DNA from: Alphaproteobacteria bacterium
GTDB taxonomy: Bacteria; Pseudomonadota; Alphaproteobacteria; UBA8366; Aestuariispiraceae
Direction: 5' to 3'
NCBI GenBank assembly: GCA_033344895.1
Contig: JAWPMN010000001.1
Span: 1,612,001-1,676,000 of the forward strand
Length of the DNA stretch: 64,000 nt
Shown here piece after piece: positions 1 through 64,000 of the stretch. Numbering within the stretch: position 1 is the stretch's first letter; every line of letters starts with the position of its first letter. The notes beneath the pieces were generated by a model. The model saw only the letters and a list, made by a program, of their open reading frames with translations. It was not told the origin of the DNA and made no database searches. Position numbers and translations under genes: made by a program.

Positions 1-1270
1 CCAGCGACACGGTTCGGGTCGACAGGCGTGCGGTCGGGAATTCGGCCGCCAGATCCCGTTCCACGCGACGCAGCGCCTTGGGCGAAGCGGCCAGGAAATG
101 GGTGATCGTGTTGGCGTTCGAACTCTTGGCGACGATATAGACCTTGTGCCGCTTCAGGCTGTTCAGGATGGCGGCGTCATAGCCCTTCACCCCGACCATG
201 TCCGGCTCATAGAACTCGAAGGCATAAACCGTCTTGCGGCCGGCGACGATTTCCACGCCGGGATCGGTCTTCGGATGGTCGTCACGAATGACGGCACCCG
301 GGTCGTCCGGCTCGAACGTGTTCTTCACACGCAGCGGAATGCCGTTCTGACGAAGCCCTTTCGCGGCGCTGGGATGGATCGCCTCCATGCCGATATTGGA
401 CAACTGGTCCGCCACGTCATAGCTGGTCTCACGGATGGCCCGCACCTTGTCCTGACCGACCAGTTTCGGATCCGCCGAGGACAGGTGAAATTCCTTGTGG
501 ATTACGGCTTCCTTGGCCCGCGTCCGCACGGCGATGCGCGACATGGTGACCTCGGTATAGCCGCGGTCATAGGATCGGACGAGGGATTCCGCGCAGCGGC
601 AATAGCCGGTCACGATGGGCAGTTCGCGGCTGACATCGACGGTGTCGAACGCTTCGTCGATGGCTTCGTCGAAACCGGGAAGTTCGTCCTCGCGGCGCCA
701 GCCGGTCAGGTCGACGAACCGGGCCTGAACCCCGTTCTCGCGCAGCAGCAGGGCCGTATTGTGGGCGGAATGGGCCTCGCCCAGTGACGCCAGCATCTCG
801 CGCACCGTCATCAGGTGATCGCGCAGCTGGAAATGCCCGGAAGCGCAGAGCCGCTGCAGATCGATCAGGCAGTCCCGCACCCCGTCGACCCGTTCTTTGA
901 CGAAGGAATCGGCCAGCCGGCGCGCCGGCGATGTCCCGAAGATCTCTTCATTGATCTCCAGCATCTTGCCCCGGGCCGCGCCCAGGGAATCGCCCCAGGC
1001 CCAATCGCTGTCGCTGTCCGCATAGAGCGCATAGACGCCGGACTCCCCGGTCTTCTTGTGCTCCAGCAGCGCGTCCGTGATGCCGGAATAGGCCGAAACG
1101 ACGACGATCCGGTTGTAGAGCGCGTCGCCTTTCCGGTTGCCGATCAGCACGTTGGACATGACCGCATCGGTCTGCCGGATGGAGGTTCCGCCCAGCTTTT
1201 CCACAGTGTGGTTGCCGGGCCGACGTTCGGGCTGATTGTCCTGGTCGCGATTGGGCATGGGATTTTCCAT
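1..1270 (-). CDS. ask: Ectoine-type aspartate kinase (partial, C-terminus beyond window)
   Basis: Phosphorylates L-aspartate, the first step toward aspartate semialdehyde and then ectoine. About 423 codons are visible and the reading frame runs off the left edge. The N-terminus has the aspartokinase motif VEKLGGTS (about residues 23-30) followed by VVVSAYSGITD. A later part reads EFYEPDMVGVKGYD and SSNANTITH, as in the ACT-domain end of the Ask_Ect subgroup. It follows ectC by 36 bases on the same strand, which is where this paralogue sits in ectoine operons, so it probably supplies precursor outside normal lysine/threonine feedback control (inference). The ATG at 1270 and an in-frame ATG at 1258 are both possible; neither has a strong ribosome binding site. 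Confidence 0.93.
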   Translation of the reverse strand, partial: MENPMPNRDQDNQPERRPGNHTVEKLGGTSIRQTDAVMSNVLIGNRKGDALYNRIVVVSAYSGITDALLEHKKTGESGVYALYADSDSDWAWGDSLGAARGKMLEINEEIFGTSPARRLADSFVKERVDGVRDCLIDLQRLCASGHFQLRDHLMTVREMLASLGEAHSAHNTALLLRENGVQARFVDLTGWRREDELPGFDEAIDEAFDTVDVSRELPIVTGYCRCAESLVRSYDRGYTEVTMSRIAVRTRAKEAVIHKEFHLSSADPKLVGQDKVRAIRETSYDVADQLSNIGMEAIHPSAAKGLRQNGIPLRVKNTFEPDDPGAVIRDDHPKTDPGVEIVAGRKTVYAFEFYEPDMVGVKGYDAAILNSLKRHKVYIVAKSSNANTITHFLAASPKALRRVERDLAAEFPTARLSTRTVSL

Positions 1271-1306
1271 CGTGTTAACGGTTACTTTGGGGGCCGTCGG
1301 TCGGGC

Positions 1307-1696
1307 TCACGCCGCGTCGGCGGGCGCGTAGGATCCGTCTTCGCGGTGCACTTCCGTGCCGGTCACCGGCGGGTTGAAGCAGCAGGCCAGGACCAGTTCG
1401 GTCTCGGCACGCAGCGTGTGGCGGTCGTGCTTGTCCAGCGCATACATCACACCGGGCTCGATCCGGTGCACTTCGCCGGTCGCCAGATCTTCGATGGAGC
1501 CGGTGCCGGAAACGCAGTACACGCTTTCAAAGTGATGCTTGTACTCGAAGGTATGTTCGCTATCGCCTTCGATGGTCGTGATATGGAAGCTGAACCCCAT
1601 ATTGTCGTCGGCCAGCAGCAGACGGACGCTTTCCCAACGCTGGTCGGCGATGCGTCGGTCGGACGCGCGGGCTTCATGCAGATTGCGGACGATCAT
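1307..1696 (-). CDS. ectC: L-ectoine synthase EctC
   Basis: Cupin-fold enzyme that cyclises N-gamma-acetyl-diaminobutyrate to the compatible solute ectoine in the cytoplasm. The 129-residue length is normal for the family. Typical EctC stretches are visible: MIVRNL at the start, a cupin core around [14 protein letters not shown] (residues 48-61) and [12 protein letters not shown] near residues 86-97. An AAGGA ribosome binding site precedes the ATG. It is third in ectABC-ask, 24 bases after ectB. No ectD hydroxylase gene lies between it and ask, so this operon as seen makes ectoine but not hydroxyectoine. Confidence 0.96.
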
Positions 1697-1720
1697 CTGT
1701 GTAATCCTTTCGATATCGTA

Positions 1721-2998
1721 TTATTCGGCGGCCGCCGGAATTTCGCGACCCATGACGGTCTGTACCGCCTCGGCCAGGGTGTTCAGGCCCACCTCGAACT
1801 GATCCATGGGGATGGTCAGCGGCGCCAGGATCTTCACCACCTCGTCATGGGCGCCCGACGTTTCGATGATCAGGCCGTTCTCGAAGCAGTGCTTGCAGAT
1901 CGCCGACGCCCGATCACCGGTCTCGACGTCGATGCCGCGGAACATGCCGCGCCCGCGCAGGCCCCAGCCAAAGGGCTCGGCGATGGCGGTCAGGCGGCTT
2001 TCCAGCAGGTCGCCCTTCTGGCGCACCGACTGCGCGAAGCTGTCGTCCTTCCAGAACTTCTCCAGCGCCACCCGGGCGGTGACGAAGGCGTGGTTGTTGC
2101 CGCGGAAGGTGCCGTTATGCTCCGCCGGCTGCCAGATGTCGTGTTCCGGCTTCAACAGGGTCATGGCGAAGGGAAGACCCATCCCCGACAGCGATTTGGC
2201 CATGGTGATGATGTCCGGCTCGATCCCGAACTCCTCGAAAGAGAAGAAGGTGCCGGTTCGGCCGCAGCCTGCCTGAATGTCATCGACAATCAGGAGGGCG
2301 CCGTGATCGCGGGCGATGCGCTCGATCTTGCGCATCCATTCCGCGGATGCCGCGTTCAGGCCACCCTCGCCCTGGACCGGCTCGACCAGAATGGCGGCCG
2401 GCGCATCAATGCCGCCGGACGGGTCCGCCAGCATCTTGGCCAGGATTTCGGACGTGTCGACATCCGGGCCCAGATAGCCGTCAAAGGGCAGGCGAGTCAC
2501 ACCGTTCAGCGGCGCGCCGTTGCCGCCGCGGTGATAGCCGTTGCCGGTCGCGGCCAGCGCCCCGGCGGTCACGCCGTGGAAGCCGTTGGTGAAGGCGATG
2601 ACATTGGTCCGGCCGGTGACCTTGCGAGCCAGTTTCAGCGCGGCCTCGACGGCATTGGCGCCGGTCGGGCCGGTGAATTGCAGCCGGTAATCCATGTCGC
2701 GCGGCTTCAGGATGATGTCGCGGAAGGCCTCCAGGAAGGCACGCTTGGCGTCGGTATGCATGTCCAGACCATGGGTCACGCCGTCGGCAGTGATATAGTC
2801 CACCAGCGCGGCCTTCATGTCCGGGTCGTTATGGCCGTAGTTCAGGGAGGAACAGCCGGCCAGGAAATCGATATAGTCGCGGCCGTCATCCGTCGTCAGC
2901 GTCGCGTTGGCCGCGCGCTCGAACAGGACCGGGAAGGCACGGCAATAGCTGCGCACTTCGGATTCGACGGTTTCAAACGCGGTGAGACGGGACGTCAT
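1721..2998 (-). CDS. ectB: Diaminobutyrate--2-oxoglutarate transaminase EctB
   Basis: PLP-dependent class III aminotransferase that converts aspartate semialdehyde plus glutamate to 2,4-diaminobutyrate, the first committed step of ectoine synthesis. The protein is 425 residues, the usual length. Visible marks are LQFTGPTGANAVEAALKLAR (107-126), the PLP aspartate region LLIVDDIQAGCGRTG (about 235-249) and the Schiff-base lysine K268 in TMAKSLSG. The ribosome binding site GGAGAAGTGAC is directly upstream. Ninety-six bases containing a GC hairpin separate it from ectA. Confidence 0.97.
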   Translation of the reverse strand: MTSRLTAFETVESEVRSYCRAFPVLFERAANATLTTDDGRDYIDFLAGCSSLNYGHNDPDMKAALVDYITADGVTHGLDMHTDAKRAFLEAFRDIILKPRDMDYRLQFTGPTGANAVEAALKLARKVTGRTNVIAFTNGFHGVTAGALAATGNGYHRGGNGAPLNGVTRLPFDGYLGPDVDTSEILAKMLADPSGGIDAPAAILVEPVQGEGGLNAASAEWMRKIERIARDHGALLIVDDIQAGCGRTGTFFSFEEFGIEPDIITMAKSLSGMGLPFAMTLLKPEHDIWQPAEHNGTFRGNNHAFVTARVALEKFWKDDSFAQSVRQKGDLLESRLTAIAEPFGWGLRGRGMFRGIDVETGDRASAICKHCFENGLIIETSGAHDEVVKILAPLTIPMDQFEVGLNTLAEAVQTVMGREIPAAAE

Positions 2999-3042
2999 GT
3001 CACTTCTCCATATTGATCAATAGATGCGTCGCGACGCGGCGC

Positions 3043-3059
3043 GCCCGGCTCTTCCGGGC
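3043..3059 (-). other. GC hairpin between ectA and ectB
   Basis: Perfect six-base stem GCCCGG/CCGGGC with a five-base loop in the ectA-ectB spacer, inside a wider GC-rich fold. No T-run follows, so it does not look like an intrinsic terminator. It could be an mRNA processing or stabilising element that sets the ectA to ectB ratio; that role is inference. Confidence 0.4.
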
Positions 3060-3094
3060 ACGCATCGCGGCGACGAATGGGTTAACAGGGGGTG

Positions 3095-3646
3095 TTAAGC
3101 GGCGATGCGCACCACTTTTCGGGTCAGCGGGCCGATCTGGACCAGATGTTCGGTCGCCGCCTCGCCGTCGAAATGACGGTCTTCCTCAAAATGCGGATCG
3201 CGCTCGAGGTCGGCCTCATATTCCTTCGCGATTGACCCGAACAGCGCCCAGGACGCCTTGTTGTCACTGGTAATCGTGCTGTTCACATGGCGGATATCGC
3301 GATTCCACGGACGTTCCAGCGTCCAGCGGATCAGGCGCTTTGCCACGCCGCGACCGCGCATGTCGGGATGAACCGCGACCTGCCACACGAACAGCGTGTC
3401 CGTAGCGTTCGGCGGGCGATATCCGGACATCCAGCCGACAATCTTGTCGTCATCCAGCGCCAGCGCGCAGGTATCGGCGAAGTGCGAGCACTGCAGCAGA
3501 TTGCAGTACATCGAGTTGTCGTCGAGCTTGTTGATATCCTGAATCAGGTTCCAGACCTCGGATCCGTCGTCCATCGTCGGCTTGCGAAAGACGAGGCCGT
3601 CGGCCTCAACGTCCTGATTTCCATCAATTATGCCATCGCGAGGCAT
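3095..3646 (-). CDS. ectA: L-2,4-diaminobutyrate N-gamma-acetyltransferase EctA
   Basis: GNAT acetyltransferase that transfers acetyl from acetyl-CoA to diaminobutyrate, giving the EctC substrate. From the chosen start it is 183 residues. Visible signatures are the early block LVFRKPTMDDGSEVW, the EctA stretch LDDNSMYCNLLQCSHF and the acetyl-CoA loop VHPDMRGRGVAKRLI. The ATG at 3646 is preferred over the one at 3667 because a GGAGG ribosome binding site lies just before it (GGAGGAAACT-ATG). It is the first gene of ectABC-ask and is divergent from a MarR-type regulator. Confidence 0.96.
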   Translation of the reverse strand: MPRDGIIDGNQDVEADGLVFRKPTMDDGSEVWNLIQDINKLDDNSMYCNLLQCSHFADTCALALDDDKIVGWMSGYRPPNATDTLFVWQVAVHPDMRGRGVAKRLIRWTLERPWNRDIRHVNSTITSDNKASWALFGSIAKEYEADLERDPHFEEDRHFDGEAATEHLVQIGPLTRKVVRIAA

Positions 3647-3835
3647 AGTTTCCTCCAAAGAGTTCACGCTTTAATTTGATGCATAAAGTAATAAGATTTC
3701 GCGTGAGCGCAACCCTATCGCGACAGAAAGACCCGAAAAAATTGATCTTTTACAGTGCATTGGCAGAAAACTCCCGTCCATCTCACCCCCGAACGCCGCA
3801 CGAAACCGGGGGTTCTTCGAATTTATGCTTCGTTC

Positions 3836-3850
3836 GATAAACTAATTATC
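3836..3850. promoter_or_regulatory. Palindrome GATAA-N5-TTATC, candidate EctR operator
   Basis: Perfect inverted repeat GATAA(ACTAA)TTATC in the 272-base divergent gap between ectA and the MarR-type gene, in an AT-rich patch. MarR-family dimers bind palindromes of about this size, and EctR-type proteins repress ect promoters, so this is a reasonable operator candidate. The rest of the gap holds AT-rich sequence (for example near 3680-3700) that could contain the ectA promoter; I could not place -35/-10 boxes confidently. Confidence 0.4.
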
Positions 3851-3918
3851 TTTTTGTGAATCCGGCGGCGCGGGCTAGATTTGGTCCGGTCAGGGCAACT
3901 TCCCAAACCGGAGGCCGA

Positions 3919-4404
3919 ATGGATCCAAAGGCACGCCACGCCGTCACCGTTTTGCGACAGATTCTGCGCGCAACGGAGGCTTACGACCGGATCGTGACCC
4001 GCGATACCGGGCTGACTTCATCGCAGCTGCTGCTGGTTCAGATTCTGGATGATATCGGCGAGGCGTCGGCGGGCATGCTGGCCACCCGTATGGGGGTGTC
4101 TCAGGCCACGATCACCAGCCTTCTGCACAAGCTGGAAAAAAAGGGGCTGATCGCCCGCAAGCGCGGTGATACCGACCGAAGACAGGTCTGGCTGTCGCTG
4201 ACGGAGGCGGGCCATACCACCCTGGCCCAGGCACCCGAAGGTTTGCAGACGAAGTTCGGCACACGGTTTTCCTCGCTCCCGGACTGGGAGCAATCCATGC
4301 TGATCGCCGGGTTGGAGCGGGTCGCGTCATTGCTGGACGCCGAAAATATTGACGCCTCCGCCGTGCTCACCATCGGCGAACTGGGCGGCGAACAGCCGGG
4401 ATAG
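3919..4404 (+). CDS. ectR: MarR-family regulator next to ectoine operon (EctR-like)
   Basis: Winged-helix MarR repressor of 161 residues, likely controlling the divergent ectABC-ask operon in response to osmolarity. The central DNA-binding region is clear: recognition helix in VSQATITSLLHKLEKKGLI and wing in RKRGDTDRRQVWLSLTEAG. The ATG at 3919 is chosen because a GGAGG ribosome binding site sits seven bases upstream; an earlier in-frame ATG at 3856 lacks one. Divergent MarR genes called ectR are a recurrent partner of ect operons, so the role is well supported by context though not proven. The C-terminal 30 residues are family-specific. Confidence 0.85.
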   Translation: MDPKARHAVTVLRQILRATEAYDRIVTRDTGLTSSQLLLVQILDDIGEASAGMLATRMGVSQATITSLLHKLEKKGLIARKRGDTDRRQVWLSLTEAGHTTLAQAPEGLQTKFGTRFSSLPDWEQSMLIAGLERVASLLDAENIDASAVLTIGELGGEQPG

Positions 4405-4429
4405 GGTTCCTGACCCGGAAACGATCAAG

Positions 4430-4494
4430 CCAGGCGCCCGCCTGCGCAGGAACGCAGGAAGGGCTGAGCTGTGCGCCTGTGAAAGCGGGAGCCT
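4430..4494. repeat. Degenerate REP-like palindrome
   Basis: Contains GTGCGCCTGTGAAAGCGGGA, close to the GTGCTCCTGCGAAAGCAGGA arm seen complete at 48636, and a CCTGCGCAGGAACGCAGG stretch on its left. It lies between the convergent ends of ectR and gshB, the usual place for such elements. It looks like an eroded copy of the repeat family near rho and kynA. Confidence 0.4.
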
Positions 4495-4526
4495 CCGAGA
4501 CTCCCGGGCCCGTTTCGCCTCTGGCC

Positions 4527-5468
4527 CTAAAGCCGCGCCTCGATCGCATCCCAGACCAGCCCGGCCAGGTTGACGCCGTCGTAGCGGTCGATTTCCTGGA
4601 TCCCGGTCGGGGAGGTGACATTGATTTCCGTCAGCTTGTCGCCGATCACATCAATGCCGACGAAGATCAGACCGCGTTCCTTCAACATCGGCCCGATGGC
4701 CTCGCAGATCCTGTGTTCCGCCGGTGTGATCCCGGATTTGTCCGGGCGCCCTCCGACATGCATGTTGGAGCGGGCCTCCCCCTCGGCCGGCACGCGGTTG
4801 ATGGCGCCGACCGCCTTGCCGTCGACCAGGATGATGCGCTTGTCGCCCTGACGCACCTCCGGCATGTAGCGCTGAACCATCACCGGCTCGCGGCTCTGCA
4901 TCTCGAACATTTCCATCAGCGAATTCAGATTGCTGTCCTCCGGTCGCAGATGGAACACACCGGCCCCGCCATTGCCGTAGAGCGGTTTGACGATGATGTC
5001 GCCAAACTCCTTGCGGAAGGCCCGGATGGCGGCACGGTCCCGGGTGATCATCGTCTCGGGCATCAATTCCGGAAAATGCGTGACCAGCAGTTTTTCCGGC
5101 GCGTTCCGGACATGGGCCGGATCATTCACCACCAGCGTTTCGGGATGCACATGCTCCAGAATATGGGTTGCGGTGATATAGCCCATGTCGAAAGGCGGAT
5201 CCTGGCGCATCAGGATGACATCGACATCGCTGCGCAGATCCAGAACGCGCGCGTCACCGAAGGTGAAATGGTTGCCCTTTTCCCGACGCAGTTCCATCGG
5301 ATGCGCGGTGGCCGTCACCCGCCCCCGATCATAGGTGAGCGCCATCGGCAGATAGTGGAACAGGCTGTGCCCGCGCGCCTGCGCCTCCAGTCCCAATGCG
5401 AAACTGGAATCCCCGTTGATGTCGATCGGACCCACAGGGTCCATCTGGATCGCAACGCGCAGGCTCAT
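4527..5468 (-). CDS. gshB: Glutathione synthase
   Basis: ATP-grasp ligase that joins gamma-glutamylcysteine and glycine to make glutathione. The 313-residue length is standard. Visible features are the N-terminal [20 protein letters not shown], the nucleotide-binding [12 protein letters not shown], and the C-terminal [20 protein letters not shown] with metal-binding Glu and Asn. The ATG at 5468 (MSLRVAIQ) matches the family start better than the ATG at 5492 and has a GAAGGGA sequence upstream. It lies 53 bases after the SirB1-like gene on the same strand. It ends convergent with ectR across a REP-like patch. Confidence 0.96.
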
Positions 5469-5521
5469 TTGGTCATTCCCTTCCCGAAACAATCACCGGT
5501 ACAGGCCGGATGACTGGCGAA

Positions 5522-6370
5522 TCAATTCAGTTTTCCGCGCAATTCCCCGACCAGGGCTTCGACCTCCCGGCGCGGTTCGCTGCGCGTTTCCTTGGCAATA
5601 TAGGTTTCGAAGGCATCGATCGCGGTGCGCGTCTTGCCGATATGGGCGTTCATCAGCCCGGCCTCGCGCCACAGGGCGACCCGGTCCGGCGCCAGCAGCA
5701 GCATGGAATCGACGACGTTCAGGGCCTCTTCCACCCGACGGGCCTGAATCAGGCGCAGCTTGATGTTGTTCTGCAGCCGAAGAAGCACATCGCGATCGGG
5801 AATGGCTTCGTAATGGACCGCCTCCAGCTCCGCCGCCGCGCCGGTGGTCGCCTTCAGCAACGCCCGCAGTGCCGGGGCTTCCAGCGCCACGCCGTCATGG
5901 AACGGATCCACGATCAGCCGCTCGCCCGACGCATCGAGCCGCAGCAGAAAATGACCGGGAAAATCGAGGCCATGCATGTCCCAACCGCGCGAGCGGGCGA
6001 GGTGCAGCATCAGGATGCCCAGCGCGACCGGCAGGCCTTTGCGCCGGTCGATCACCCGGATCATGTTGGCGTTCTGCAGGTCGTCATAGGTCTCGGCGTC
6101 CCCGGCATAGCCGTGCAGGCCGAACAGCACGTGATTCAGGGCGGCGAGACGCGACGCGGCATCGTCTGCGTCGCCAGCTATTTCGGCCAGATCCTGCTCC
6201 ATGCGGGCGATATGATCGCGATAGCCGGACAGGCGCTCTGTCGGCGCATCGAATGCGGCCAGCGCCAGAGCGCCGTCGAGAATATCGAGCGTGGACCCGC
6301 CGGCTTCGGCCAGTCGGCGCAGGGTATCCTCCGCCCAGGCCTCGCCGGTCATGTCGACGTCATCCGCCAC
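5522..6370 (-). CDS. SirB1-family transglutaminase-like/TPR protein
   Basis: A 282-residue protein of the SirB1 type: a transglutaminase-like core (about residues 60-175, with NMIRVIDRRKGLPVALGILM and the HFLLRLD block) followed by TPR-like helices to the C-terminus. The usual catalytic cysteine of active transglutaminases is not evident in the core, so a binding or inactive role is likely (inference). It starts with GTG three bases after the BON lipoprotein gene, with AGGA upstream, so the two are probably co-translated. The molecular function of the family is not established. Confidence 0.82.
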   Translation of the reverse strand: MADDVDMTGEAWAEDTLRRLAEAGGSTLDILDGALALAAFDAPTERLSGYRDHIARMEQDLAEIAGDADDAASRLAALNHVLFGLHGYAGDAETYDDLQNANMIRVIDRRKGLPVALGILMLHLARSRGWDMHGLDFPGHFLLRLDASGERLIVDPFHDGVALEAPALRALLKATTGAAAELEAVHYEAIPDRDVLLRLQNNIKLRLIQARRVEEALNVVDSMLLLAPDRVALWREAGLMNAHIGKTRTAIDAFETYIAKETRSEPRREVEALVGELRGKLN

Positions 6371-6373
6371 GGT

Positions 6374-7009
6374 CTATTCCTGCACCTTCACTTCGGCCAG
6401 CCGCTTGAGCAGCGCAACCCGCTCGGGCGAATCCTTGATCAGCACGTAGGAGACGACCCGCCGGACCCGCTCGATGGTTCGGGCATGGGCGATGACCCGG
6501 TCGAGCTCGGCCTGGTTCTGGGCGATTCCCATCAGGTAAAGCGTGCCGCCGGTGGCGTCGGAAATGTAGTTCACCGCTGCAACATCCCGATCGAGGGTCA
6601 GGGCGAGATCCAGCGCGCTTTCGATCTTCAGGTCGTAGCCGGTATTGATCACCCCGACATCGGCGCCGATCAGCAACTCGTTGATCACCTCTACCACGCC
6701 TTCCGTCTGCCAGGTCGCCTCGACCACGCGAACCCGGTCTTCGGCATTTGGCACAACGCCGGTCAGCAGAACGCGCCCTTCGACCACCGTCACATCGACC
6801 CGCTGGAAGGTCTCGAAATCCGCGTCGATCACCTTTTTCTGGATCGACAGTTCCGTGCTCTTGTCGGTCAGGGCCTGCTCGAAACCTCTTTCCTGCATGG
6901 CGGTCGATCCCGCCATGGCCGCGCCGCCGATCGCCACCCCAACCGGCGTGCAGGCAGCGTTCAGGGCGACAAGGCCCAGCAATGAAAAGGCGGTCAGCAG
7001 TCGGGTCAT
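6374..7009 (-). CDS. BON-domain lipoprotein (DolP/YraP-like)
   Basis: Periplasmic lipoprotein of 211 residues from the ATG at 7009, which has AGAGGATCC upstream. The signal peptide MTRLLTAFSLLGLVALNAAC ends in a lipobox-like LNAAC. Two BON domains follow: one from about 60 to 120 (VDVTVVEGRVLLTGVVP) and one from about 125 to 200 (GGTLYLMGIAQNQAELDRVI). Double-BON lipoproteins of the DolP family maintain outer-membrane integrity in enterics. The proximity of yraN and an LpoA-like gene recalls the E. coli lpoA-yraN-diaA-dolP cluster and supports this call. Confidence 0.88.
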   Translation of the reverse strand: MTRLLTAFSLLGLVALNAACTPVGVAIGGAAMAGSTAMQERGFEQALTDKSTELSIQKKVIDADFETFQRVDVTVVEGRVLLTGVVPNAEDRVRVVEATWQTEGVVEVINELLIGADVGVINTGYDLKIESALDLALTLDRDVAAVNYISDATGGTLYLMGIAQNQAELDRVIAHARTIERVRRVVSYVLIKDSPERVALLKRLAEVKVQE

Positions 7010-7131
7010 TCTGGATCCTCTGAGAAGACGCGGGCCGGGCGGTCGGCCCACAGTGGGAAACATCGCTCAGAAGGTAGGATGCGTCGCGGTTCGCCGCAAT
7101 GGCCTGCGCCGGATCCGATCGGTTTCCGCTG

Positions 7132-7524
7132 TCAGGCTGGCGGGCGCCAGGCATCCGGCAGATGGCGCGGCCGCCCGCCGGGTGCCAGTGCGACCAGATC
7201 GAACCGAAGGTCCAGCCCGTCCGCCTCCCGACGATGGCGCAGCCACCATTGCGCGGCGCGCTCTATCCGCCGGCATTGCGCGGGGGTCAGCGCATTCAGG
7301 GCAGCCCCCATGTCGCCCCGCGCCTTGACTTCGATGAAGCACAGAATGCGGCCGCGACGGGCAATCAGATCGATTTCGCCCATCGGGGTCTTCGCGCGCC
7401 GTGCGAGGATCCGGTAGCCTTTCAGCCGCAGCCACCAGACCGCCATCGCCTCTGCGCCGCGCCCGCGTTTTTCCGCGGCCTGCCTGGCGGACCGGTCGTT
7501 GCCTGCCTGCCGCCAGATCCTCAC
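7132..7524 (-). CDS. yraN: YraN/UPF0102 family nuclease-like protein
   Basis: A 130-residue protein with the UPF0102 restriction-endonuclease-like core: RGRGAEAMAVWWLRLKGY, then GEIDLIARRG and CFIEVKARGD, which give the E-D-EVK acidic/lysine constellation. It is likely a Holliday-junction or structure-specific nuclease; the role is unsettled in the family. The frame starts with GTG at 7524 (VRIWRQ). No strong ribosome binding site is seen and a later ATG is possible. It is 122 bases before the BON gene and divergent from the LpoA-like gene. The rsmI gene, which often precedes yraN, is absent. Confidence 0.88.
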   Translation of the reverse strand: MRIWRQAGNDRSARQAAEKRGRGAEAMAVWWLRLKGYRILARRAKTPMGEIDLIARRGRILCFIEVKARGDMGAALNALTPAQCRRIERAAQWWLRHRREADGLDLRFDLVALAPGGRPRHLPDAWRPPA

Positions 7525-7753
7525 GGGGCAATCCGCCGGGCAGGCCCGTTCCTGCCGATTACCGCTTCGGAACCGGATCGCCCAGAAAAAGTCAAAATCC
7601 GGCCATGGCGAATGCCGGAAATCAGGGTAAGTAGGTGCTGTTGCGCGAATCCGGGTCTATGCGGCCCGAATGGCGCGCCGATCAGTTTACTTGCCCGGAT
7701 GCGACTCCTATCTTGTCGAGGCGCAGCCAGCGCGTGTCGGGAGCCTGTTGACC

Positions 7754-9262
7754 ATGTCGCCTTTGCCATCGGCCGAAATTGCCCTTTCCTCTCGAAATCT
7801 CGCGCCGCGCGCCGGCACGCTGGTTGCCGTCTGCTCGGCACTTATCCTGAGCGCCTGTGTCGGCGGCGGTCAATCGCCGACCGTAACACTGCCGCCCAGC
7901 AGCACGACCCCGCAACCCGGCGCGGTCGGACAGAGCGGTGACGCGCCGGAAGGGGCGCCGGGCAGCGATACCGCTCTGACCCATCAGGGCGCGGGAGCTT
8001 TGGCCTTGGGCGATTCCGGACTGCTGGAACCGCCGCCGGATGCGGTTCGCGCCGTCGAGGGCATTCCGGTCGCGGTGCTGGTCCCGCTTTCAGGGCGCCT
8101 CGCCGGACCGGGCAATGCGCTGCTGGAAGGAGCGCAAATGGCCCTGTTCGATGTCCGAAATCCTGAGGTCCGTCTGGTACCAATCGATACCGGCGGCAAC
8201 CCGCTGGGCGCCGAGCAGGCCGCACGGGAAGCCGTTCAGCGGGGTGCCAAGCTGATTGTCGGTCCGTTGCTGGCGGAATCCGTGACCGCCGTTCGGCCGA
8301 TTGCGGAAGCCGCGGGCATCAAGGTCGTCGGCTTTTCCAATTCCAGTCGCGTCGCCGGCGGGCCGGTCTTCCTGGCGGGTTTCGCACCGGAGGAGCAGGT
8401 CGAGGCCATCGTCGCCCATGCCATGGCCGAAGGGCGCCGGAAATTCGCGGTCCTGGCCCCGTCCAACGATTACGGAAACGTCTCTGTCGATGCCTTGCGC
8501 GACGCCGTGACGCGGCGTGGGGGAGAGTTCGCGAGGGTCGCGTTCTACGAGCCGGACGCCCTGGATTTCGCGACCCAGATTCAGCGTATTTCGGACTATC
8601 AGGACCGGGTGCAGGCCCTGGCGAAACAGCGGGCCGAGCTGGAGGCAATCGGCGACGAGGCGTCCAAGCGGGCGCTGAAACGGCTCGAAATCCTGGAAAC
8701 CTGGGGTGACCCGCCCTTCGACGCATTGCTGCTGCCGGTGCTGAACCCGCAGACCCTGCAGATCCTGTCGGCGCAGCTGGCCTATTACGATGTCGACCAG
8801 CCCGCGGTCCGCATCCTGGGTTTGCAGCGCTGGGACAGCTTCCCCGGCCTCGCGTCCGAACCCGGCCTGGTCGGCAGCCGCTATCCCGCCGCGCGGTCCA
8901 GCTTCCGGAACCGGTTCGACCAGCGTTTCGCGCAGTTGTACGGCCATCCTGCGTCCGAACTGTCGGCCCTGGCCTATGACGTGACCGCCGTCGCAGCCTC
9001 CCTGGCCGGGGATGGTCGTCGCCCGCCGAAATACGACGTCGCGACCTTGACCAATCCCGACGGCTTCATCGGCGCCCAGGGCCTGTTCCGCTTCACCGCC
9101 GACGGGCTGGCCCAGCGCAGCTTCGCCATCATGGAGGTCCGCCAGTCCGGCATCGAGATGATCCAGGAAGCGCCGGCCAGTTTCGACCTGCCGCCCCAGC
9201 CGACCGCGGACCAGCCGACTGCAGACCAGCCCGGCGGCCCGCCGCCCGTACCAAGTTCGTGA
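7754..9262 (+). CDS. LpoA-like penicillin-binding protein activator lipoprotein
   Basis: A 502-residue lipoprotein from the ATG at 7754 (an earlier ATG at 7670 gives an unlikely leader). The N-terminal hydrophobic segment ends in the lipobox LSAC, followed by a Ser/Thr/Pro-rich linker. From about residue 100 it carries a periplasmic-binding-protein fold of the LpoA C-domain type, with VAVLVPLSGRLAGPGNALLEGAQMALF-like opening motifs and GPLLAESVTAVRPIA. In E. coli LpoA activates PBP1A from the outer membrane; here that role is inferred from fold and from the yraN/BON neighbourhood. The C-terminus has a short PTADQ tandem repeat and proline-rich tail. Confidence 0.85.
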   Translation: MSPLPSAEIALSSRNLAPRAGTLVAVCSALILSACVGGGQSPTVTLPPSSTTPQPGAVGQSGDAPEGAPGSDTALTHQGAGALALGDSGLLEPPPDAVRAVEGIPVAVLVPLSGRLAGPGNALLEGAQMALFDVRNPEVRLVPIDTGGNPLGAEQAAREAVQRGAKLIVGPLLAESVTAVRPIAEAAGIKVVGFSNSSRVAGGPVFLAGFAPEEQVEAIVAHAMAEGRRKFAVLAPSNDYGNVSVDALRDAVTRRGGEFARVAFYEPDALDFATQIQRISDYQDRVQALAKQRAELEAIGDEASKRALKRLEILETWGDPPFDALLLPVLNPQTLQILSAQLAYYDVDQPAVRILGLQRWDSFPGLASEPGLVGSRYPAARSSFRNRFDQRFAQLYGHPASELSALAYDVTAVAASLAGDGRRPPKYDVATLTNPDGFIGAQGLFRFTADGLAQRSFAIMEVRQSGIEMIQEAPASFDLPPQPTADQPTADQPGGPPPVPSS

Positions 9263-9339
9263 TGAAAACCCGGTGCGGCAGGGCCTGAAATTGCGTCTGG
9301 CCTTCCCGCTTCGAATTGTCTATAAGCCGGTCCCGGTAA

Positions 9340-9416
9340 GCGCCTGTAGCTCAGCTGGATAGAGTGTCGCCCTCCGAAGGCGAAGGTCACAGGTTCGAAT
9401 CCTGTCAGGCGCGCCA
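9340..9416 (+). tRNA. tRNA-Arg (anticodon CCG)
   Basis: Complete 77-base cloverleaf with encoded CCA. Acceptor GCGCCTG pairs with CAGGCGC; the D-arm is GCTC-AGCTGGATA-GAGT; the anticodon stem TCGCC/GGCGA encloses loop CTCCGAA, giving anticodon CCG; the T-arm is ACAGG-TTCGAAT-CCTGT. It reads CGG codons. TATAAG at 9321-9326 is a plausible -10 element. No integrase or duplicated 3-prime end was noticed beside it. Confidence 0.97.
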
Positions 9417-9499
9417 TTTCCCCGAACATTCCCGCCGATTCCCGGTCCCCAACAATGGCGGCCGTGCTTTCCGACGTCGCGGCCGGTTCGGATCCGGGC

Positions 9500-10609
9500 T
9501 CAGCCCAGCGTCTTCAGCACCGCCTCAAGGCGTTCCGCGAAGATTGCGCGGTCCCGTTCCGTGCCGACGGTGACCCGGATGCAGCGGTCCATTGGGGCCA
9601 CGCCCGGCATGCGCACGAAGACGCCGGCGGCGTCCAGGGCCCTCAGGACCGCCCGGGCATGGTCCCCGTCGCGACCCATATCGATGGTGACGAAGTTCGT
9701 TGCCGACGGCAGGGCCTTGAGGCCAAGCCGCGCGGCCGTTTCGGCATAATCGGCGCGGCCGCGCGCAACCTCCGCGACGACACCGTCGACGAATTCTGGG
9801 TCGTGCAGGGAGGCGAGGGCAGCGGCCTGGGCCACGCGGGTCATCTCGAAATGGTTCCGGACCTTGTTCAGCCCGGTGATCAGGTCCTTGTGCGCGATGG
9901 TATAGCCGACCCGCAGGCCCGCCATGCCATGGGCCTTGGAGAAGGTGCGCATCCGCATGACCCGCGGGTTCGACGCGTCAATCGGCGGCGCGGTTCCGTC
10001 AGGGGCGAACTCGATATAGGCCTCGTCCAGCACCAGAACCGCGCCGTCGGGCACGCCGTCGATCAGGCGCTGCATCGCGTCGGCACCGTACCAGCTGCCC
10101 ATCGGATTGTCCGGATTCGCGAAATAGCCCAGCGGCGCACGGGTCTCGCGCATTTTCGCCAGCACCGCGTCGGGGTCTTCCGCGTCGTCGCGATAGGGGA
10201 CGGTCTGCAGCGATGCCCCGAACCCCGCAACATGATAGTTGAATGTCGGATAGGCCCCGGCCGAGGTGACAACCGGCGCCCCCGGCCCGGCCAACATGCG
10301 AACCGTGTTGCCCAGAATGCCGTCGATGCCCGCGCCGACCAGCACCTCCTCCGGCTCGACACCATGCTTCTCGGCCAGCGCATTGCGCAGTTCGAAGCTC
10401 TGCGCGTCCCCGTACCAGGCGCTGCGCGGCGCTTCGTCGATCAGGGCCTGCAGCGCCCGGGGCGACATGCCGAAGGCGCTTTCATTGGCACCGATCCGGG
10501 CATCGAACGCCGTTCCGCGCTGCCGTTCCAGGGTCTCCGGCCCGATAAAGGGAACGGCGGCCGGCAGAGAGGCGACAAGATCGGTGAAGGGGATTCGGGT
10601 ATCCGCCAT
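9500..10609 (-). CDS. HisC-type PLP aminotransferase
   Basis: Fold-type I PLP aminotransferase of 369 residues, related to histidinol-phosphate and aromatic aminotransferases. Visible are GAGIDGILGNTVRML (cofactor phosphate region), the substrate/PLP block NPDNPMGSWY, the PLP-binding VLDEAYIEFAP and the Schiff-base lysine K225 in RTFSKAHGMAGLRVGY. The ATG at 10609 has GAAGG upstream and is preferred to the ATG at 10678. No other histidine or aromatic genes are adjacent, so the true substrate (histidinol phosphate, aromatic amino acid or another amine) cannot be fixed from context. Confidence 0.85.
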   Translation of the reverse strand: MADTRIPFTDLVASLPAAVPFIGPETLERQRGTAFDARIGANESAFGMSPRALQALIDEAPRSAWYGDAQSFELRNALAEKHGVEPEEVLVGAGIDGILGNTVRMLAGPGAPVVTSAGAYPTFNYHVAGFGASLQTVPYRDDAEDPDAVLAKMRETRAPLGYFANPDNPMGSWYGADAMQRLIDGVPDGAVLVLDEAYIEFAPDGTAPPIDASNPRVMRMRTFSKAHGMAGLRVGYTIAHKDLITGLNKVRNHFEMTRVAQAAALASLHDPEFVDGVVAEVARGRADYAETAARLGLKALPSATNFVTIDMGRDGDHARAVLRALDAAGVFVRMPGVAPMDRCIRVTVGTERDRAIFAERLEAVLKTLG

Positions 10610-10694
10610 GACAAACCTTCGGTGATGTTGGGACCGCGTCGGAACCGCGGAGAGTATCGTCCGCTGTCCGGAATGCAAATCCTGTCCGCGCCGT

Positions 10695-10994
10695 TCAGCC
10701 GTCGGCCGCGTTGGGGAACAGGGTCAGCTGCAGCAGGTTGAGCTGCTGATCGTCCAGGCTGCGGGTCTCGTCCTCGTAATAGGCTTCCAGATATTCCATG
10801 AATTCCTGGTTCAGGAAGGCGTCGACACTGAGACCGGCCCCATTGGCATCGCGGCGCACGAACGGCGCCAGATGCGGCGGCAGGGCAAGCAGGAAGGATT
10901 CCGGCAAAGGTACCACCTTTGCCCGGGGATGACTGGACAGGGTGACGACCTTGTCGTCCGGGGTCCGGTCCCCGCCGTCGTCGTTCTGATCCAT
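10695..10994 (-). CDS. Small acidic protein of unknown function
   Basis: A 99-residue, acidic, cytosolic-looking protein with no signal peptide or membrane segment and no recognised domain. A strong GGAGG ribosome binding site precedes the ATG at 10994, which supports it as a gene. The middle part reads VVPLPESFLLALPPHLAPF and the C-terminal half is helical and rich in Glu, Tyr and Leu. It is divergent from the membrane protein at 11133 and 85 bases downstream of the aminotransferase start. Confidence 0.6.
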   Translation of the reverse strand: MDQNDDGGDRTPDDKVVTLSSHPRAKVVPLPESFLLALPPHLAPFVRRDANGAGLSVDAFLNQEFMEYLEAYYEDETRSLDDQQLNLLQLTLFPNAADG

Positions 10995-11132
10995 GATCGT
11001 GCCCTCCGGTAACCTGCGCGAGCGAGTCCTATACCATGATTTGCGCAGAGCGGAAAAAAACCGAAAACGCCTCCGGTCGCCCCATAGCCTTCGCCACCGA
11101 CAGCCCCTGGACCGTGACGAAGGAAACCCGCC

Positions 11133-11591
11133 ATGCCGCATTCCAGCGCCCGCCATGTAACCGGGGCGGACACCGCCATGACCGAGATCGCCCTGGCGCT
11201 GGCCATGGCATTTTTCGCGATTCTGGTCCTCGCCCTTGTTTCCATGGGCGCGGGCCAACAGGCCGAGTCGGCCCCTGAAGCCCGGCAGGACATTCTGGCC
11301 GCGACCCTGGTCCCGCCCGGGAAAGACGCCGCCGCGACCGTCCTTGAAAGCCGGGATGTGCTGATCGTCTATCATGACGGCCGCTTCCTGGACCGTGATC
11401 TGACGCCCCTGGACGACGCCGCCCTGACGGCGCTGTCAGCCATCCGGGCTGACGCCGGCCGGGTGGTCCTGGCCGTCCCGCCCGACCTGCCGCTGGGTGA
11501 AACCATGGCCGCGCGGGGCCGGGTCGGCCGTCCCGATCTGCTGGTCACGGTCCTGAACGCAGACTGGATCGCCCGCTTGCAAGCCCCCTGA
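11133..11591 (+). CDS. Single-pass membrane protein of unknown function
   Basis: A 152-residue protein with one N-terminal transmembrane segment (about residues 18-38, ALALAMAFFAILVLALVSMG) and a soluble C-terminal domain of about 100 residues with alternating hydrophobic strands (VLIVYHDGRFL, RVVLAVPPDLPL, LLVTVLNADW). The topology recalls ExbD/TolR-type proteins, but I cannot show homology. GAAGGAAA lies upstream of the ATG; a second in-frame ATG is at 11178. It is the first of five plus-strand genes leading to the Lon-like membrane protein. Confidence 0.6.
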   Translation: MPHSSARHVTGADTAMTEIALALAMAFFAILVLALVSMGAGQQAESAPEARQDILAATLVPPGKDAAATVLESRDVLIVYHDGRFLDRDLTPLDDAALTALSAIRADAGRVVLAVPPDLPLGETMAARGRVGRPDLLVTVLNADWIARLQAP

Positions 11592-11673
11592 CCGGTTTCC
11601 GGGCCTGACCCTGCCATAGACCCGATTGTAGGGCTGACGCCCGACCCGGCTTTCATCGAAGAGGAGGCGGCCG

Positions 11674-12627
11674 ATGCGCCGAGTTCATCAATCTTATCCG
11701 TGCGCCCTGAAACTCTGCCCGCGGATCGTCAGCACCCCGGCTTCCGCCTTGCCGCGGCTTTTCCGGCACCTAACGGCGATCGCGGCGATCGTGCTGGCCT
11801 GTGGTGCCGGCGCCGCCTTCGCGGCCGTCGCGCCGCCCGCCGACTCGCCCCGGGCCGCGGTACAGAAAATCCTGGTCGAGGAGGCGCTGATCGACGGCAC
11901 GGTGCCGCCGACCCTGGCGCTGGCGGTGGCGCGGGTCGAATCGAATTTCGACGCCGCAGCCGTCAGCCATGCCGGGGCGCGCGGACTCATGCAGATCATG
12001 CCGGCCACGGCACTGGGAGAGTTCGGCGTCGCGCCGGACCGGCTGTATGATGCCCGGCTCAACGCACGACTGGGCGTCGCCTTTCTGCGCAAGCTCTACA
12101 TCGCCTATGGACGGCGCTGGGATCTGGCCCTGTCGCATTACAATGGCGGCAGCCTGACCCGGACCGCCGGACAGTGGCGACCCCATTCCTATACCCAGGG
12201 ATATGTTCAGAAGGTGATGCGCTACTGGAACGCCTATCAGCGCGCCAGGTGGGTCACGGTTCTGGTCGCCGAGACCCGGCAGGCCGAAACCCGGCTTGCG
12301 GCCGATGCGCCGCATGCATCGCCCGGCGTGCAGGCCCGCCTGGCGGCGGATTATGCTTACCTGGAGGATCCTCGGATCGAACATGACTGGCGGGACTATC
12401 TGCGCATTGCGGATCGTTGGCTGAAGCCGGAGGCACAGACCGCCGCCGACCCCGCAGCGCCGGTCGACTTCTCGGCAGCGGTCGCGGCCGATCCGGACTG
12501 GCATTATCCGTTCCAGACCGGGGCCGCCCCGATCCTGCCGGCCGCCAACGGCCTGAAAGGCGCGGAACGATTTCTGAATTCAAGCCGCTACTGGTCAATG
12601 CCGACCCCCGGCGCGCGCTTCAACTGA
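11674..12627 (+). CDS. SLT-domain lytic transglycosylase
   Basis: Exported peptidoglycan lytic transglycosylase of 317 residues. An N-terminal hydrophobic segment (about 33-50, ending GAAFA) is a probable signal peptide. The goose-lysozyme-like domain runs from about 75 to 180: the catalytic Glu in VARVESNFDAAAVS, then GARGLMQIMPATA and LSHYNGG, all diagnostic. The C-terminal 130 residues have no recognised domain. A GAGGAGG ribosome binding site precedes the ATG. Position in a run of plus-strand genes with unknown membrane proteins suggests a wall-associated assembly or stress role (inference). Confidence 0.88.
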   Translation: MRRVHQSYPCALKLCPRIVSTPASALPRLFRHLTAIAAIVLACGAGAAFAAVAPPADSPRAAVQKILVEEALIDGTVPPTLALAVARVESNFDAAAVSHAGARGLMQIMPATALGEFGVAPDRLYDARLNARLGVAFLRKLYIAYGRRWDLALSHYNGGSLTRTAGQWRPHSYTQGYVQKVMRYWNAYQRARWVTVLVAETRQAETRLAADAPHASPGVQARLAADYAYLEDPRIEHDWRDYLRIADRWLKPEAQTAADPAAPVDFSAAVAADPDWHYPFQTGAAPILPAANGLKGAERFLNSSRYWSMPTPGARFN

Positions 12628-12641
12628 CCGGAGGCGGCGCC

Positions 12642-14195
12642 ATGGGAACGATCGGCTTTTTCGTGACACCCGGCGACGGCGCTGGCTACTCTGCCGGCGG
12701 AAACCGTGTCGTGCCGAGCCGGATGTCGAGGGAGAATCAGACCGTGTTGAGCGCCGCCCACAGGGTGATCACCGCCGGGCAGAGCCCCGCCCTGCGCGAT
12801 CTGTTCCGATCCCTGGTGGAGATCGAGGGCGCCAACGGCCCGAAATTCTCCCGCAAGGCGCTGCACGTCCTGGCCCAGGCCATCGCCTGCCGTTCCTATG
12901 AGCGGATGGCGCTGGAAACCGTCCATCTGGTCCGCGCCGCGGCCCTGACCGCCGGCCGCTTCGGGTTCGAGGGGGTCTTCTGGGGCATGGATCAGGCCAC
13001 CGCCAGCGCCTTTCGGGGTCATTTCGCAGGCAGAACGGAGATGCCCGGACGGCTTGCAGGCATCGATGGCGGCGTCGAGCTGCGCTATCCCGACGGACAT
13101 TTTGCCATCCGATATGGCCGGATGCCTGTTCTTTCGGCCTTCCTTGAATTCACCGTCGCAGCGATCGGGTTCACGGCACTTTCCGACATTCTGGACGGCG
13201 TTGATGGGCCGAACCGCAATGTTTCGGCCCAGTCGAAAGCCGCCAACGCCCTGTCCCGCGCACTTTACGATTTTCTGGGCGATCATCTGCCCAGCGTTCA
13301 GACGCAGCGCAAGTTCCGCAGTCTGATCGCCTTCCTGGAACGCGATCTGGGCCGGGATTTCCGTCCGGATGCCATCGACGACGGCACCGTGCTGGATTTC
13401 TGGCGCGACGCCAGCACCGGCGAAGGTGGGGAAGGGGGCGACTTTCGCGCCTACCGGACCGTTGTGCTGGCCTTTCTGAGGTTAGTCGAATTGCTGGAAG
13501 ACGGCGACGCCCTGGCCCGGTTCGAACATATGCACGCGATCGGGCCCGATCGTGAGGCGGGGGAGGTCGACCCCGGGGAGGACGCCTATCTGGCAATTGC
13601 CGAATGGGCGCCCGACAACCCCCTGGCGGCCTTTGTGGAACCGCCTGTGGATGCCGTGAAGTTCCTCAACAAGCGGGAAACTGACACCCTGACCCTGCCG
13701 GCGGAGGAGGGCGATCGCCTTCTGCGGCTGCCCCTGTCCTATCTGCGAGCGGAGACGTTCGGTACCGGGCAGCACCGGCTGATCCAGGCCCTGCGGCGCA
13801 AGGCCGGTCGGACGGAGATCCGGGACATTGCCCGGGACGCGGCGACGGAAAGCTACGCGCAACGGATCGACCTTCTGCGCAAGATCGACCTGCATCTGGA
13901 GAAGGTCGCCCTGGCCTCTCTGCATGTTCTGGGAACCGGGCAGGACGAGACTGCGCGGCGCGCGCGCAAGGCCTTCGAGGCCCTGTCCCGGCAGGGGTTC
14001 GACGCAAGCCGGACCGGCGACCCTGACATTCAGGCCGCCTTCAGCACCGCGGCAGGGCCCCTGGCCGATCTGCGCGCCCGGCTTCGGGACCTGCTGACCC
14101 GTCTTGAAGGCGGGCCGGACTGGGCAAAGGCCTATGCGGCCGACCGCGACGTCTTCGCCGACCAGTTCCTCATACTTTACGGAGACGCAGCATGA
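12642..14195 (+). CDS. Large protein of unknown family
   Basis: A 517-residue protein from the ATG at 12642 (GGAGG eight bases upstream, directly after the transglycosylase stop). A second ATG at 12723 is possible and would remove a glycine-rich leader. No domain is recognised. The sequence is mostly helical, soluble, rich in Ala, Leu, Arg and Asp, with no signal peptide or clear membrane segment; the last 150 residues are likely helical bundles. Its stop overlaps the start of the next gene (ATGA), so the two are translationally coupled. It is the largest unexplained protein of this locus. Confidence 0.7.
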   Translation: MGTIGFFVTPGDGAGYSAGGNRVVPSRMSRENQTVLSAAHRVITAGQSPALRDLFRSLVEIEGANGPKFSRKALHVLAQAIACRSYERMALETVHLVRAAALTAGRFGFEGVFWGMDQATASAFRGHFAGRTEMPGRLAGIDGGVELRYPDGHFAIRYGRMPVLSAFLEFTVAAIGFTALSDILDGVDGPNRNVSAQSKAANALSRALYDFLGDHLPSVQTQRKFRSLIAFLERDLGRDFRPDAIDDGTVLDFWRDASTGEGGEGGDFRAYRTVVLAFLRLVELLEDGDALARFEHMHAIGPDREAGEVDPGEDAYLAIAEWAPDNPLAAFVEPPVDAVKFLNKRETDTLTLPAEEGDRLLRLPLSYLRAETFGTGQHRLIQALRRKAGRTEIRDIARDAATESYAQRIDLLRKIDLHLEKVALASLHVLGTGQDETARRARKAFEALSRQGFDASRTGDPDIQAAFSTAAGPLADLRARLRDLLTRLEGGPDWAKAYAADRDVFADQFLILYGDAA

Positions 14196-14740
14196 CCGGC
14201 GCATCCTGGAGTTCCCGCAGCGCGCCCGAAAAGGCGCGGATCGAAACCGCCTTTGCCGCATTGCACGCCGCGGATGGCTGGCTGGATCCGGCGGGGGCGG
14301 GACCTGCGCAAGTGGCCGCGATGCCGGCGCTTTTTCGTGCCGCGACGGACCCCGCCGCGCCGATCCCGGCAACGCTGGTCGGAAGATTGGCTACCGATCC
14401 TGGCTTGCGGGCCGATTTCGACCGGCTCGTCGACCGGGTGGCAGCCTGCCGGATCGGCCGCGCCGCCGCGGCCAGCAGCGGGCGCCTCGACCGGCGTGAG
14501 GCTGGAGGCTATGTCCTGCGCATAAAGCCCTCTCGGGCGGATGCGAGTCAGGTATATCTGCTGATCGATTGTCCGTCGGAAGGGCCGGTACCGCAGGCCC
14601 TGCTGATCCGGGATGGGGATACGATCCTGAAACGGGCGTTGAATGCACCGCAGGACGGAACGATCCGTTTGGTGCTGGAAAGCACCGACCCGCTGGTCGC
14701 GGCCATCGGGGACCCGGCGACGGAGATCGACCTGGTGTAA
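14192..14740 (+). CDS. Unknown protein coupled to the 517-residue protein
   Basis: A 182-residue protein that begins inside the stop codon of the preceding gene (ATGA overlap). The N-terminal half is helical, with a segment LVGRLATDPGLRADFDRLV that recalls the short helical regions of anti-sigma-like proteins. The C-terminal half (about 105-182) is beta-rich: GYVLRIKPS, VYLLIDCPS, then GTIRLVLESTD and a final DPATEIDLV. I do not recognise a named family. Overlap and order suggest it acts with the 517-residue protein and the membrane protein that follows 49 bases later. Confidence 0.65.
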   Translation: MTGASWSSRSAPEKARIETAFAALHAADGWLDPAGAGPAQVAAMPALFRAATDPAAPIPATLVGRLATDPGLRADFDRLVDRVAACRIGRAAAASSGRLDRREAGGYVLRIKPSRADASQVYLLIDCPSEGPVPQALLIRDGDTILKRALNAPQDGTIRLVLESTDPLVAAIGDPATEIDLV

Positions 14741-14789
14741 CGTCTCCCGGTGCAGGGAGGGGGCACCGGCACGAGACAAAGAGGCGCTG

Positions 14790-15923
14790 ATGGGGGTTCG
14801 CGTTTTCATTGCGACAACGGAAGGACCGGCGATGATCCAGCGGATCGCCGCCGAGGATTCCGACATTCCCCCGGTCGTCTGCCTGAACGGAACCACGGAA
14901 ACCCTGCCGATCAGCGAGGCCTATGGGCGGTTTGTCCGTCGCGGCACGGGCATGGTCGCGAAACTGACCGGGCACGATTCCTACCGGATCGATCTGGACC
15001 GGCCCGTGGATGGCGGCAGTTCCTGGCAGCTGGGCATTTTACTGGCGCATCTGCTGCAGGCGGAGGGTCGTCTGGCCGGGCCGGAGGAGACGGCCGAGGT
15101 AAACGTCTTCGCCACCGGCGAAGTCGACCGCGATCTCTTCCTGCGGCCGGTCGGGCATATCGAGCGCAAGCTGCTGGCCAGCGACGGCCCCCGACAGCAG
15201 GTCCTTGATGCCGGATCGACATGCCTGTTCCTTGTTCCCGCCGATGACGCGGTGAACCAGCCTGCGGTCACGCCCGTTGCCACACTGGCCGAAGCGGCAA
15301 AGCTGATCGATCTGACGCTGCCGGCCGACGCGCCTGGCGTACTGTCGGTTCCGGCCCCGCCCGAAGCATCGAAGGGGCGAGGGCATGTCGGTCGCGTGGT
15401 GGCGGCCGGTTTCGTGCTGGTCCTGCTGACGGCGGCAGCCGGTCTTTACTGGCAGCGGGACCGGATCGTGGCCGGGATCGATTCCGAGCCGGCAAACCCG
15501 GCATCCCAGGCAGCAACAGAACCGTTGCCCGCCAACAAGGCGCCGGAGAAAATTCAGGTTACGGTGCAGCCCCTGTCGGCGCCGGAGGGTTTCACCTGCC
15601 GCAGCCTGCGCTTCGCCCAACTCTCGCTGGTCGAGGGCTCAGCCTCTCCGCTGACGGCGGGGCAGGCCCTCGCGGGTTCGGACCCGGAGATCTGCCGGCT
15701 TCGTTACGGAGTTGCACCGGGCGGACAGGAGATGCGGGAGTTTCAGGCTGTCTGGCGCGCCGGCGCGCGCGAAGAGACCGTCCAGGGATCCGCGACCCCC
15801 ACGTCGCCGCTGGTTCTCGAAGTCGACGTGATCCGGGGACAGCCTGAAGCCATGGAACTGGAGGTGCGGTCGGGGGCTGACACGGGCACCTCTCGAATCT
15901 GGCGTCACAGCCTCGTGCCGTAA
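14790..15923 (+). CDS. Membrane-anchored Lon (S16)-like domain protein
   Basis: A 377-residue protein: a cytosolic N-domain (1-185), one transmembrane helix (about 201-221, VVAAGFVLVLLTAAAGLYW) and a probable periplasmic C-domain (about 235-377). Residues 70-150 can be laid on the Lon protease domain. DGGSSWQLG (74-82) matches the DGPSAG serine motif, ATGEVDRD matches MTGEITL, LRPVGHIERKLLA (118-130) matches VLPIGGLKEKLLA, and CLFLVPADD matches the VLIP strand. Ser77 and Lys127 fall where the catalytic Ser/Lys dyad lies, with 18 residues from the Thr of TGE to the Lys, as in E. coli Lon. No AAA+ module is present. Activity is unproven. The ATG at 14790 has GAGG upstream. Confidence 0.7.
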   Translation: MGVRVFIATTEGPAMIQRIAAEDSDIPPVVCLNGTTETLPISEAYGRFVRRGTGMVAKLTGHDSYRIDLDRPVDGGSSWQLGILLAHLLQAEGRLAGPEETAEVNVFATGEVDRDLFLRPVGHIERKLLASDGPRQQVLDAGSTCLFLVPADDAVNQPAVTPVATLAEAAKLIDLTLPADAPGVLSVPAPPEASKGRGHVGRVVAAGFVLVLLTAAAGLYWQRDRIVAGIDSEPANPASQAATEPLPANKAPEKIQVTVQPLSAPEGFTCRSLRFAQLSLVEGSASPLTAGQALAGSDPEICRLRYGVAPGGQEMREFQAVWRAGAREETVQGSATPTSPLVLEVDVIRGQPEAMELEVRSGADTGTSRIWRHSLVP

Positions 15924-16160
15924 GCCATTGGCCGGGGAGTCATCTGCGGTAATGAACCACGATTGCAGTCAGAATCTGCACATCACCCCCCAGATATGGG
16001 GTGCACGATACGCTTGATGCCCAATTTGCCTGGGGCAACTCCGGGATTCCGCACGATGCCTAACAAGCGAGTCGCCAGACCCAACCGAACCGGTGCGCAG
16101 GAAACACAGATTCGGTCGGATCAGGCGTATCGGAGTAGGGGCAGCGGGCTTTCTGGAGCC

Positions 16161-17132
16161 TCAGACGACCAGAAGCGTCGATCCGGTGGTCTTGCGGGCT
16201 TCCAGATCCTTGTGTGCCTGCACCACATCGGCCAGGGCGTAGCGCTGATTGATCTCGATCTTCAGACCCTTGGCATAGGCATCGAACAGGGCGGTCGCGG
16301 ATTCGACCAGATCCTCGCGGCTGGCGGTGTAGGTCATCAGCGTCGGGCGGGTCATGAACAGCGACCCCTTTGCCGACAAGGTGGCCAGGTTAAAGTTCTC
16401 GATCGGGCCGGAGGCATTGCCGAAGCTGACAAACATCCCGCGCGGACGCAGCGAATCCAGGGAGCCGGCGACGGTTGCCGCGCCGACCCCGTCATAGACG
16501 ACGGGGACACCGGCACCGTCGGTGATTTCCCGCACCCGCTGGGCGACGTCCTCTTCGCCATACAGAATGACGTGGTCGCAGCCATGTGCCTTGGCCAGCT
16601 CCGCCTTTTCCTTCGATCCGGCCGTGCCGATGACGGTTGCGCCGATCTGCTTCAGCCATTGGCAGGCGATCAGACCGACCCCGCCGGCGGCGGCCTGAAA
16701 CAGGACCGTGTCGCCTGGCTGCACCGGATAGGTCCGGCGGATCAGATATTCGACGGTCATGCCTTGAAGCATCATTCCGGCGGCGGCCTCGTTGCTGATC
16801 GTGTCGGGCAGCTTGATCAGGCGATGCCACGGCATCAGGCGCTCGGTGGCATAGGCGCCGACCGGCGGCGCGGCATAGGCAACGCGGTCGCCGACTGCAA
16901 ATTCCGTGACCCCATCGCCGACGGCATCGATGACGCCGGCAGCCTCAAGGCCGATGGCACTGGGCAGTTCCAGCGGATAGAGACCGGTGCGGTGATAGAC
17001 ATCGATATAATTCAGCCCGCAGAAATCCTGCTTGATGCGGACTTCGCCCGGACCGGGATCACCGACCTGCACGTCTTCATAGACCATGTTCTCCGGCCCG
17101 CCGGCCGTGTGGATTCGAACTGCCTTCGCCAT
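16161..17132 (-). CDS. NADPH:quinone oxidoreductase (QorA-like MDR)
   Basis: Zinc-less medium-chain dehydrogenase/reductase of 323 residues that reduces quinones or enals with NADPH. It shows the quinone-reductase start (VRIHTAGGPENMVYEDV), FCGLNYIDVYHRTGLYP, GLEAAGVIDAVG and the nucleotide-binding loop AAAGGVGLIACQWLKQIGA. Length and order of motifs are typical of QorA. It stands alone; the 237 bases between it and the Lon-like gene on the opposite strand hold no gene that I can see, only a short CACCCC/GGGGTG inverted repeat near 15984-16003. Confidence 0.92.
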   Translation of the reverse strand: MAKAVRIHTAGGPENMVYEDVQVGDPGPGEVRIKQDFCGLNYIDVYHRTGLYPLELPSAIGLEAAGVIDAVGDGVTEFAVGDRVAYAAPPVGAYATERLMPWHRLIKLPDTISNEAAAGMMLQGMTVEYLIRRTYPVQPGDTVLFQAAAGGVGLIACQWLKQIGATVIGTAGSKEKAELAKAHGCDHVILYGEEDVAQRVREITDGAGVPVVYDGVGAATVAGSLDSLRPRGMFVSFGNASGPIENFNLATLSAKGSLFMTRPTLMTYTASREDLVESATALFDAYAKGLKIEINQRYALADVVQAHKDLEARKTTGSTLLVV

Positions 17133-17239
17133 GTGCCCTGCTCCTCCGTTGAGGTTGTTTGATACTGCGCGAGAAACCTAGTCTGCGATGCGGCGCAGGC
17201 CAACCGTCAATGGATCAAGAGACATCGGCGGGACAGGCA

Positions 17240-19255
17240 CTAATCCGAAAGCGCATGGCGCAAGTCCGCCGGGTCGGTGATCGGCAGGGAGCAAACCGGC
17301 CCGCGACAGACATAGGCCGCCGCCGAACCGTCCACCATGCCCTTGCCCGCGGCCGGATGCCCGTCCGGCAGGGCGTCCTCAGGCCCGTAAATGGCGATCA
17401 TTCGCTCGGCCAGCGGGGCCCGTTCGGCCGCCGCGCGCAGTTGTGCGGTTGCCGCATCCTGCGGCGGACCGACGATGACGATCTGGATGCCGTCCTCCAG
17501 GAAGCGCGCGCCCTCGATGACGTTGGAATAGGGGAAGAAGTTGCGCTCCATCTCGCCCGCGAAGGTCCGAACAATCTCCTCCGCACGGTCGAGATACCCG
17601 GTCCTCCCCGTGCGCCAGGCCAGCTGCGCCAGGATAAAGACCAGCATTCCGTTCCCCGACGGTGTCGCGTTGTCCCCCCCGGATTTGGTGCGGGCGACCA
17701 GCGCTTCGGCATCGTCCGGGGTCAGGAAGTAGGCGCCGCCGGTCGTGTCGCGATAATGCCGGTCCAGCACATCCGCCCAGCCTTCCGCATGATCGAGATA
17801 GGCATTCTCTCCGGTCGCCTCGTGAAGCGTCAGCGCGGCCCGCATCATGGCCGCATAGTCGTCGACCGTTGCCGCATGACGCGCGCGCCCCTCGCGATAG
17901 GCATGGCGCAGGCGGCCGCTTTCCGCCATTGGGCCGGCAACAAAATCGAAGGCGCGCCGCGCCATTTCGATCCAGTCCGGCTGATCGAACACGCGACCGG
18001 CCCGCGCCAGGGCGGCAATCGTCAGACCGTTCCAGTCCGTCAGAACCTTGTCGTCCTTGAGGGGAGGGACCCGTTTGTCCCGGGCCGCCAGCAGGATTTT
18101 TCGGCATTCGGTCAGGCGGGTTTCCGTCTCAGGATCCGGGACCGCATCGAGATGCAGGCGGTTCAGGATCGACTTTCCTTCCCAATTGCCGCCGGGACGG
18201 ATGTCGTAGTGCGATTTGAACTCCGCCGCGGCATCTCCCAGCAGGGTGTCGATCTCCGCCTCGTCCCAGACGTAGTACTTGCCTTCCTCGCCTTCGCTGT
18301 CGGCATCGCGCGCGGCTGCAAAGGCCCCTTCCGGTACCGTCATGTCGTCGCGCAGCCAGGCGACGGTTTCCGCCGCCCGCTGGCGATAGAGCGGATTTTC
18401 ATTGTCGCACCATGCCAGGGTCAGCATGTCGAGGAGCTGCGCATTGTCGTAGAGCATTTTTTCGAAATGCGGGACCAGCCAGATCCGATCCACGGTATAG
18501 CGTGCGAAGCCACCGCCCAGATGATCGTATATGCCGCCTTCGCACATCTGCCGCAGGGCGAAGTGGACTGCCTTGCGATAGCGCGGATCGCCGATCCGTC
18601 CACCGGCGGACCAAAGTTGTTTCAGAACCGCGCATTGCGGAAACTTCGGAGCGTCGCCGAGGCCACCATGCTGCCGGTCCATGGCCTGCAGGATCCGGTC
18701 CGCCACTTCATCGGCGGTGCCGCGTCCAATGCCGTCGCCGGGTTTCGGATTGGCCTGGGCCGCCAGCCCGTCACGCAGCGCGGCGACATTCTGGTCGATC
18801 CGTTCCGGCGCGTCGCGATAGGTCTTTGCGACCTGACGCAGCACGTCCGGAAAGCCGGGCCGCCCCCATCGTGTCTCCGGCGGGAAATAGGTGCCGCCCC
18901 AGAACGGCTCCCCGGCCGGGGTAAGGAACATGGTGAGCGGCCAACCGCCCTGCTGGCCCAGCATGGCCAGCGCCGACTGGTAGATCGTGTCGATGTCGGG
19001 CCGTTCCTCGCGATCGACCTTGATGTTGACGAACAGATCGTTCATCAGCGCGGCGATGGCGGAATTCTCGAAGCTTTCGTGCGCCATGACATGGCACCAG
19101 TGGCAGGCCGCATAGCCGACCGACAGCAGGATCGGCTTGTTCTCGGCCGCGGCCTCTGCCAGGGCCTCCGGGCCCCAGGCCCGCCAGTGCACGGGATTGT
19201 CCCGGTGCTGCAGCAGATATGGGCTTGTTTCCAGTCCCAGCTGATTGCCGGTCAT
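17240..19255 (-). CDS. DUF255 thioredoxin-fold/glycoside-hydrolase-like protein (YyaL type)
   Basis: A 671-residue protein of the YyaL/spermatogenesis-associated protein 20 family. The N-terminal thioredoxin-fold domain (about 1-160) has [14 protein letters not shown], the active-site-like CHWC (51-54) and [11 protein letters not shown]. The rest is an (alpha/alpha) barrel resembling N-acylglucosamine epimerases, with [25 protein letters not shown]-like and WDEAEI blocks. Length is normal. The family is widespread, but its biochemical activity is unknown. It is a single gene, divergent from the small DUF6489 gene. Confidence 0.92.
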
Positions 19256-19368
19256 ATCCCCTCCATTCGGTTCCGCCGGGTATCGCCGGCACGGCGGTAC
19301 TGGACAGCGCCTTATCCCTACATAGGATGAACGGCGGGACGCGCCAACCGATACGCAAAGGAACGCCG

Positions 19369-19623
19369 ATGAAGATCTCCATCGATATCGACTGTACCCC
19401 GGACGAGGCCCGTCGGTTTCTGGGCCTGCCCGATGTCGCGCCGATGCAGGAGGCGCTGATGAAGCAGATTCAGGAGCGCATGGAGGCCAATCTCAAGGCG
19501 CTGGAACCGGAGGCCCTGTTCCAGACCTGGCTGCCGGCCTCGATTCAGGGCATGGAACAGCTTCAGAAAATGTTCTGGGCCCAGATGGGCGGCGCGCCGG
19601 ACGGCAAGAAGGGCAGCGACTGA
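19369..19623 (+). CDS. DUF6489 family protein
   Basis: An 84-residue cytosolic protein beginning [20 protein letters not shown], which matches the DUF6489 family as I recall it. It has a short beta-strand start, then a long amphipathic helix ([17 protein letters not shown]) and a hydrophobic helix near [11 protein letters not shown], with a basic tail. Function is unknown. The ATG at 19369 has AAAGGAA upstream; longer in-frame starts lie in sequence that looks non-coding. It lies 64 bases before mnmE, so it may be co-transcribed with it. Confidence 0.75.
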
Positions 19624-19687
19624 TCGCGGTCGCGCGGCGTCGATTCCGTCGGCGCCTTCCCCAAACGCAGATCGGACATCGGAGTTC

Positions 19688-21022
19688 ATGAGCGATACCA
19701 TTTTTGCCCTGGGCAGCGGACCCGCCCCGGCCGGGGTGGCCGTCATCCGGATTTCCGGCCCGGCGGCGGGGCCGGCCCTCTGCGCACTGACCGGACTGCC
19801 GGCGCCCCCGCCGCCGCGGAAGGCGCTGCTTCGAAAACTGCGCGATCCGGAGACCGGCGAAGTGCTGGATCACGGTCTGATCCTCTGGTTACCGGGCCCG
19901 GGCTCCTTTACCGGCGAAGATGTGGCGGAGATCCATGGCCATGGCGGGGCGGCGTCGATCAGAGCCCTTCTATCCGCGCTTTCCGGCATCAAGGATTGCC
20001 GCCAGGCGGAGGCCGGGGAGTTCACAAGACGCGCCTTCGCCAACGGGCGGATGGATCTGACCGAGGTCGAGGGCCTGTCGGACCTGATCGCGGCGGAAAC
20101 CGAAGCCCAGCGCCGATTGGCCCTGCGCCAGGCAGCCGGGGAGGGGCGGGACCGCTTCCAGGACTGGACCGACCGCCTCATCCGGGTGCTCGCCTTTTTG
20201 GAGGCCGCGGTGGATTTCCCCGAAGATGATCTGCCCGACACGATGCTAGATCGAAATGAAATCGAAATCCGGGCACTTATCGAAGAGTGGACGCAACATA
20301 TAGAATTGGGTGCCGCGTCGTCCGGTATTCGAGAGGGGATACGTGTCGCCATCATAGGGGCGCCGAATGTCGGCAAGTCCTCGCTGTTGAATCGGCTCGC
20401 AGGACGGGACGCCGCCATCGTGTCGGAAATTGCCGGCACAACGCGGGATGTGGTTGAGGTGCGCCTAGATCTCGGCGGGTATCTGGTGACTCTGGCAGAC
20501 ACGGCGGGGCTGCGGGACACGGAGGATGTCATTGAGGAGGAGGGCGTTCGCCGGGCCCTCCATGCCGCCGAAGGGGCCGACATCGTGCTTCATCTCAGCG
20601 ATACTCCGAACGGCTTCGGCACTGCGCATGGGGACCTCTTCCGACATCCCGATCAGGCTGTGATCCGCGTTCTCACGAAGATCGACCTGAATGGCACCGA
20701 TGCCCGGGCACCCACGGAAGGCACGCCGTTCTGCATTTCGTCCCGGACCGGGGAAGGATTAACCGCCCTGCTTGAAACGCTGCAATCCCGGTGCGAGGAA
20801 AAGCTGGCGGTCGCCGCTGGCGCCGTCGCGGTTCGGGCCCGCCATCGTGAAGCCCTTGGCCGTGCCTGCGATGCCCTTCAGCGCAGCCTCGGGCAGCCCG
20901 AAGTGGCGCTTGCCGGGGAAGATGTCCGCCTGGCTCTGACCGAAATGGGGCGCATTACCGGGCGCGTGGATGTCGAATCCGTCCTCGATGTGGTGTTCGG
21001 GGAATTCTGCATCGGAAAATAG
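19688..21022 (+). CDS. mnmE: tRNA uridine-5-carboxymethylaminomethyl GTPase MnmE
   Basis: GTPase that, with MnmG, installs the 5-carboxymethylaminomethyl group on the wobble uridine of several tRNAs. The 444-residue protein has the folate-binding N-domain (TIFALGSGPAPAGVAVIRIS, FTGEDVAEIHGHGG), the inserted G domain with P-loop GAPNVGKSS (about residue 225), switch II DTAGLRDT and NKXD-like TKID, and ends in the obligatory C-terminal FCIGK. mnmG follows after a gap that carries two parS sites. In many relatives mnmE directly follows rho; here rho is 27 kb away. Confidence 0.97.
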   Translation: MSDTIFALGSGPAPAGVAVIRISGPAAGPALCALTGLPAPPPPRKALLRKLRDPETGEVLDHGLILWLPGPGSFTGEDVAEIHGHGGAASIRALLSALSGIKDCRQAEAGEFTRRAFANGRMDLTEVEGLSDLIAAETEAQRRLALRQAAGEGRDRFQDWTDRLIRVLAFLEAAVDFPEDDLPDTMLDRNEIEIRALIEEWTQHIELGAASSGIREGIRVAIIGAPNVGKSSLLNRLAGRDAAIVSEIAGTTRDVVEVRLDLGGYLVTLADTAGLRDTEDVIEEEGVRRALHAAEGADIVLHLSDTPNGFGTAHGDLFRHPDQAVIRVLTKIDLNGTDARAPTEGTPFCISSRTGEGLTALLETLQSRCEEKLAVAAGAVAVRARHREALGRACDALQRSLGQPEVALAGEDVRLALTEMGRITGRVDVESVLDVVFGEFCIGK

Positions 21023-21028
21023 CTCACC

Positions 21029-21044
21029 TGTTTCACGTGAAACA
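21029..21044. promoter_or_regulatory. parS site 1 (perfect 16-mer)
   Basis: TGTTTCACGTGAAACA, a perfect 16-base palindrome matching the ParB-binding parS consensus of bacterial chromosomes. It lies seven bases after the mnmE stop and less than 4 kb from parA-parB. A 12-base direct repeat of its right flank (GAAACACCATCG, 21039-21050 and again 21093-21104) marks a decayed half-site downstream. Confidence 0.92.
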
Positions 21045-21168
21045 CCATCGTGCGCGTGTGGAATGCCCCAATCGGTTTGGTCTTCAACACACGAAACACC
21101 ATCGCATTCTCTCAGTTGGCACCTAAACATTGTCGGCGACATTTCGTGGAGGGGCGGCCCCCAAGCAA

Positions 21169-21184
21169 TGTTTCACGTGAAACA
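21169..21184. promoter_or_regulatory. parS site 2 (perfect 16-mer)
   Basis: A second exact TGTTTCACGTGAAACA, 140 bases after the first, in the mnmE-mnmG gap. Two full parS sites this close would nucleate ParB loading and spreading. They lie about 20 kb from the putative oriC, a normal distance for chromosomal parS. Confidence 0.92.
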
Positions 21185-21283
21185 TTCCCCGTGACTGCAC
21201 TGTAAATAGTCTCGGGTTCGTTGGTTTCTATTGACCGAAAATCCCCGACGCCGTATATCCTGCGGCGGAAAGGATCCGGGGCC

Positions 21284-23176
21284 ATGTGCGCGGACAAAGC
21301 TCTCCAGAAAATGTCCTGGGACGTCATCATCGTGGGCGGCGGCCATGCCGGCTGCGAGGCGGCGGCCGCCTCTGCGCGTCTGGGCGCCGACACCCTGCTG
21401 GTGACCCACAAGCTCGAAACCATCGGGGAGATGTCCTGCAATCCAGCCATCGGCGGATTGGGCAAGGGCCATCTGGTTCGGGAGATCGACGCGCTCGATG
21501 GCATCATGGGTCGGGTCATCGACCAGGCCGGCATCCAGTTCCGAATGCTGAACCGGAGCAAGGGCCCGGCGGTACAGGGCCCGCGATCACAGGCCGACCG
21601 TAAACTCTATCGAAACGCCATGCAGGCGACCCTGGCGGAAGTGGAGAACCTGACACTCCACGCCGGCGCCGTGGAGGATCTGATCCTCGACCCGACCGGT
21701 CGCCTCACCGGGCTGATCCTTGGCGACGGAACGGAACTTTCCGCCGGCGCGGTGGTGCTGACCACGGGCACCTTCTTGCGCGGCATGATCCACTGCGGCC
21801 AGGAACGCACGCCGGCCGGCCGGATTGGCGATGCCCCGGCGATGGGTCTCTCCAAGACGCTCGAAAAGGCCGGGTTTGCCCTCGGCCGTCTGAAGACCGG
21901 AACTCCGCCGCGTCTGGATGGCGACACGATCGACTGGTCCGGGCTGGACCGGCAAGATGCGGATCCCGTCCCTGAGCCGTTTTCCATGCTGACGGATCGA
22001 ATCACGGTCCCGCAGATTCCCTGCTACATCACCTATACAAATGAGCTGACGCACGCCGCCATCCGCGACAATCTGCATCTTTCGGCGATGTATGGCGGCA
22101 TGATCGAGGGTATCGGGCCGCGCTATTGTCCGTCCATCGAAGACAAGGTGGTGAAATTCGCCGACAAGCCGCGTCACCAGATCTTCCTGGAACCGGAGGG
22201 ACTGGACGATTCGACGGTGTATCCCAATGGGATCTCCAACTCCTTGCCGGTAGAGATCCAGGCCGCCTTCCTCAAAACCATTCCCGGCCTTGAGAAGGCG
22301 ACCATCCTGCGCCCAGGTTATGCGATCGAATACGATCATGTCGACCCGCGGGAACTTCTGCCGACCCTGGAGACCCGTAAGGTGCCGGGCCTGTATCTGG
22401 CCGGTCAGATCAATGGCACGACCGGCTATGAAGAGGCCGCGGCACAGGGTCTGATCGCAGGGCTGAATGCAGCCCGTGCAGTCGGGGGCAACAGCGAACC
22501 CTTCATCCTGGACCGCGCCGACGCCTATATCGGGGTCATGATCGACGATCTGACGACCCGCGGCGCCGATGAACCCTATCGGATGTTCACCTCCCGCGCC
22601 GAGTATCGCCTCCGGCTACGAGCGGACAATGCCGACCAGCGCCTGACACCCCTCGGGCGGGAAATCGGGTGCCTCTCGCCCGAAAGAACGGCGACCTGGC
22701 AGCGGAAGGAACGCGCCCTGGCGGAAGCCCGGCATGTCATGCAGGACCTTCGCGCGACACCGCAGGAACTTGGCCGCCACGGCATTTCAGTCCGCGCCGA
22801 CGGCAAAGTGCGGAGTGCGGCAGAAGTTCTGGCGCTGCCTGACATAACTCTGTCGGCGCTCATTCCGATCTGGCCGCAACTGCAAAAGATCGATCCCACG
22901 ATCGTGCCTCAAATCGAGATCGACGCCAGATACGCGGCTTACCTCGAACGACAGGATGCGGATATACGGGCCTATCGTCGCGACGAGGCCCTACATCTTC
23001 CCGTGGATCTCGACTTTGCCGCGGTCGGCGGACTCAGCAATGAAATGGTTCAGCGACTGGCGCGCGCCCGGCCACGCACCCTGGGCCAGGCGGCCCGGCT
23101 TCCGGGTGTGACACCGGCCGCCGTCGTGGCCCTGATGCGGCATGTCCGCCGCGCTGCCGGCTCCCGGGCGGCCTGA
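21284..23176 (+). CDS. mnmG: tRNA uridine-5-carboxymethylaminomethyl enzyme MnmG (GidA)
   Basis: FAD-dependent partner of MnmE in wobble-uridine modification. It has the Rossmann dinucleotide motif [13 protein letters not shown] near the N-terminus, the GidA signatures [20 protein letters not shown] and [20 protein letters not shown], and a helical C-domain for MnmE and tRNA contacts. From the ATG at 21284 it is 630 residues; AAGGA is upstream. An ATG at 21311 ([10 protein letters not shown]) is also compatible with the family and one at 21221 is less likely. rsmG follows immediately. Confidence 0.97.
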
Positions 23177-23882
23177 TCCCGTGACGCAGAACGGCGGTTC
23201 CGGTTCCGGGTTCAGGGACGGAAACGTCCGCACTCCCTCCGATTTTCAGAATTCCACGGGCGTTTCACGTGAAACACTCGACGCTCTGGTCACCTATGCC
23301 ACGCTTCTTGAGAAGTGGCAGAAGCGGATCAATCTCGTCGGACCCAAGACCGTTGCCGATCTCTGGTCTCGTCACTTTCTGGATTCGGCCCAGCTGGTGT
23401 CCTTGATCCCGCCCGGCGCAGATAGGCTGGTCGACCTTGGCAGCGGTGCGGGATTCCCCGGACTGGTCCTGTGTATCCTGACCGGCCTGGAAACCCATCT
23501 GATCGAATCCGACACCCGCAAATGCGCCTTCCTGCGTGAGGCGGGACGAGCGGCCGGCGTATCGTCGCGCCTGACGGTTCATGCCCGACGGGCGGAATCG
23601 ATCGAATTGCCGCCTGCCGATGTGGTTACGGCCCGTGCCCTGGCACCGCTACCGGAACTCCTGGCGCTGGCGGCCCCATTCTGGGGTGCGGAAACCCTGG
23701 GCCTTTTCCTGAAGGGAAAGCGGTACGAAGAGGAATTGACTGCTGCAAAATATGGATGGTATATAAATTACAGCACGATTCCGAGCCGGGTTGATCCGGA
23801 ATCCGTAATTCTGTCCATCACCGGGCTCCGTCAGGCGCCTGGAGCCGATCCAGAGGGAGAGGGGGCAGGGCGGAAAGGGTAG
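23142..23882 (+). CDS. rsmG: 16S rRNA m7G527 methyltransferase RsmG (GidB)
   Basis: SAM-dependent methyltransferase that makes 7-methylguanosine at position 527 of 16S rRNA. It shows [25 protein letters not shown] and the SAM-binding [14 protein letters not shown], then [15 protein letters not shown]. The ATG at 23142 overlaps the end of mnmG by 35 bases; a GTG at 23181, four bases after the mnmG stop, is an equally good start. A parS-like palindrome is embedded in the reading frame and encodes VSRET. The C-terminus has a slightly AT-richer patch (23745-23780). Confidence 0.95.
23261..23276. promoter_or_regulatory. parS site 3 inside rsmG
   Basis: CGTTTCACGTGAAACA, matching parS at 15 of 16 positions (C for T at position 1). 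It lies in the rsmG reading frame, where it is read as VSRET near residue 41. A third ParB site within 2.2 kb of the first two and 0.7 kb before parA makes a clear parS cluster. Confidence 0.85.
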
Positions 23883-23986
23883 CCGCAAGGCAGTCGGAGC
23901 GTGCCGGGCCCAAAGCGGGCCGCCGCGGCGCATGCGCAATGCGACTTACGCCGCGACGTTGGCACAGCATGGAAGGAATTGCGCCG

Positions 23987-24811
23987 ATGTATGCGAAGTT
24001 GCCCGAAAAACTAACCCGGCCCCGCGCCGACGGCACAGCCCGGATTGTGGCCATTGCAAATCAGAAGGGTGGGGTCGGCAAGACGACCACCGCCATCAAC
24101 CTGGCGACGGCTCTGGCCGCCTGCGAGAAGAAGGTTCTGATCGTCGATATCGATGCCCAGGGAAACGCGTCCACCGGCCTGGGAATCGACCGGCGGGATC
24201 GCGCACTCAGTTCCTACGATCTTCTGTTCGGTCGGGAACGGGCCGAGGCCGCCGCCATCGCCACGACAATCCCTGGGCTCAGCATCGTGCCGGCCTCGAT
24301 CCATCTCTCCGGCGCCGAAATCGAGCTGGTCGAGGAAGACCGCCGCGAATTTCGCCTGCGCGAGGCCCTGCGCGGCGCGGTCACGGAATACGATTATGTC
24401 CTGATCGATTGCCCGCCGGCGCTCGGACTGCTGACGCTGAATGCACTTTGTGCCGCGGATTCGGTTCTGGTGCCGTTGCAATGCGAATTCTACGCCCTGG
24501 AAGGGCTCAGCCATTTGATGGGCACGATCGAGCGGGTGAAACGGGCCTTCAACCCGCGGCTCGACATCCAGGGCGTCGTCCTCACCATGTACGACCGCCG
24601 CAACAACCTGTCCGACATGGTCGCCGCCGATGTGCGCGCGCATTTGGGCGACAAGGTCTACGAGACGGTCATTCCGCGCAACGTCCGGGTCTCCGAGGCG
24701 CCGAGCTATGGCAAGCCGGTCATCCTCTATGACATGGATTGCCGCGGATCCCAGGCCTATATCCACCTGGCCAGCGAGGTCCTGAAACGCGAACGGAGGG
24801 TTTCGGCATGA
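23987..24811 (+). CDS. parA: Chromosome-partitioning ATPase ParA
   Basis: Walker-type ATPase that binds DNA non-specifically and moves ParB-parS complexes during origin segregation. The deviant Walker A motif KGGVGKTT (27-34) is present, with VDIDAQGNASTGLG, Walker B-like YVLIDCPPALGLLT and PLQCEFYALEGLSHLM. From the ATG at 23987 it is 274 residues, with GGAAGGAA upstream; earlier ATGs at 23939 and 23969 lack a better site. parB overlaps its stop codon, so the two are translationally coupled. Confidence 0.97.
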   Translation: MYAKLPEKLTRPRADGTARIVAIANQKGGVGKTTTAINLATALAACEKKVLIVDIDAQGNASTGLGIDRRDRALSSYDLLFGRERAEAAAIATTIPGLSIVPASIHLSGAEIELVEEDRREFRLREALRGAVTEYDYVLIDCPPALGLLTLNALCAADSVLVPLQCEFYALEGLSHLMGTIERVKRAFNPRLDIQGVVLTMYDRRNNLSDMVAADVRAHLGDKVYETVIPRNVRVSEAPSYGKPVILYDMDCRGSQAYIHLASEVLKRERRVSA

Positions 24812-25812
24812 CGGCAGCAGCGGAAGACACACGCAAGCGCGGCCTGGGGCGGGGCCTGTCCGCCCTGTTCGGCGAAGAGGGCGATATGGGCGGCAATGCG
24901 GCCTATGGCGGCTACAGCGAACCGGCCGTGCGCACCTCGAAGACGGTGCCGATCGAATTCCTGCGCCCCAATCCAAGCCAGCCGCGCAAGCGGTTCGACG
25001 AGGCCGCAATCGACGGGTTGGTGGATTCGATCCGCCAGCAGGGCGTGCTCCAGCCACTGCTGGTTCGGCCCCATCCCGACGACGCCAACGCCTATGAAAT
25101 CGTAGCCGGCGAGCGTCGCTGGCGCGCGGCGCAGCGGGCCCAGCTGCATGAAGTGCCCGTGGTCATCAAGGAGCTGTCGGATTCCGATACGCTCGAGATC
25201 GCACTGATCGAGAATATTCACCGCGAGGACCTGACCCCGCTGGAGGAGGCCGAAGGCTATCAGCGCCTGATCGAGGAATTCGGCCATACCCAGGACGCGC
25301 TGTCCAAGGCCGTCGGCAAAAGCCGCAGCCATGTCGCCAACATGCTGCGCCTGTTAAGCCTGCCGGAGGAGCTGAAGAGCCTGCTCGACGACGGATTGAT
25401 CTCCAGCGGCCATGCCCGCGCGCTGCTCGGCGCCCCGAATGCGGAGGCCCTGGCCCAGGACATCGTCAAGAAGGGACTGAACGTCCGCCAGACGGAAAAG
25501 CTGGTTCAGGATTCGAAACCCAGCGCCTCGCGAACGGAAAGCGGCATGCGCAAGCTGAAGGGCCGGATCGAGGGCAGCGCCAAGACTGCCGAGATCGCAT
25601 CCGACGCATCGGCGGACAAGGATCCGAACACCGTCGCGATGGAGCGAAGCCTATCCGATATGCTCGGCATGACGGTCAGCATCGAACTCAAGGGCGGGGG
25701 CGAATCCGGACGCATGAGCATTGCCTTCGAGAATTTCGATCAGCTCGACGATGTGATCGAACGTCTGAATCGCGGCGGCGTCCCCGCCAAGGCCGAAATC
25801 GTCGAAATGTAA
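24808..25812 (+). CDS. parB: Chromosome-partitioning protein ParB (Spo0J)
   Basis: CTPase/DNA clamp that loads at parS. The 334-residue protein has the ParA-stimulating N-terminus (RKRGLGRGLSALFG), the CTP-binding ParB/Srx domain with IRQQGVLQPLLVRP and GERRWRAAQ (101-109), ENIHREDLTPLEEAEGYQ, a helix-turn-helix around LSKAVGKSRSHVANMLRLL and a C-terminal dimer domain. The start overlaps the parA stop (ATGA) and GGAGGG lies upstream. The gene ends three bases from the convergent holA stop, leaving no room for a terminator. Confidence 0.97.
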   Translation: MTAAAEDTRKRGLGRGLSALFGEEGDMGGNAAYGGYSEPAVRTSKTVPIEFLRPNPSQPRKRFDEAAIDGLVDSIRQQGVLQPLLVRPHPDDANAYEIVAGERRWRAAQRAQLHEVPVVIKELSDSDTLEIALIENIHREDLTPLEEAEGYQRLIEEFGHTQDALSKAVGKSRSHVANMLRLLSLPEELKSLLDDGLISSGHARALLGAPNAEALAQDIVKKGLNVRQTEKLVQDSKPSASRTESGMRKLKGRIEGSAKTAEIASDASADKDPNTVAMERSLSDMLGMTVSIELKGGGESGRMSIAFENFDQLDDVIERLNRGGVPAKAEIVEM

Positions 25813-25815
25813 GCG

Positions 25816-26865
25816 TCAGCGACGGGCCGGTCGCCGTCCGCCCTGACGCCGGGCCAGTGCGCCGACCTGGTGCAGGGTTCGGTGACAGAGCACCCAATCC
25901 GGCGCGCCGCTGCGCTTGCACGCGGCCTCCGCCTCCAGCAGCAGGGTCAGGGCCTCATTGACCGCTATCGGCGACCAGCGCTTCACGCTGGCCTCGAACC
26001 GGGGTCTGACCTTGAAGAAGACCGGCGGGCGCAGGCCGGCCATGGCGCCCTGGAGGTTCGTGCCGGACGCGATCATGTCCTGTACCCGCCGCACCCGCAG
26101 CATGTGGTTGCCGGCCATCCGCAGCAGGGCCACCGGCGCAACCGCTTCCTCGGCCGCCAGATCCAGCGCCCGATCCAACGCCCCGGATTCGCCGTCGACC
26201 ATGGAATAGATCACGTCATCCATGGTCGATACCGAACTGTCGCCGATCAGTGTGGCTACGGTCTCTATGTCCAGATGTCCGTCAGGCCCGGCGTAAAGCG
26301 CCAGTTTCTCGATCTCGGACCGACTGACGCCGCGATCGGATCCCAAATGATCGACAAGATAATGACGGGCCTCCCGGTCGATCCTGACACCCATCGGCCG
26401 CAGCCCTTCGTCGATCAGGCGATCGATACCCCCGGCCTCATCCAGATAGCAGGGCAGGGCCGCGGCGCATTCCGCTGCCTCAAAGGCCTTCCTCAGCTTG
26501 GACTTGGCCGCCAGATCCCCGGCGGAAACCAATATCAGGGCATCGCCGACCGGATCGGTCAGAAAGGACGCGAATACGTCGCCGACCATATCGCCCGCAT
26601 CCCGCACGAGCACGACCCGCCGCCCGCCGGTCATCGCGATGGCCGCGGCCTCATCACCCAGCAAACCCGGATCGGATTTTATGGCATCGGCATTCAGATC
26701 GGCCACCAGGAACGGATCGTCCAGCGACGGAACGACGGTCAGGGCCATCGCCGTCAGGCGCTCCCGCGCCAAACCCGAATCCGGCCCATAGCACAACACC
26801 GCCCGGATTTCCGGCGGCGGCTTGCGGACGAACCCGTCTATGGCGCCGGCGGAAACCTTAACCAT
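25816..26865 (-). CDS. holA: DNA polymerase III delta subunit HolA
   Basis: Clamp-loader subunit that opens the beta clamp. The 349-residue length is right. It has the divergent AAA+ N-domain (VLCYGPDSGLARERLTAM), VVLVRDAG, the central LVSAGDLAAKSKLRKAFE and ALPCYLDE stretches, and the helical collar with EIEKLALYAG and RMAGNHMLRVRRVQDMI. It converges on parB and follows lptE by nine bases on the same strand, the common lptE-holA arrangement. Confidence 0.94.
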   Translation of the reverse strand: MVKVSAGAIDGFVRKPPPEIRAVLCYGPDSGLARERLTAMALTVVPSLDDPFLVADLNADAIKSDPGLLGDEAAAIAMTGGRRVVLVRDAGDMVGDVFASFLTDPVGDALILVSAGDLAAKSKLRKAFEAAECAAALPCYLDEAGGIDRLIDEGLRPMGVRIDREARHYLVDHLGSDRGVSRSEIEKLALYAGPDGHLDIETVATLIGDSSVSTMDDVIYSMVDGESGALDRALDLAAEEAVAPVALLRMAGNHMLRVRRVQDMIASGTNLQGAMAGLRPPVFFKVRPRFEASVKRWSPIAVNEALTLLLEAEAACKRSGAPDWVLCHRTLHQVGALARRQGGRRPARR

Positions 26866-26874
26866 TGCCGTGCC

Positions 26875-27426
26875 TCAGCCCTGGACCAGTCGGCGCTTCT
26901 CGAAGAATGTCGCGACCTGCAGGCGCAGATCGTCGGCGATCACCCGCAGGGATCTTTGAATGGCGTCACGTTCCGCCACCAGCGCCGCATAATCCGACTC
27001 CGACGTCGAATAGCTGGCAACTGCCCGCGCCGAGAAGGAATGGCTCTCTTCAAAGGCGGACAAGGTGGAGGTGGCATGAACCTGCACTTCCGATCGGGTG
27101 GTCGTCGCATCCAGCTGAACACCCAGATCCCGCGTTGAGATGTCCAGATTCGTTGTCAGCACATAGAGCGGCTTCACCGGCCGGCCGGTGGGATTGAACC
27201 GGTCCAGCAGCAGGTTATGCAAAACCTGCCCTTCCCGGTCCGGGATGATCCCGATCTTGGTCGCCGCGAGATCCAGCATGGTGTCGTGGCTGGCATCATG
27301 CGACGCGGTCCCATAGACAGGCTGAAAACCGCAACCTGCCATCGATACGAGGGCAAGAGCGCCGCCACCCGCAAGAACCGTGCGCCGGCTGATTGCTGTC
27401 GCCATGATGGAACCGGTTCGCCGCAT
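26875..27426 (-). CDS. lptE: LPS assembly lipoprotein LptE
   Basis: Outer-membrane lipoprotein that plugs LptD during lipopolysaccharide insertion. The 183-residue protein has a Tat/Sec-like start (SRRTVLAGGGALALVSMAGC) with lipobox and the alphaproteobacterial LptE mark CGFQPVYG. The body has FNPTGRPVKPLYVL and a helical C-terminus. GAGGG lies seven bases before the ATG at 27426. In many relatives leuS precedes lptE; here only 43 bases separate it from the DUF3576 gene. Confidence 0.9.
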   Translation of the reverse strand: MRRTGSIMATAISRRTVLAGGGALALVSMAGCGFQPVYGTASHDASHDTMLDLAATKIGIIPDREGQVLHNLLLDRFNPTGRPVKPLYVLTTNLDISTRDLGVQLDATTTRSEVQVHATSTLSAFEESHSFSARAVASYSTSESDYAALVAERDAIQRSLRVIADDLRLQVATFFEKRRLVQG

Positions 27427-27469
27427 AGTTACACCCTCGAAACGAGATTCCCCACGCGCAGCGGGCGGA

Positions 27470-27997
27470 TCAATTCAGAATGGCCTGACTGTCGATGCGC
27501 AGCTGGCGGGCGCGGGTCAGGATCGCATTCTCGATACGGGCGGCCGAGCCTTCCGCGATCGGCGCGTCTGTCCAGGCACCGGCGGAATTTTGAACCTGTT
27601 TGAACAATGAGACCCGCACCCCATCGGCGCGCAGCTCACGATTCAGGATGTAAACCTGCAGCTTGTAGCGCTCATTCGGGGCTTCAGGCAGGGCGTACCA
27701 TTCAGTGATGATGACGCCGCCATGGGCATCGACCTGCGCCATCGGGAAAAAGGCAATCGTATCGAGTGAGGCCCGCCACAAATATCCGTTCACGGCAATA
27801 CCGCCTGGCCCGCCGGCTCCGGCAGGGCCATCACCACCGATGGTGATCGATTCCCCGAAAATGCTGCCCTGTTCACGCATCGCGCGGGTCAGCGGGTCCC
27901 GTTCCACCTCGTTGGGCTTGAAACCATCGCACGCCGTCAGGCCAGCTAGGCCCAGAGCGAGAAACACAAATCGAAGGCGCCGCATTTTTCCAACCAC
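27470..27997 (-). CDS. DUF3576 lipoprotein
   Basis: Exported lipoprotein of about 171-175 residues. The signal peptide RLRFVFLALGLAGLTAC ends in the lipobox LTAC. The mature part has the DUF3576 core GGIAVNGYLWRASLDTIAFF and GGVIITEWYALPEAPNERY, then LRADGVRVSLFKQV. The family often sits beside leuS-lptE-holA, suggesting an envelope role, but function is unknown. The start may be the ATG at 27997 or at 27985. Confidence 0.85.
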   Translation of the reverse strand: MVGKMRRLRFVFLALGLAGLTACDGFKPNEVERDPLTRAMREQGSIFGESITIGGDGPAGAGGPGGIAVNGYLWRASLDTIAFFPMAQVDAHGGVIITEWYALPEAPNERYKLQVYILNRELRADGVRVSLFKQVQNSAGAWTDAPIAEGSAARIENAILTRARQLRIDSQAILN

Positions 27998-28088
27998 CGG
28001 TCCGTTGTTCCGGATACTTGCGTCCTAGGTACTGAAATTTTCGAACCCCGGCAAGCCCGGCGCATCGCGCCGGACCCAGGCCCGGGTC

Positions 28089-28118
28089 AAAAAAGAAAGG
28101 GGCGGCCGAAGCCGCCCC
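28089..28118 (-). terminator. Intrinsic terminator of the porin gene
   Basis: Read on the minus strand: GGGGCGGC, loop TTCG, GCCGCCCC, then TTTCTTTTTT. The eight-base perfect stem with a UUCG tetraloop and T-run lies 27 bases after the porin stop. It is the clearest Rho-independent terminator in the window, fitting a highly expressed gene. Confidence 0.95.
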
Positions 28119-28144
28119 TTCCCGAACCCATTGGGTTTCCGCGA

Positions 28145-29269
28145 TTAGAACGTAACGCGGGTACCCAGGATAACGACGGTCGCGTCGTTGGAGTTCGCAG
28201 CCACGCCGGAGCCCGACTCGTTCTCCAGGTCGAACCAGTAACCGTTCAGGTGAGCCGACAGGCCTTCCGCGATGTTGTAGTTCACACCAGCGTGCAGGAT
28301 CGACACTTCGTCGTCCCGGCCGTTGCCGTCCGTGTCGTTCTCCGAGTTCTGGTACATCACAGAGACTGCACCCGGACCGAAGTTGTACGACGCACCGACG
28401 TTCCAGCCGTCACCCGCGTCACAGTTCACAACCGTCTTCACGCAGTTCGAGTCGCCGTTGTCCAGGAACGCACCCGCGATCTGGAAGCCAGCGAAACCAA
28501 CCGTACCGCCGACCATGTAGCCACGGACGTCTTCGTTGTCGGTACCGTTCACGCCAGACTGGTCGTCGGCAATGCCGTACGAACCGTCAACACCCAGCGT
28601 CACGTCACCGAACGAACCCGACCAACCGGCAGCGAATTCGAACGCATTCGCATTACCGTCGTTGTTCGTGCCCTGCGCCTGCAGGAACGTCGAGTTCGGC
28701 GAGTACGAAACACCGGCGCTGAAACCACCGAAGTTCGGCGTGATGTAGCCGATCTTGTTCGCGTCCGACGTCATGCCGGCATGCGACGCGTAGTAGTGCA
28801 GACCCGTGGCCATGCCCAGGAAGTTCACGTGACGCAGCGCGTTGTTGCCGTCCGTACCCCAGGTACCAACCTGAACCGTGTGGCCCGACGTACCGGCAAC
28901 CAGATCGGACACGCCGTCTTCGCCACCGATGAACAGACGACCGAAACCGCCCGTGAAGTCGATCCACGCTTCGTCAAACGTACCAGCGTTGCCACCGGCG
29001 CCGCCGTTGGCCCAGCGCCACTGGATGTTCGCACGGTAGTTCAGGCCGTTGTCAGCCGAACCGCGCGCGTCCCAAACCAGCTCGGACTGCTGCTCGTTCG
29101 CCGTCACGTTGAAACCGGTACCGGCATCAGCCTGGTCGCCGCCAAACGCAACCATTTCATAAGCCAGAGCACCCGAGAACGTCATCACCGGGGCTTCAGC
29201 CGCCGCAGTGCCAGCCGTCAGCAGGGACGCACCGGCCAGCGCCGACGTGGTCAACAGAACTTTCTTCAT
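28145..29269 (-). CDS. General porin (outer-membrane beta-barrel)
   Basis: Trimeric-type gram-negative porin of 374 residues. Signal peptide MKKVLLTTSALAGASLLTAG with cleavage after AAAE-like residues, followed by alternating beta-strands and Asp/Asn/Gly-rich loops. Porin marks include WIDFTGGFGRLFIGGEDG and the terminal strand VVILGTRVTF with C-terminal Phe for BAM recognition. A strong GGAGGT ribosome binding site and strong terminator suggest high expression. Two cysteines (near NCVKTVVNC) could form a loop disulphide. Confidence 0.92.
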   Translation of the reverse strand: MKKVLLTTSALAGASLLTAGTAAAEAPVMTFSGALAYEMVAFGGDQADAGTGFNVTANEQQSELVWDARGSADNGLNYRANIQWRWANGGAGGNAGTFDEAWIDFTGGFGRLFIGGEDGVSDLVAGTSGHTVQVGTWGTDGNNALRHVNFLGMATGLHYYASHAGMTSDANKIGYITPNFGGFSAGVSYSPNSTFLQAQGTNNDGNANAFEFAAGWSGSFGDVTLGVDGSYGIADDQSGVNGTDNEDVRGYMVGGTVGFAGFQIAGAFLDNGDSNCVKTVVNCDAGDGWNVGASYNFGPGAVSVMYQNSENDTDGNGRDDEVSILHAGVNYNIAEGLSAHLNGYWFDLENESGSGVAANSNDATVVILGTRVTF

Positions 29270-29583
29270 TTCATACCTCCAAATCAGACCAGGCTAGTCG
29301 CCTATTTTGTGGTCCCCGACATGCGGCTTCTTAGACCCATGTCCTTTTTGCCGCCGCCGCATCATTCGCGCATGCGATATCACACGACGGCAACGTGATA
29401 GACGATCTTCAACCATGTGTTCGAATGAAACGCAATGAATGCGCAAGGACTTGCCCGCTATTCCGCCAACCCTGTGACAAGATTGCAACAAGCCGTCTTC
29501 TTGCAGGTTTTCCCTTGCGTTAGCGCTGATCGGCCCGCGCGGGAATTGCTGCGCCGCACTGCGGGTGCGCGGCGCCTTGTCGG
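29270..29583. other. Porin upstream region, no gene seen
   Basis: Non-coding stretch of 314 bases between the porin start and the oxygenase stop, both on the minus strand. It is lower in GC than its surroundings and must hold the porin promoter and the end of the oxygenase transcript's upstream sequence. The porin ribosome binding site GGAGGT (minus strand) is at 29274-29280. I could not assign a confident promoter or small RNA. Confidence 0.5.
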
Positions 29584-30801
29584 TCAGTTCTCCTGCCGCA
29601 GAACACCCATCCCGATTAGCTCGGCCAGAAGCCGGTCCAGATCCGCCGTTGCCACCGACCCGTGAGCGTCCAGGAAGTCACCCCTGTCAAAACCGGGCCG
29701 ACCGACCACCCATTCGACGATCTTCTCCCGACCGGGCGGGATTGGAACCGCACCGCGCGGCCCGACAAGTGCGGCCCGACCGCCCTGACGCACGACCTTG
29801 AACCCCGGACCGGTACGGACGAAACGCTTCTCAGCCGTCTCGACCGGCAGATCGAACCCCATGCGGTTGTTGCGGAAACCGGCCTGGTGCGCCTGGATCG
29901 CGGCCAGCAGCCGGGGATTCCGCGAAAGGGCCTGCAACTTGTCGCCCAATTCGGCGAGCGCCGATGACAACGCCTCCGGGCCCTGCGCCGACCGTGGCAG
30001 GTTCAATCGAAAGGCCTCGTCCTCGACCGCGAAATCGCTAAGGGCTCCAATCGCATCCAGGCCAATGACGCTGGTCACGCCGAACGCCATATGGACGGTT
30101 CCACCGCTGGCCGCCAGCGCGTCATGATACCAGCCGCGCGGCAGGTACAGGATATCCCCCGGCGTCATCTTCACTTCCATCAGCACCTCGCCGCGCTGCT
30201 GCTCATGCGCGGCCTCGCCATAGGCGTCGTTCTGATGCCGCGGATGGCGGATCGGGTGGGGCATGCGCGTCTTGTAGACACGCCAGACCTTTTCGCCCTC
30301 GACATGCAGGGCGAAGACATCATGCGTGTCGAAATGGGAATTGAAGGCCTGCCGCTGCTTCCAGGAACAATACAGATTGACCTGCGTCTTGCCATCGTAG
30401 GCCGCCTCGAACGCATCGGCGACCGCGCTAAGTTCCGGGGTCAGCGTGTCGATATCGTTCGCCACAAGCGATGCGCCCTGGCGCAGGAACTCCATTACCT
30501 TGGACGGCACCGGCTGCAGGACCGGGTGCCCGGCCCGGTCCTCGACATCCTCGCAATAGGCCCGGGCCGGGACGGGCTGTCGATCGGCCATCAGCATCAG
30601 GGATCGACTGCTCCAGATCGCCGTCTTGTTCAGCAGCCGCGTCAGGATGTCCCAATCCATCAGGCCGGCAAACTTGTCCGCACCGCCAGGGATATGGACC
30701 GGTTTCCTGTCGTAGTACTCCGCAAAGAACGTCTCGGTCGTCATCGGAGCGATGATATCGGCGAAGGCGGGCCGGTTCCCGCCGTTGTCAAAGATGGACA
30801 T
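29584..30801 (-). CDS. JmjC/cupin-4 oxygenase (RoxA/YcfD-like)
   Basis: Fe(II)/2-oxoglutarate-dependent hydroxylase of 405 residues, of the family that hydroxylates ribosomal proteins (YcfD) or small substrates. The HxD...H triad is visible: His156/Asp158 in SHFDTHDVF and His226 in YLPRGWYHDA. The N-terminus has FFAEYYDRKPVHIPGG, typical of Cupin_4. The C-terminal 130 residues form a separate winged-helix-like part. It starts two bases after the stop of the upstream TPR-sulfotransferase gene, so the two are surely one transcript. The substrate is unknown; the pairing hints at joint protein modification (inference). Confidence 0.85.
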   Translation of the reverse strand: MSIFDNGGNRPAFADIIAPMTTETFFAEYYDRKPVHIPGGADKFAGLMDWDILTRLLNKTAIWSSRSLMLMADRQPVPARAYCEDVEDRAGHPVLQPVPSKVMEFLRQGASLVANDIDTLTPELSAVADAFEAAYDGKTQVNLYCSWKQRQAFNSHFDTHDVFALHVEGEKVWRVYKTRMPHPIRHPRHQNDAYGEAAHEQQRGEVLMEVKMTPGDILYLPRGWYHDALAASGGTVHMAFGVTSVIGLDAIGALSDFAVEDEAFRLNLPRSAQGPEALSSALAELGDKLQALSRNPRLLAAIQAHQAGFRNNRMGFDLPVETAEKRFVRTGPGFKVVRQGGRAALVGPRGAVPIPPGREKIVEWVVGRPGFDRGDFLDAHGSVATADLDRLLAELIGMGVLRQEN

Positions 30802-30803
30802 GA

Positions 30804-32636
30804 CTACAGCGACTCCTCGTAACGGTCCGGCAGGTCTCCCAGTTCGGACAAAAGCGGCCCCAGCTTCCCGTCGAAGCGCTTCCACCGCGCGACGGAACTC
30901 TTGTAGATCGGTCGGCGCACCTGTAATCGGCTGGCCGTCAGAACATCGCGATCGGTCTCGAAGAACTTCGCCATGGCCGGATCCCAATCAAGGCCGAGCC
31001 GGTCAAGGACCGGCATCACCGTGGCATCCATGTCGGACACCATGCTCTCATAACGGACCGGAACGATTGCCGAATCCCAGTCGCGCCAGAAGCGCATCAG
31101 CCGATCGTATTGGCGGTAATAGTGGCCGATATCGCTCAGGTCATGATCGAACAACAGATCGCTGCCGAATTTCTGGACATAGATCGACCAGCTGACATCC
31201 AGGGGGTGACGTTCGGTGTTCAGGATCAACGCGTTCGGAAACAGCCGACGGATCAATCCGACATTCACGAAATTGACCGGCAGCTTGTCCGTGACGTGCC
31301 GGGCATTGGCATCAACGCCGTCCAGGGCCTCCAGATAGGCGGCTGCCATAGCCTCCAGTTCGCTGTCCGTCAGACCCGCAACCATGCGCGCAAGGTCGCC
31401 ATCCGCCGGCAAGCGGTCCGAAATCAGGCGCGGGATATCCATCAGTTCCCCGGCACCGGCGATCTGCGAATGGGATGCCAGAACCTGCTCCAGCAGCGAC
31501 GTCCCGGATCGGGGCATGCCGACGATGAAGATCGGTCGCCGCGATCCCCGCGCGCTGTCTGCCGGAAACTCTGCGGCATCCGGGGGTGGCCAGTCGCCGA
31601 ATACGTCCATCAGGCTGTCATAAAGGGACGCGGTGCCGGATCGGTCATATTCCTTTCCGACACTTTTCAAACCGGCCTTAAACGCCGACTGCGCGCGGCT
31701 GTAGAAACGAAAGGCTGCATCATAGTCGCCCTCCGCTTCACAGGCTTGGGCAATGCGCTGCGCCAGAATCGGCGGCGCGTCCGTCGAAGGACCTTGCTGC
31801 CGGAACGCTGCCAGCCCTTTCGCACGATAGTCGGAAGGACTGAGGTCGCCACCGTCAGGGCGCGCCTCCACCAAATCGGCGTAATCGAACCACGCGGTCG
31901 GATCATCGCCATTTTCCGCGATCAGTGCCTTCAGAAGGCCGCGCGCCTCGTCGAACGCGCCCTTATTGACCAGAATGGACGCCAATCGCAGGCGCAGTTC
32001 CCGGTCGCCCGGAACCGCCTGGACCGCTTCGCGCAGTACGGCCAGGGCACCATTCAGATCCCCTTCCGAATTCAGGGCATCCGCCAGGTTTAGGCGAATG
32101 GACGCATCGCCGGGGCAGCGCTGCAAACCACGCTTCAGGATCTCCAGCGCCCGCCCGGTTTCGCCCAGGGAGGTCAGCAGCCCGCCCAGATTGGCATAGG
32201 CCTCTGCGTAATTCGGCTGGACGGAAAGAGCCGCTTCGAAGGCGGGGATCGCGGCATCGAACCGCTGCAGCCCCTTATAGGCGATGCCCAGATTGTTCAG
32301 GACCACCGGTTCGCGCGGCATCTTGCGGCGCAGATCCTCGAAGATCTTCACGGCCTCGCCGAAGCGCTGCTGGTCGATCCGCACGATACCCATGCCGCTG
32401 AGCGCCGCGGCACTGGTTCGATCGGCGTTGTGACTTTTTTCGAAATACCGCGCCGCTTCCTTCAGATCGCCGTTGCGATGATGCAGAACCCCCATCAGAT
32501 ACAGGGCATTCGGCTCTTTCGGCATGGATTTCAGGATGGCCGATCCAACACGACGCGCCTCGTCGAACCGGCCGGCATTCAAACTGTCGAAAGCCTGTTT
32601 CAATTGGCTCTGGATATGTAGCGGCGGAGGCGGCAT
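30804..32636 (-). CDS. TPR-sulfotransferase fusion protein
   Basis: A 610-residue protein with about seven TPR motifs in the first half (residues 20-260, for example ALYLMGVLHHRNGDLKEAAR and VLNNLGIAYKGLQRFDAAI) and a sulfotransferase domain in the second half. The PAPS 5-prime phosphosulfate loop is FIVGMPRSGTSLLEQVLASH (371-390), followed by RHPLDVSWSIYVQKF for 3-prime phosphate binding. Such fusions transfer sulfate from PAPS to proteins, glycans or lipids; the acceptor is unknown. It is translationally close to the JmjC oxygenase and divergent from the YggS gene. Confidence 0.9.
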   Translation of the reverse strand: MPPPPLHIQSQLKQAFDSLNAGRFDEARRVGSAILKSMPKEPNALYLMGVLHHRNGDLKEAARYFEKSHNADRTSAAALSGMGIVRIDQQRFGEAVKIFEDLRRKMPREPVVLNNLGIAYKGLQRFDAAIPAFEAALSVQPNYAEAYANLGGLLTSLGETGRALEILKRGLQRCPGDASIRLNLADALNSEGDLNGALAVLREAVQAVPGDRELRLRLASILVNKGAFDEARGLLKALIAENGDDPTAWFDYADLVEARPDGGDLSPSDYRAKGLAAFRQQGPSTDAPPILAQRIAQACEAEGDYDAAFRFYSRAQSAFKAGLKSVGKEYDRSGTASLYDSLMDVFGDWPPPDAAEFPADSARGSRRPIFIVGMPRSGTSLLEQVLASHSQIAGAGELMDIPRLISDRLPADGDLARMVAGLTDSELEAMAAAYLEALDGVDANARHVTDKLPVNFVNVGLIRRLFPNALILNTERHPLDVSWSIYVQKFGSDLLFDHDLSDIGHYYRQYDRLMRFWRDWDSAIVPVRYESMVSDMDATVMPVLDRLGLDWDPAMAKFFETDRDVLTASRLQVRRPIYKSSVARWKRFDGKLGPLLSELGDLPDRYEESL

Positions 32637-32773
32637 GTAAGGGCTCGCGGCTGGACGGCGGTTTGGGCGACGCGCACTATGGCCATCGTCACGGCGGAGT
32701 GCAAATTCTTCGCCCGGCGCCGGTCCCGCGCCGTCGGGAATGTCGGAGAATCAACGGAAATCGGAGGCATGCC

Positions 32774-33445
32774 ATGGGTGCGATCGACGGGTATCGGAAG
32801 GTTCTGGACACCATCGCCGGGGCGGAACGGGACGCCGAGCGACCGGAGGGCTCCGTCCGGCTGGTCGCAGTGTCCAAGACATTCGATGCCGACGCGATCC
32901 GTCCGGTTCTGGATGCCGGTCAGCGTCTGTTCGGTGAAAACCGGGTGCAGGAAGCCGAGGGAAAATGGCCCGCCCTGCGCGAGGCCTTTCCCGACACGAT
33001 CCTGCACCTGATCGGTCCGCTGCAGTCCAACAAGGCAAAGAATGCCGTCGCCCTGTTCGATGCCATCGAATCCGTCGATCGGCCGAAGATTGCTAAGGCC
33101 ATTGCACGGGAAGCGGATAGTCAGGGGCGCCAACCGGATGTCTTCCTGCAGATCAATACCGGCGAGGAACCGCAGAAGGCGGGCGTTCTGCCCGAGGAGG
33201 CGGATGCCTTCATTGCCGAAGCGCGCGACGTGCTCGAACTGCCGGTCAAGGGGCTGATGTGCATTCCGCCGGTCGACGAACCGCCCGCGCCGCATTTCAT
33301 GCTGTTGGCGAAAATCGCTGAACGGAACGGCCTGACCGGTCTGTCCATGGGCATGAGTGCCGATTTCGAAACCGCCATCCGCTTTGGCGCGACCCATATC
33401 CGGGTCGGCAGCGCGATCTTCGGCGCCCGCCCGAAACCCGTCTGA
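32774..33445 (+). CDS. YggS/PLPBP family PLP-binding protein
   Basis: Pyridoxal-phosphate homeostasis protein of 223 residues. It has the fold-III alanine-racemase-like barrel with PLP lysine K35 in VAVSKTF, FGENRVQEAEGKW, LHLIGPLQSNKAK and the phosphate-binding LSMGMSADFETAI with RVGSAIFG. GGAGG seven bases before the ATG at 32774 decides the start. It converges on the L,D-transpeptidase gene with a four-base gap. Confidence 0.94.
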   Translation: MGAIDGYRKVLDTIAGAERDAERPEGSVRLVAVSKTFDADAIRPVLDAGQRLFGENRVQEAEGKWPALREAFPDTILHLIGPLQSNKAKNAVALFDAIESVDRPKIAKAIAREADSQGRQPDVFLQINTGEEPQKAGVLPEEADAFIAEARDVLELPVKGLMCIPPVDEPPAPHFMLLAKIAERNGLTGLSMGMSADFETAIRFGATHIRVGSAIFGARPKPV

Positions 33446-33449
33446 ATCG

Positions 33450-33962
33450 TCACAGCTTCCGGCGGATGTCCAGCCAGGCAGGACCATCGAGGCGGCTTAA
33501 CAGATCCTGCAGATCCGCCCGGTCGAGCGCGATGCAGCCGGCCGTGGGCTTCCCCTCCGGATTCCGGCAATGCAGGAAGATGGCGCTTCCGGCACCGGGG
33601 ATGACCGGGTCGCTGTTGTGGTCGGTGGTGACGACAAGGTCGTAGAGCCCGTCCTCGCGCCACATCGCCTCGTGGGAAGCGGGGTAGGGCCGCAGGACGT
33701 GCCGGTTATAGGCCGGATCGCGCGGATCGTCGCACCAGCCATCCCGTTCCTGCAGCGCTGCCGTCGGCAGGCCGGTTTCCGGCGGGTCGACGCGGTCGGG
33801 TCGGTAATAGACCTGCACCAAACGCCACCGCCCGATCGGTGTCGCGCCGTCGCCCTCGGACTTCCGCGCGGCGTCGATCAGTCCGCTGCGCCCCATGGCA
33901 CAGGGCACGCCGACACCATCCGGCAGGATCAGCCGCGCCCCATCGGTCAGGATTTCCGTCAC
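33450..33962 (-). CDS. L,D-transpeptidase family (YkuD) protein
   Basis: A 170-residue YkuD-fold protein. The catalytic block is IFLHCRNPEGKPTAGCIAL, with His131 and Cys143, and PTxGCIAL is diagnostic. It lacks an obvious signal peptide and LysM domain, so export is unclear; it belongs to the short YkuD group whose members may act as amidases or cross-linking enzymes on peptidoglycan. It is 39 bases downstream of the Pro/Ala-rich protein gene on the same strand. Confidence 0.88.
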   Translation of the reverse strand: MTEILTDGARLILPDGVGVPCAMGRSGLIDAARKSEGDGATPIGRWRLVQVYYRPDRVDPPETGLPTAALQERDGWCDDPRDPAYNRHVLRPYPASHEAMWREDGLYDLVVTTDHNSDPVIPGAGSAIFLHCRNPEGKPTAGCIALDRADLQDLLSRLDGPAWLDIRRKL

Positions 33963-34001
33963 GATTCCCTCCGCAAAGGCCGTTCACCGGGAACTCCGCT
34001 T

Positions 34002-35204
34002 CTATTGCTTCATGGATTCGTATTTCTGCAAGGCCTCCATCATGGCGGCCGGCAGATCCTCGGTCGGCACCGGATCGAAAAACGCGGCGGACTGGGTCCG
34101 GGCACGCCCCGTTCCGGCGGTCGCGGAGGCCGTGGAGGGCTCCGACGCCGGGGCAGGGGCGGGCGCGGGAGTAGGAGCGGGAGAAGGAAGGGGTGCCGCC
34201 GCCATTTCCGGAGCGGTCACGATCTTGGGCGGCGGGCCGGACATCGGCGCACGCGGGGCATGGCCGGCCTGCGGCTGCTGGGCCATCCGCATCAGGACGT
34301 TCGCCGCTTCGGGGGACAGGTTGGGGACGCCCTGGGCCGCCGCGGTGACCGCGGAGTCCGGCGCGGATGCGGACGGCGCCGGCTGGGCCGGACCGGTCTG
34401 CAGGATAGCGGGGGCGCCCGGCGGATGCAGGACGGCCATCGGAGAATTGCCGGACGGCTGAGCCGCAAAGGGCGACCCCACCGGCTGCGCCGCCATCAGC
34501 GGGCTCGCCTGGCTGCGCTGGGCGGGTGCGGGCGACTGCAGCGCGGCCTGCAGGGCAGCGACATTGCCAGGATCCGCGTTCGGTCCAGCCGGTCCCGCGG
34601 CCGGCGCAATCGCCGCGAGGTCGGCCGCTGCAGGCTCTTCAGCCTGCGCCACTGTACTGCCGGTATCCGACGGGTCATCGCTGAAGGCGGCCAGGACCGA
34701 TCCCGTCACATCCCGGCCCGTCACATCCTCACTGACATTGTCCGCCAGCGCCGACGCAAAGCCCAGAGGGCCGCCATACAGTGTTCCGCCGGCCAGGCGG
34801 GCGCCCTGGCTGATCTCGTCGCCGGTCATGGCACGGTAGACGGTGGAAACACCGGGAATATGCTGCAGCGGATTGACGATATCGATCAGGTCGGCAATCC
34901 CGAACCCGTCTTCGCCAAAGAAATTGTCATTGCGAATGCCGACCGGTGCCTCGCCGCTGTCACGTTCTTCGGGACGGCTGGGCAAACGGGCGTAGACATC
35001 GTTGCCGGCACTTTCGCTGATTTCGGTTCGACCGCCTGACGAATGGGCGCCCGGTAGGTTGGAAGCCCGGGACAGGGCCGCGGCGAAACGGATCTGTTCC
35101 TGCCCTTCCTCCGGCCGGCCGCGGCGGATCGCAGTATTGTTCTGCGCCGCGGCACCGGCCGAAAACAGGGACCAGGACGACGATTCCGTCTGTGGCTGGG
35201 TCAT
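34002..35204 (-). CDS. Pro/Ala-rich protein of unknown function
   Basis: A 400-residue protein from the ATG at 35204. The N-terminal third is soluble and polar; residues about 108-160 form a well-structured block (IVNPLQHIPGVSTVYRAMTG and GGTLYGGPLGFASAL) that looks conserved. The C-terminal 220 residues are low-complexity Pro/Ala/Gln with APAPAP runs, ending in an amphipathic helix (LPAAMMEALQKYESMKQ). No signal peptide. It resembles flagellum- or envelope-associated hypothetical proteins but I cannot name a family. It is divergent from an OmpR-type regulator. Confidence 0.65.
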   Translation of the reverse strand: MTQPQTESSSWSLFSAGAAAQNNTAIRRGRPEEGQEQIRFAAALSRASNLPGAHSSGGRTEISESAGNDVYARLPSRPEERDSGEAPVGIRNDNFFGEDGFGIADLIDIVNPLQHIPGVSTVYRAMTGDEISQGARLAGGTLYGGPLGFASALADNVSEDVTGRDVTGSVLAAFSDDPSDTGSTVAQAEEPAAADLAAIAPAAGPAGPNADPGNVAALQAALQSPAPAQRSQASPLMAAQPVGSPFAAQPSGNSPMAVLHPPGAPAILQTGPAQPAPSASAPDSAVTAAAQGVPNLSPEAANVLMRMAQQPQAGHAPRAPMSGPPPKIVTAPEMAAAPLPSPAPTPAPAPAPASEPSTASATAGTGRARTQSAAFFDPVPTEDLPAAMMEALQKYESMKQ

Positions 35205-35378
35205 GACACGCCTCTCTCTCCATCTCCGCAGGCAATACAAGCAATCCCCGTGCCATTTTCGTCGGTCCGATATTCCCCATTTCGTGACTTTCCCAGTCAC
35301 GGTAGCATCGTGTTAATGTCCGGCGATATCGCGGACTACCGGCAATGGCGGACCGCACAGCGGCATATCGGGAGAACC

Positions 35379-36065
35379 ATGAGCGGCAAGAAAATCCTTT
35401 TATGCGACGATGACGAGGCCCTGCGTCAGTCGCTGGCGGAACAGCTACAGCTTCACGAAGAATTCGAAACGGTCCAGGTCGGGTCGGCCGGTGATGCCAT
35501 CGCCGCCGCGAAGGAGCATCATTTCGACGCGATCGTGCTCGATGTCGGCCTGCCCGACATGGACGGGCGGGAGGCCTGTCGGCTGCTGCGGCGCAACGGG
35601 GTGAAATGCCCGGTGCTGATGCTGACGGCCCATGATTCCGATTCCGACACCATTCTGGGCCTCGATGCCGGCGCCAATGATTACGTCGCCAAGCCGTTTC
35701 GGCTGAATGTGCTGCTGGCCCGATTGCGGGCCCAGCTGCGCCAGCATGAACAGAGCGAGGATGCGGTCTTCGCCATCGGCCCCTACAGTTTCCGCCCGGC
35801 ACAAAAACTCCTGCTGGAGGAAGACAAGAACAGGAAGGTGCGCCTGACGGAAAAGGAGACCGCGATCCTGAAGTATCTCTATCGCGCCGGCATGAAGGTG
35901 ATATCGCGCGACACGCTTCTGGGTGAGGTCTGGGGCTACAATGCCGGGGTCACCACCCATACGCTGGAGACCCATGTCTACCGGCTGCGTCAGAAGATCG
36001 AACGCGATCCGTCCAATGCGGAAATCCTGGTCACGGAGCCGGGCGGCTACAAGCTGGTTCCCTAG
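35379..36065 (+). CDS. OmpR/PhoB-family response regulator
   Basis: Two-component response regulator of 228 residues. The receiver domain has acidic pocket DDD (10-12), phospho-acceptor Asp55 in VLDVGLPDMDG and Lys105 in YVAKPF. The winged-helix DNA-binding domain has RLTEKETAILKYLY and THTLETHVYRLRQKIE. GGGAG precedes the ATG at 35379. No histidine kinase is adjacent, so its partner must be elsewhere. It ends six bases from the convergent MFS gene. Confidence 0.94.
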   Translation: MSGKKILLCDDDEALRQSLAEQLQLHEEFETVQVGSAGDAIAAAKEHHFDAIVLDVGLPDMDGREACRLLRRNGVKCPVLMLTAHDSDSDTILGLDAGANDYVAKPFRLNVLLARLRAQLRQHEQSEDAVFAIGPYSFRPAQKLLLEEDKNRKVRLTEKETAILKYLYRAGMKVISRDTLLGEVWGYNAGVTTHTLETHVYRLRQKIERDPSNAEILVTEPGGYKLVP

Positions 36066-36071
36066 CCGCGG

Positions 36072-37319
36072 CTAACCGCGCGACATCCGGCCGGATGCCC
36101 GTATCTTGCGGTGAATGGCCAATGCCGCGAGGGTCGCGCACAGGGTCGACGCGGCGGCCGTCCACCAGCCGCCGGACCAGCCCCAGACGCTGCCGCCGAC
36201 CCAGCCGATCACGATCGGGCCGGCCAGGACACCGAGATTCCGTCCCGCCATCAGCATGCCGAAAGCCGCCGTGCCGGTACCGCCAGGGCCGAGCAGACGG
36301 CCCGGCAGCGCAAAGAGGCAGGTCGGCGTGATGCCCGCGAAAAATCCGTAGGCAAGCAAGACCAGCACCCCGGTCCAGTCCGTCCCGGCCAGCGGGCCGA
36401 GCAGCAGAACCAGAACCTGCCCGGCCAGAACCACCGCCAGAAGCCGGGCGATGGGCAGGCCCGATTTGAGCAGGATCGCGGCGAACAGATTGCAGCCCGC
36501 GATCGCCGCAACGGTCAGGCCGTAGAATTCCTTCGCCCGGGCATGATCCATGCCCCGGTCGGCCACCAGATATTCCGGCAGCCAGCTCAGGACGGCGATG
36601 TTTTGCAGCGCCCAGAAGCTGAAACATAGGGCCACCAGCATCATGCCCCGCCGCGCCTCGGGCGGCAGATCGGGCGCCCCGCCCTGCGCGGTCGGCAGGG
36701 CCAGCCGCCGCCCGTCGCCGCGGGCCAGCCACAGCGTCCAGCCGGCGATCGTCACGGCAATCACGATGCCGCCCCACCAGACGCTGGGCCAGACCGCATC
36801 CCCCGGCAGCAGGGTCTCCGCCGCCCGGCCGATCAAAGTGGCGACCAGCCCGCCGAGGGGAATCCAGGTCGCCGCCAGCGCCGCAGCAATCGGCAGGTGT
36901 CGGGGTGCGGCGTTGCGGGTCATCAGGGTCGGCCCGGCGACCGCCAGAATCGCCATCGCCATGCCCTCCAGCCCCCGGCCCGCCAGCACGGCCCATCCAT
37001 TTTCCGGCAGGGTCAGGATCGGCGCGGCACCCAGCACCGCCAGCAGACAGCCCGCGACCAGCCAGGCGGCCGTCGACTGGCGCTGCATTGCCTGACCGAT
37101 CTTGACGGAAAGCCCCAGACCGATCACCGCAAAGATCGACATGAAACCGCCCGCCAGTTCCGGTCCGTAATCGAAACGATCCAGCATTTCCGGCAGAACC
37201 GGCGGCAGCTTGAGCTGCTGATAGGCGGCCAGCAGCGCAACACACAATCCGAACAGAATGCCTGTCCAGTCGCTGCGCGCGTCGCGCATCTGCGGTCCGG
37301 GCACCGGGCCATCGGTCAT
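36072..37319 (-). CDS. MFS transporter
   Basis: Major facilitator superfamily permease of 415 residues with about twelve hydrophobic segments, starting ILFGLCVALLAAYQQLKLPP and SIFAVIGLGLSVKIGQAM. The loop between helices 2 and 3 and the central basic loop after helix 6 (LWLARGDGRRLALP) fit the MFS plan. Substrate unknown; the closest general shape is the CynX/NimT-like anion and drug group. It faces the MBL-fold gene divergently across 194 bases. Confidence 0.85.
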   Translation of the reverse strand: MTDGPVPGPQMRDARSDWTGILFGLCVALLAAYQQLKLPPVLPEMLDRFDYGPELAGGFMSIFAVIGLGLSVKIGQAMQRQSTAAWLVAGCLLAVLGAAPILTLPENGWAVLAGRGLEGMAMAILAVAGPTLMTRNAAPRHLPIAAALAATWIPLGGLVATLIGRAAETLLPGDAVWPSVWWGGIVIAVTIAGWTLWLARGDGRRLALPTAQGGAPDLPPEARRGMMLVALCFSFWALQNIAVLSWLPEYLVADRGMDHARAKEFYGLTVAAIAGCNLFAAILLKSGLPIARLLAVVLAGQVLVLLLGPLAGTDWTGVLVLLAYGFFAGITPTCLFALPGRLLGPGGTGTAAFGMLMAGRNLGVLAGPIVIGWVGGSVWGWSGGWWTAAASTLCATLAALAIHRKIRASGRMSRG

Positions 37320-37513
37320 GATTGTGAAACTCCGTTCCGTCCGGTCGGAAAGCCGCCGGCGTCACCGGGCGGTGGGGCGGCACATGGTTTGCGTTCCTCA
37401 GATACCCGCTATAGCATCCGGATCGGGGCATGTCCCGCCGCGCGGAAGCGAGGGCGGTATCGACAATTTCCCCCGGGGGAGCACGGTCCGGGGAAGCATA
37501 AAGAGGGATTGCC

Positions 37514-38356
37514 ATGGCGCGCGACCAGGGACGCCCGGAATTCTTCGTGAAGTTCTGGGGGACCCGGGGCAGCATTGCCTGTTCGGGACCGGATACGATG
37601 CGATATGGCGGCAACACCTCCTGCATCGAGGTGATGTGCGGCAGTCAGCGCCTGATTTTTGACGGCGGAACGGGACTGCGCAAGCTGGGCCGGGAAATCG
37701 CACAGGAAGGGCCGCAGGATATCGACCTGTTCCTGACGCATACGCATCTGGACCACATCATCGGCCTGCCCTTCTTCGTGCCGTTCCACATCCCCGGCAA
37801 CAATCCGCGCGTCTGGGCGGGCAACCTGCTGCCGGACCGTACACTGAAGGGAACCCTGTCCGACATGATGCAGGCGCCGCTGTTCCCGGTGCCGCCGGAA
37901 ACCTTCCGCGCCAATGTCGAATTCCACGATTTCGAAGCCGGGGACACCCTGACACCGGGGACCGGAATTACCCTGCGCACCGCGCCGCTGAACCATCCGA
38001 ACGGCGCCTGCGGCTATCGCATCGAATTCGACGGACGGTCGATCTGTTACATCACCGATACCGAACATTATCCGGAAGGCCGCGACCAGACCGTGGTCGA
38101 CCTCGTGCGCGGTGCGGACATCATGATCTATGACGCCACCTATACCGAGGAGGAATATCCCCGTTTCGTCGGGTTCGGACATTCCACCTGGGAAGAGGCG
38201 GTCCGGGTCGCCGATGCGGCGGGCGTGAAGACACTGGTGCTGTTCCATCACGAACCGACCCATGACGACGAATTCATGGACGACATCGCCGAAGCGGTGG
38301 ACGAGGCCCGGCCCGGCAGCGTCGTCGCCCGCGAAGGCATGATGATGCGCCCCTGA
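37514..38356 (+). CDS. MBL-fold metallo-hydrolase
   Basis: A 280-residue metallo-beta-lactamase-fold protein. The start VKFWGTRGSIACSGP and GGNTSCIEV are typical of the PhnP/cyclic-phosphodiesterase-like branch; the metal motif THTHLDHIIG is complete, with later His/Asp in ITDTEH, YDATYT and HHEPTHDD. Substrate unknown. AGAGGGA lies upstream of the ATG. The methyltransferase-like gene follows after 28 bases, so the two may be co-transcribed. Confidence 0.9.
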   Translation: MARDQGRPEFFVKFWGTRGSIACSGPDTMRYGGNTSCIEVMCGSQRLIFDGGTGLRKLGREIAQEGPQDIDLFLTHTHLDHIIGLPFFVPFHIPGNNPRVWAGNLLPDRTLKGTLSDMMQAPLFPVPPETFRANVEFHDFEAGDTLTPGTGITLRTAPLNHPNGACGYRIEFDGRSICYITDTEHYPEGRDQTVVDLVRGADIMIYDATYTEEEYPRFVGFGHSTWEEAVRVADAAGVKTLVLFHHEPTHDDEFMDDIAEAVDEARPGSVVAREGMMMRP

Positions 38357-38384
38357 CCCCGGACGGAAAGGAAGGTCGGAGGCA

Positions 38385-39245
38385 ATGTACGGCTCCTCCC
38401 CCCTGCTGCGCCGGCTGACGCTGGGTCTGCCGACCGTGCTCGGCCTCGCGAAGCGCGGATACTTCATCCCTTACCGCTACGCGGCCGGCATTCCGGCCCG
38501 GGCGGAACGCGCCGCCTTTCCCTTCGTCGAGGACCTGTTTCGGGATCGGGAAAGCGATTTTCTGGACCTCCTGGACGTGCCGGACGATCTGATCCTGTCC
38601 CTGGCGGACCGGTTCAACTGGCCGGCGCCCCCGTCACCGCGCTGGCAGCAGGTCTGGTTTCCCCGCCTTGATGCGCTGGCGACCTATCTGCTGGTCCGAC
38701 GGCACCGGCCGCGCCGGATCGTGGAGATCGGCAGCGGCCATTCGACCCGGTTCGCCGCCGCCGCGATCCGGGATGACGGGCTGAAAACGGAAATCCGCGC
38801 CGTCGATCCGGATCCGCGTGCCGATCTGGAACATCTGAAATGCGTCAGCTTCCACCGCATGCCGCTGCAGGACGTGCCGATGTCCGAATTCGCGGATCTG
38901 GCGCCCGGCGATTTCCTGATGATCGATTCCAGCCATATCGCCATGCCGGGCAGCGATGTGGATATCCTGCTGGGTCGCATCGTGCCGTCCCTGCCGGCCG
39001 GGGTCTTCATCCAGGTCCACGACATGTTCCTGCCCGACCCCTATCCGGAATCCTGGACCTGGCGCGGCTATAACGAGCAGCTGCCGGTGGCCGCGTTGAT
39101 GGCGGGCGGAGCGGTGGAGCCGGTCTGGTCGAGCCGCTGGATCGCCACACGCCACCACGCCGTCATCAAAAACGGGCCCATCGCGCAGATCCCGATCTGG
39201 GAGGATGTGCCGGAAACCTCGCTCTGGCTGCGCAAGATCCGGTGA
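38385..39245 (+). CDS. Class I SAM-dependent methyltransferase (Methyltransf_24-like)
   Basis: A 286-residue protein with a Rossmann methyltransferase core: SAM motif RIVEIGSGHSTRFAAAA (about 112-128), the acidic AVDPDPRADL, FLMIDSSHIAMPGSDVD and VFIQVHDMFLPDPYPE. The N-terminal 80 residues are helical and specific. The acceptor is unknown; relatives are found in surface-polysaccharide loci. GGAGG precedes the ATG. Confidence 0.83.
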   Translation: MYGSSPLLRRLTLGLPTVLGLAKRGYFIPYRYAAGIPARAERAAFPFVEDLFRDRESDFLDLLDVPDDLILSLADRFNWPAPPSPRWQQVWFPRLDALATYLLVRRHRPRRIVEIGSGHSTRFAAAAIRDDGLKTEIRAVDPDPRADLEHLKCVSFHRMPLQDVPMSEFADLAPGDFLMIDSSHIAMPGSDVDILLGRIVPSLPAGVFIQVHDMFLPDPYPESWTWRGYNEQLPVAALMAGGAVEPVWSSRWIATRHHAVIKNGPIAQIPIWEDVPETSLWLRKIR

Positions 39246-39309
39246 CCGCGCACCGCGTTAGGATCGCCAAGGTTCCCGCGCCCGCAGGAACTCACAGGAA
39301 GGGGAAGCT

Positions 39310-40008
39310 CTATTCCGCGGCGGTCCAGAGCGGGTTGCTGATCTTTTCCAGAAAGGCCTTGTGGGCGGCTTCTTCCTCGGCGCTGGGCGCGTGCGGACGG
39401 GGTTCGCGAACCGGCCGGTCAGAGATCGTGGTGACGCGGGAAGCGGCCCTGGACGTGCCTTGCGACGGCCCGTCATCGCCGAAGGTCAGGCCCGTCTGGC
39501 GCCCGCCGGTCAGTTCGATATAGACCTCGGCCAGCAACTCGGCATCCAGCAGGGCGCCGTGTTTGGTCCGCGCCGAATTGTCGATGGCAAAGCGCTTGCA
39601 CAGCGCGTCCAGGCTGACCGCCGCGCCGGGAAACTTCTCGCGCGCCATGGCGACGGTATCGATCGACTGCGACATCGGCAGGGTCGGACGTCCGCAGGCC
39701 TTCAGTTCCGCATTCAGGAACTTCATGTCGAAGGCCGCGTTGTGGATCACCAGCTTGGCGTCCCCGACAAAGGCCAGGAAATCCTCGACCACATCCTGAA
39801 ACAACGGCTTGTCCGCCAGAAACGCCTCGGACAGGCCATGAACCTGGAAGGCCTCGACCGGCATGTCGCGTTCCGGATTCAGATAGACATGGTAGGTCTC
39901 GCCCGTCGGGACACGATTGATCAGCTCGACCCCGCCGATTTCAACAACGCGGTGACCCCCGGCCGGGTCCAGGCCTGTCGTTTCCGTATCGAAACAGATC
40001 TCACGCAT
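39310..40008 (-). CDS. dnaQ: DNA polymerase III epsilon subunit DnaQ
   Basis: Proofreading 3-prime to 5-prime exonuclease of the replicative polymerase. The 232-residue protein has ExoI CFDTETTGLDP, ExoII HNAAFDMKFLNAEL and ExoIII KHGALLDAELLAEVY, all with catalytic acids. The ATG at 40008 has GGAGAAA upstream and overlaps the coaE stop by eight bases. It is last of the ppsR-maf-aroE-coaE-dnaQ run reading away from the putative oriC. Confidence 0.96.
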   Translation of the reverse strand: MREICFDTETTGLDPAGGHRVVEIGGVELINRVPTGETYHVYLNPERDMPVEAFQVHGLSEAFLADKPLFQDVVEDFLAFVGDAKLVIHNAAFDMKFLNAELKACGRPTLPMSQSIDTVAMAREKFPGAAVSLDALCKRFAIDNSARTKHGALLDAELLAEVYIELTGGRQTGLTFGDDGPSQGTSRAASRVTTISDRPVREPRPHAPSAEEEAAHKAFLEKISNPLWTAAE

Positions 40009-40618
40009 GCGGATTTCTCCAACGGTTTCGGGCGACAACCGGCATTTTGAGGGTGTTCTCCAGCGCCCGCAAGACCGGTCGCCGGCCCAGGGACGACCAG
40101 ATCACGATATCGGCGCGGCGGCGTTTCTCCCCTTCCGGCATCTGGCGTGCGCGGATATCCCGCAGTTTTTCCGGCGTCATGCCGGGCCGGGCGAGAACCC
40201 GTTGTGCCTGAATGAACAGCGGCGCGGTCACCGCGATGGTCAGATCGCACAGGCGCTCGCCACCGGTTTCGAACAGCAGTGGCACGTCCAGGACAGCGGC
40301 CCTCCGCCCGTGCAGCATGCAGGATTTCAGAAATCCGTCGCGATCCGCCGCAACCATCGGGTGCAGGATCGACTCCAGTGTCTTCAGCGCGGCCGGGTCG
40401 CCGAACACTTTCGGGCCCAGCGCCGCCCGGTCCACGGCACCATCCTTCGTGGCCCCGGGAAAGGCGGCTTCTATGGCGGGGACTGCCGCACCGCCCGGAC
40501 CGGTCAGACGATGCACCGTCGCATCGGCATCATGAACCGGCACGCCCAGCCCGCGCAGCATCGCGCTGGCCGTGCTTTTCCCCATGCCGATCGATCCGGT
40601 CAGGCCGATCACGATCAT
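40001..40618 (-). CDS. coaE: Dephospho-CoA kinase
   Basis: Final enzyme of coenzyme A synthesis, phosphorylating the 3-prime hydroxyl of dephospho-CoA. The 205-residue protein begins with the P-loop IGLTGSIGMGKST, followed by VPVHDADATVH, LESILHPMV and DVPLLFETGGE, all typical. It overlaps aroE (ATGA) upstream and dnaQ downstream, so its translation is coupled in the operon. Confidence 0.96.
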   Translation of the reverse strand: MIVIGLTGSIGMGKSTASAMLRGLGVPVHDADATVHRLTGPGGAAVPAIEAAFPGATKDGAVDRAALGPKVFGDPAALKTLESILHPMVAADRDGFLKSCMLHGRRAAVLDVPLLFETGGERLCDLTIAVTAPLFIQAQRVLARPGMTPEKLRDIRARQMPEGEKRRRADIVIWSSLGRRPVLRALENTLKMPVVARNRWRNPHA

Positions 40619-41472
40619 GCTGCCATCGCCCCCAGAACGACCCGGCGCAGATCATCGTCCACCTGCGGCGTTTCCGGCGGGTTGAACCACGCCTCGAACC
40701 CCGGCACCGCCTGGTGCAGCAGCATGCCCAGACCGTCGACCGTCGAATTGCCACGTGCACGCGCGGCGGCCAGAAGCCCGGTTTCCAGGGGCTTGTAGAC
40801 GATATCGGTGACAAAGGCGGATGTCGGCAGGACGGTCAGATCGATTTCCAGCGGCGGCTGCCCCGCCATGCCGAGACTCGTCGTGTTGACCAGCAGATCG
40901 CAATCCGACAGGTCCGGCGCGGTGGCCGCAATCAGCCTTGCCGAGCCGGCTTCCGACAATTCCTCGACCAGTCGCTCGGCCCGGGCGACGGTGCGGTTGA
41001 CGATGCGGATTTCCTGGAAGCCCAGATCCTGCAGGGCCGCCACCACGGCACGGGCCGCCCCTCCGGCACCCAGGACAATTGCCGACCCCCGTCCGATCCG
41101 ACCCCATCCTGCCGCGGTCTCCAGATTGCGGCGAAAGCCGTACAGATCGGTGTTCCGCCCTTCGATCGTCCCGTCAGGCAGGCGCACCACCGTGTTGACG
41201 GCACCTAGACGCCGGGCGGCCTGGTCGAGCCGGTCGCAGAAGCGAAAGGCCGCCTCCTTATGGGGCACGGTGACATTCATCCCGACCCAGCCTTCATCCT
41301 GCAGCAGGCTGGTCATATCGGATTCGAAACGCTCTGGCGCGATTTCCCGGCGCTCGTAGCGTCCCGGCAGACCGAAGCGTTTCAGCCAGGTGCCATGCAG
41401 GACCGGCGACAGCGACTGCGCGACGGGCATGCCGACAACACCGGCAACGGGTCCGGCATTCGATCCGGTCAT
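40615..41472 (-). CDS. aroE: Shikimate dehydrogenase
   Basis: NADPH-dependent reduction of 3-dehydroshikimate to shikimate in aromatic amino acid synthesis. The 285-residue protein has the substrate motif SLSPVLHGTWL, catalytic Lys in NVTVPHKEAA, Asp in GRNTDLYGF and the nucleotide loop VLGAGGAARAVV with NRTVARA. It overlaps maf and coaE by four bases each. Confidence 0.96.
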   Translation of the reverse strand: MTGSNAGPVAGVVGMPVAQSLSPVLHGTWLKRFGLPGRYERREIAPERFESDMTSLLQDEGWVGMNVTVPHKEAAFRFCDRLDQAARRLGAVNTVVRLPDGTIEGRNTDLYGFRRNLETAAGWGRIGRGSAIVLGAGGAARAVVAALQDLGFQEIRIVNRTVARAERLVEELSEAGSARLIAATAPDLSDCDLLVNTTSLGMAGQPPLEIDLTVLPTSAFVTDIVYKPLETGLLAAARARGNSTVDGLGMLLHQAVPGFEAWFNPPETPQVDDDLRRVVLGAMAA

Positions 41473-42098
41473 GACGTGATGGCCCCGTTCTGTCGCAGGA
41501 AACCCAGAAGCGCCAGCAAGGGCAGACCCAGAACGGTGAAATAGTCCCCCTCGACCCGGCTGAACAGTTGCGCGCCCAGCCCTTCCAACCGGTATCCGCC
41601 GACCGATCCCAGCCCGTCTTCGCCCACGGCATCGACATAGCGGCGGATGAAATCGGGGCTCAACCGGCGCATTGTCATATGTGCCGGTTCCACCAGCCCC
41701 CAGAGACGCTGGCCGTCCTGCATCACGGACACACCGGCAAACAGACTGTGACGCTGGCCACTCAATGCTTCCAGATGGCCCCGCAGATGATCCAGATCCG
41801 GCGGCTTGTCGAACCAGACGCCGTTACAGTCCAGGGTCTGATCGGCACCGATGACCAAGGCGCCGGGATGACGCTGACTGACCTTCAGTGCCTTCAGATC
41901 GGACAGGGCTTCCGCGACCTGGGCGGCGCTGGCTCCTTCGGCGCGCAGCGATTCCTTGACCGCATCCTCATCCACATTGGCCGGATCGATCTCGATGGTA
42001 AGGCCCGCCCCCCGTAACAGATCGGCACGCGTGCGGCTGCCCGAAGCCAGGACGATGGTCTTGGACTGACCGATGGCGGTCGCCGAACCCACGGTCAT
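41469..42098 (-). CDS. maf: Maf-like nucleotide pyrophosphatase
   Basis: House-cleaning nucleoside triphosphate pyrophosphatase of the Maf/YceF family, 209 residues. It shows IVLASGSRTRADLLRGAG, VIGADQTLDCNG, LSGQRHSLFAGVSV and the catalytic SVGGYRLEGLGAQLF block. It overlaps ppsR and aroE by four bases. Subfamily (dTTP/UTP or m7GTP specificity) cannot be set from motifs alone. Confidence 0.93.
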   Translation of the reverse strand: MTVGSATAIGQSKTIVLASGSRTRADLLRGAGLTIEIDPANVDEDAVKESLRAEGASAAQVAEALSDLKALKVSQRHPGALVIGADQTLDCNGVWFDKPPDLDHLRGHLEALSGQRHSLFAGVSVMQDGQRLWGLVEPAHMTMRRLSPDFIRRYVDAVGEDGLGSVGGYRLEGLGAQLFSRVEGDYFTVLGLPLLALLGFLRQNGAITS

Positions 42099-42955
42099 GC
42101 CGCCCCTCCCGGTCCCCCGTTTCGGTTTTCCAGACGCCGGTCATAATGCTGGATGACCGCCGCCGCCGTTTCCTCGATCGAACGGCGCGATACATCGATG
42201 ACGGGCCAGTCGCGTTCACGGCAGATCCGGCGGCAGGTCATGACTTCCTTCTTCACGGTTTCCAGATCGACATAGTCCGTTTCGTCATCCTCCGCGATCA
42301 TCTTCAGCCGGTTCTTGCGGATCTGTACCAGGCTGGCGGGATCCTTGGTCAGGCCGACAACCAGCGGCCCGTTCGCGCCGGTCATGCCCAGCAGTTCCTC
42401 GGGCAGGCCGATCCCCGGTACGAAGGGCACATTCGCTGCCTTGATGCCGCGGTTCGCCAGATAGATGCAGGTCGGCGTCTTGGACGTGCGCGACACGCCG
42501 GTCAGGATCACATCGGCGCTGTGCAGATTCCAGAGCCCCTGCCCGTCGTCATGGGTCAGGGCAAACTGCATCGCATCGATCCGGCTGAAGTAATCCGCAT
42601 CCAGCGCATGCTGACGCCCCGGCTGCTGACGTGCCGGCTCCCCCAGATAATTCTCGAAGGCGTTGATGAACGGATCCAGCACCGAAATGCACGGCACGCG
42701 CAGCTGCCGGCAGCCGTCCATCAGATGGCGACGCAGTTCCTGATTGACGAAGGTGAACAGTACGATCCCCGGCGATTCCGAGACTTTCTGCAGAATCTGG
42801 TCGACCTTCGTGGTACTGCGTACCAGGTTCCAGTGATGCTCTACGCCTTCGACATCCTCGAACTGGACGATACAGGCCCGGGCGATCGCCTGAACCGTCT
42901 CGCCGGTCGAGTCCGAAACGAGGTAAAGCTGAATGTCACGCATGCCATCGGTCAT
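42095..42955 (-). CDS. ppsR: Kinase/pyrophosphorylase (PEP synthase/PPDK regulatory type)
   Basis: Bifunctional ADP-dependent kinase/Pi-dependent pyrophosphorylase of the DUF299 family that regulates PEP synthase or pyruvate phosphate dikinase. The 286-residue protein begins IQLYLVSDSTGETVQAIA, with the P-loop GVSRTSKTPTCIYLAN and VGLTKDPASLVQIRKNRL. Start at 42955 (CAGGG upstream); 42943 is possible. This gene (CC_0001/RP001 type) is the standard left neighbour of oriC in Caulobacter and Rickettsia, with hemE on the other side, as seen here. Confidence 0.93.
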   Translation of the reverse strand: MTDGMRDIQLYLVSDSTGETVQAIARACIVQFEDVEGVEHHWNLVRSTTKVDQILQKVSESPGIVLFTFVNQELRRHLMDGCRQLRVPCISVLDPFINAFENYLGEPARQQPGRQHALDADYFSRIDAMQFALTHDDGQGLWNLHSADVILTGVSRTSKTPTCIYLANRGIKAANVPFVPGIGLPEELLGMTGANGPLVVGLTKDPASLVQIRKNRLKMIAEDDETDYVDLETVKKEVMTCRRICRERDWPVIDVSRRSIEETAAAVIQHYDRRLENRNGGPGGAA

Positions 42956-43354
42956 TGGGGAGTAACCCTGTCGAAAACCTGTGCACAGTTTATGGGACAA
43001 ACTGCCGGGTTGGTGCAATCCCGGACACCATCCCCGCTGACCCGAAGAGTGACCCGTCGGTTATGCGCATCGGGATAACTGCCATCGGAACGAGTCTGCC
43101 TGTGGATGGTATCCCTGTCACGGGCCACTCATCCCCATGACTCCCGTTCCGCGCAGATCAGCCAGGACAAGGGGACTCACAGCTTACCCCGTCTTTGCCC
43201 ACAGGTCTGAGACCCGATCATGCTGGCCTGTGGATCGCAACGGGACAGGATTTAATCCCCATTCCTGCACCCCCCAACCACAACCACTCTCTTTTCTAAT
43301 TAATAATATTACTTATAAGGATGAACCCATGATCTGTGTATCGAAAGCCCGTCC
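42956..43354. other. oriC: Putative chromosomal replication origin (oriC)
   Basis: A 399-base gap between divergent ppsR and hemE. DnaA-box-like 9-mers: TTATGCGCA at 43061 (one mismatch to TTATNCACA), TGTGCACAG at 42980, TGTGGATGG at 43101, TTGCCCACA at 43195 and TGTGGATCG at 43229 (two mismatches each). GCCTGTGGAT is repeated exactly at 43099 and 43227. A 27-base AT-rich tract (43292-43318, two C only) next to hemE is a likely unwinding element. Three GANTC methylation sites lie at 43092, 43139 and 43174. The boxes are weak, as in Caulobacter Cori. Not proven. Confidence 0.75.
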
Positions 43355-44401
43355 ATGAGTGTCCAGCGTTCCCCGAAGCCGTTCCTCAGGACGTTGTACG
43401 GCGAAGTCCAGGACAGTCCGCCAATCTGGCTGATGCGCCAGGCCGGACGATATCTGCCGGAATACCGTGCCGTCCGGGCGGATGTCGGCGGGTTTCTGGA
43501 CCTGTGCTACGATCCGGACCGGGCCTGCGAAGTCACCCTTCAGCCGATCCGACGGTTCGGGTTCGATGCCGCGATCCTGTTTTCGGACATTCTGGTCCTG
43601 CCCCATGCCCTGCAGCAGAAGGTCTGGTTCGTCGAAGGCGAAGGCCCGAAGCTGGAGCCGCTGCGCGATGCATCGGATTTGTCGATCCTGAAGCCCGACG
43701 CGGTTCTGGGACATCTTCAGCCGGTCTTCGAGACGGTCGCGAAACTGAGCGCTGCCCTGCCGATGGAAACCGCGCTGATCGGATTTGCCGGGGCGCCCTG
43801 GACCGTCGCGACCTACATGATCGAAGGCGGTTCATCGCGCGATTTTGCGAAGACGAAGCTCTGGGCCTATCACGATCCGGACGGATTCCAGCGGCTGATC
43901 GATCTGCTTGTGGACTCGACGGCGACCTATCTCGTGGCCCAGATCGATGCCGGCGCACAGGCAGTGCAGCTATTCGATTCCTGGGCCGGGGCCCTGGACG
44001 AAGCCGGATTCCGCCGCTGGTCCCTCGCGCCGGCGAAGGCCATCGTCGATCGGGTTCGCGAAAGTCACCCCGATGTGCCGATCATCGGCTTTCCGCGCGC
44101 CGTCGGGCCGCTCTACACCGAATACGCGTCACAGACAGGCGTCACGGCCGTGTCACTGGACCAGGGGCTGCCCGCGGCATGGGCCGCCCGGGAAATACCG
44201 CGCGACGTGGTGACGCAGGGCAATCTGGATCCGATGGCGCTGCTGGCCGGTGGGGAAGCACTGGATCGGGCGGTGGATCATATTCTGGAGGTGTTTGACG
44301 GCCGAGCGCATGTCTTCAACCTCGGTCACGGCATCATCAAGGAAACGCCGCCGGACCATGTGGCAAGGCTGGTCGAGCGGATACGCCGCGCTACATCGTG
44401 A
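43355..44401 (+). CDS. hemE: Uroporphyrinogen decarboxylase HemE
   Basis: Removes four carboxylates from uroporphyrinogen III to give coproporphyrinogen III. The 348-residue protein has the signature [17 protein letters not shown], then [33 protein letters not shown] and FNLGHGI near the C-terminus. It is the right neighbour of the putative oriC, and its promoter must lie in or beside the AT-rich tract, as in Caulobacter where hemE transcription crosses the origin. hemH follows after 25 bases. Confidence 0.97.
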
Positions 44402-44426
44402 GGCGACCGCAACAGAGACGCATGCC

Positions 44427-45446
44427 ATGTCCCCCACACTGCCGCGCAATCATCCGCCCGTAACGCCGCCGAAAACCGGTGTCCTGCTGGTCAATCTGGG
44501 CACGCCGGACGGGTATGACGTCAAGAGCATGCGGCGCTATCTGGGGGAATTTCTGTCCGATACCCGGGTCATCGAGGCGCCGAAATGGCTGTGGTGGCCC
44601 ATTCTGCACGGGATCATTCTCAACACCCGGCCGAAGAAATCCGGTGAGGCCTATCGCAAGATCTGGATGACCGAAACCGATGAAAGCCCTTTGCGCCATT
44701 ACACCCGCGCCCAGGCACAGGAACTGGCGCCACGGCTGGACGCCGAGGGGGTGATCGTCGACTGGGCCATGCGCTATGGCTCTCCCTCCATCGTGCAGGG
44801 GATCGATTCCCTGATGAACCAGGGCTGTCAGCGCATTCTGCTGGCACCGCTCTATCCCCAGTATTCCGCCGCGACCACGGCGTCCGTCGTCGATAAGGCG
44901 AATGCCCATCTGGCCCGGCTGCGCCGTCAGCCGGCCATGCGGGTTCTGCCGACCTTTCATGACGATCCGGCCTACATTCGGGCGCTGGGTGACAGTGTCC
45001 GCGCCGCCCTCAGGGATCAGCCGGAACCGGATCGCCTGCTGTGCAGTTTCCACGGCATGCCGCGCGAAACTCTGGACAAGGGCGATCCGTATCACTGTTT
45101 CTGCCAGAAGACCGCCCGTCTGCTGCGCGAGGATCTTGGCTGGCCGCAGGATCGGTTCCAGGTTGTCTTCCAGTCCCGGTTCGGGCCGAAGGAATGGCTG
45201 CAACCCTATGCCGAGCCGACAGTGGCGGGTCTGGCCAAGGAAGGCGTGAAAAGCATCGCCATGATCTCCCCCGGTTTCGTCTCCGACTGTGTCGAGACCC
45301 TGGAGGAACTTGCCATCGGCCTGCGTGAGACGTTTGAGGAAAACGGCGGCGAGCGCTTCACCTATATCCCCTGCCTCAACGCCACCCCACCGATGATCGA
45401 TCTGCTGGAGACCCTTGCCCGGCGCGAATTGGGCGGCTGGATCTAG
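44427..45446 (+). CDS. hemH: Ferrochelatase HemH
   Basis: Inserts ferrous iron into protoporphyrin IX, the last haem step. The 339-residue protein has TGVLLVNLGTPDGYD, LAPLYPQYSAATT, CSFHGMPRETLDKGDPY with the catalytic His, and ISPGFVSDCVETLEEL with Glu. ATG at 44427 is chosen over 44422 by frame. It continues the hemE-hemH-hemJ run; two REP-like palindromes separate it from hemJ. Confidence 0.97.
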   Translation: MSPTLPRNHPPVTPPKTGVLLVNLGTPDGYDVKSMRRYLGEFLSDTRVIEAPKWLWWPILHGIILNTRPKKSGEAYRKIWMTETDESPLRHYTRAQAQELAPRLDAEGVIVDWAMRYGSPSIVQGIDSLMNQGCQRILLAPLYPQYSAATTASVVDKANAHLARLRRQPAMRVLPTFHDDPAYIRALGDSVRAALRDQPEPDRLLCSFHGMPRETLDKGDPYHCFCQKTARLLREDLGWPQDRFQVVFQSRFGPKEWLQPYAEPTVAGLAKEGVKSIAMISPGFVSDCVETLEELAIGLRETFEENGGERFTYIPCLNATPPMIDLLETLARRELGGWI

Positions 45447-45465
45447 TTCTTGCCACCAACTGCCG

Positions 45466-45545
45466 TATTCCTGCGAACGCAGGAATCTTCGTGACGCTCG
45501 CAGGGTGCCGGGGTTATCCAAGGCTCCTGCTTTCGCAGGAGCACG
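45466..45545. repeat. REP-like palindrome pair between hemH and hemJ
   Basis: Two palindromes: ATTCCTGCGAACGCAGGAAT (45467-45486) and GCTCCTGCTTTCGCAGGAGC (45523-45542), 36 bases apart and with the tetraloop-like centres GAAC and TTTC. This is the arrangement of a BIME: one arm with ATTCC/GGAAT ends and one with GCTCC/GGAGC ends. The same two types recur near rho and kynA. They could stabilise hemEH mRNA or bind gyrase or IHF (known for enterobacterial REPs). Confidence 0.85.
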
Positions 45546-45643
45546 GAACGATTGCCGGTTTTCGCACCAATACGGCGGTGCAGGTAGGAGAGTTTTCAGT
45601 TTTGTCCCGGTCAATGGGGCAAACGAAGAAAGGGAGCGGATCG

Positions 45644-46066
45644 ATGTACGAGTGGATAAAGGCGCTGCATGTCCTGTCGGTCATCTCCTGGATGGCCGTG
45701 CTGCTCTATCTGCCGCGGCTCTACGTCTATCACGCATCGGCCGAGGTCGGGTCCGACAAGTCCGAAACCTTCAAGGCGATGGAACGCCGCCTGCTGCGCG
45801 GGATCGGCAATCCGGCAATGATCGCGACCTGGATCTTCGGCTTGTGGGCAGCCTATGACGCCTACTGGTTCACCGCGGGATGGTTCCACGCCAAGATGGC
45901 GCTGGTCCTGCTGATGACCGGCTATCACATGGTGATGGCCCGCTGGCGCAAGGATTTCGAGGCGGACCGCAACACGCGGACGGAACGCTTCTATCGTTTC
46001 ATGAACGAGGTCCCCGCCCTACTGATGGTCGGGATCGTCATCCTGGTGATCGTGAAACCCTTCTGA
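45644..46066 (+). CDS. hemJ: Protoporphyrinogen oxidase HemJ
   Basis: Membrane protein that oxidises protoporphyrinogen IX to protoporphyrin IX in bacteria lacking HemG/HemY. The 140-residue protein has four hydrophobic segments and the HemJ start WIKALHVLSVISWMAVLLYL with conserved His, PRLYVYHA, RLLRGIGNPAM and WFHAKMALVLLMTGYH. AGGGAG precedes the ATG at 45644. It completes the haem branch hemE-hemH-hemJ. In many alphaproteobacteria rho follows at once; here a toxin-antitoxin pair intervenes. Confidence 0.95.
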   Translation: MYEWIKALHVLSVISWMAVLLYLPRLYVYHASAEVGSDKSETFKAMERRLLRGIGNPAMIATWIFGLWAAYDAYWFTAGWFHAKMALVLLMTGYHMVMARWRKDFEADRNTRTERFYRFMNEVPALLMVGIVILVIVKPF

Positions 46067-46068
46067 CC

Positions 46069-46449
46069 CTACCAGGTTTCCAGGCGCAGGCCCGGAATTG
46101 AGCGATAGGCCTGTGGCGCGCCGGTGACGAGGATCAGGCCGTTGGCCCGCGCCGTGGCAGCGATCATCGCCCGGTCGGCGTCGAACGGCGATCCCGCACG
46201 GATTTCGCCGGCATGGATGGCCGCATCATGGTCGAAGGCGCGGACAGTCAGGCGCATGGCGAATTCCTTGACGATCCGGCGGTTCCGCTCCGGCCGCTCC
46301 GTGCGTTCCGCCCCTTCGAACAACGCTGTCAGTGAAATCGGGGAAACGCCCAGCTCATCTGCATGGGCGTTGAACCGCACCCGCAGCCCTTCCTCCCGGT
46401 CACGGATCGCGCGAAGGCAGATGTCAGTGTCCAGCAGAAATCCCGCCAT
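46069..46449 (-). CDS. vapC: VapC-type PIN-domain toxin
   Basis: Predicted endoribonuclease toxin of 126 residues. It has the PIN opening FLLDTDICLRAIR (Asp7), Glu45 in LTALFEGAER and Asp92 in DADRAMIAATARANG. The fourth acidic or Asn position, usually in a VTN/D motif, reads VTGAP (107-111), so the active site may be weakened. The ATG overlaps the vapB stop (TAATG). It lies two bases from the convergent hemJ stop. Targets are unknown; VapC toxins usually cut initiator tRNA or rRNA. Confidence 0.9.
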   Translation of the reverse strand: MAGFLLDTDICLRAIRDREEGLRVRFNAHADELGVSPISLTALFEGAERTERPERNRRIVKEFAMRLTVRAFDHDAAIHAGEIRAGSPFDADRAMIAATARANGLILVTGAPQAYRSIPGLRLETW

Positions 46450-46670
46450 TACCGCCCCGTTGCCCTGGCGGGATCGTCATCCGGCATGAAATCCTCGGTG
46501 ACCCCGGGGGCAGCGAAGAAATCGTCCCAGAGGGCCCCGCCCGGTGCGATGACCCGCGCCTGACCGACCTCCGCGATCTCGACCGCGGTGACATGGGCCG
46601 GAAAGGCCAGCGCCTTGGGAATCCGCACGGCCTGGGTACGATTGTTGGTGAAGATCGTCGTCCTGGTCAT
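46449..46670 (-). CDS. vapB: VapB-type antitoxin
   Basis: A 73-residue antitoxin of the AbrB/SpoVT swapped-hairpin type: TTIFTNNRTQAVRIPKAL is the DNA-binding strand-loop, and the acidic C-terminus (WDDFFAAPGVTEDFMPDDD) would wrap the toxin groove. The ATG at 46670 has GAGGTGAC upstream; an earlier ATG at 46700 is less likely. It overlaps vapC by one base, the usual antitoxin-first layout. It is probably autoregulatory through the GTATA repeats upstream. Confidence 0.9.
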   Translation of the reverse strand: MTRTTIFTNNRTQAVRIPKALAFPAHVTAVEIAEVGQARVIAPGGALWDDFFAAPGVTEDFMPDDDPARATGR

Positions 46671-46683
46671 CGGGTCACCTCGC

Positions 46684-46742
46684 CGGTATATACTCAACAC
46701 GTATACGAAAATGGGTCGGATGTATATGCCAGAAGTATATCC
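46684..46742 (-). promoter_or_regulatory. vapBC promoter/operator with GTATA repeats
   Basis: AT-rich region just upstream of vapB with four related motifs: the palindrome GTATATAC (46686-46693), GTATAC (46701-46706), GTATAT (46722-46727) and GTATAT (46735-46740). Repeats of this sort are typical binding sites for VapB-VapC autoregulation, and the TATA-rich steps also give candidate -10 elements. Confidence 0.6.
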
Positions 46743-47007
46743 GCGTGCGATTTGAAGACCTTGTCACAGCCTTTCATGAAACCTCCATTTGACTTCCGAC
46801 GCGATGCGGCCTATTTGAGAAGCGTCGGGCAGGAAGTCCGGCGCATCGCACCCCGGAAACCCGGGCCTCCAAAAACGCACGGTTCCAACCGAACAGCCAC
46901 CGACCTGGCAGAGTCGTACCCGATAGCACCATTCGTCGGGCCACAGGAACGCAGCGTCCCGACAGACTCCCTGTCAGAAAATCCTCGCGACAGAGCACAA
47001 GAAACCC
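46743..47007 (+). other. rho leader with C-rich, G-poor segment
   Basis: Non-coding 265 bases between the vapBC operator and rho. Bases 46866-46905 contain 18 C and 6 G of 40, unlike the balanced C and G around them, and so resemble a Rho-utilisation (rut) site. E. coli rho is autoregulated by Rho in its leader; the same may hold here (inference). A short frame beginning 46776 (MKPPFDF) is not convincing as a peptide. No other gene is seen in the 337 bases from 46671. Confidence 0.45.
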
Positions 47008-48279
47008 ATGCATCTCAAAGAACTGAAACAGAAATCCCCGCCCGAACTCCTGGCTTTCGCGGAAGAGCTGGAGATCGAGAACGCCTCGAACCTGCGCAAA
47101 CAGGAATTGATGTTCGCCTGCCTCAAGCAGCTGGCGATGAACGATGTGGCGATTTATGGCGAGGGGGTGCTTGAGGTCCTGTCCGACGGGTTCGGCTTCC
47201 TGCGCTCGCCCGAGGCAAATTATCTGGCCGGGCCGGATGACATCTATGTCTCGCCCAGCCAGGTGCGCCGCTTCGGTCTGCGTACCGGCGATACGGTCGA
47301 GGGTCAGATCCGCGCGCCGAAGGACGGCGAGCGCTATTTCGCCCTGCTGAAGGTGAACAAGGTCAATTTCGACGAGCCGGATTCGGTTCGGCATCGAATC
47401 AATTTCGACAACCTGACGCCGCTTTATCCCGATGAGAAGCTGCAGCTCGAAATCGAAGGCAACGACGATCAGAAGAGCAAGAAGAAGGAACAGTCGACCC
47501 GGGTCATCGATCTGGTCGCGCCGCTGGGCAAGGGTCAGCGCGCGCTGATCGTCGCGCCGCCGCGCACCGGTAAGACGATGCTGATGCAGAATGTCGCCCA
47601 CGCGATTTCGCAGAACCATCCGGAAGTCTATCTGCTGGTCCTGCTGATCGACGAGCGGCCGGAAGAAGTGACGGACATGCAGCGCTCCGTGAAGGGCGAG
47701 GTCGTGTCCTCTACCTTCGACGAGCCGGCACAGCGCCACGTCCAGGTCGCCGAAATGGTGATCGAAAAGGCCAAGCGCCTGGTCGAACACAAGCGCGACG
47801 TGGTCATCCTGCTGGATTCGATCACCCGCCTGGCCCGCGCCTACAACACGGTCGTCCCGTCCTCGGGCAAGGTCCTGACCGGCGGTGTCGATGCCAACGC
47901 CCTGCAGCGTCCGAAGCGCTTCTTCGGCGCGGCGCGGAATATCGAGGAAGGCGGCTCGCTGACCATCATCTCGACCGCGCTGATCGATACCGGCAGCCGC
48001 ATGGACGAAGTCATCTTCGAAGAGTTCAAGGGCACCGGTAACTCGGAAATCATCCTGGACCGCAAGCTCAGCGACAAGCGCACCTTCCCGGCCATCGACA
48101 TCACCAAGTCGGGCACCCGGAAGGAGGAACTGCTGGTCGACAAGGGCACGCTGTCGAAGATGTGGGTCCTGCGCCGCATCCTCATGCCGATGGGCGTGGT
48201 CGACGCGATGGAATTCCTCCTCGACAAGATCAAGCATTCGAAGAACAACAACGAATTCTTCGACAGCATGAACCAGTAG
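47008..48279 (+). CDS. rho: Transcription termination factor Rho
   Basis: Hexameric RNA helicase that ends transcription at rut-dependent sites. The 423-residue protein has the N-terminal helix bundle, the RNA-binding OSB fold with [17 protein letters not shown] and [16 protein letters not shown], the Walker A loop APPRTGKT (183-190), Walker [16 protein letters not shown] and the Q/R loops [17 protein letters not shown]. Normal length, no insertion. Downstream are REP-like palindromes rather than the mnmE gene found there in many relatives. Confidence 0.98.
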
Positions 48280-48289
48280 TCCGGGTGCG

Positions 48290-48368
48290 GCGTGCTCCTG
48301 CGAAAGCGGGAGGCTCCTTGCCACCGTCAAGGCTGTGACCCGGCGAAGTTCCTAGCTTCGCAGGAATG
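48290..48368. repeat. REP-like palindrome pair after rho
   Basis: First arm GTGCTCCTGCGAAAGCGGGA (48292-48311, slightly imperfect); second arm TTCCTAGCTTCGCAGGAA (48349-48366), about 40 bases apart. It begins 12 bases after the rho stop and could act as 3-prime-end structure for rho mRNA. Same family as the elements at 45466, 48636 and 49568. Confidence 0.75.
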
Positions 48369-48406
48369 CCTTGTGGGGGCGGACAGTCAATGCAGGGGTC
48401 TACGCC

Positions 48407-48630
48407 ATGACCGTCTGGATCGCCCTTCTGCGTGGCATCAATGTCGGTGGCAGCAACAAGCTCCCCATGGCCGGTCTGCGCGACCTGCTGACCGCGTGTT
48501 CTATCTGCATGCCCTGAATGGGATTGGCCGGTCGAAACTGGTGGAGAAAGCGGAGAAATGCCTCGGCGTCGCCGCAACCGCCCGGAACTTCCGATCCGTG
48601 ACCGCTATTGCGGATCCAGCGGGTCAGTGA
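48407..48630 (+). pseudogene. DUF1697 gene, internally deleted and frameshifted
   Basis: An ATG at 48407 opens a frame reading MTVWIALLRGINVGGSNKLP and LRDLL, the clear DUF1697 N-terminus, but it stops after 36 codons. From about 48498, in another frame, VFYLHALNGIGRSKLVEKAE and TARNFRSV give the DUF1697 C-terminus up to the TGA at 48628. Intact proteins are roughly 170-180 residues; the central hundred or so are missing. It is a remnant with an internal deletion, lying between two REP-like pairs. Confidence 0.85.
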
Positions 48631-48635
48631 CGGCG

Positions 48636-48710
48636 GTGCTCCTGCGAAAGCAGGAGCCTTCATCGATCAGGTACAGGCCCGAGGAAGATTCCTGCTTTCG
48701 CAGGAATACG
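48636..48710. repeat. REP-like palindrome pair before kynA
   Basis: The cleanest copy: GTGCTCCTGCGAAAGCAGGA (48636-48655) followed by GCCTT, then ATTCCTGCTTTCGCAGGAAT (48688-48707), 32 bases apart. It begins six bases after the stop of the broken DUF1697 gene and ends 35 bases before kynA. Confidence 0.9.
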
Positions 48711-48745
48711 GTAAGGGTTTGGGTAGTATTTCGAAGGAACCCGAC

Positions 48746-49546
48746 ATGACCGAAACGCCGCCCGACATTTCCTACGCCGACTATCTGGGTCTGGATACCC
48801 TGTTCGACAGCCAGCATCCGCGCTCGGATGCCCATGACGAGCTGCTGTTCATCATTCAGCACCAGACGTCGGAATTGTGGATGCGCCTTGCCCTGCATGA
48901 GCTGCATGCCGCGCGTGCGGCGATCCTGGCGGGGGAAACACGACCGTCCTTCAAGATGCTGACCCGGGTGGCGCGGATCTTCGAACAGCTGAACAGTGCC
49001 TGGGACGTGCTGCGTACCATGACGCCATCGGAATACACCACCTTCCGGCCGTCACTCGCCAATTCGTCCGGCTTCCAGTCTTTTCAGTATCGCGAGATCG
49101 AATTCCTGCTGGGGAACCGCAACAAGTCCCTGATGGACATGCATGAATCCCGGTCAACAGTAATGGATCGGTTACGTAATGAACTGAAGACCCCCAGCCT
49201 CTATGATGCCGCTCTGGGGCGGCTGGCGGCGGCGGGGCTGGATATTCCCGACACGGTCCGGACCCGCGACCTGTCCGTCCGGCACGAGGCCGATCCGGCG
49301 GTCGAGGCGGCGTGGCGCACGGTCTACCGCGCCCCGCAGACCCATTGGGAACTCTACGAGCTGGGCGAGAAGCTGGTCGATCTGGAGGACTATTTTCGGC
49401 GCTGGCGCTTCAACCATGTCACCACGGTCGAACGCGTCATCGGCGCCAAACGCGGCACCGGCGGCACCAGCGGCGTCCCCTATCTGCGCAAGATGCTGGA
49501 GACGGTCCTGTTCCCGGAACTCTGGTCGGTGCGCACGGCGCTGTAA
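48746..49546 (+). CDS. kynA: Tryptophan 2,3-dioxygenase
   Basis: Haem enzyme that opens the indole ring of L-tryptophan to N-formylkynurenine. The 266-residue protein has [34 protein letters not shown] with the distal-pocket His, [15 protein letters not shown] and the proximal-side block [19 protein letters not shown]. The ATG at 48746 has AAGGA upstream. No kynU or kynB is next to it, so the rest of the kynurenine route is elsewhere. It is framed on both sides by REP-like repeats. Confidence 0.96.
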
Positions 49547-49567
49547 GGGCGGTGCAAGACCGGCCGC

Positions 49568-49695
49568 GACTCCAGCTTTCGCAGGAATACGACTTTAGTT
49601 TTGTGACATCACCGGGCGCGCTCCTGCGAAAGCAGGAGCCTTCGCAGGGTAGGTGCGGTGCCGGGAAAGAAGGTTCCTGCTTTCGCAGGAACACG
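49568..49695. repeat. REP-like cluster between kynA and secB
   Basis: A half element CCAGCTTTCGCAGGAATAC (49572-49590) followed by a full pair: GCTCCTGCGAAAGCAGGAGC (49619-49638) and TTCCTGCTTTCGCAGGAA (49674-49691). It fills the gap between the convergent kynA and secB stops and probably serves as bidirectional 3-prime-end structure. Confidence 0.85.
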
Positions 49696-49708
49696 GGTGC
49701 GGTGGAAA

Positions 49709-50257
49709 TTACGCCTCTGCGGTCTCGCCTTCCGCAGCGCCCTTGCCTTCGGCGTCCTTCTGGGCCTGTTCCTGGGCAGCCAGGCGCTGGCGGTAGAGCT
49801 GGACGAAATCGAACGGCGCCAGCAGCAACATCGAGAAGCCGCCGGAGCGCGTGGAATCACAGACGATCTGGCGCACGAAGGGGAACAGCATGCGCGGCAC
49901 TTCGACCAGCAAAAGGGCATTCAGCGCCTCTTTCGGCACCTGGCCGACGCGCACGATGGCGGCATAGGCCAGTTCCAGGATGTAGGCCGTCTGCCCGTCC
50001 TGCTCCGCCTTCACCTCGACGGTCAGCACGACCTCGACATCGCGCCCGCCCAGGGCGGCGGTCTGCACGTCGATGACGATGCTGGCTTCCGGGGCGGCGT
50101 TGCTGGCGAAGGTCTGCGGCGCGTTCGGGTTCTCGAAGGACAGATCCTTGATGTATTGCCGCATGATTTGATACGGCGGCTCGGCCTGGGTGCCGGGATT
50201 GGCCGTCTTCGGAATATCGCTGGGGTTAGCGGGCGCGGAATCGCGATCGTCTGCCAT
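49709..50257 (-). CDS. secB: Protein-export chaperone SecB
   Basis: Tetrameric cytosolic chaperone that holds preproteins for SecA. The 182-residue protein has the SecB core: YIKDLSFENPNAP, YAAIVRVGQVPKEALNALLL and VEVPRMLFPFVRQIV, then GGFSMLLLAPFDFVQLY. An extra acidic Ala/Glu tail of about 20 residues follows. Co-directional with the histidine phosphatase and fxsA upstream. Confidence 0.96.
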   Translation of the reverse strand: MADDRDSAPANPSDIPKTANPGTQAEPPYQIMRQYIKDLSFENPNAPQTFASNAAPEASIVIDVQTAALGGRDVEVVLTVEVKAEQDGQTAYILELAYAAIVRVGQVPKEALNALLLVEVPRMLFPFVRQIVCDSTRSGGFSMLLLAPFDFVQLYRQRLAAQEQAQKDAEGKGAAEGETAEA

Positions 50258-50339
50258 GGGGTCAGTTATCCGTCAGTTGGATCGGGAAAGCCCGGCATTC
50301 GGGCAATCCGGAGAGGTTCTGAAAAGCTGAGGGTCGCTA

Positions 50340-50912
50340 TCACACATCCGGGACGCAGACAACCTCGGCCCCGGCCGGATGCGGCAGGGTCGGGTCGAGC
50401 CGCAGGACGGTGGCGTTCTTCACCCGGTGTCCGGTCAGCGAGCGGATGAAGCCCCAATGGGTCACGACCAGCGTCTGCGCCCAATCGTCGGTCGCGGCCA
50501 TGCGCTGGCGATATGCCATGGCCCTGCGATCGACCTCGCTCTCCAGTTCCGGTCCGGGCCACCATTCCTCGTCCAGATGACCGAAATCCAGATGCGGCCA
50601 GGCCGTCAGCAGGTCGCTTCGCGTGGTGCCGATATCGCAGGTGAAATGGGCATGCTCGCGCACATCGGCATCGATCCGGATCGGCAGATCCAGCGCTTCC
50701 GCCAGAATCTCCGCCGACTGCAGGGTGCGGGTATAGGGCGAGGCGACGATGCGGCGCAGACCGTCGCGGTGACCGTCGGCGATGAAAGTTGCGGCGGCCT
50801 CGATCTGGCGGCGGCCCGTATCGGTGAGGCGCGGATCCCGAATGCCGGGATCAACCGGGTTTTCGGCGTAGCGCACATTGAATTCGGATTGTCCGTGGCG
50901 CACCAGAATCAC
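50340..50912 (-). CDS. Histidine phosphatase family protein
   Basis: Phosphoglycerate-mutase-like phosphatase of 190 residues. Catalytic LVRHGQSEFN (RHG at 5-7), the second Arg/Glu region ASPYTRTLQSAEILAE, and the distal His in VVTHWGFIRSLTG. Substrate is not predictable. It overlaps the fxsA stop by four bases and precedes secB by 82 bases. Confidence 0.9.
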   Translation of the reverse strand: MILVRHGQSEFNVRYAENPVDPGIRDPRLTDTGRRQIEAAATFIADGHRDGLRRIVASPYTRTLQSAEILAEALDLPIRIDADVREHAHFTCDIGTTRSDLLTAWPHLDFGHLDEEWWPGPELESEVDRRAMAYRQRMAATDDWAQTLVVTHWGFIRSLTGHRVKNATVLRLDPTLPHPAGAEVVCVPDV

Positions 50913-51481
50913 GGTTTGCGCCCCCCGTCCCGGTCAGGGTCCTGATCCGGTCGGGCCCGGTCGCCGGGCGGCAGGCTGTCCTGCTCCTCCCCCGCGCCCC
51001 GGTTCCAGGGGGAATTCGGATCCGGGTCGGACACGTCCTCGAATTCGCCATCGATGATCGGGCCCCGGCCGCCGCGCGGCGCGCCGCCCGGATGGGCACC
51101 ACCGGCATGGACGTGGAACTTGCCGCTGGCGCGCATGCGGCCGATCGCCGCCTTCGCCAGTCCGTTTCGCAGCGGCGGGATCAGCAGCACGAAGCCCAGC
51201 GCGTCGGTCAGGAAACCCGGCGTCAGCAGCAATGCCCCGGCGACCAGGATGCACAGGCCGGCGATGACCTCGTCGACCGGCATCTGGTTGCGGTTCATGG
51301 CTTCCCGCGCCCGTTCCATGGTCTGCAGACCCTGCTGTCGAACCAGCCAGGTGCCGATGATGGCGGTCGCGAAGATCGTGATCACCGTCCATACGGTGCC
51401 GATCGCGCTGCCGATTTCGATGAACAGGGCGATTTCGGCAATCGGAACGGCGATGAAGAGAAGAAGGATCAGGAACGGCAT
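50909..51481 (-). CDS. fxsA: FxsA-family membrane protein
   Basis: Small membrane protein of 190 residues with the FxsA core: FLILLLFIAVPIAEIALFI, GTVWTVITIFATAIIGTWLV, QGLQTMERAREAMNRNQMP and ALLLTPGFLTDALGF. The C-terminal 70 residues are a long polar tail. In E. coli FxsA relieves T7 exclusion by F plasmid; its general role is unknown. The ATG at 51481 has AAGGG upstream. It is divergent from the Tim44-like gene across 151 bases. Confidence 0.92.
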   Translation of the reverse strand: MPFLILLLFIAVPIAEIALFIEIGSAIGTVWTVITIFATAIIGTWLVRQQGLQTMERAREAMNRNQMPVDEVIAGLCILVAGALLLTPGFLTDALGFVLLIPPLRNGLAKAAIGRMRASGKFHVHAGGAHPGGAPRGGRGPIIDGEFEDVSDPDPNSPWNRGAGEEQDSLPPGDRARPDQDPDRDGGRKP

Positions 51482-51632
51482 CTTGCCCTTTCGCGGGTGA
51501 CGGCTTACATCTGAACCACGCAAGCGGTGCGCAGTTCGCGCCTGTTGGGACGTTTCGTGCAGGGCACGGGTTCCCCACAGGTAGGACGGCGCGCCGTGAA
51601 AGGCAATGGTTTGACCTGGTAGCAGAGGCGGT

Positions 51633-52313
51633 ATGTCCATCGAACTTCTGATTTATGCGGCCGTCGCTCTGTTCCTGGTTTTCCGTCTGTTCAGTGTTCT
51701 CGGTAAACGTACCGGGCACCAGAAACGCTCGGATTTCCCGCCGCCGCATCCGACCGATGCACAGCGCGAGGAAAGCCGTTCGGGCGAGACCCAGGACAAT
51801 GTCGTTCGCATGCCCGGCGCCCAGGACGCGCCGACCCCGGACAGCGCCCAGTTCGAGGGCCCGGCCGGCGACGGTCTGCGCGCGATCTACGAGGCGGATG
51901 GCAGGTTCAGTCCGGACTCCTTCATCGAAGGCGCCAAGAAGGCGTTCGAAATGATCGTGACCGCTTATGCCGAGGGCGATCGCAAGACGCTGAAGAACCT
52001 GCTGGACAAGCCGACTTATGAGAGCTTCTCCGGCGCCATCGATGCCCGGGAAAAAGCGGGCCACCGCATGGAGGACATGCTGGTCGGGATTGATTCCGCC
52101 GAGATCACCGAGGCCGGGATGCAGGGCGACACCGCCCGCGTGACGGTGACCTTCGTCAGTCAGCAGGTCAATGTGACCTACGATTCCGAAGGTCGGGTCG
52201 TCGATGGGGATCCCTCCACCGTTGAGACGGTATCCGACGAATGGACCTTTGCCCGCAACGTGAAGTCCAGCGATCCGAACTGGCAGCTGGTCGAAACCCG
52301 GGTCGCGGCCTGA
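51633..52313 (+). CDS. Tim44/TimA-like membrane-anchored protein
   Basis: A 226-residue protein with an N-terminal membrane anchor (LLIYAAVALFLVFRLFSVLG) followed by an acidic linker and the Tim44 domain from about residue 90 (FIEGAKKAFEMIVTAYAEGD, LLDKPTYESF, DEWTFARN). It is the alphaproteobacterial TimA relative of mitochondrial Tim44. Its origin-proximal place with mltA, fxsA and secB is conserved in the group. mltA begins five bases after its stop. Confidence 0.92.
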   Translation: MSIELLIYAAVALFLVFRLFSVLGKRTGHQKRSDFPPPHPTDAQREESRSGETQDNVVRMPGAQDAPTPDSAQFEGPAGDGLRAIYEADGRFSPDSFIEGAKKAFEMIVTAYAEGDRKTLKNLLDKPTYESFSGAIDAREKAGHRMEDMLVGIDSAEITEAGMQGDTARVTVTFVSQQVNVTYDSEGRVVDGDPSTVETVSDEWTFARNVKSSDPNWQLVETRVAA

Positions 52314-52318
52314 CCAAC

Positions 52319-53563
52319 ATGCGCGAACAGGTCCGTCCGGTCCGACTGATTGCGGCCTGTGCGATCCTGGCCGCCGCCCTGACCGCCTGCGAGGCGGAAA
52401 AGGACGAGACAGAGCCAGAGCCCGCGCCGGCCGAACCGGCACCACCCGCCCTGACCCTGTCCGCCGTCGATTTCGATGCCCTGCCCGGCTGGTCCGATGA
52501 CGATATGGCCGGTGCCCGGGCCGCGCTGGCGCGATCCTGCGGGCGCATCCTGCGCATGTCGCCCGAGGCGGAAATCGGCAGCAATGCGCTGCAGACCACG
52601 GCCATGGATTGGCGGGCGGCCTGTCAGGCGCTGGATGCCGTGCCGGACGGGTCGGATGCCCTTCGTGACTATTTCGAGGGATTTTTTGAGCCCTTCGCCG
52701 TGGCCGATGCCGCGGATGGCGACGCGCCGGATGCCGACCAGGGGCTGTTCACGGGCTATTTCGAGGCGGAACTGACCGGGTCCCGACTGCGCGACGAGAC
52801 CTATGCGACACCGATCTATGCCCGGCCGGAGGATCTGATCACGGTCGATCTCGGCCTGTTCGATCCGGAACTGAAGGGCAAGGGCATCGTCGGTGCCGTC
52901 GAGAACGGCCGCCTGAAACCCTATCCGACGCGTGGCGAGATCGAGGCCGGGGCGCTGGAGGGGCAGGATCTGGAACTGCTGTGGATCGATGACCCGGTCG
53001 ATGTCTTTCTGCTTCAGGTCCAGGGATCGGGCCGGGTCATCCTGCCGGATGGCGACGTGGTCCGGGTTGGCTTCGCCGCGCATAATGGTCATGGCTACCG
53101 CTCGATCGGGCGGCGGCTGATCGACATGGGCGAATTGCAGGCCCATGAGGCAAGCTGGAACGGCATCCGCAACTGGGTCGAAAACCATCCCGACAAGGCC
53201 GCCGAGCTCTTCGCCTACAACCCGCGCTTCATCTTCTTCCGCCAACTCGATGGCGATGGTCCCATCGGCGCCGAGGGCGTGGCCCTGACGCCGGAACGCA
53301 GCCTGGCGGTCGATACCGCCTACATCCCGCTGGGCATGCCGCTCTGGCTCGACACCGTCCGTCCGGGCGGCAGCGAGGAACCGATGCGGCGGCTGATGGT
53401 CGCCCAGGACAAGGGCGGTGCGATCAAGGGTGTGGTCCGCGGGGACTTCTTCTGGGGCTATGGCGATGCCGCTCTGGCGGAGGCCGGGCGCATGAAGTCG
53501 AAGGGACGGTATTTCCTGTTGCTTCCCAAGCCCTTGGCGAACCGGGTGAAGGCAACGGGTTAA
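52319..53563 (+). CDS. mltA: Membrane-bound lytic transglycosylase MltA
   Basis: Outer-membrane lipoprotein that cleaves peptidoglycan to 1,6-anhydromuropeptides. The 414-residue protein has a lipoprotein signal ending LTAC, a Pro/Glu-rich linker, the barrel domain with FTGYFEAELTGSR and LLWIDDPVDVFLLQVQGSGR, and the catalytic 3D-like domain MVAQDKGGAIKGVVRGDFFW with its Asp residues. It follows the Tim44-like gene by five bases. Confidence 0.95.
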   Translation: MREQVRPVRLIAACAILAAALTACEAEKDETEPEPAPAEPAPPALTLSAVDFDALPGWSDDDMAGARAALARSCGRILRMSPEAEIGSNALQTTAMDWRAACQALDAVPDGSDALRDYFEGFFEPFAVADAADGDAPDADQGLFTGYFEAELTGSRLRDETYATPIYARPEDLITVDLGLFDPELKGKGIVGAVENGRLKPYPTRGEIEAGALEGQDLELLWIDDPVDVFLLQVQGSGRVILPDGDVVRVGFAAHNGHGYRSIGRRLIDMGELQAHEASWNGIRNWVENHPDKAAELFAYNPRFIFFRQLDGDGPIGAEGVALTPERSLAVDTAYIPLGMPLWLDTVRPGGSEEPMRRLMVAQDKGGAIKGVVRGDFFWGYGDAALAEAGRMKSKGRYFLLLPKPLANRVKATG

Positions 53564-53670
53564 ACCGTTAAAGCGGCATGTCAGGGGGTTGAAGCGGGCA
53601 CTTACCTTGCCTTTACCGGCAAGGCTGGCCATTGTCCCTGTACTTCCTGAGAACTCGGTTGAAGGTCTTC

Positions 53671-54504
53671 ATGTCGGATTTCAGCTCCCCGCCAGAATCC
53701 CCCAGTGCACCGCCCGTCACCGTCGGTCTATTCGTCACCTGCCTCGTCGATCTGTTTCGACCCCGTATCGGATTTGCGGCGGTCACGCTGCTGGAACGTG
53801 CCGGTTGCGCCGTCGCGGTTCCCAGGGCGCAGACATGTTGCGGACAGCCGGCCTACAATTCCGGCGACAGCGCCCATGCGCGCGCCGTGGCGCGGGGATT
53901 GATCGATGCCTTCGCAGAATTCGACTATGTGGTCGCACCGTCCGGTTCCTGCGCCGGGATGATCCGGGAGCATGTGCCGTCACTGTTCGCCGACGACCCG
54001 CAATTGGCGGATGCCGCGGCGGCGTTGGGCGCGAAGACCCATGAACTGATGTCCTTCCTGGTCGATATCATGGGCATGCCGGCCACGGTCGCGGATTATA
54101 ACGGAACCGTAACATATCACGACAGCTGTTCCGGCCTGCGGGAGCTTGGGGTCAAGAGCCAGCCCCGCCGGCTGCTGGCCGGGGTCAAGGGCATGACCCT
54201 GAAGGAACTGCCCTCGGCGGAGGTCTGCTGCGGCTTCGGCGGGACCTTCTGCGTCAAGTATCCCGACATATCCAACAAGATGGTCAGCGAGAAAACCGCC
54301 GATATCGCCGGCACAGGGGCGGATACCCTGCTGGCCGGGGACCTTGGCTGCCTTTTGAACATGGCGGGCAAGCTGTCGCGCGAAGGTCGTCCGGTAAAGG
54401 CCTATCACGTCGCGGAAATCCTGGCCGGACTGGGTGACGGTCCGGCGATCGGCGAGGGCGGCGAGGATCTGTCCCGTTTCACCCGGCCCGCCGAAGGGGA
54501 GTGA
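53671..54504 (+). CDS. lutA: L-lactate utilisation Fe-S protein LutA (LldE)
   Basis: First subunit of the LutABC L-lactate dehydrogenase complex. The 277-residue protein has two CCG domains with cysteine-rich motifs: AQTCCGQPAYNSGD, and EVCCGFGGTFCVKYPDIS, with an additional HDSCSGLRELG. GAAGG lies upstream of the ATG at 53671. It starts a three-gene operon inserted between mltA and the Smr gene, which are neighbours in many relatives. Confidence 0.94.
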   Translation: MSDFSSPPESPSAPPVTVGLFVTCLVDLFRPRIGFAAVTLLERAGCAVAVPRAQTCCGQPAYNSGDSAHARAVARGLIDAFAEFDYVVAPSGSCAGMIREHVPSLFADDPQLADAAAALGAKTHELMSFLVDIMGMPATVADYNGTVTYHDSCSGLRELGVKSQPRRLLAGVKGMTLKELPSAEVCCGFGGTFCVKYPDISNKMVSEKTADIAGTGADTLLAGDLGCLLNMAGKLSREGRPVKAYHVAEILAGLGDGPAIGEGGEDLSRFTRPAEGE

Positions 54505-54508
54505 CGCC

Positions 54509-55951
54509 ATGGATCCCCGCACCCGCGATTTCAAATCGAACAGCGCGAAGGCGCTGACCGACGGAAACCTGCAGCAGGCGCTGGGCAAGATGAAGGTCGG
54601 CTTTGTCGAAAAACGCGCCAGGGCACGGGCCGGTCTGCCGGAATTCGATGCTTTGCGCGACCAGGCCCGCGACATCAAGAATCACACGCTGGAACATATC
54701 GACTATTATCTGGAGACCTATGAGGCGGCGGTGACCCGGTCCGGCGGTCATGTCCACTGGGCCCGCGACGCCGCCGAGGCACGCCAGGTCGTGCTGGATA
54801 TCTGCGCACGGGTCGGGGCGAAATCGGTCACCAAGGGCAAGTCGATGATCTCCGAGGAGATCGCGCTGAACGCCGCGCTGGAAGAATCCGGTTATGAGGT
54901 CGTGGAGACCGATCTCGGTGAATACATCATCCAGATCCGCGGCGAGGGGCCCAGCCACATCATCGCGCCCGCCGTCCATGTGCTGAAGGAGCAGGTCGCC
55001 GACGATTTCCGGCGCAAGCACACCCATCTGGACGCCAAACGCCCGCTGGAGGAGCGCAAGGCGATCATTTCCGAGGCGCGGGAAATTCTGCGCCAGAAAT
55101 ATCTCGACGCCGATGTCGGGATCACCGGTGCGAACTTCCTGATCGCCGAGACTGGCAGCAGCGTCATCGTCACCAATGAGGGCAATGGCGACCTGACCCA
55201 GACCCTGCCGCGGGTTCACGTCGTGATCGCCAGCCTGGAGAAGATCGTGCCCACCCTGGACGACGCCTCGGCGATCCTGCGGGTGCTGGCGCGTTCGGCG
55301 ACGGGGCAGGATTTCTCGGCCTATACCACCTTCTCAACCGGCCCGAAGCGTGCCGAGGACCCGGACGGGCCGGAAGAATATCATGTCGTGCTGCTGGACA
55401 ATGGCCGCACCGACATGCTGGGCACGGAATTCCAGGACATGCTGCGCTGCATCCGCTGCGGTGCCTGCATGAACCATTGCCCGGTCTACGGCGCTGTCGG
55501 CGGCCATGCCTATGGCTGGGTCTATCCCGGCCCGATGGGCGCGGTGCTGACACCCAGCTTCATCGGTGTTGCCGAGGGTGGGCACCTTCCCAACGCCTCC
55601 ACTTTCTGCGGGCGCTGCGCCGATGTCTGCCCGATGCGCATCCCGCTGCCCAAGATGATGCGCGCCTATCGCCAGAAGGAATTCGAAAGCGGCCTTGCGC
55701 CGCCCGCCGCCCGGTTCGGGCTCGACATCTGGGGCTTCGCGGCGGCTCGACCCTGGCTCTATCGCCTCGGTGCCCGACTGGCGGCCGGGATTTTGGGCTG
55801 GCGCGGCAGGAAGCGCGGGCGGTTCACGTCGCTGCCGCTGGCCGGTGGCTGGACCGATCATCGCGATATGGCGGCGCCGGCCGGCCGCACCTTCCAGGAT
55901 CTGTGGGAAGCGAAGCGCGGCGCCCGGAGCGCGAGGGAGGCCCGCCGATGA
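54509..55951 (+). CDS. lutB: Lactate utilisation iron-sulfur protein LutB (LldF)
   Basis: Large subunit of LutABC, 480 residues. An N-terminal LUD-type domain (with KGKSMISEEIALN and GITGANFLIAETGSSV) is followed by two 4Fe-4S motifs: CIRCGACMNHCPVYG (Cys314, 317, 320, 324) and FCGRCADVCPMRIPLP (Cys367, 370, 374). It passes electrons from lactate oxidation toward quinones. It starts four bases after lutA and overlaps lutC (ATGA). Confidence 0.95.
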   Translation: MDPRTRDFKSNSAKALTDGNLQQALGKMKVGFVEKRARARAGLPEFDALRDQARDIKNHTLEHIDYYLETYEAAVTRSGGHVHWARDAAEARQVVLDICARVGAKSVTKGKSMISEEIALNAALEESGYEVVETDLGEYIIQIRGEGPSHIIAPAVHVLKEQVADDFRRKHTHLDAKRPLEERKAIISEAREILRQKYLDADVGITGANFLIAETGSSVIVTNEGNGDLTQTLPRVHVVIASLEKIVPTLDDASAILRVLARSATGQDFSAYTTFSTGPKRAEDPDGPEEYHVVLLDNGRTDMLGTEFQDMLRCIRCGACMNHCPVYGAVGGHAYGWVYPGPMGAVLTPSFIGVAEGGHLPNASTFCGRCADVCPMRIPLPKMMRAYRQKEFESGLAPPAARFGLDIWGFAAARPWLYRLGARLAAGILGWRGRKRGRFTSLPLAGGWTDHRDMAAPAGRTFQDLWEAKRGARSAREARR

Positions 55952-56634
55952 GTACCGCGCGCGACACCATTCTGGGCAAGATCCGGCAGGCCCGGGGGCG
56001 CAAGGGCCCCGTCGATGATGCCACGGCCGAACGCCTGCTGGCCCGCATGAAGAGCCGCCCGCGCGGGATCGTGCCGGCGCGGGGCCGGGCCACGGGCTCC
56101 CAGTTGCTGCAGGATTTCCGCAGCCGTGCCGAAGCCGTGGAGGCCACGGTACAGGACGTGGCCAGCCTGAGCGATGTGCCCGCCGCCGTCGCCGACTATC
56201 TGACCGCCCGCAATCTGCCCGCCGAGGTGCGGGGCGCGCCGCATCCGGACCTGCAGGATCTGGACTGGGGTCAGCGGCGGACGCTGTCGGTTCAGTTCGG
56301 GCCGAGCGCGGGCGACGACAAGGTCGGCCTGACCCGCGCCTTCGCCGGAATTGCAGAGACCGGGACCCTGATGCTTCTGGCCGGGCCGGAGGGGCCGACC
56401 ACGCTGAATTTCCTGCCGGAAAACCATATCGTCGTGCTGAAGAAATCGGAACTGGTCGGCGCCTATGAGGATGCCTGGGACCGTCTGCGCGACAGGGTCG
56501 GTCCGGAGGGCCTGCTGAGCCGCGTGGTCAACCTGATCACCGGGCCGTCCCGCACCGGGGATATCGAACAGACGATCGAGCTCGGCGCACATGGTCCGCT
56601 GCGGCTGCACATTCTGATCATTGCAGATTCGTAA
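55948..56634 (+). CDS. lutC: Lactate utilisation protein LutC (LldG)
   Basis: LUD-domain subunit of LutABC, 228 residues. The core includes GLTRAFAGIAETGTLMLLAG and NFLPENHIVVLKKSELVGAYE, with GPSRTGDIEQTIELGAHGP near the C-terminus. The start overlaps the lutB stop, with GGGAGG upstream. Growth on L-lactate is the expected phenotype; no lactate permease gene is adjacent. Confidence 0.94.
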   Translation: MSTARDTILGKIRQARGRKGPVDDATAERLLARMKSRPRGIVPARGRATGSQLLQDFRSRAEAVEATVQDVASLSDVPAAVADYLTARNLPAEVRGAPHPDLQDLDWGQRRTLSVQFGPSAGDDKVGLTRAFAGIAETGTLMLLAGPEGPTTLNFLPENHIVVLKKSELVGAYEDAWDRLRDRVGPEGLLSRVVNLITGPSRTGDIEQTIELGAHGPLRLHILIIADS

Positions 56635-56636
56635 CA

Positions 56637-57206
56637 ATGCCGCGCCGGAAGAAAGATCAGGATGACGGCGCGCTGTGGGAGGCGGTGAAGGCCAGTGCAA
56701 TCCCGGTCCGGCGGGATACCGTCTTCCGCGACGGCCTGGATTCCGGAACCGCTGCCCTGCCCCCCGCCAAATCAGGGGGCAAGAAATCCGCCAAGCGGCG
56801 CCCGGCCGCCAGGATACCCGCGGCGGAACTGCCGGAACCGCTGCCGCGCGCGGTGCCGGCGCGCGAACTGACGCATGGCTGTGCCCCCGGGGTCGACCGC
56901 CGCACGGCGGAGCGCCTGAAAAAGGGCAGAATGGAGATCGAAGGGCGCCTCGACCTGCACGGCATGAGCCGTGAGGCGGCCCATCGCGCGACACAGGGGT
57001 TTGTCACCGGATCCCGCCTGTCGGGCAAGCGCTGCATCCTGATCGTCACCGGCAAGGGCAAGGGCATCCTGCAGAGCGAGCTGCCGCGATGGCTCAACCT
57101 GTCGCCGATCCGGGAGCAGATTCTCAGCTTCAGCCATGCCCGGCCGCAGGATGGCGGGTCCGGGGCTGTCTATGTCCTTCTGAAACGCGACAGGAATGTC
57201 GTCTGA
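56637..57206 (+). CDS. Smr/MutS2-domain protein
   Basis: A 189-residue protein with a basic, disordered N-terminal half and a C-terminal Smr domain: GRLDLHGMSREAAHRA and VTGKGKGILQSELPRWL, the LDxHG and TGKG nuclease marks. Probably a DNA or RNA endonuclease (family knowledge). It begins two bases after lutC, so it is likely co-transcribed with the lut operon, and ends seven bases from a convergent gene. Confidence 0.92.
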   Translation: MPRRKKDQDDGALWEAVKASAIPVRRDTVFRDGLDSGTAALPPAKSGGKKSAKRRPAARIPAAELPEPLPRAVPARELTHGCAPGVDRRTAERLKKGRMEIEGRLDLHGMSREAAHRATQGFVTGSRLSGKRCILIVTGKGKGILQSELPRWLNLSPIREQILSFSHARPQDGGSGAVYVLLKRDRNVV

Positions 57207-57213
57207 CGGGGTT

Positions 57214-57840
57214 CTACTCCGCAGCGGCGCTGGCCACGCGAACCGGGGTGAGTGCAGGAAGCCCGGGCGTTTCGGCCAGCGACCGGGCATCAGCCAGCCT
57301 ACCCTGGATATGCGCATTGAAGACGCCGCGCATGGCATCCATGGTTGACGGATCGCGGCCGCTGCCATTGCCGTAGTAAACCGCCAGACATTCCTCGACC
57401 AGGCCGGTGACGTCGCTCAACGGGCGGCTGGTGGCTTGGGCTATGCCATCGAGGTCATGCGAAACCGAAAGCGCCAGATTGGCCTTTGCAACCTCACTGA
57501 TGAAGGCGGAATAGAAGGAGGCGAAGCCGTTCTTGGCACCCATCAGATCCAGGACCGCACATACCGGGGGCGCGGCGGCCTGATCGCGTTTCAGGATGCC
57601 ATCGACCATGGTGCCGATCTGCGTTACCACCGTCGGATCCATCCGGCTGGGATCCATGGTATCGGCCCAGATGTCGATGCAGTTGATGTCCGGCCGATAG
57701 AACGGCAGCGCCGCGACCTCCCGGAACATCGCTTCGACGTTTTTCTGTGTCGGCTGCCCGTCATGGACCCAGACGATGAAGTCTCCGTCATCGCTGGGCC
57801 GGATCAGGCAGGAATAACCAGCCCTTTCTAGCCTGAACAT
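57214..57840 (-). CDS. Unknown protein, STAS-like fold suspected
   Basis: A 208-residue soluble protein from the ATG at 57840, with GGGAGG eight bases upstream. The N-terminal 110 residues alternate strands and helices (FIVWVHDGQPTQKNVEAMF, CIDIWADTMD) and recall SpoIIAA/STAS-like proteins. Residues 95-200 are helical. No catalytic motif is recognised and homology is not shown. It is divergent from the XRE regulator across 197 bases, which may control it. Confidence 0.6.
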   Translation of the reverse strand: MFRLERAGYSCLIRPSDDGDFIVWVHDGQPTQKNVEAMFREVAALPFYRPDINCIDIWADTMDPSRMDPTVVTQIGTMVDGILKRDQAAAPPVCAVLDLMGAKNGFASFYSAFISEVAKANLALSVSHDLDGIAQATSRPLSDVTGLVEECLAVYYGNGSGRDPSTMDAMRGVFNAHIQGRLADARSLAETPGLPALTPVRVASAAAE

Positions 57841-58037
57841 TTTGTATGCCTCCCGCTCCCTCAAGCGTTACGCTAAGACATGAAAATTGGGTTAATCAAT
57901 TCATAAAATTGACATTTCTTGCCTGCGTTGTGGGGCTGGAACCGATTATACTGCGCGTAGCCGCCGGGCCGGCCCGCAGCGCGCAGGATCATGTCAGACA
58001 AGGGAGGCGGGAAACCAAACGGGATGAGGAAGAACCC

Positions 58038-58388
58038 ATGAGCACGCCGTTCGGAGAGCGCCTGCGGGCGTTGCGGCGGGAACGCGGCGTCACATTGAAG
58101 GATCTGTCGGAGGCCCTGGGCGTCAGCCAGGCCTATCTTTCCGCGCTGGAAACAGGTCGCCGCCCGCGGCCCACCCCGGCGCGGGTCGATCAGATCTGTG
58201 CTTACTTCGGGATCATCTGGGACGAGGCCGAGGCCCTGAAGGATCTGGCGCGACTGTCTCAGCCCCGCATCACGATCGACACGACCGGCCTATCGCCGGA
58301 GGCGACCCAGCTCGCCAATCGCCTGGCCCAGCGCATCCGGCGGCTCGATCGGAAGCGGATACAGCACCTGCTGGAGACGCTCGGCTGA
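58038..58388 (+). CDS. XRE-family helix-turn-helix regulator
   Basis: A 116-residue DNA-binding protein. The HTH is complete: RLRALRRERGVTLKDLSEAL and VSQAYLSALETGRRPRPTP. The C-terminal 45 residues are helical and may dimerise. The ATG at 58038 has AGGAAG upstream. It lies between a divergent unknown gene and a membrane protein, either of which may be its target. Confidence 0.88.
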   Translation: MSTPFGERLRALRRERGVTLKDLSEALGVSQAYLSALETGRRPRPTPARVDQICAYFGIIWDEAEALKDLARLSQPRITIDTTGLSPEATQLANRLAQRIRRLDRKRIQHLLETLG

Positions 58389-58497
58389 GCAGGGGTCAGG
58401 GCCCGCAAATTGGACACCGACACGCATTCATTGTATTTTTTCCAACTGAGGCGGAGGGGTTCCCACCGCTACGACTCGGGGGAGTTGGGGGAAAGCC

Positions 58498-60372
58498 ATG
58501 AAACGGGTTCTGGTCGCGATTGAGGGCGTCTGTGTTTTCGCCCTCTGGCTACTACTTTTGCTGGCTTTCCTGCTGGGGGTCATTGGTGATGAATTCTACA
58601 ATCTCGAGGACCTGATCCTCAGGCTTGTATACGGCGAACTGGAAAATGCGACCGCGGAAGAGTTTGCCCGGTTCGATTTCCTGGCCTCGCTGATGGGGGA
58701 TCTGTTCGATGAGGACTTCTACGGGCCCGTCTTTGTTCTCCTCCTCATCCTGTCGCTGATCTACGGAATCTCACTCTACGTGTTCCGGGCAACCTTCATG
58801 GTCGCGATCCTCTGGATGATCCTGCGCCTGGACAACAAGACGGCCACTGAACGTCGCCTGGCGGCGTGTCGGCTTGAAGTCTGCGGCTGGGCCTTTGTGA
58901 GCGGGTTCATCCTTCTCTTCGCCCTGTTCGAGGAAGACCTGACCTATCTGTACTATCTGGCGATCCTGATCCTGCCGAATGCCTTCACGGCCTATTCGGT
59001 CCAGATGCCGTTGCTGAACGGGCTGTTCCGCGAACCGGCGAAGCTCGCGGACAGCGCCGTTTCGATGACCCGGGATATCGGACAGCGGCTGGGAGATGGC
59101 CCGAGCGGCGTGGCGGTCGAAATCGTCTCCTGGACCGTGCTGTGCCTCGTCGTGACGGCATTCCTGTCGCCGGATATGGGCTATCTGCGGTTCGATACCG
59201 ACCCGGAAACATTGCGGCGCGAGCATGCCTTCTGGGAAAATCTGAGACTTGTCGCAGTGCTGTCGATCATCGCCTTTGTACTGACCTATCTGATGTTCCG
59301 CCGCAGCCTGCCACTGGCGGATCTGATCCGGGCCTGCAACGAGCAGCAGGCCGATGCCCCGGAAGGGTCGGAACATGTGCTGGTCGTGCAGCTTCGGAAG
59401 CGGGCGGGCCAGTTGCGGCTTTACGCCCTCGTTATCCTCAGCTTGATGGTGGCGGCGCTGGTCGTCGCGGTCAGCATATTCGTTCTGGCGGAGTCGTTCG
59501 GGTCCAAGCAGGACAGCCGCGCCATCGTTCTGGATGAGATCGTCGACGCCGAACGCCGGTTCCAGGAATATCAGCGCGATTTCATGGATCTCGCGCGGCA
59601 GAATCTCTCGGCACCGGACCTGTCCGAAGAACTCCTGGCTACCCTGACCGAAATCCTGGACCGCAACAGGGACCTCGTGGACAGCCTGAGCGAGATCGAT
59701 CCCATCGAGCAGGACAGGGAGTACAACAAGCAGCTGGAAGAGTTCCAGGAGGGCATGCGGAAAGCGTCGGAGGAACTCGACAGCATCGAGCGCCTGCTGG
59801 AGGGGCAGGTCGTCGACAATGAGCGAACCATCGTATCCGTGTTCCGGGATTCGGGCATCCAGCGCCAGATCCGTCTCTACCGGGAAGCCATAGAGACGGC
59901 GCGCGGTTCGATTTCGACCCTGTCGCAGGAGATGCAGCGCGACTTCTGGAATGACCGAAGCTTCGTCGAAAGCCTGGTGACCCGGTTCGGGGCGCTGATC
60001 ATCCTGTTCACCGCCGTGCAGATCCTGGGCGGACGGTACGAGTCGCTGCTCAACCGTGCCGCGGAATACGATGCCATCGCGGACAGCCTTTCCATCGCCG
60101 TCACCGAGACGCCGGACAAGCTCAAGGACCTGACGCTTCAGGAGATCATTGAGATGACGCGGGTGCTGCCGCTGCGCACCAAGCAGGCGCTGACCCCGGT
60201 CGACCGGCTGCTGGACGGGTTGCAGAATGTTGCCATGGCCTTCGGCAGCGTAAAATCGGCGACCGAGCAGACGATACGCAATGTGCGGCGCCGCCAGGGT
60301 CGTTCCGGGGAAGGCGCCGAAGACGATGCTGGCGGGTCCGGGGATGGGCAACGGGGAGGCACGACGGCATAG
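58498..60372 (+). CDS. Multi-pass membrane protein with central coiled coil
   Basis: A 624-residue protein of unknown family. Hydrophobic segments are near residues 7-30, 75-112, 128-168, 208-227, 250-268 and 306-330, then a long helical, probably coiled-coil stretch from about 340 to 480 (rich in Glu, Arg, Leu) and one more segment near 500-516. The C-terminus is polar. The layout (membrane anchor, periplasmic or cytosolic coiled coil, membrane return) recalls sensor or scaffold proteins. It is followed 104 bases later by a sensor kinase. Confidence 0.7.
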   Translation: MKRVLVAIEGVCVFALWLLLLLAFLLGVIGDEFYNLEDLILRLVYGELENATAEEFARFDFLASLMGDLFDEDFYGPVFVLLLILSLIYGISLYVFRATFMVAILWMILRLDNKTATERRLAACRLEVCGWAFVSGFILLFALFEEDLTYLYYLAILILPNAFTAYSVQMPLLNGLFREPAKLADSAVSMTRDIGQRLGDGPSGVAVEIVSWTVLCLVVTAFLSPDMGYLRFDTDPETLRREHAFWENLRLVAVLSIIAFVLTYLMFRRSLPLADLIRACNEQQADAPEGSEHVLVVQLRKRAGQLRLYALVILSLMVAALVVAVSIFVLAESFGSKQDSRAIVLDEIVDAERRFQEYQRDFMDLARQNLSAPDLSEELLATLTEILDRNRDLVDSLSEIDPIEQDREYNKQLEEFQEGMRKASEELDSIERLLEGQVVDNERTIVSVFRDSGIQRQIRLYREAIETARGSISTLSQEMQRDFWNDRSFVESLVTRFGALIILFTAVQILGGRYESLLNRAAEYDAIADSLSIAVTETPDKLKDLTLQEIIEMTRVLPLRTKQALTPVDRLLDGLQNVAMAFGSVKSATEQTIRNVRRRQGRSGEGAEDDAGGSGDGQRGGTTA

Positions 60373-60476
60373 AATTTTGGTGCCACGCCGGACAAAGTTT
60401 ACCAATTATCAATAAGTTCCGGCAATATTCTGCGGTGTTTCCCTGAACGGTCCATTGTCGGACCAAGGATTCGACC

Positions 60477-62183
60477 GTGACAGTGCCCGATGAAATTGCC
60501 GGCGGGAGCGACTCCGAGAAACGCACGGGACGACAGCCGGTGCGCCTCGGCGGTCTGATCGCAACGCAACTCCTGCCGACATTCGGTCTCATGGCCGGCT
60601 TCATCGCGATTGCCGCCGGACTGCTCTATTACTCGGCCGGTCAGCAGAACATGGTCGCGCGGGACGCCGGACATCATCTCGCCCGAACCGCGATCAGTGT
60701 CGTGCATGACGAGATCGAGGCCTTCGCCCGGGACTATGCCTTCTGGGATGCGGCGGTCGAACGTCTTCTGGTGTCCTTTGATCCGGCCTGGGCCGACGAC
60801 AATGTCGGCATTTGGGTGATCGAGGAACTGGCGATGGATGGCGCGCTGGTCTTCGGGGCCGGCAATCGCGTGCTCAATGTCGCCGACACACATGATCCCG
60901 AGCGCTTCTCCCGGCCTGAAGCCCTGCAGAAATCCGTCATCGGGCTGATTGCAGAGGCCCGGGAGCAGATCAGTGACGAGGGCGAAGGTCCGACACCGGC
61001 ACTGGGGGTGTTTCGCGATGCCCATGGTGTCCACCTTGCCGCGGCCGCCGCCATAGTCTGGGAGAACGGGCGTGACCCGGCCCTGGACGGGATCGAGCCC
61101 GGCGTCCTGTTCTTCTACCGAACCATCGATGAATCCCTGCTGGCCGACATGGAGATGCGGTTTTTGTTGAGCGGACCCCGTCTGGTGCTTAACGATCCGC
61201 ATGGTGCCATGGTTCCCCTGCGGTCTTTCGACGGTCGGGTTCTGGCCGGTCTGGCCTGGGATCTGGAACGGCCCGGGACCGAGATGCTGCACCGTCTCGC
61301 CCTGCCGCTGGCGGCTTCGCTGCTGGTGATGATCGCGCTTGTGGTGATGATCGTTGTCCGGGTGGTGCGATCCGCCCGGCAGGTGCGCCTGTATCAGGAT
61401 GATCTGGAGGCCCAGACCCGACGCCTGCGCGCGGCGTGGAGCGAGGCGGAAAACGCCAATCGCAGCAAGTCACGGTTCCTGGCGATGATGAGCCACGAAC
61501 TCCGGACGCCGCTGAATGCCGTGATCGGCTTTGCCGATTTCATGCGTCAGGCACCGGACAAGATCCTGACCCGGGAACGGGTGCGCGGCTATGCGGAGGA
61601 CATTCACACCAGCGGCAGCTACCTGCTGGCGCTGATCAATGACATTCTCGACATGTCCAAGATCGAATCGAACCGCTACGAACTGTTCGAGGAGGATGTC
61701 GCACTGGATGCGGTGATCGAACAATCCATCGCGCTCGTCCGGGGTATGGCGAAGGAGCGCAGCATTCGCCTGATCGCGCCGCCGACCGGACTATGCCTCA
61801 GGGTGGATGAAAGGGCGTTGAAGCAGATTCTGCTCAATCTGCTTTCGAACGCGGTCAAGTTTTCGCATGCCGGCGGCGTGGTTCAGGTCGGGCATCTGGC
61901 GACCGGGGAAGCGCTGGACATCCAGGTCACGGATACCGGTCTCGGCATGACCGAACAGGAGGTGCAGAAAGCCTTCACCCCCTTCGGCCAGACCAAGGAC
62001 GCCCATATCCGGAACATGGACGGTACGGGGTTGGGGCTGAACATCGCCCGGTCTCTGACAGGTCTGCATGGCGGGGACCTCATCGTGGAGTCCGCGCCGG
62101 ACAAGGGCACGACCGTGACCATTCGCCTGCCGGCGTCACGGGTGATTTCCGGGGCTGCGACGCGCTCGGAACCCGCCGCGTGA
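60477..62183 (+). CDS. CHASE4-domain sensor histidine kinase
   Basis: A 568-residue kinase. Two transmembrane segments (about 34-52 and 278-297) bracket a periplasmic CHASE4 sensor (AFARDYAFWDAAVERL, 82-97). The cytosolic part has the H-box MMSHELRTPLNAVIGF with His340, and the ATPase N, G1 and G2 boxes (LLNLLSNAVKFSHAGG, TDTGLGMTEQ, GTGLGLNIA). It starts with GTG, AAGGA upstream. No response regulator is adjacent. Confidence 0.93.
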   Translation: MTVPDEIAGGSDSEKRTGRQPVRLGGLIATQLLPTFGLMAGFIAIAAGLLYYSAGQQNMVARDAGHHLARTAISVVHDEIEAFARDYAFWDAAVERLLVSFDPAWADDNVGIWVIEELAMDGALVFGAGNRVLNVADTHDPERFSRPEALQKSVIGLIAEAREQISDEGEGPTPALGVFRDAHGVHLAAAAAIVWENGRDPALDGIEPGVLFFYRTIDESLLADMEMRFLLSGPRLVLNDPHGAMVPLRSFDGRVLAGLAWDLERPGTEMLHRLALPLAASLLVMIALVVMIVVRVVRSARQVRLYQDDLEAQTRRLRAAWSEAENANRSKSRFLAMMSHELRTPLNAVIGFADFMRQAPDKILTRERVRGYAEDIHTSGSYLLALINDILDMSKIESNRYELFEEDVALDAVIEQSIALVRGMAKERSIRLIAPPTGLCLRVDERALKQILLNLLSNAVKFSHAGGVVQVGHLATGEALDIQVTDTGLGMTEQEVQKAFTPFGQTKDAHIRNMDGTGLGLNIARSLTGLHGGDLIVESAPDKGTTVTIRLPASRVISGAATRSEPAA

Positions 62184-62298
62184 CCGGCCCGGCCCCGTGC
62201 CGTCGATGTTTCGTTTTGCGGCATTAACCAAATCACGGCATTCTCGGCGCTCATCGTGCCGCCGGAAACGGCGGGTTCCCCAACGGGCCAGAGGAAGC

Positions 62299-62877
62299 GT
62301 GACGGAAAGTTTCGATCCCAATGCCGGTGTCCCTGTTTCGACCGAGGCCGCGACGCAATTCCTGTCCGTCTGGCAGGAGTTGACGCGCGACAGCGCGCCC
62401 GCCCTGCCGCGCAAGGCCGCCTTGGACCCGGCCGCCATGACGACGGCGCTGCCGCATTTCTGGCTTTATCGACGGATGCCGGACCGGACTATCCTGTGCC
62501 ATTTCACCGGAGAGGATGTCACCGCCGCCTGGGGGGCACCGACGCGCGGCCGGCCGTTGCGCCAGATCATTCGCAACGGTTTGCACGGCGTGGTCGAGGC
62601 ACGCTTCAACCTGATCATCGACCGCCGCCTGCTGGTCCATGGCATCAATCACGCGCCCGGTGACGAATACTCCTATGCCGAACGCATCTACGGGCCGCTG
62701 CAGGGCGATGACGGTGAATTCTACGTTGCCGGCGTCTCGGTCTATCGAAGTGCCGGACCGGAGCTGCTGGATAACGCGTTGCAGAGCCTGGAAATGGACG
62801 CCCTTCGGGTCTATGACGCCTTCACCCTGGACTATATCGGCCGATTTGACGGCCCGACTCTGCGGGAGGAGGCCTGA
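62299..62877 (+). CDS. PAS-domain protein (PAS_5-like)
   Basis: A 192-residue soluble protein that fits the alphaproteobacterial PAS_5 group: FLSVWQELTRD, LPHFWLYRRMPDRTILCHFTGEDV, GRPLRQIIRNGLHGVVEARF and GDDGEFYVAGVSVYRS. It starts with GTG at 62299, with GAGGAAG upstream. Such proteins are single-domain sensors with unknown ligands. It follows the histidine kinase by about 115 bases and may belong to the same signalling unit (inference). Confidence 0.82.
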   Translation: MTESFDPNAGVPVSTEAATQFLSVWQELTRDSAPALPRKAALDPAAMTTALPHFWLYRRMPDRTILCHFTGEDVTAAWGAPTRGRPLRQIIRNGLHGVVEARFNLIIDRRLLVHGINHAPGDEYSYAERIYGPLQGDDGEFYVAGVSVYRSAGPELLDNALQSLEMDALRVYDAFTLDYIGRFDGPTLREEA

Positions 62878-62883
62878 TTCCAA

Positions 62884-63357
62884 TCAGGCCGGACCCGCTG
62901 CTGCCGCATTCTGCCGGCGAACCGCAAACCACCAGGCCCAGCCGATCAGGATGGCCTGCATCGGTATGCGGATCAGCAGATAGGACAGCCCCCATTCATG
63001 GCCGCCGATCGGTACCTGCGCGATCGCCGCATAGACATTGAACGGCAGGAACCCGATCAGCACCGCAATCGCGGCCAGGCCCGCCAGTCGGCGAGTGGCG
63101 GGCAGCAGCAATCCCACGGCAATGGCGAGCTCCACCACACCGGTCGCCAGGACCAGGAATTCCCGCTGCGGAAACACCGGCGGGATCATCTGCGCCAGAA
63201 GATCGGTCAGGAAGAAATGCCCGGCGCCGGTCATCAGGAACACCAGCGCCAGCCCCGCCGCGCCGGCCGCCCGGTGCCAGACCGCCCAGCGCCGCATCAG
63301 CGCAACGACGATCAACGGTAAGCCCAGCAGGGCCAGCATCAGGATCAGGTTGGACAT
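62884..63357 (-). CDS. DoxX-like membrane protein
   Basis: A 157-residue membrane protein with four to five hydrophobic segments and the DoxX-type pattern FLMTGAGHFFLTD, LVLATGVVELAIAVGLLLP and LIGFLPFNVYAAI. Function is unknown in most members; some bind quinones or take part in sulfur or redox metabolism. Start at 63357 is favoured by GGAGACGCC upstream. Converges on the PAS gene with a six-base gap. Confidence 0.85.
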   Translation of the reverse strand: MSNLILMLALLGLPLIVVALMRRWAVWHRAAGAAGLALVFLMTGAGHFFLTDLLAQMIPPVFPQREFLVLATGVVELAIAVGLLLPATRRLAGLAAIAVLIGFLPFNVYAAIAQVPIGGHEWGLSYLLIRIPMQAILIGWAWWFAVRRQNAAAAGPA

Positions 63358-63440
63358 GGCGGCGTCTCCAATTCTTGACACCGTCAAGATAATGGCGATC
63401 TTTTCGCTGTCAAGATATTGACTTTCACCGGAAGATTGGA

Positions 63441-63512
63441 TCAATGCGCCGCGATCACGTCAATTTCGACCGGATAGCCAGACGCACCCAGCTTCGGGGC
63501 CCGGACGCGCCG
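63441..63512 (-). pseudogene. Remnant resembling a RidA-family C-terminus
   Basis: On the minus strand the last 23 codons before a TGA at 63441-63443 read KLGASGYPVEIDVIAAH after a basic run, similar to the PVEIDVIAA end of RidA/YjgF imine deaminases. No upstream part of the family is seen, so it is at best a short truncated remnant. The match is short and could be chance. Confidence 0.3.
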
Positions 63513-63544
63513 CTTCGAAAGGCCGTGATGTTAGGAACCGGCCA

Positions 63545-64000
63545 TTAGGGTGATATGGGGATGGCTGATGGGCTTATGGGGAATATCGAATCAATCTCTC
63601 CTCGGACATGTGCTGTCTGATTAGGATTGATGGGCCGTTTCTCAATTTCCTCATTTACTCTTTTGGCGGTCGCCCGGACCAGCCTTTCAAACGCGCGATG
63701 CGCCGCCTTCTTGTGAAGCGGTTCGAACACCGTGGCGGCCGAGAAGAAACTATCATCCGATGCCGTGCCGGTGCTGTTGACACTCACCGGTTTGCCGGAC
63801 CCTTCGCCATGGTCGACGGACAGCCATGCCGAAAACTTGACGGTCTGAGAACAGGAATAGGGGGTTCCGTTTATCGTATGGCAAAAGCCACTGGCGTAAA
63901 TTCTGTCCACCGCGATCATGACATGGGGAGTGCCTTTCGCCGGCGACGTGATTTCGAAGGGTATGGACAATCCTGACTTCAGGGAGTCCACCAGGGCGGC
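63545..64000 (-). CDS. Unknown protein, partial at right edge
   Basis: The frame is open to the window's right edge, and about 151 codons are visible. An internal GTG at 63991 could start it, but the frame continues beyond. The visible part has SIPFEITSPAKGTPHVMIAV, a pair of cysteines in GFCHTINGTPYSCSQ that may form a disulphide, and a helical basic stretch FERLVRATAKRVNEEIEKRP. No family is recognised. Base composition is lower in GC than the neighbours, suggesting a recent acquisition or poorly conserved gene. Confidence 0.5.
   Translation of the reverse strand, partial: AALVDSLKSGLSIPFEITSPAKGTPHVMIAVDRIYASGFCHTINGTPYSCSQTVKFSAWLSVDHGEGSGKPVSVNSTGTASDDSFFSAATVFEPLHKKAAHRAFERLVRATAKRVNEEIEKRPINPNQTAHVRGEIDSIFPISPSAIPISP

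Follow-up and report, generated by a model that had tools for sequence, protein, structure and literature searches.

What a Lon-type (S16) peptidase domain does when it is held on a membrane anchor, with no AAA+ module at its side, is the question raised by P1, a protein encoded in the window (that is, the whole stretch of 64,000 nucleotides analysed here). Lon is usually regarded as an ATP-driven degradation machine. The sequence-only reading of P1 had proposed either a membrane-tethered protease or a binding domain, and knew of no described system of this kind.

Anatomy of P1 and its kinship with Lon

The open reading frame proposed for P1 was confirmed, with a length of 377 residues (Table 1). 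An alternative in-frame ATG is present upstream, at 14643; the family alignments, an earlier one of 13 rows (A1) and that of 36 rows used as the family profile (A2), start at the position matching 14790 and not at this ATG. P1 is single-copy in its own genome, where a search matches only P1 itself. With the P1 sequence as the query, Pfam lists no family even at E 10, the AAA+ module included, in agreement with the claimed lack of this module, and the one match in NCBIfam, to GltJ (E 0.056), is far below the cut-off of that model.

Taken as a single sequence, P1 matches no Lon entry in Pfam, NCBIfam or the PDB, and a profile is therefore needed for the similarity to Lon to appear; the Pfam Lon models, likewise, match 0 of the 36 family members. 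When the 36-row profile was used to search the PDB, 44 matches were obtained at E ≤ 10, all 44 of them to the Lon family, the best with an E-value of 4.5e-5, and the same profile also retrieves AAA+ Lon genes in whole-genome searches. Since the Lon set employed for hhalign had been gathered through the P1 family profile, it is the PDB search that provides independent evidence for the kinship. At the level of sequence profiles, the similarity between P1 and Lon exceeds chance. The predicted fold, which had been set beforehand as one of the points on which the reading could be refuted, is that of Lon S16, according to the comparison of the AF2 model made with VIA-align. This program, the source of the Lon structure matches, re-ranks the top 1000 of Foldseek; in a direct Foldseek search with the full P1 model, Lon is absent from the first 50 matches listed, and BrxL is found at rank 24.

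The conservation of the putative catalytic dyad was counted on 66 domain rows from distinct open reading frames, of which 62 cover positions 78 and 127. In 62/62 of these, residue 78 is Ser and residue 127 is Lys, and the profile comparison aligns Ser78 with the catalytic Ser of Lon and Lys127 with its dyad Lys. Conservation of a Ser-Lys pair in the homologues is thus confirmed, with the serine moved by one residue: the lysine had been correctly assigned, while Ser77 had been taken as its partner, and position 77 is Ser in 3/62 rows. Gly76, Trp79 and Gly110 are each present in 62/62; Trp is therefore the residue that follows the dyad Ser, where Lon has Ala. The TGE motif that had been pointed out (residues 109-111) is retained as regards its glycine, G110, and not as regards its glutamate (E in 25/62 rows), and its distance to Lys127 is, as stated, 18 residues, the same as from T130 to K148 in the Lon set.

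These figures bear on whether the domain is catalytic at all. It could be a scaffold or binding module devoid of activity, as in RadA and ComM, with the pair kept for the sake of structure or of a ligand. However, the invariance of both positions in such divergent rows is what catalysis predicts and, in addition, Ser78 and Lys127 are the sole invariant Ser and Lys in the 36-row alignment. We consider this scaffold role unlikely, albeit a serious contender: the conservation of the dyad constitutes strong but indirect evidence for catalysis and, as between an active protease and a binding domain, it favours the former.

The hydropathy scan revealed a single transmembrane segment, in agreement with the helix claimed from sequence. 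Among the 30 of 36 members in which this segment is clear, Lys and Arg residues are more abundant on its N-terminal side in 23, equal in number on both sides in 6 and less abundant in 1. The S16 domain is therefore probably cytosolic, and the C-terminal domain is predicted to lie on the periplasmic side. The two cysteines of the latter are invariant in the 13 rows of A1 and are not among the invariant residues of the 36 rows of A2.

Table 1. Positions in the window of P1, its parts and the genes that precede it.
Feature	Position	Strand	Basis
c4, 137-aa protein with a single transmembrane segment (4-22), weakly ExbD/TolR-like in part	11178..11591	+	family A5; hhalign; no Pfam match
Lytic transglycosylase (SLT domain)	11674..12627	+	Pfam SLT E 3.1e-20; recurs upstream of P3
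P3, about 517 aa, no known family, start codon uncertain	12642..14195	+	34/37 loci
P2, 182 aa, N half helical, C half rich in beta strands, no known family	14192..14740	+	
P1, Lon-like peptidase with one transmembrane helix and a C-terminal beta domain (predicted periplasmic)	14790..15923	+	ORF, family alignments A1, A2
S16-like domain, P1 residues 1-181	14790..15332	+	
Ser78 codon, predicted nucleophile	15021..15023	+	in register with Lon catalytic Ser; 62/62 Ser
Lys127 codon, predicted general base	15168..15170	+	in register with Lon dyad Lys; 62/62 Lys
Transmembrane helix, P1 residues 203-221	15396..15452	+	hydropathy 2.11; AF2 helix 202-226
C-terminal beta domain, P1 residues 254-374, with Cys270 and Cys302	15549..15911	+	AF2 strands between 255 and 374

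The P3-P2-P1 triad and its distribution

P1 was found in 13 of 59 related genomes, its own included. Scanning named genome contigs with the alignment of 13 rows yielded 36 P1 loci from 50 pattern matches. Most of these loci are in MAGs that bear the label Rhodospirillaceae or Alphaproteobacteria; also represented are Aestuariispira insulae and Curvivirga aplysinae, both of which have the P3-P2-P1 triad described below, Alpha proteobacterium BAL199, Agaribacter marinus and Pseudogemmobacter bohemicus. In a sample of 385 genomes of the class, 30 gave a match at E 0.001, 19 of which were scored as the P1 family and 11 as AAA+ Lon, which shares the domain; in these 11 loci, the PKDGPSAG motif is present and the alignment is that of Lon. 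In 398 genomes of the phylum, 92 gave a match, and 14 were scored as the P1 family from the range of the match and the length of the frame. Taken as a group, the remaining matches look for the most part like Lon, and a few like chance. No match to P1 was found among 72,556 plasmid or 50,697 phage records, nor in one pattern scan of viral contigs. In two MAG contigs (L042 and L058), P1 is split over two reading frames, possibly through sequencing errors or decay. The record CP051228.1 (L026), titled Mesoflavibacter sp., contains a close relative of the window's locus, and the same place in L014 is fully syntenic. Mesoflavibacter being a genus of Bacteroidota, this synteny makes the title of the record look wrong.

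The genes immediately upstream of P1 encode P3 and P2, whose reading frames overlap by 4 bases. In a profile search of 37 loci (the 36 named ones and that of the window), P2 was found in 34/37 and P3 in 34/37, the rows of the profiles themselves accounting for 26 of the 34 matches for P2 and 30 of the 34 for P3; BLAST with the genes of the window had supplied these rows, save for the P3 row of L061, obtained by clustering. Three loci (L039, L054 and L057) contain P1 with no P2 or P3 nearby, and in L057 neither is present in the approximately 10 kb upstream of P1. Twelve further regions were taken from 11 remote genomes, that is, from 11 of the 13 other genomes with the P1 family in the phylum sample, and here P3 was present in 12/12 and P2 in 11/12, in the order P3-P2-P1. 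Considering both the loci and the remote regions, the triad P3-P2-P1 is the core that stays almost constant.

The scans of Pfam, NCBIfam and PADLOC gave no model for any of the three proteins. P2 has no clear transmembrane segment (a hydrophobic stretch of 1.6 or more is found in 1/26 rows) and looks soluble, while P3, with a borderline stretch in 9/30 rows, including that of the window (1.74), is probably soluble or membrane-associated. The model of P2 (pLDDT 88.3) consists of a helical half and a beta half and has no clear structural relative; consequently, it gives no hint about function.

The triad is preceded in the window by the genes for c4 and the lytic transglycosylase, and this five-gene block can be absent as a whole. 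In three of the four genomes of the same genus that lack P1 (G001, G002 and G005), the matches to the flanking genes are 284-311 bp apart, with no genes of the block between them, whereas 5482 bp separate the same two flanking reading frames in the window. Such a clean empty site indicates that the five genes were gained or lost together, along with a small minus-strand gene (window approximately 10695-11000) found between an aminotransferase gene and c4, 95% identical in L014 and missing with the rest of the block from the three genomes. The aminotransferase flank lies across two contigs in G003, and the second flank was not found within 9 kb in G007. Further along the window, at 19688-24811, several genes resemble mnmE, mnmG, rsmG and parA by eye, an arrangement that is often located near replication origins; the GC skew exhibits no clear switch there.

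In some lineages, the S16 domain is joined to other parts. In L061 (Pseudogemmobacter bohemicus), it is fused to an nSTAND1 NTPase (L061:9932-14293; Pfam E 1.3e-65), the sole NTPase among the 36 P1 members, with a P2 homologue at 7462-8175 on the minus strand and a P3 homologue downstream, at 15934-17847. In L059, it is combined with DUF4384 (Pfam E 3.4e-13). A relative of P1 with 882 residues (L198:9097-11742, the same gene as L163), located within an otherwise complete cluster, combines S16 with a protein kinase (E 3.8e-35) and has TonB_C (E 2.6e-18) at its C-terminal end; this ending is consistent with a C terminus in the periplasm and with a Ton-like context in the lineage concerned. As regards the surroundings of the cluster, Pfam identified caspase-domain genes at L029:2551-3918 and L038:2096-3436 and a gene with kinase and FGE-sulfatase domains at L028:2997-5591. 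Gene clusters 19, 20 and 39 recur in several P1 loci; the Pfam scan covered their members from L029, L038 and L028.

A second module and how the apparatus may work

Seven genes, c7, c10, c9, c11, c16, c14 and c18, come after P1 in many loci. In the genome of the window, this second module is not adjacent, as it is found about 0.3 Mb away (G000:C1:1327443-1332242) with its order unchanged. To evaluate the association, c11 was searched for in 26 genomes, made up of the 13 that contain P1 and 13 picked from among the 46 that lack it: c11 was found in exactly the 13 genomes with P1, in G022 weakly (E 1.7e-5), giving a Fisher p of 1.9e-7 in which kinship is ignored. The two genes are far apart in G000 and G004, separated by 12-15 kb in G006 and G009 and on different contigs in G010. 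In the class sample of 385 genomes, P1 occurs in 19 and c11 in 20, with both in 13 (p 3.5e-15), P1 without c11 in 6 and c11 without P1 in 7. Among the 12 remote regions, five (L198, L199, L201, L202 and L203) show all of c4, the transglycosylase, c7, c10, c9, c11 and c14; L200 and L204 contain part of the envelope gene set, and L209 only the transglycosylase. In L205-L208, the triad is found with neither c4, nor the transglycosylase, nor genes of the second module.

The nature of this module can be approached from its membrane proteins. Pfam yielded nothing above cut-off for the second-module genes of L027, and several of the proteins resemble, by eye, lipoproteins or periplasmic proteins. c11 has three hydrophobic segments in a simple scan and, by eye, a motif like that of ExbB, TolQ and MotA; Pfam MotA_ExbB matches 1/17 members, below cut-off (E 0.33), and the best PADLOC match of the one member scanned, to ZorA, is weak (E 0.0086). 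With hhalign, c11 gave E-values of 6e-4 and 2e-3 with a 5-row ExbB-motif set, 0.1 and 0.43 with a TolQ-motif set, 0.02 and 0.25 with a MotA-motif set, and 9e-4 and 0.05 with all 24 rows together, compared to 0.29-0.96 for five unrelated controls. c4 gave a weak match to ExbD (E 0.014; four unrelated controls, 0.48-0.78). PDB searches with the c11 and c4 profiles found nothing, and that with the c14 profile (15 rows) found no TonB and a single match, to a cytochrome (E 0.27). c14 has an N-terminal hydrophobic stretch in 9/15 rows as cut and a Pro-rich linker, and is TonB-like in layout only. These likenesses are weak indications that the module might be energised by an ion-motive force.

All these observations can be integrated in a model to which we give about even chances: that P1 would be a tethered regulatory Ser-Lys peptidase, switched by assembly and not by ATP, that cuts P2 or P3. 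P1, which would have no AAA+ unfoldase, would be anchored in the membrane with the S16 domain facing the cytosol and the C-terminal domain facing the periplasm, and its partners would be the P3 and P2 encoded just upstream. Together with c4, the lytic transglycosylase and the second module, which would supply a channel-like membrane protein, a linker protein of TonB-like layout and lipoproteins, the three proteins would form an apparatus spanning the envelope. A change in this apparatus would be sensed by the periplasmic domain of P1 (in other lineages, by the STAND or kinase part) and relayed through it and the transmembrane helix, so that the S16 domains assemble or re-orient. The active sites, once so arranged, would cleave a partner, most probably P2 or P3, at a single specific site or a few of them, with no need for ATP. 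The rest of P1 may, in some lineages, have been extended or replaced by a kinase, an nSTAND1 NTPase or DUF4384, with S16, P2 and P3 remaining. Lon acts as an oligomer. Activation by assembly is proposed for this reason and on the precedent of CalpL, whose Lon domain is described as activated by oligomerisation (PMC11417357).

P1 could also be active but constitutive, a processing peptidase needed for building the envelope machine, by a one-time trim for instance, and not a switch. The conservation of the dyad and the gene linkage would be the same in this case, and SepM is described as a Lon-type protease at the cell surface that cleaves the peptide CSP-21 (PMC11197336). However, the S16 domain is predicted to be cytosolic, away from the secreted parts, and the fusions to an NTPase and a kinase are suggestive of regulation, so a constitutive role appears rather improbable to us. 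Even less probable, in our opinion, is that the genes form an accessory conflict system, directed against phages or competitors, in which P1 would act as trigger peptidase or effector, and the channel-like protein as a Zorya-like motor. Such a system would account for the patchy presence with a clean empty site within the genus, the fusions of S16 to nSTAND1, a kinase and DUF4384, the caspase-domain genes near two of the scanned loci and the best PADLOC match of the channel-like protein. Against it, this match to ZorA is weak, PADLOC gave 0 matches for P1, P2, P3, c4 and the transglycosylase, the plasmid, phage and viral-contig searches mentioned above found no P1, and the lytic transglycosylase, the lipoproteins and the TonB_C end are better suited to envelope work.

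Extending the assembly-switched model to the whole set of genes leads to a broader picture, which we hold tentatively and consider unlikely to be right in full: an envelope apparatus not described so far, of about 12 genes in two modules and possibly linked to the ion-motive force, in Alphaproteobacteria and other Pseudomonadota. Its output would be an ATP-independent Lon-type peptidase that spans the inner membrane and converts what happens at the wall or the outer membrane into cleavage of P2 or P3, and its S16-P2-P3 core would be re-used with a STAND NTPase or with a kinase and TonB_C. Be that as it may, the analysis draws attention to an envelope gene cluster of scattered occurrence. Its core proteins P1, P3 and P2 have escaped the models of the databases scanned, and its near-constant partner pair and variable additional parts allow the activation and the targets of an isolated Lon site to be tested directly.

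P1 among Lon-type peptidases and envelope systems

P1 shares with LonA, LonB and LonC the S16 fold, a Ser-Lys dyad in register and the TG located 18 residues before the Lys. It differs from them in that no AAA+ module was found, the S16 domain is N-terminal, the dyad Ser is followed by Trp, and a transmembrane segment and a C-terminal beta domain have been added. The Lon-like domains of RadA/Sms and ComM belong to helicase ATPases; in P1, in contrast, no ATPase was found in the main architecture and the dyad is strictly kept.

The likeness to the systems of TonB, Tol, Mot and Zor is limited to the weak ExbB/ZorA similarity of c11, the weak ExbD similarity of c4, the layout of c14 and the TonB_C domain of one P1 relative, and, in the scans made, none of c11, c4 and c14 passes the threshold of a curated family. 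To our knowledge, P1-P3 and the lytic transglycosylase are not components of any of these systems.

Further counterparts are found among Lon-type peptidases that lack AAA+. A survey notes Lon domains with other partner domains (PMC2605481). YlbL from B. subtilis (PMC6051672) and SepM from S. mutans (PMC11197336) combine an AAA+-free Lon-type domain with a transmembrane segment, as P1 does. The first consists of a transmembrane segment, Lon and PDZ, with S234 and K279 as the relevant residues, and its purified form lacking the transmembrane segment showed no protease activity in vitro, a precedent that counts against activity in P1; in the second, the residues are S235 and K280. In YlbL and SepM, the transmembrane segment precedes the Lon domain, a PDZ is present and Lon is outside, whereas in P1, the S16 domain comes first and is predicted to be inside, and a Pfam match to PDZ was found in 0/36 members. 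CalpL, from type III CRISPR, offers a different parallel, with an N-terminal Lon domain and a C-terminal sensor (a role that is proposed in P1), in which oligomerisation through the sensor activates the Lon domain, so that it cuts a partner at a specific site (PMC11417357). The C-terminal domain of CalpL is SAVED, matched by Pfam in 0/36 P1 members, and its partners are a sigma/anti-sigma pair, while those proposed for P1 belong to no known family.

As judged from domain content, P1 matches none of YlbL, SepM or CalpL, and no description of its family or of the gene cluster was found in paper searches covering open-licence PMC articles. The earlier statement that no described system of this kind was known has to be restricted: an AAA+-free Lon peptidase is a kind already known, of which P1 represents another motor-free use of the S16 domain, with the dyad strictly kept, whereas the P1 family and its gene setting appear to be new.
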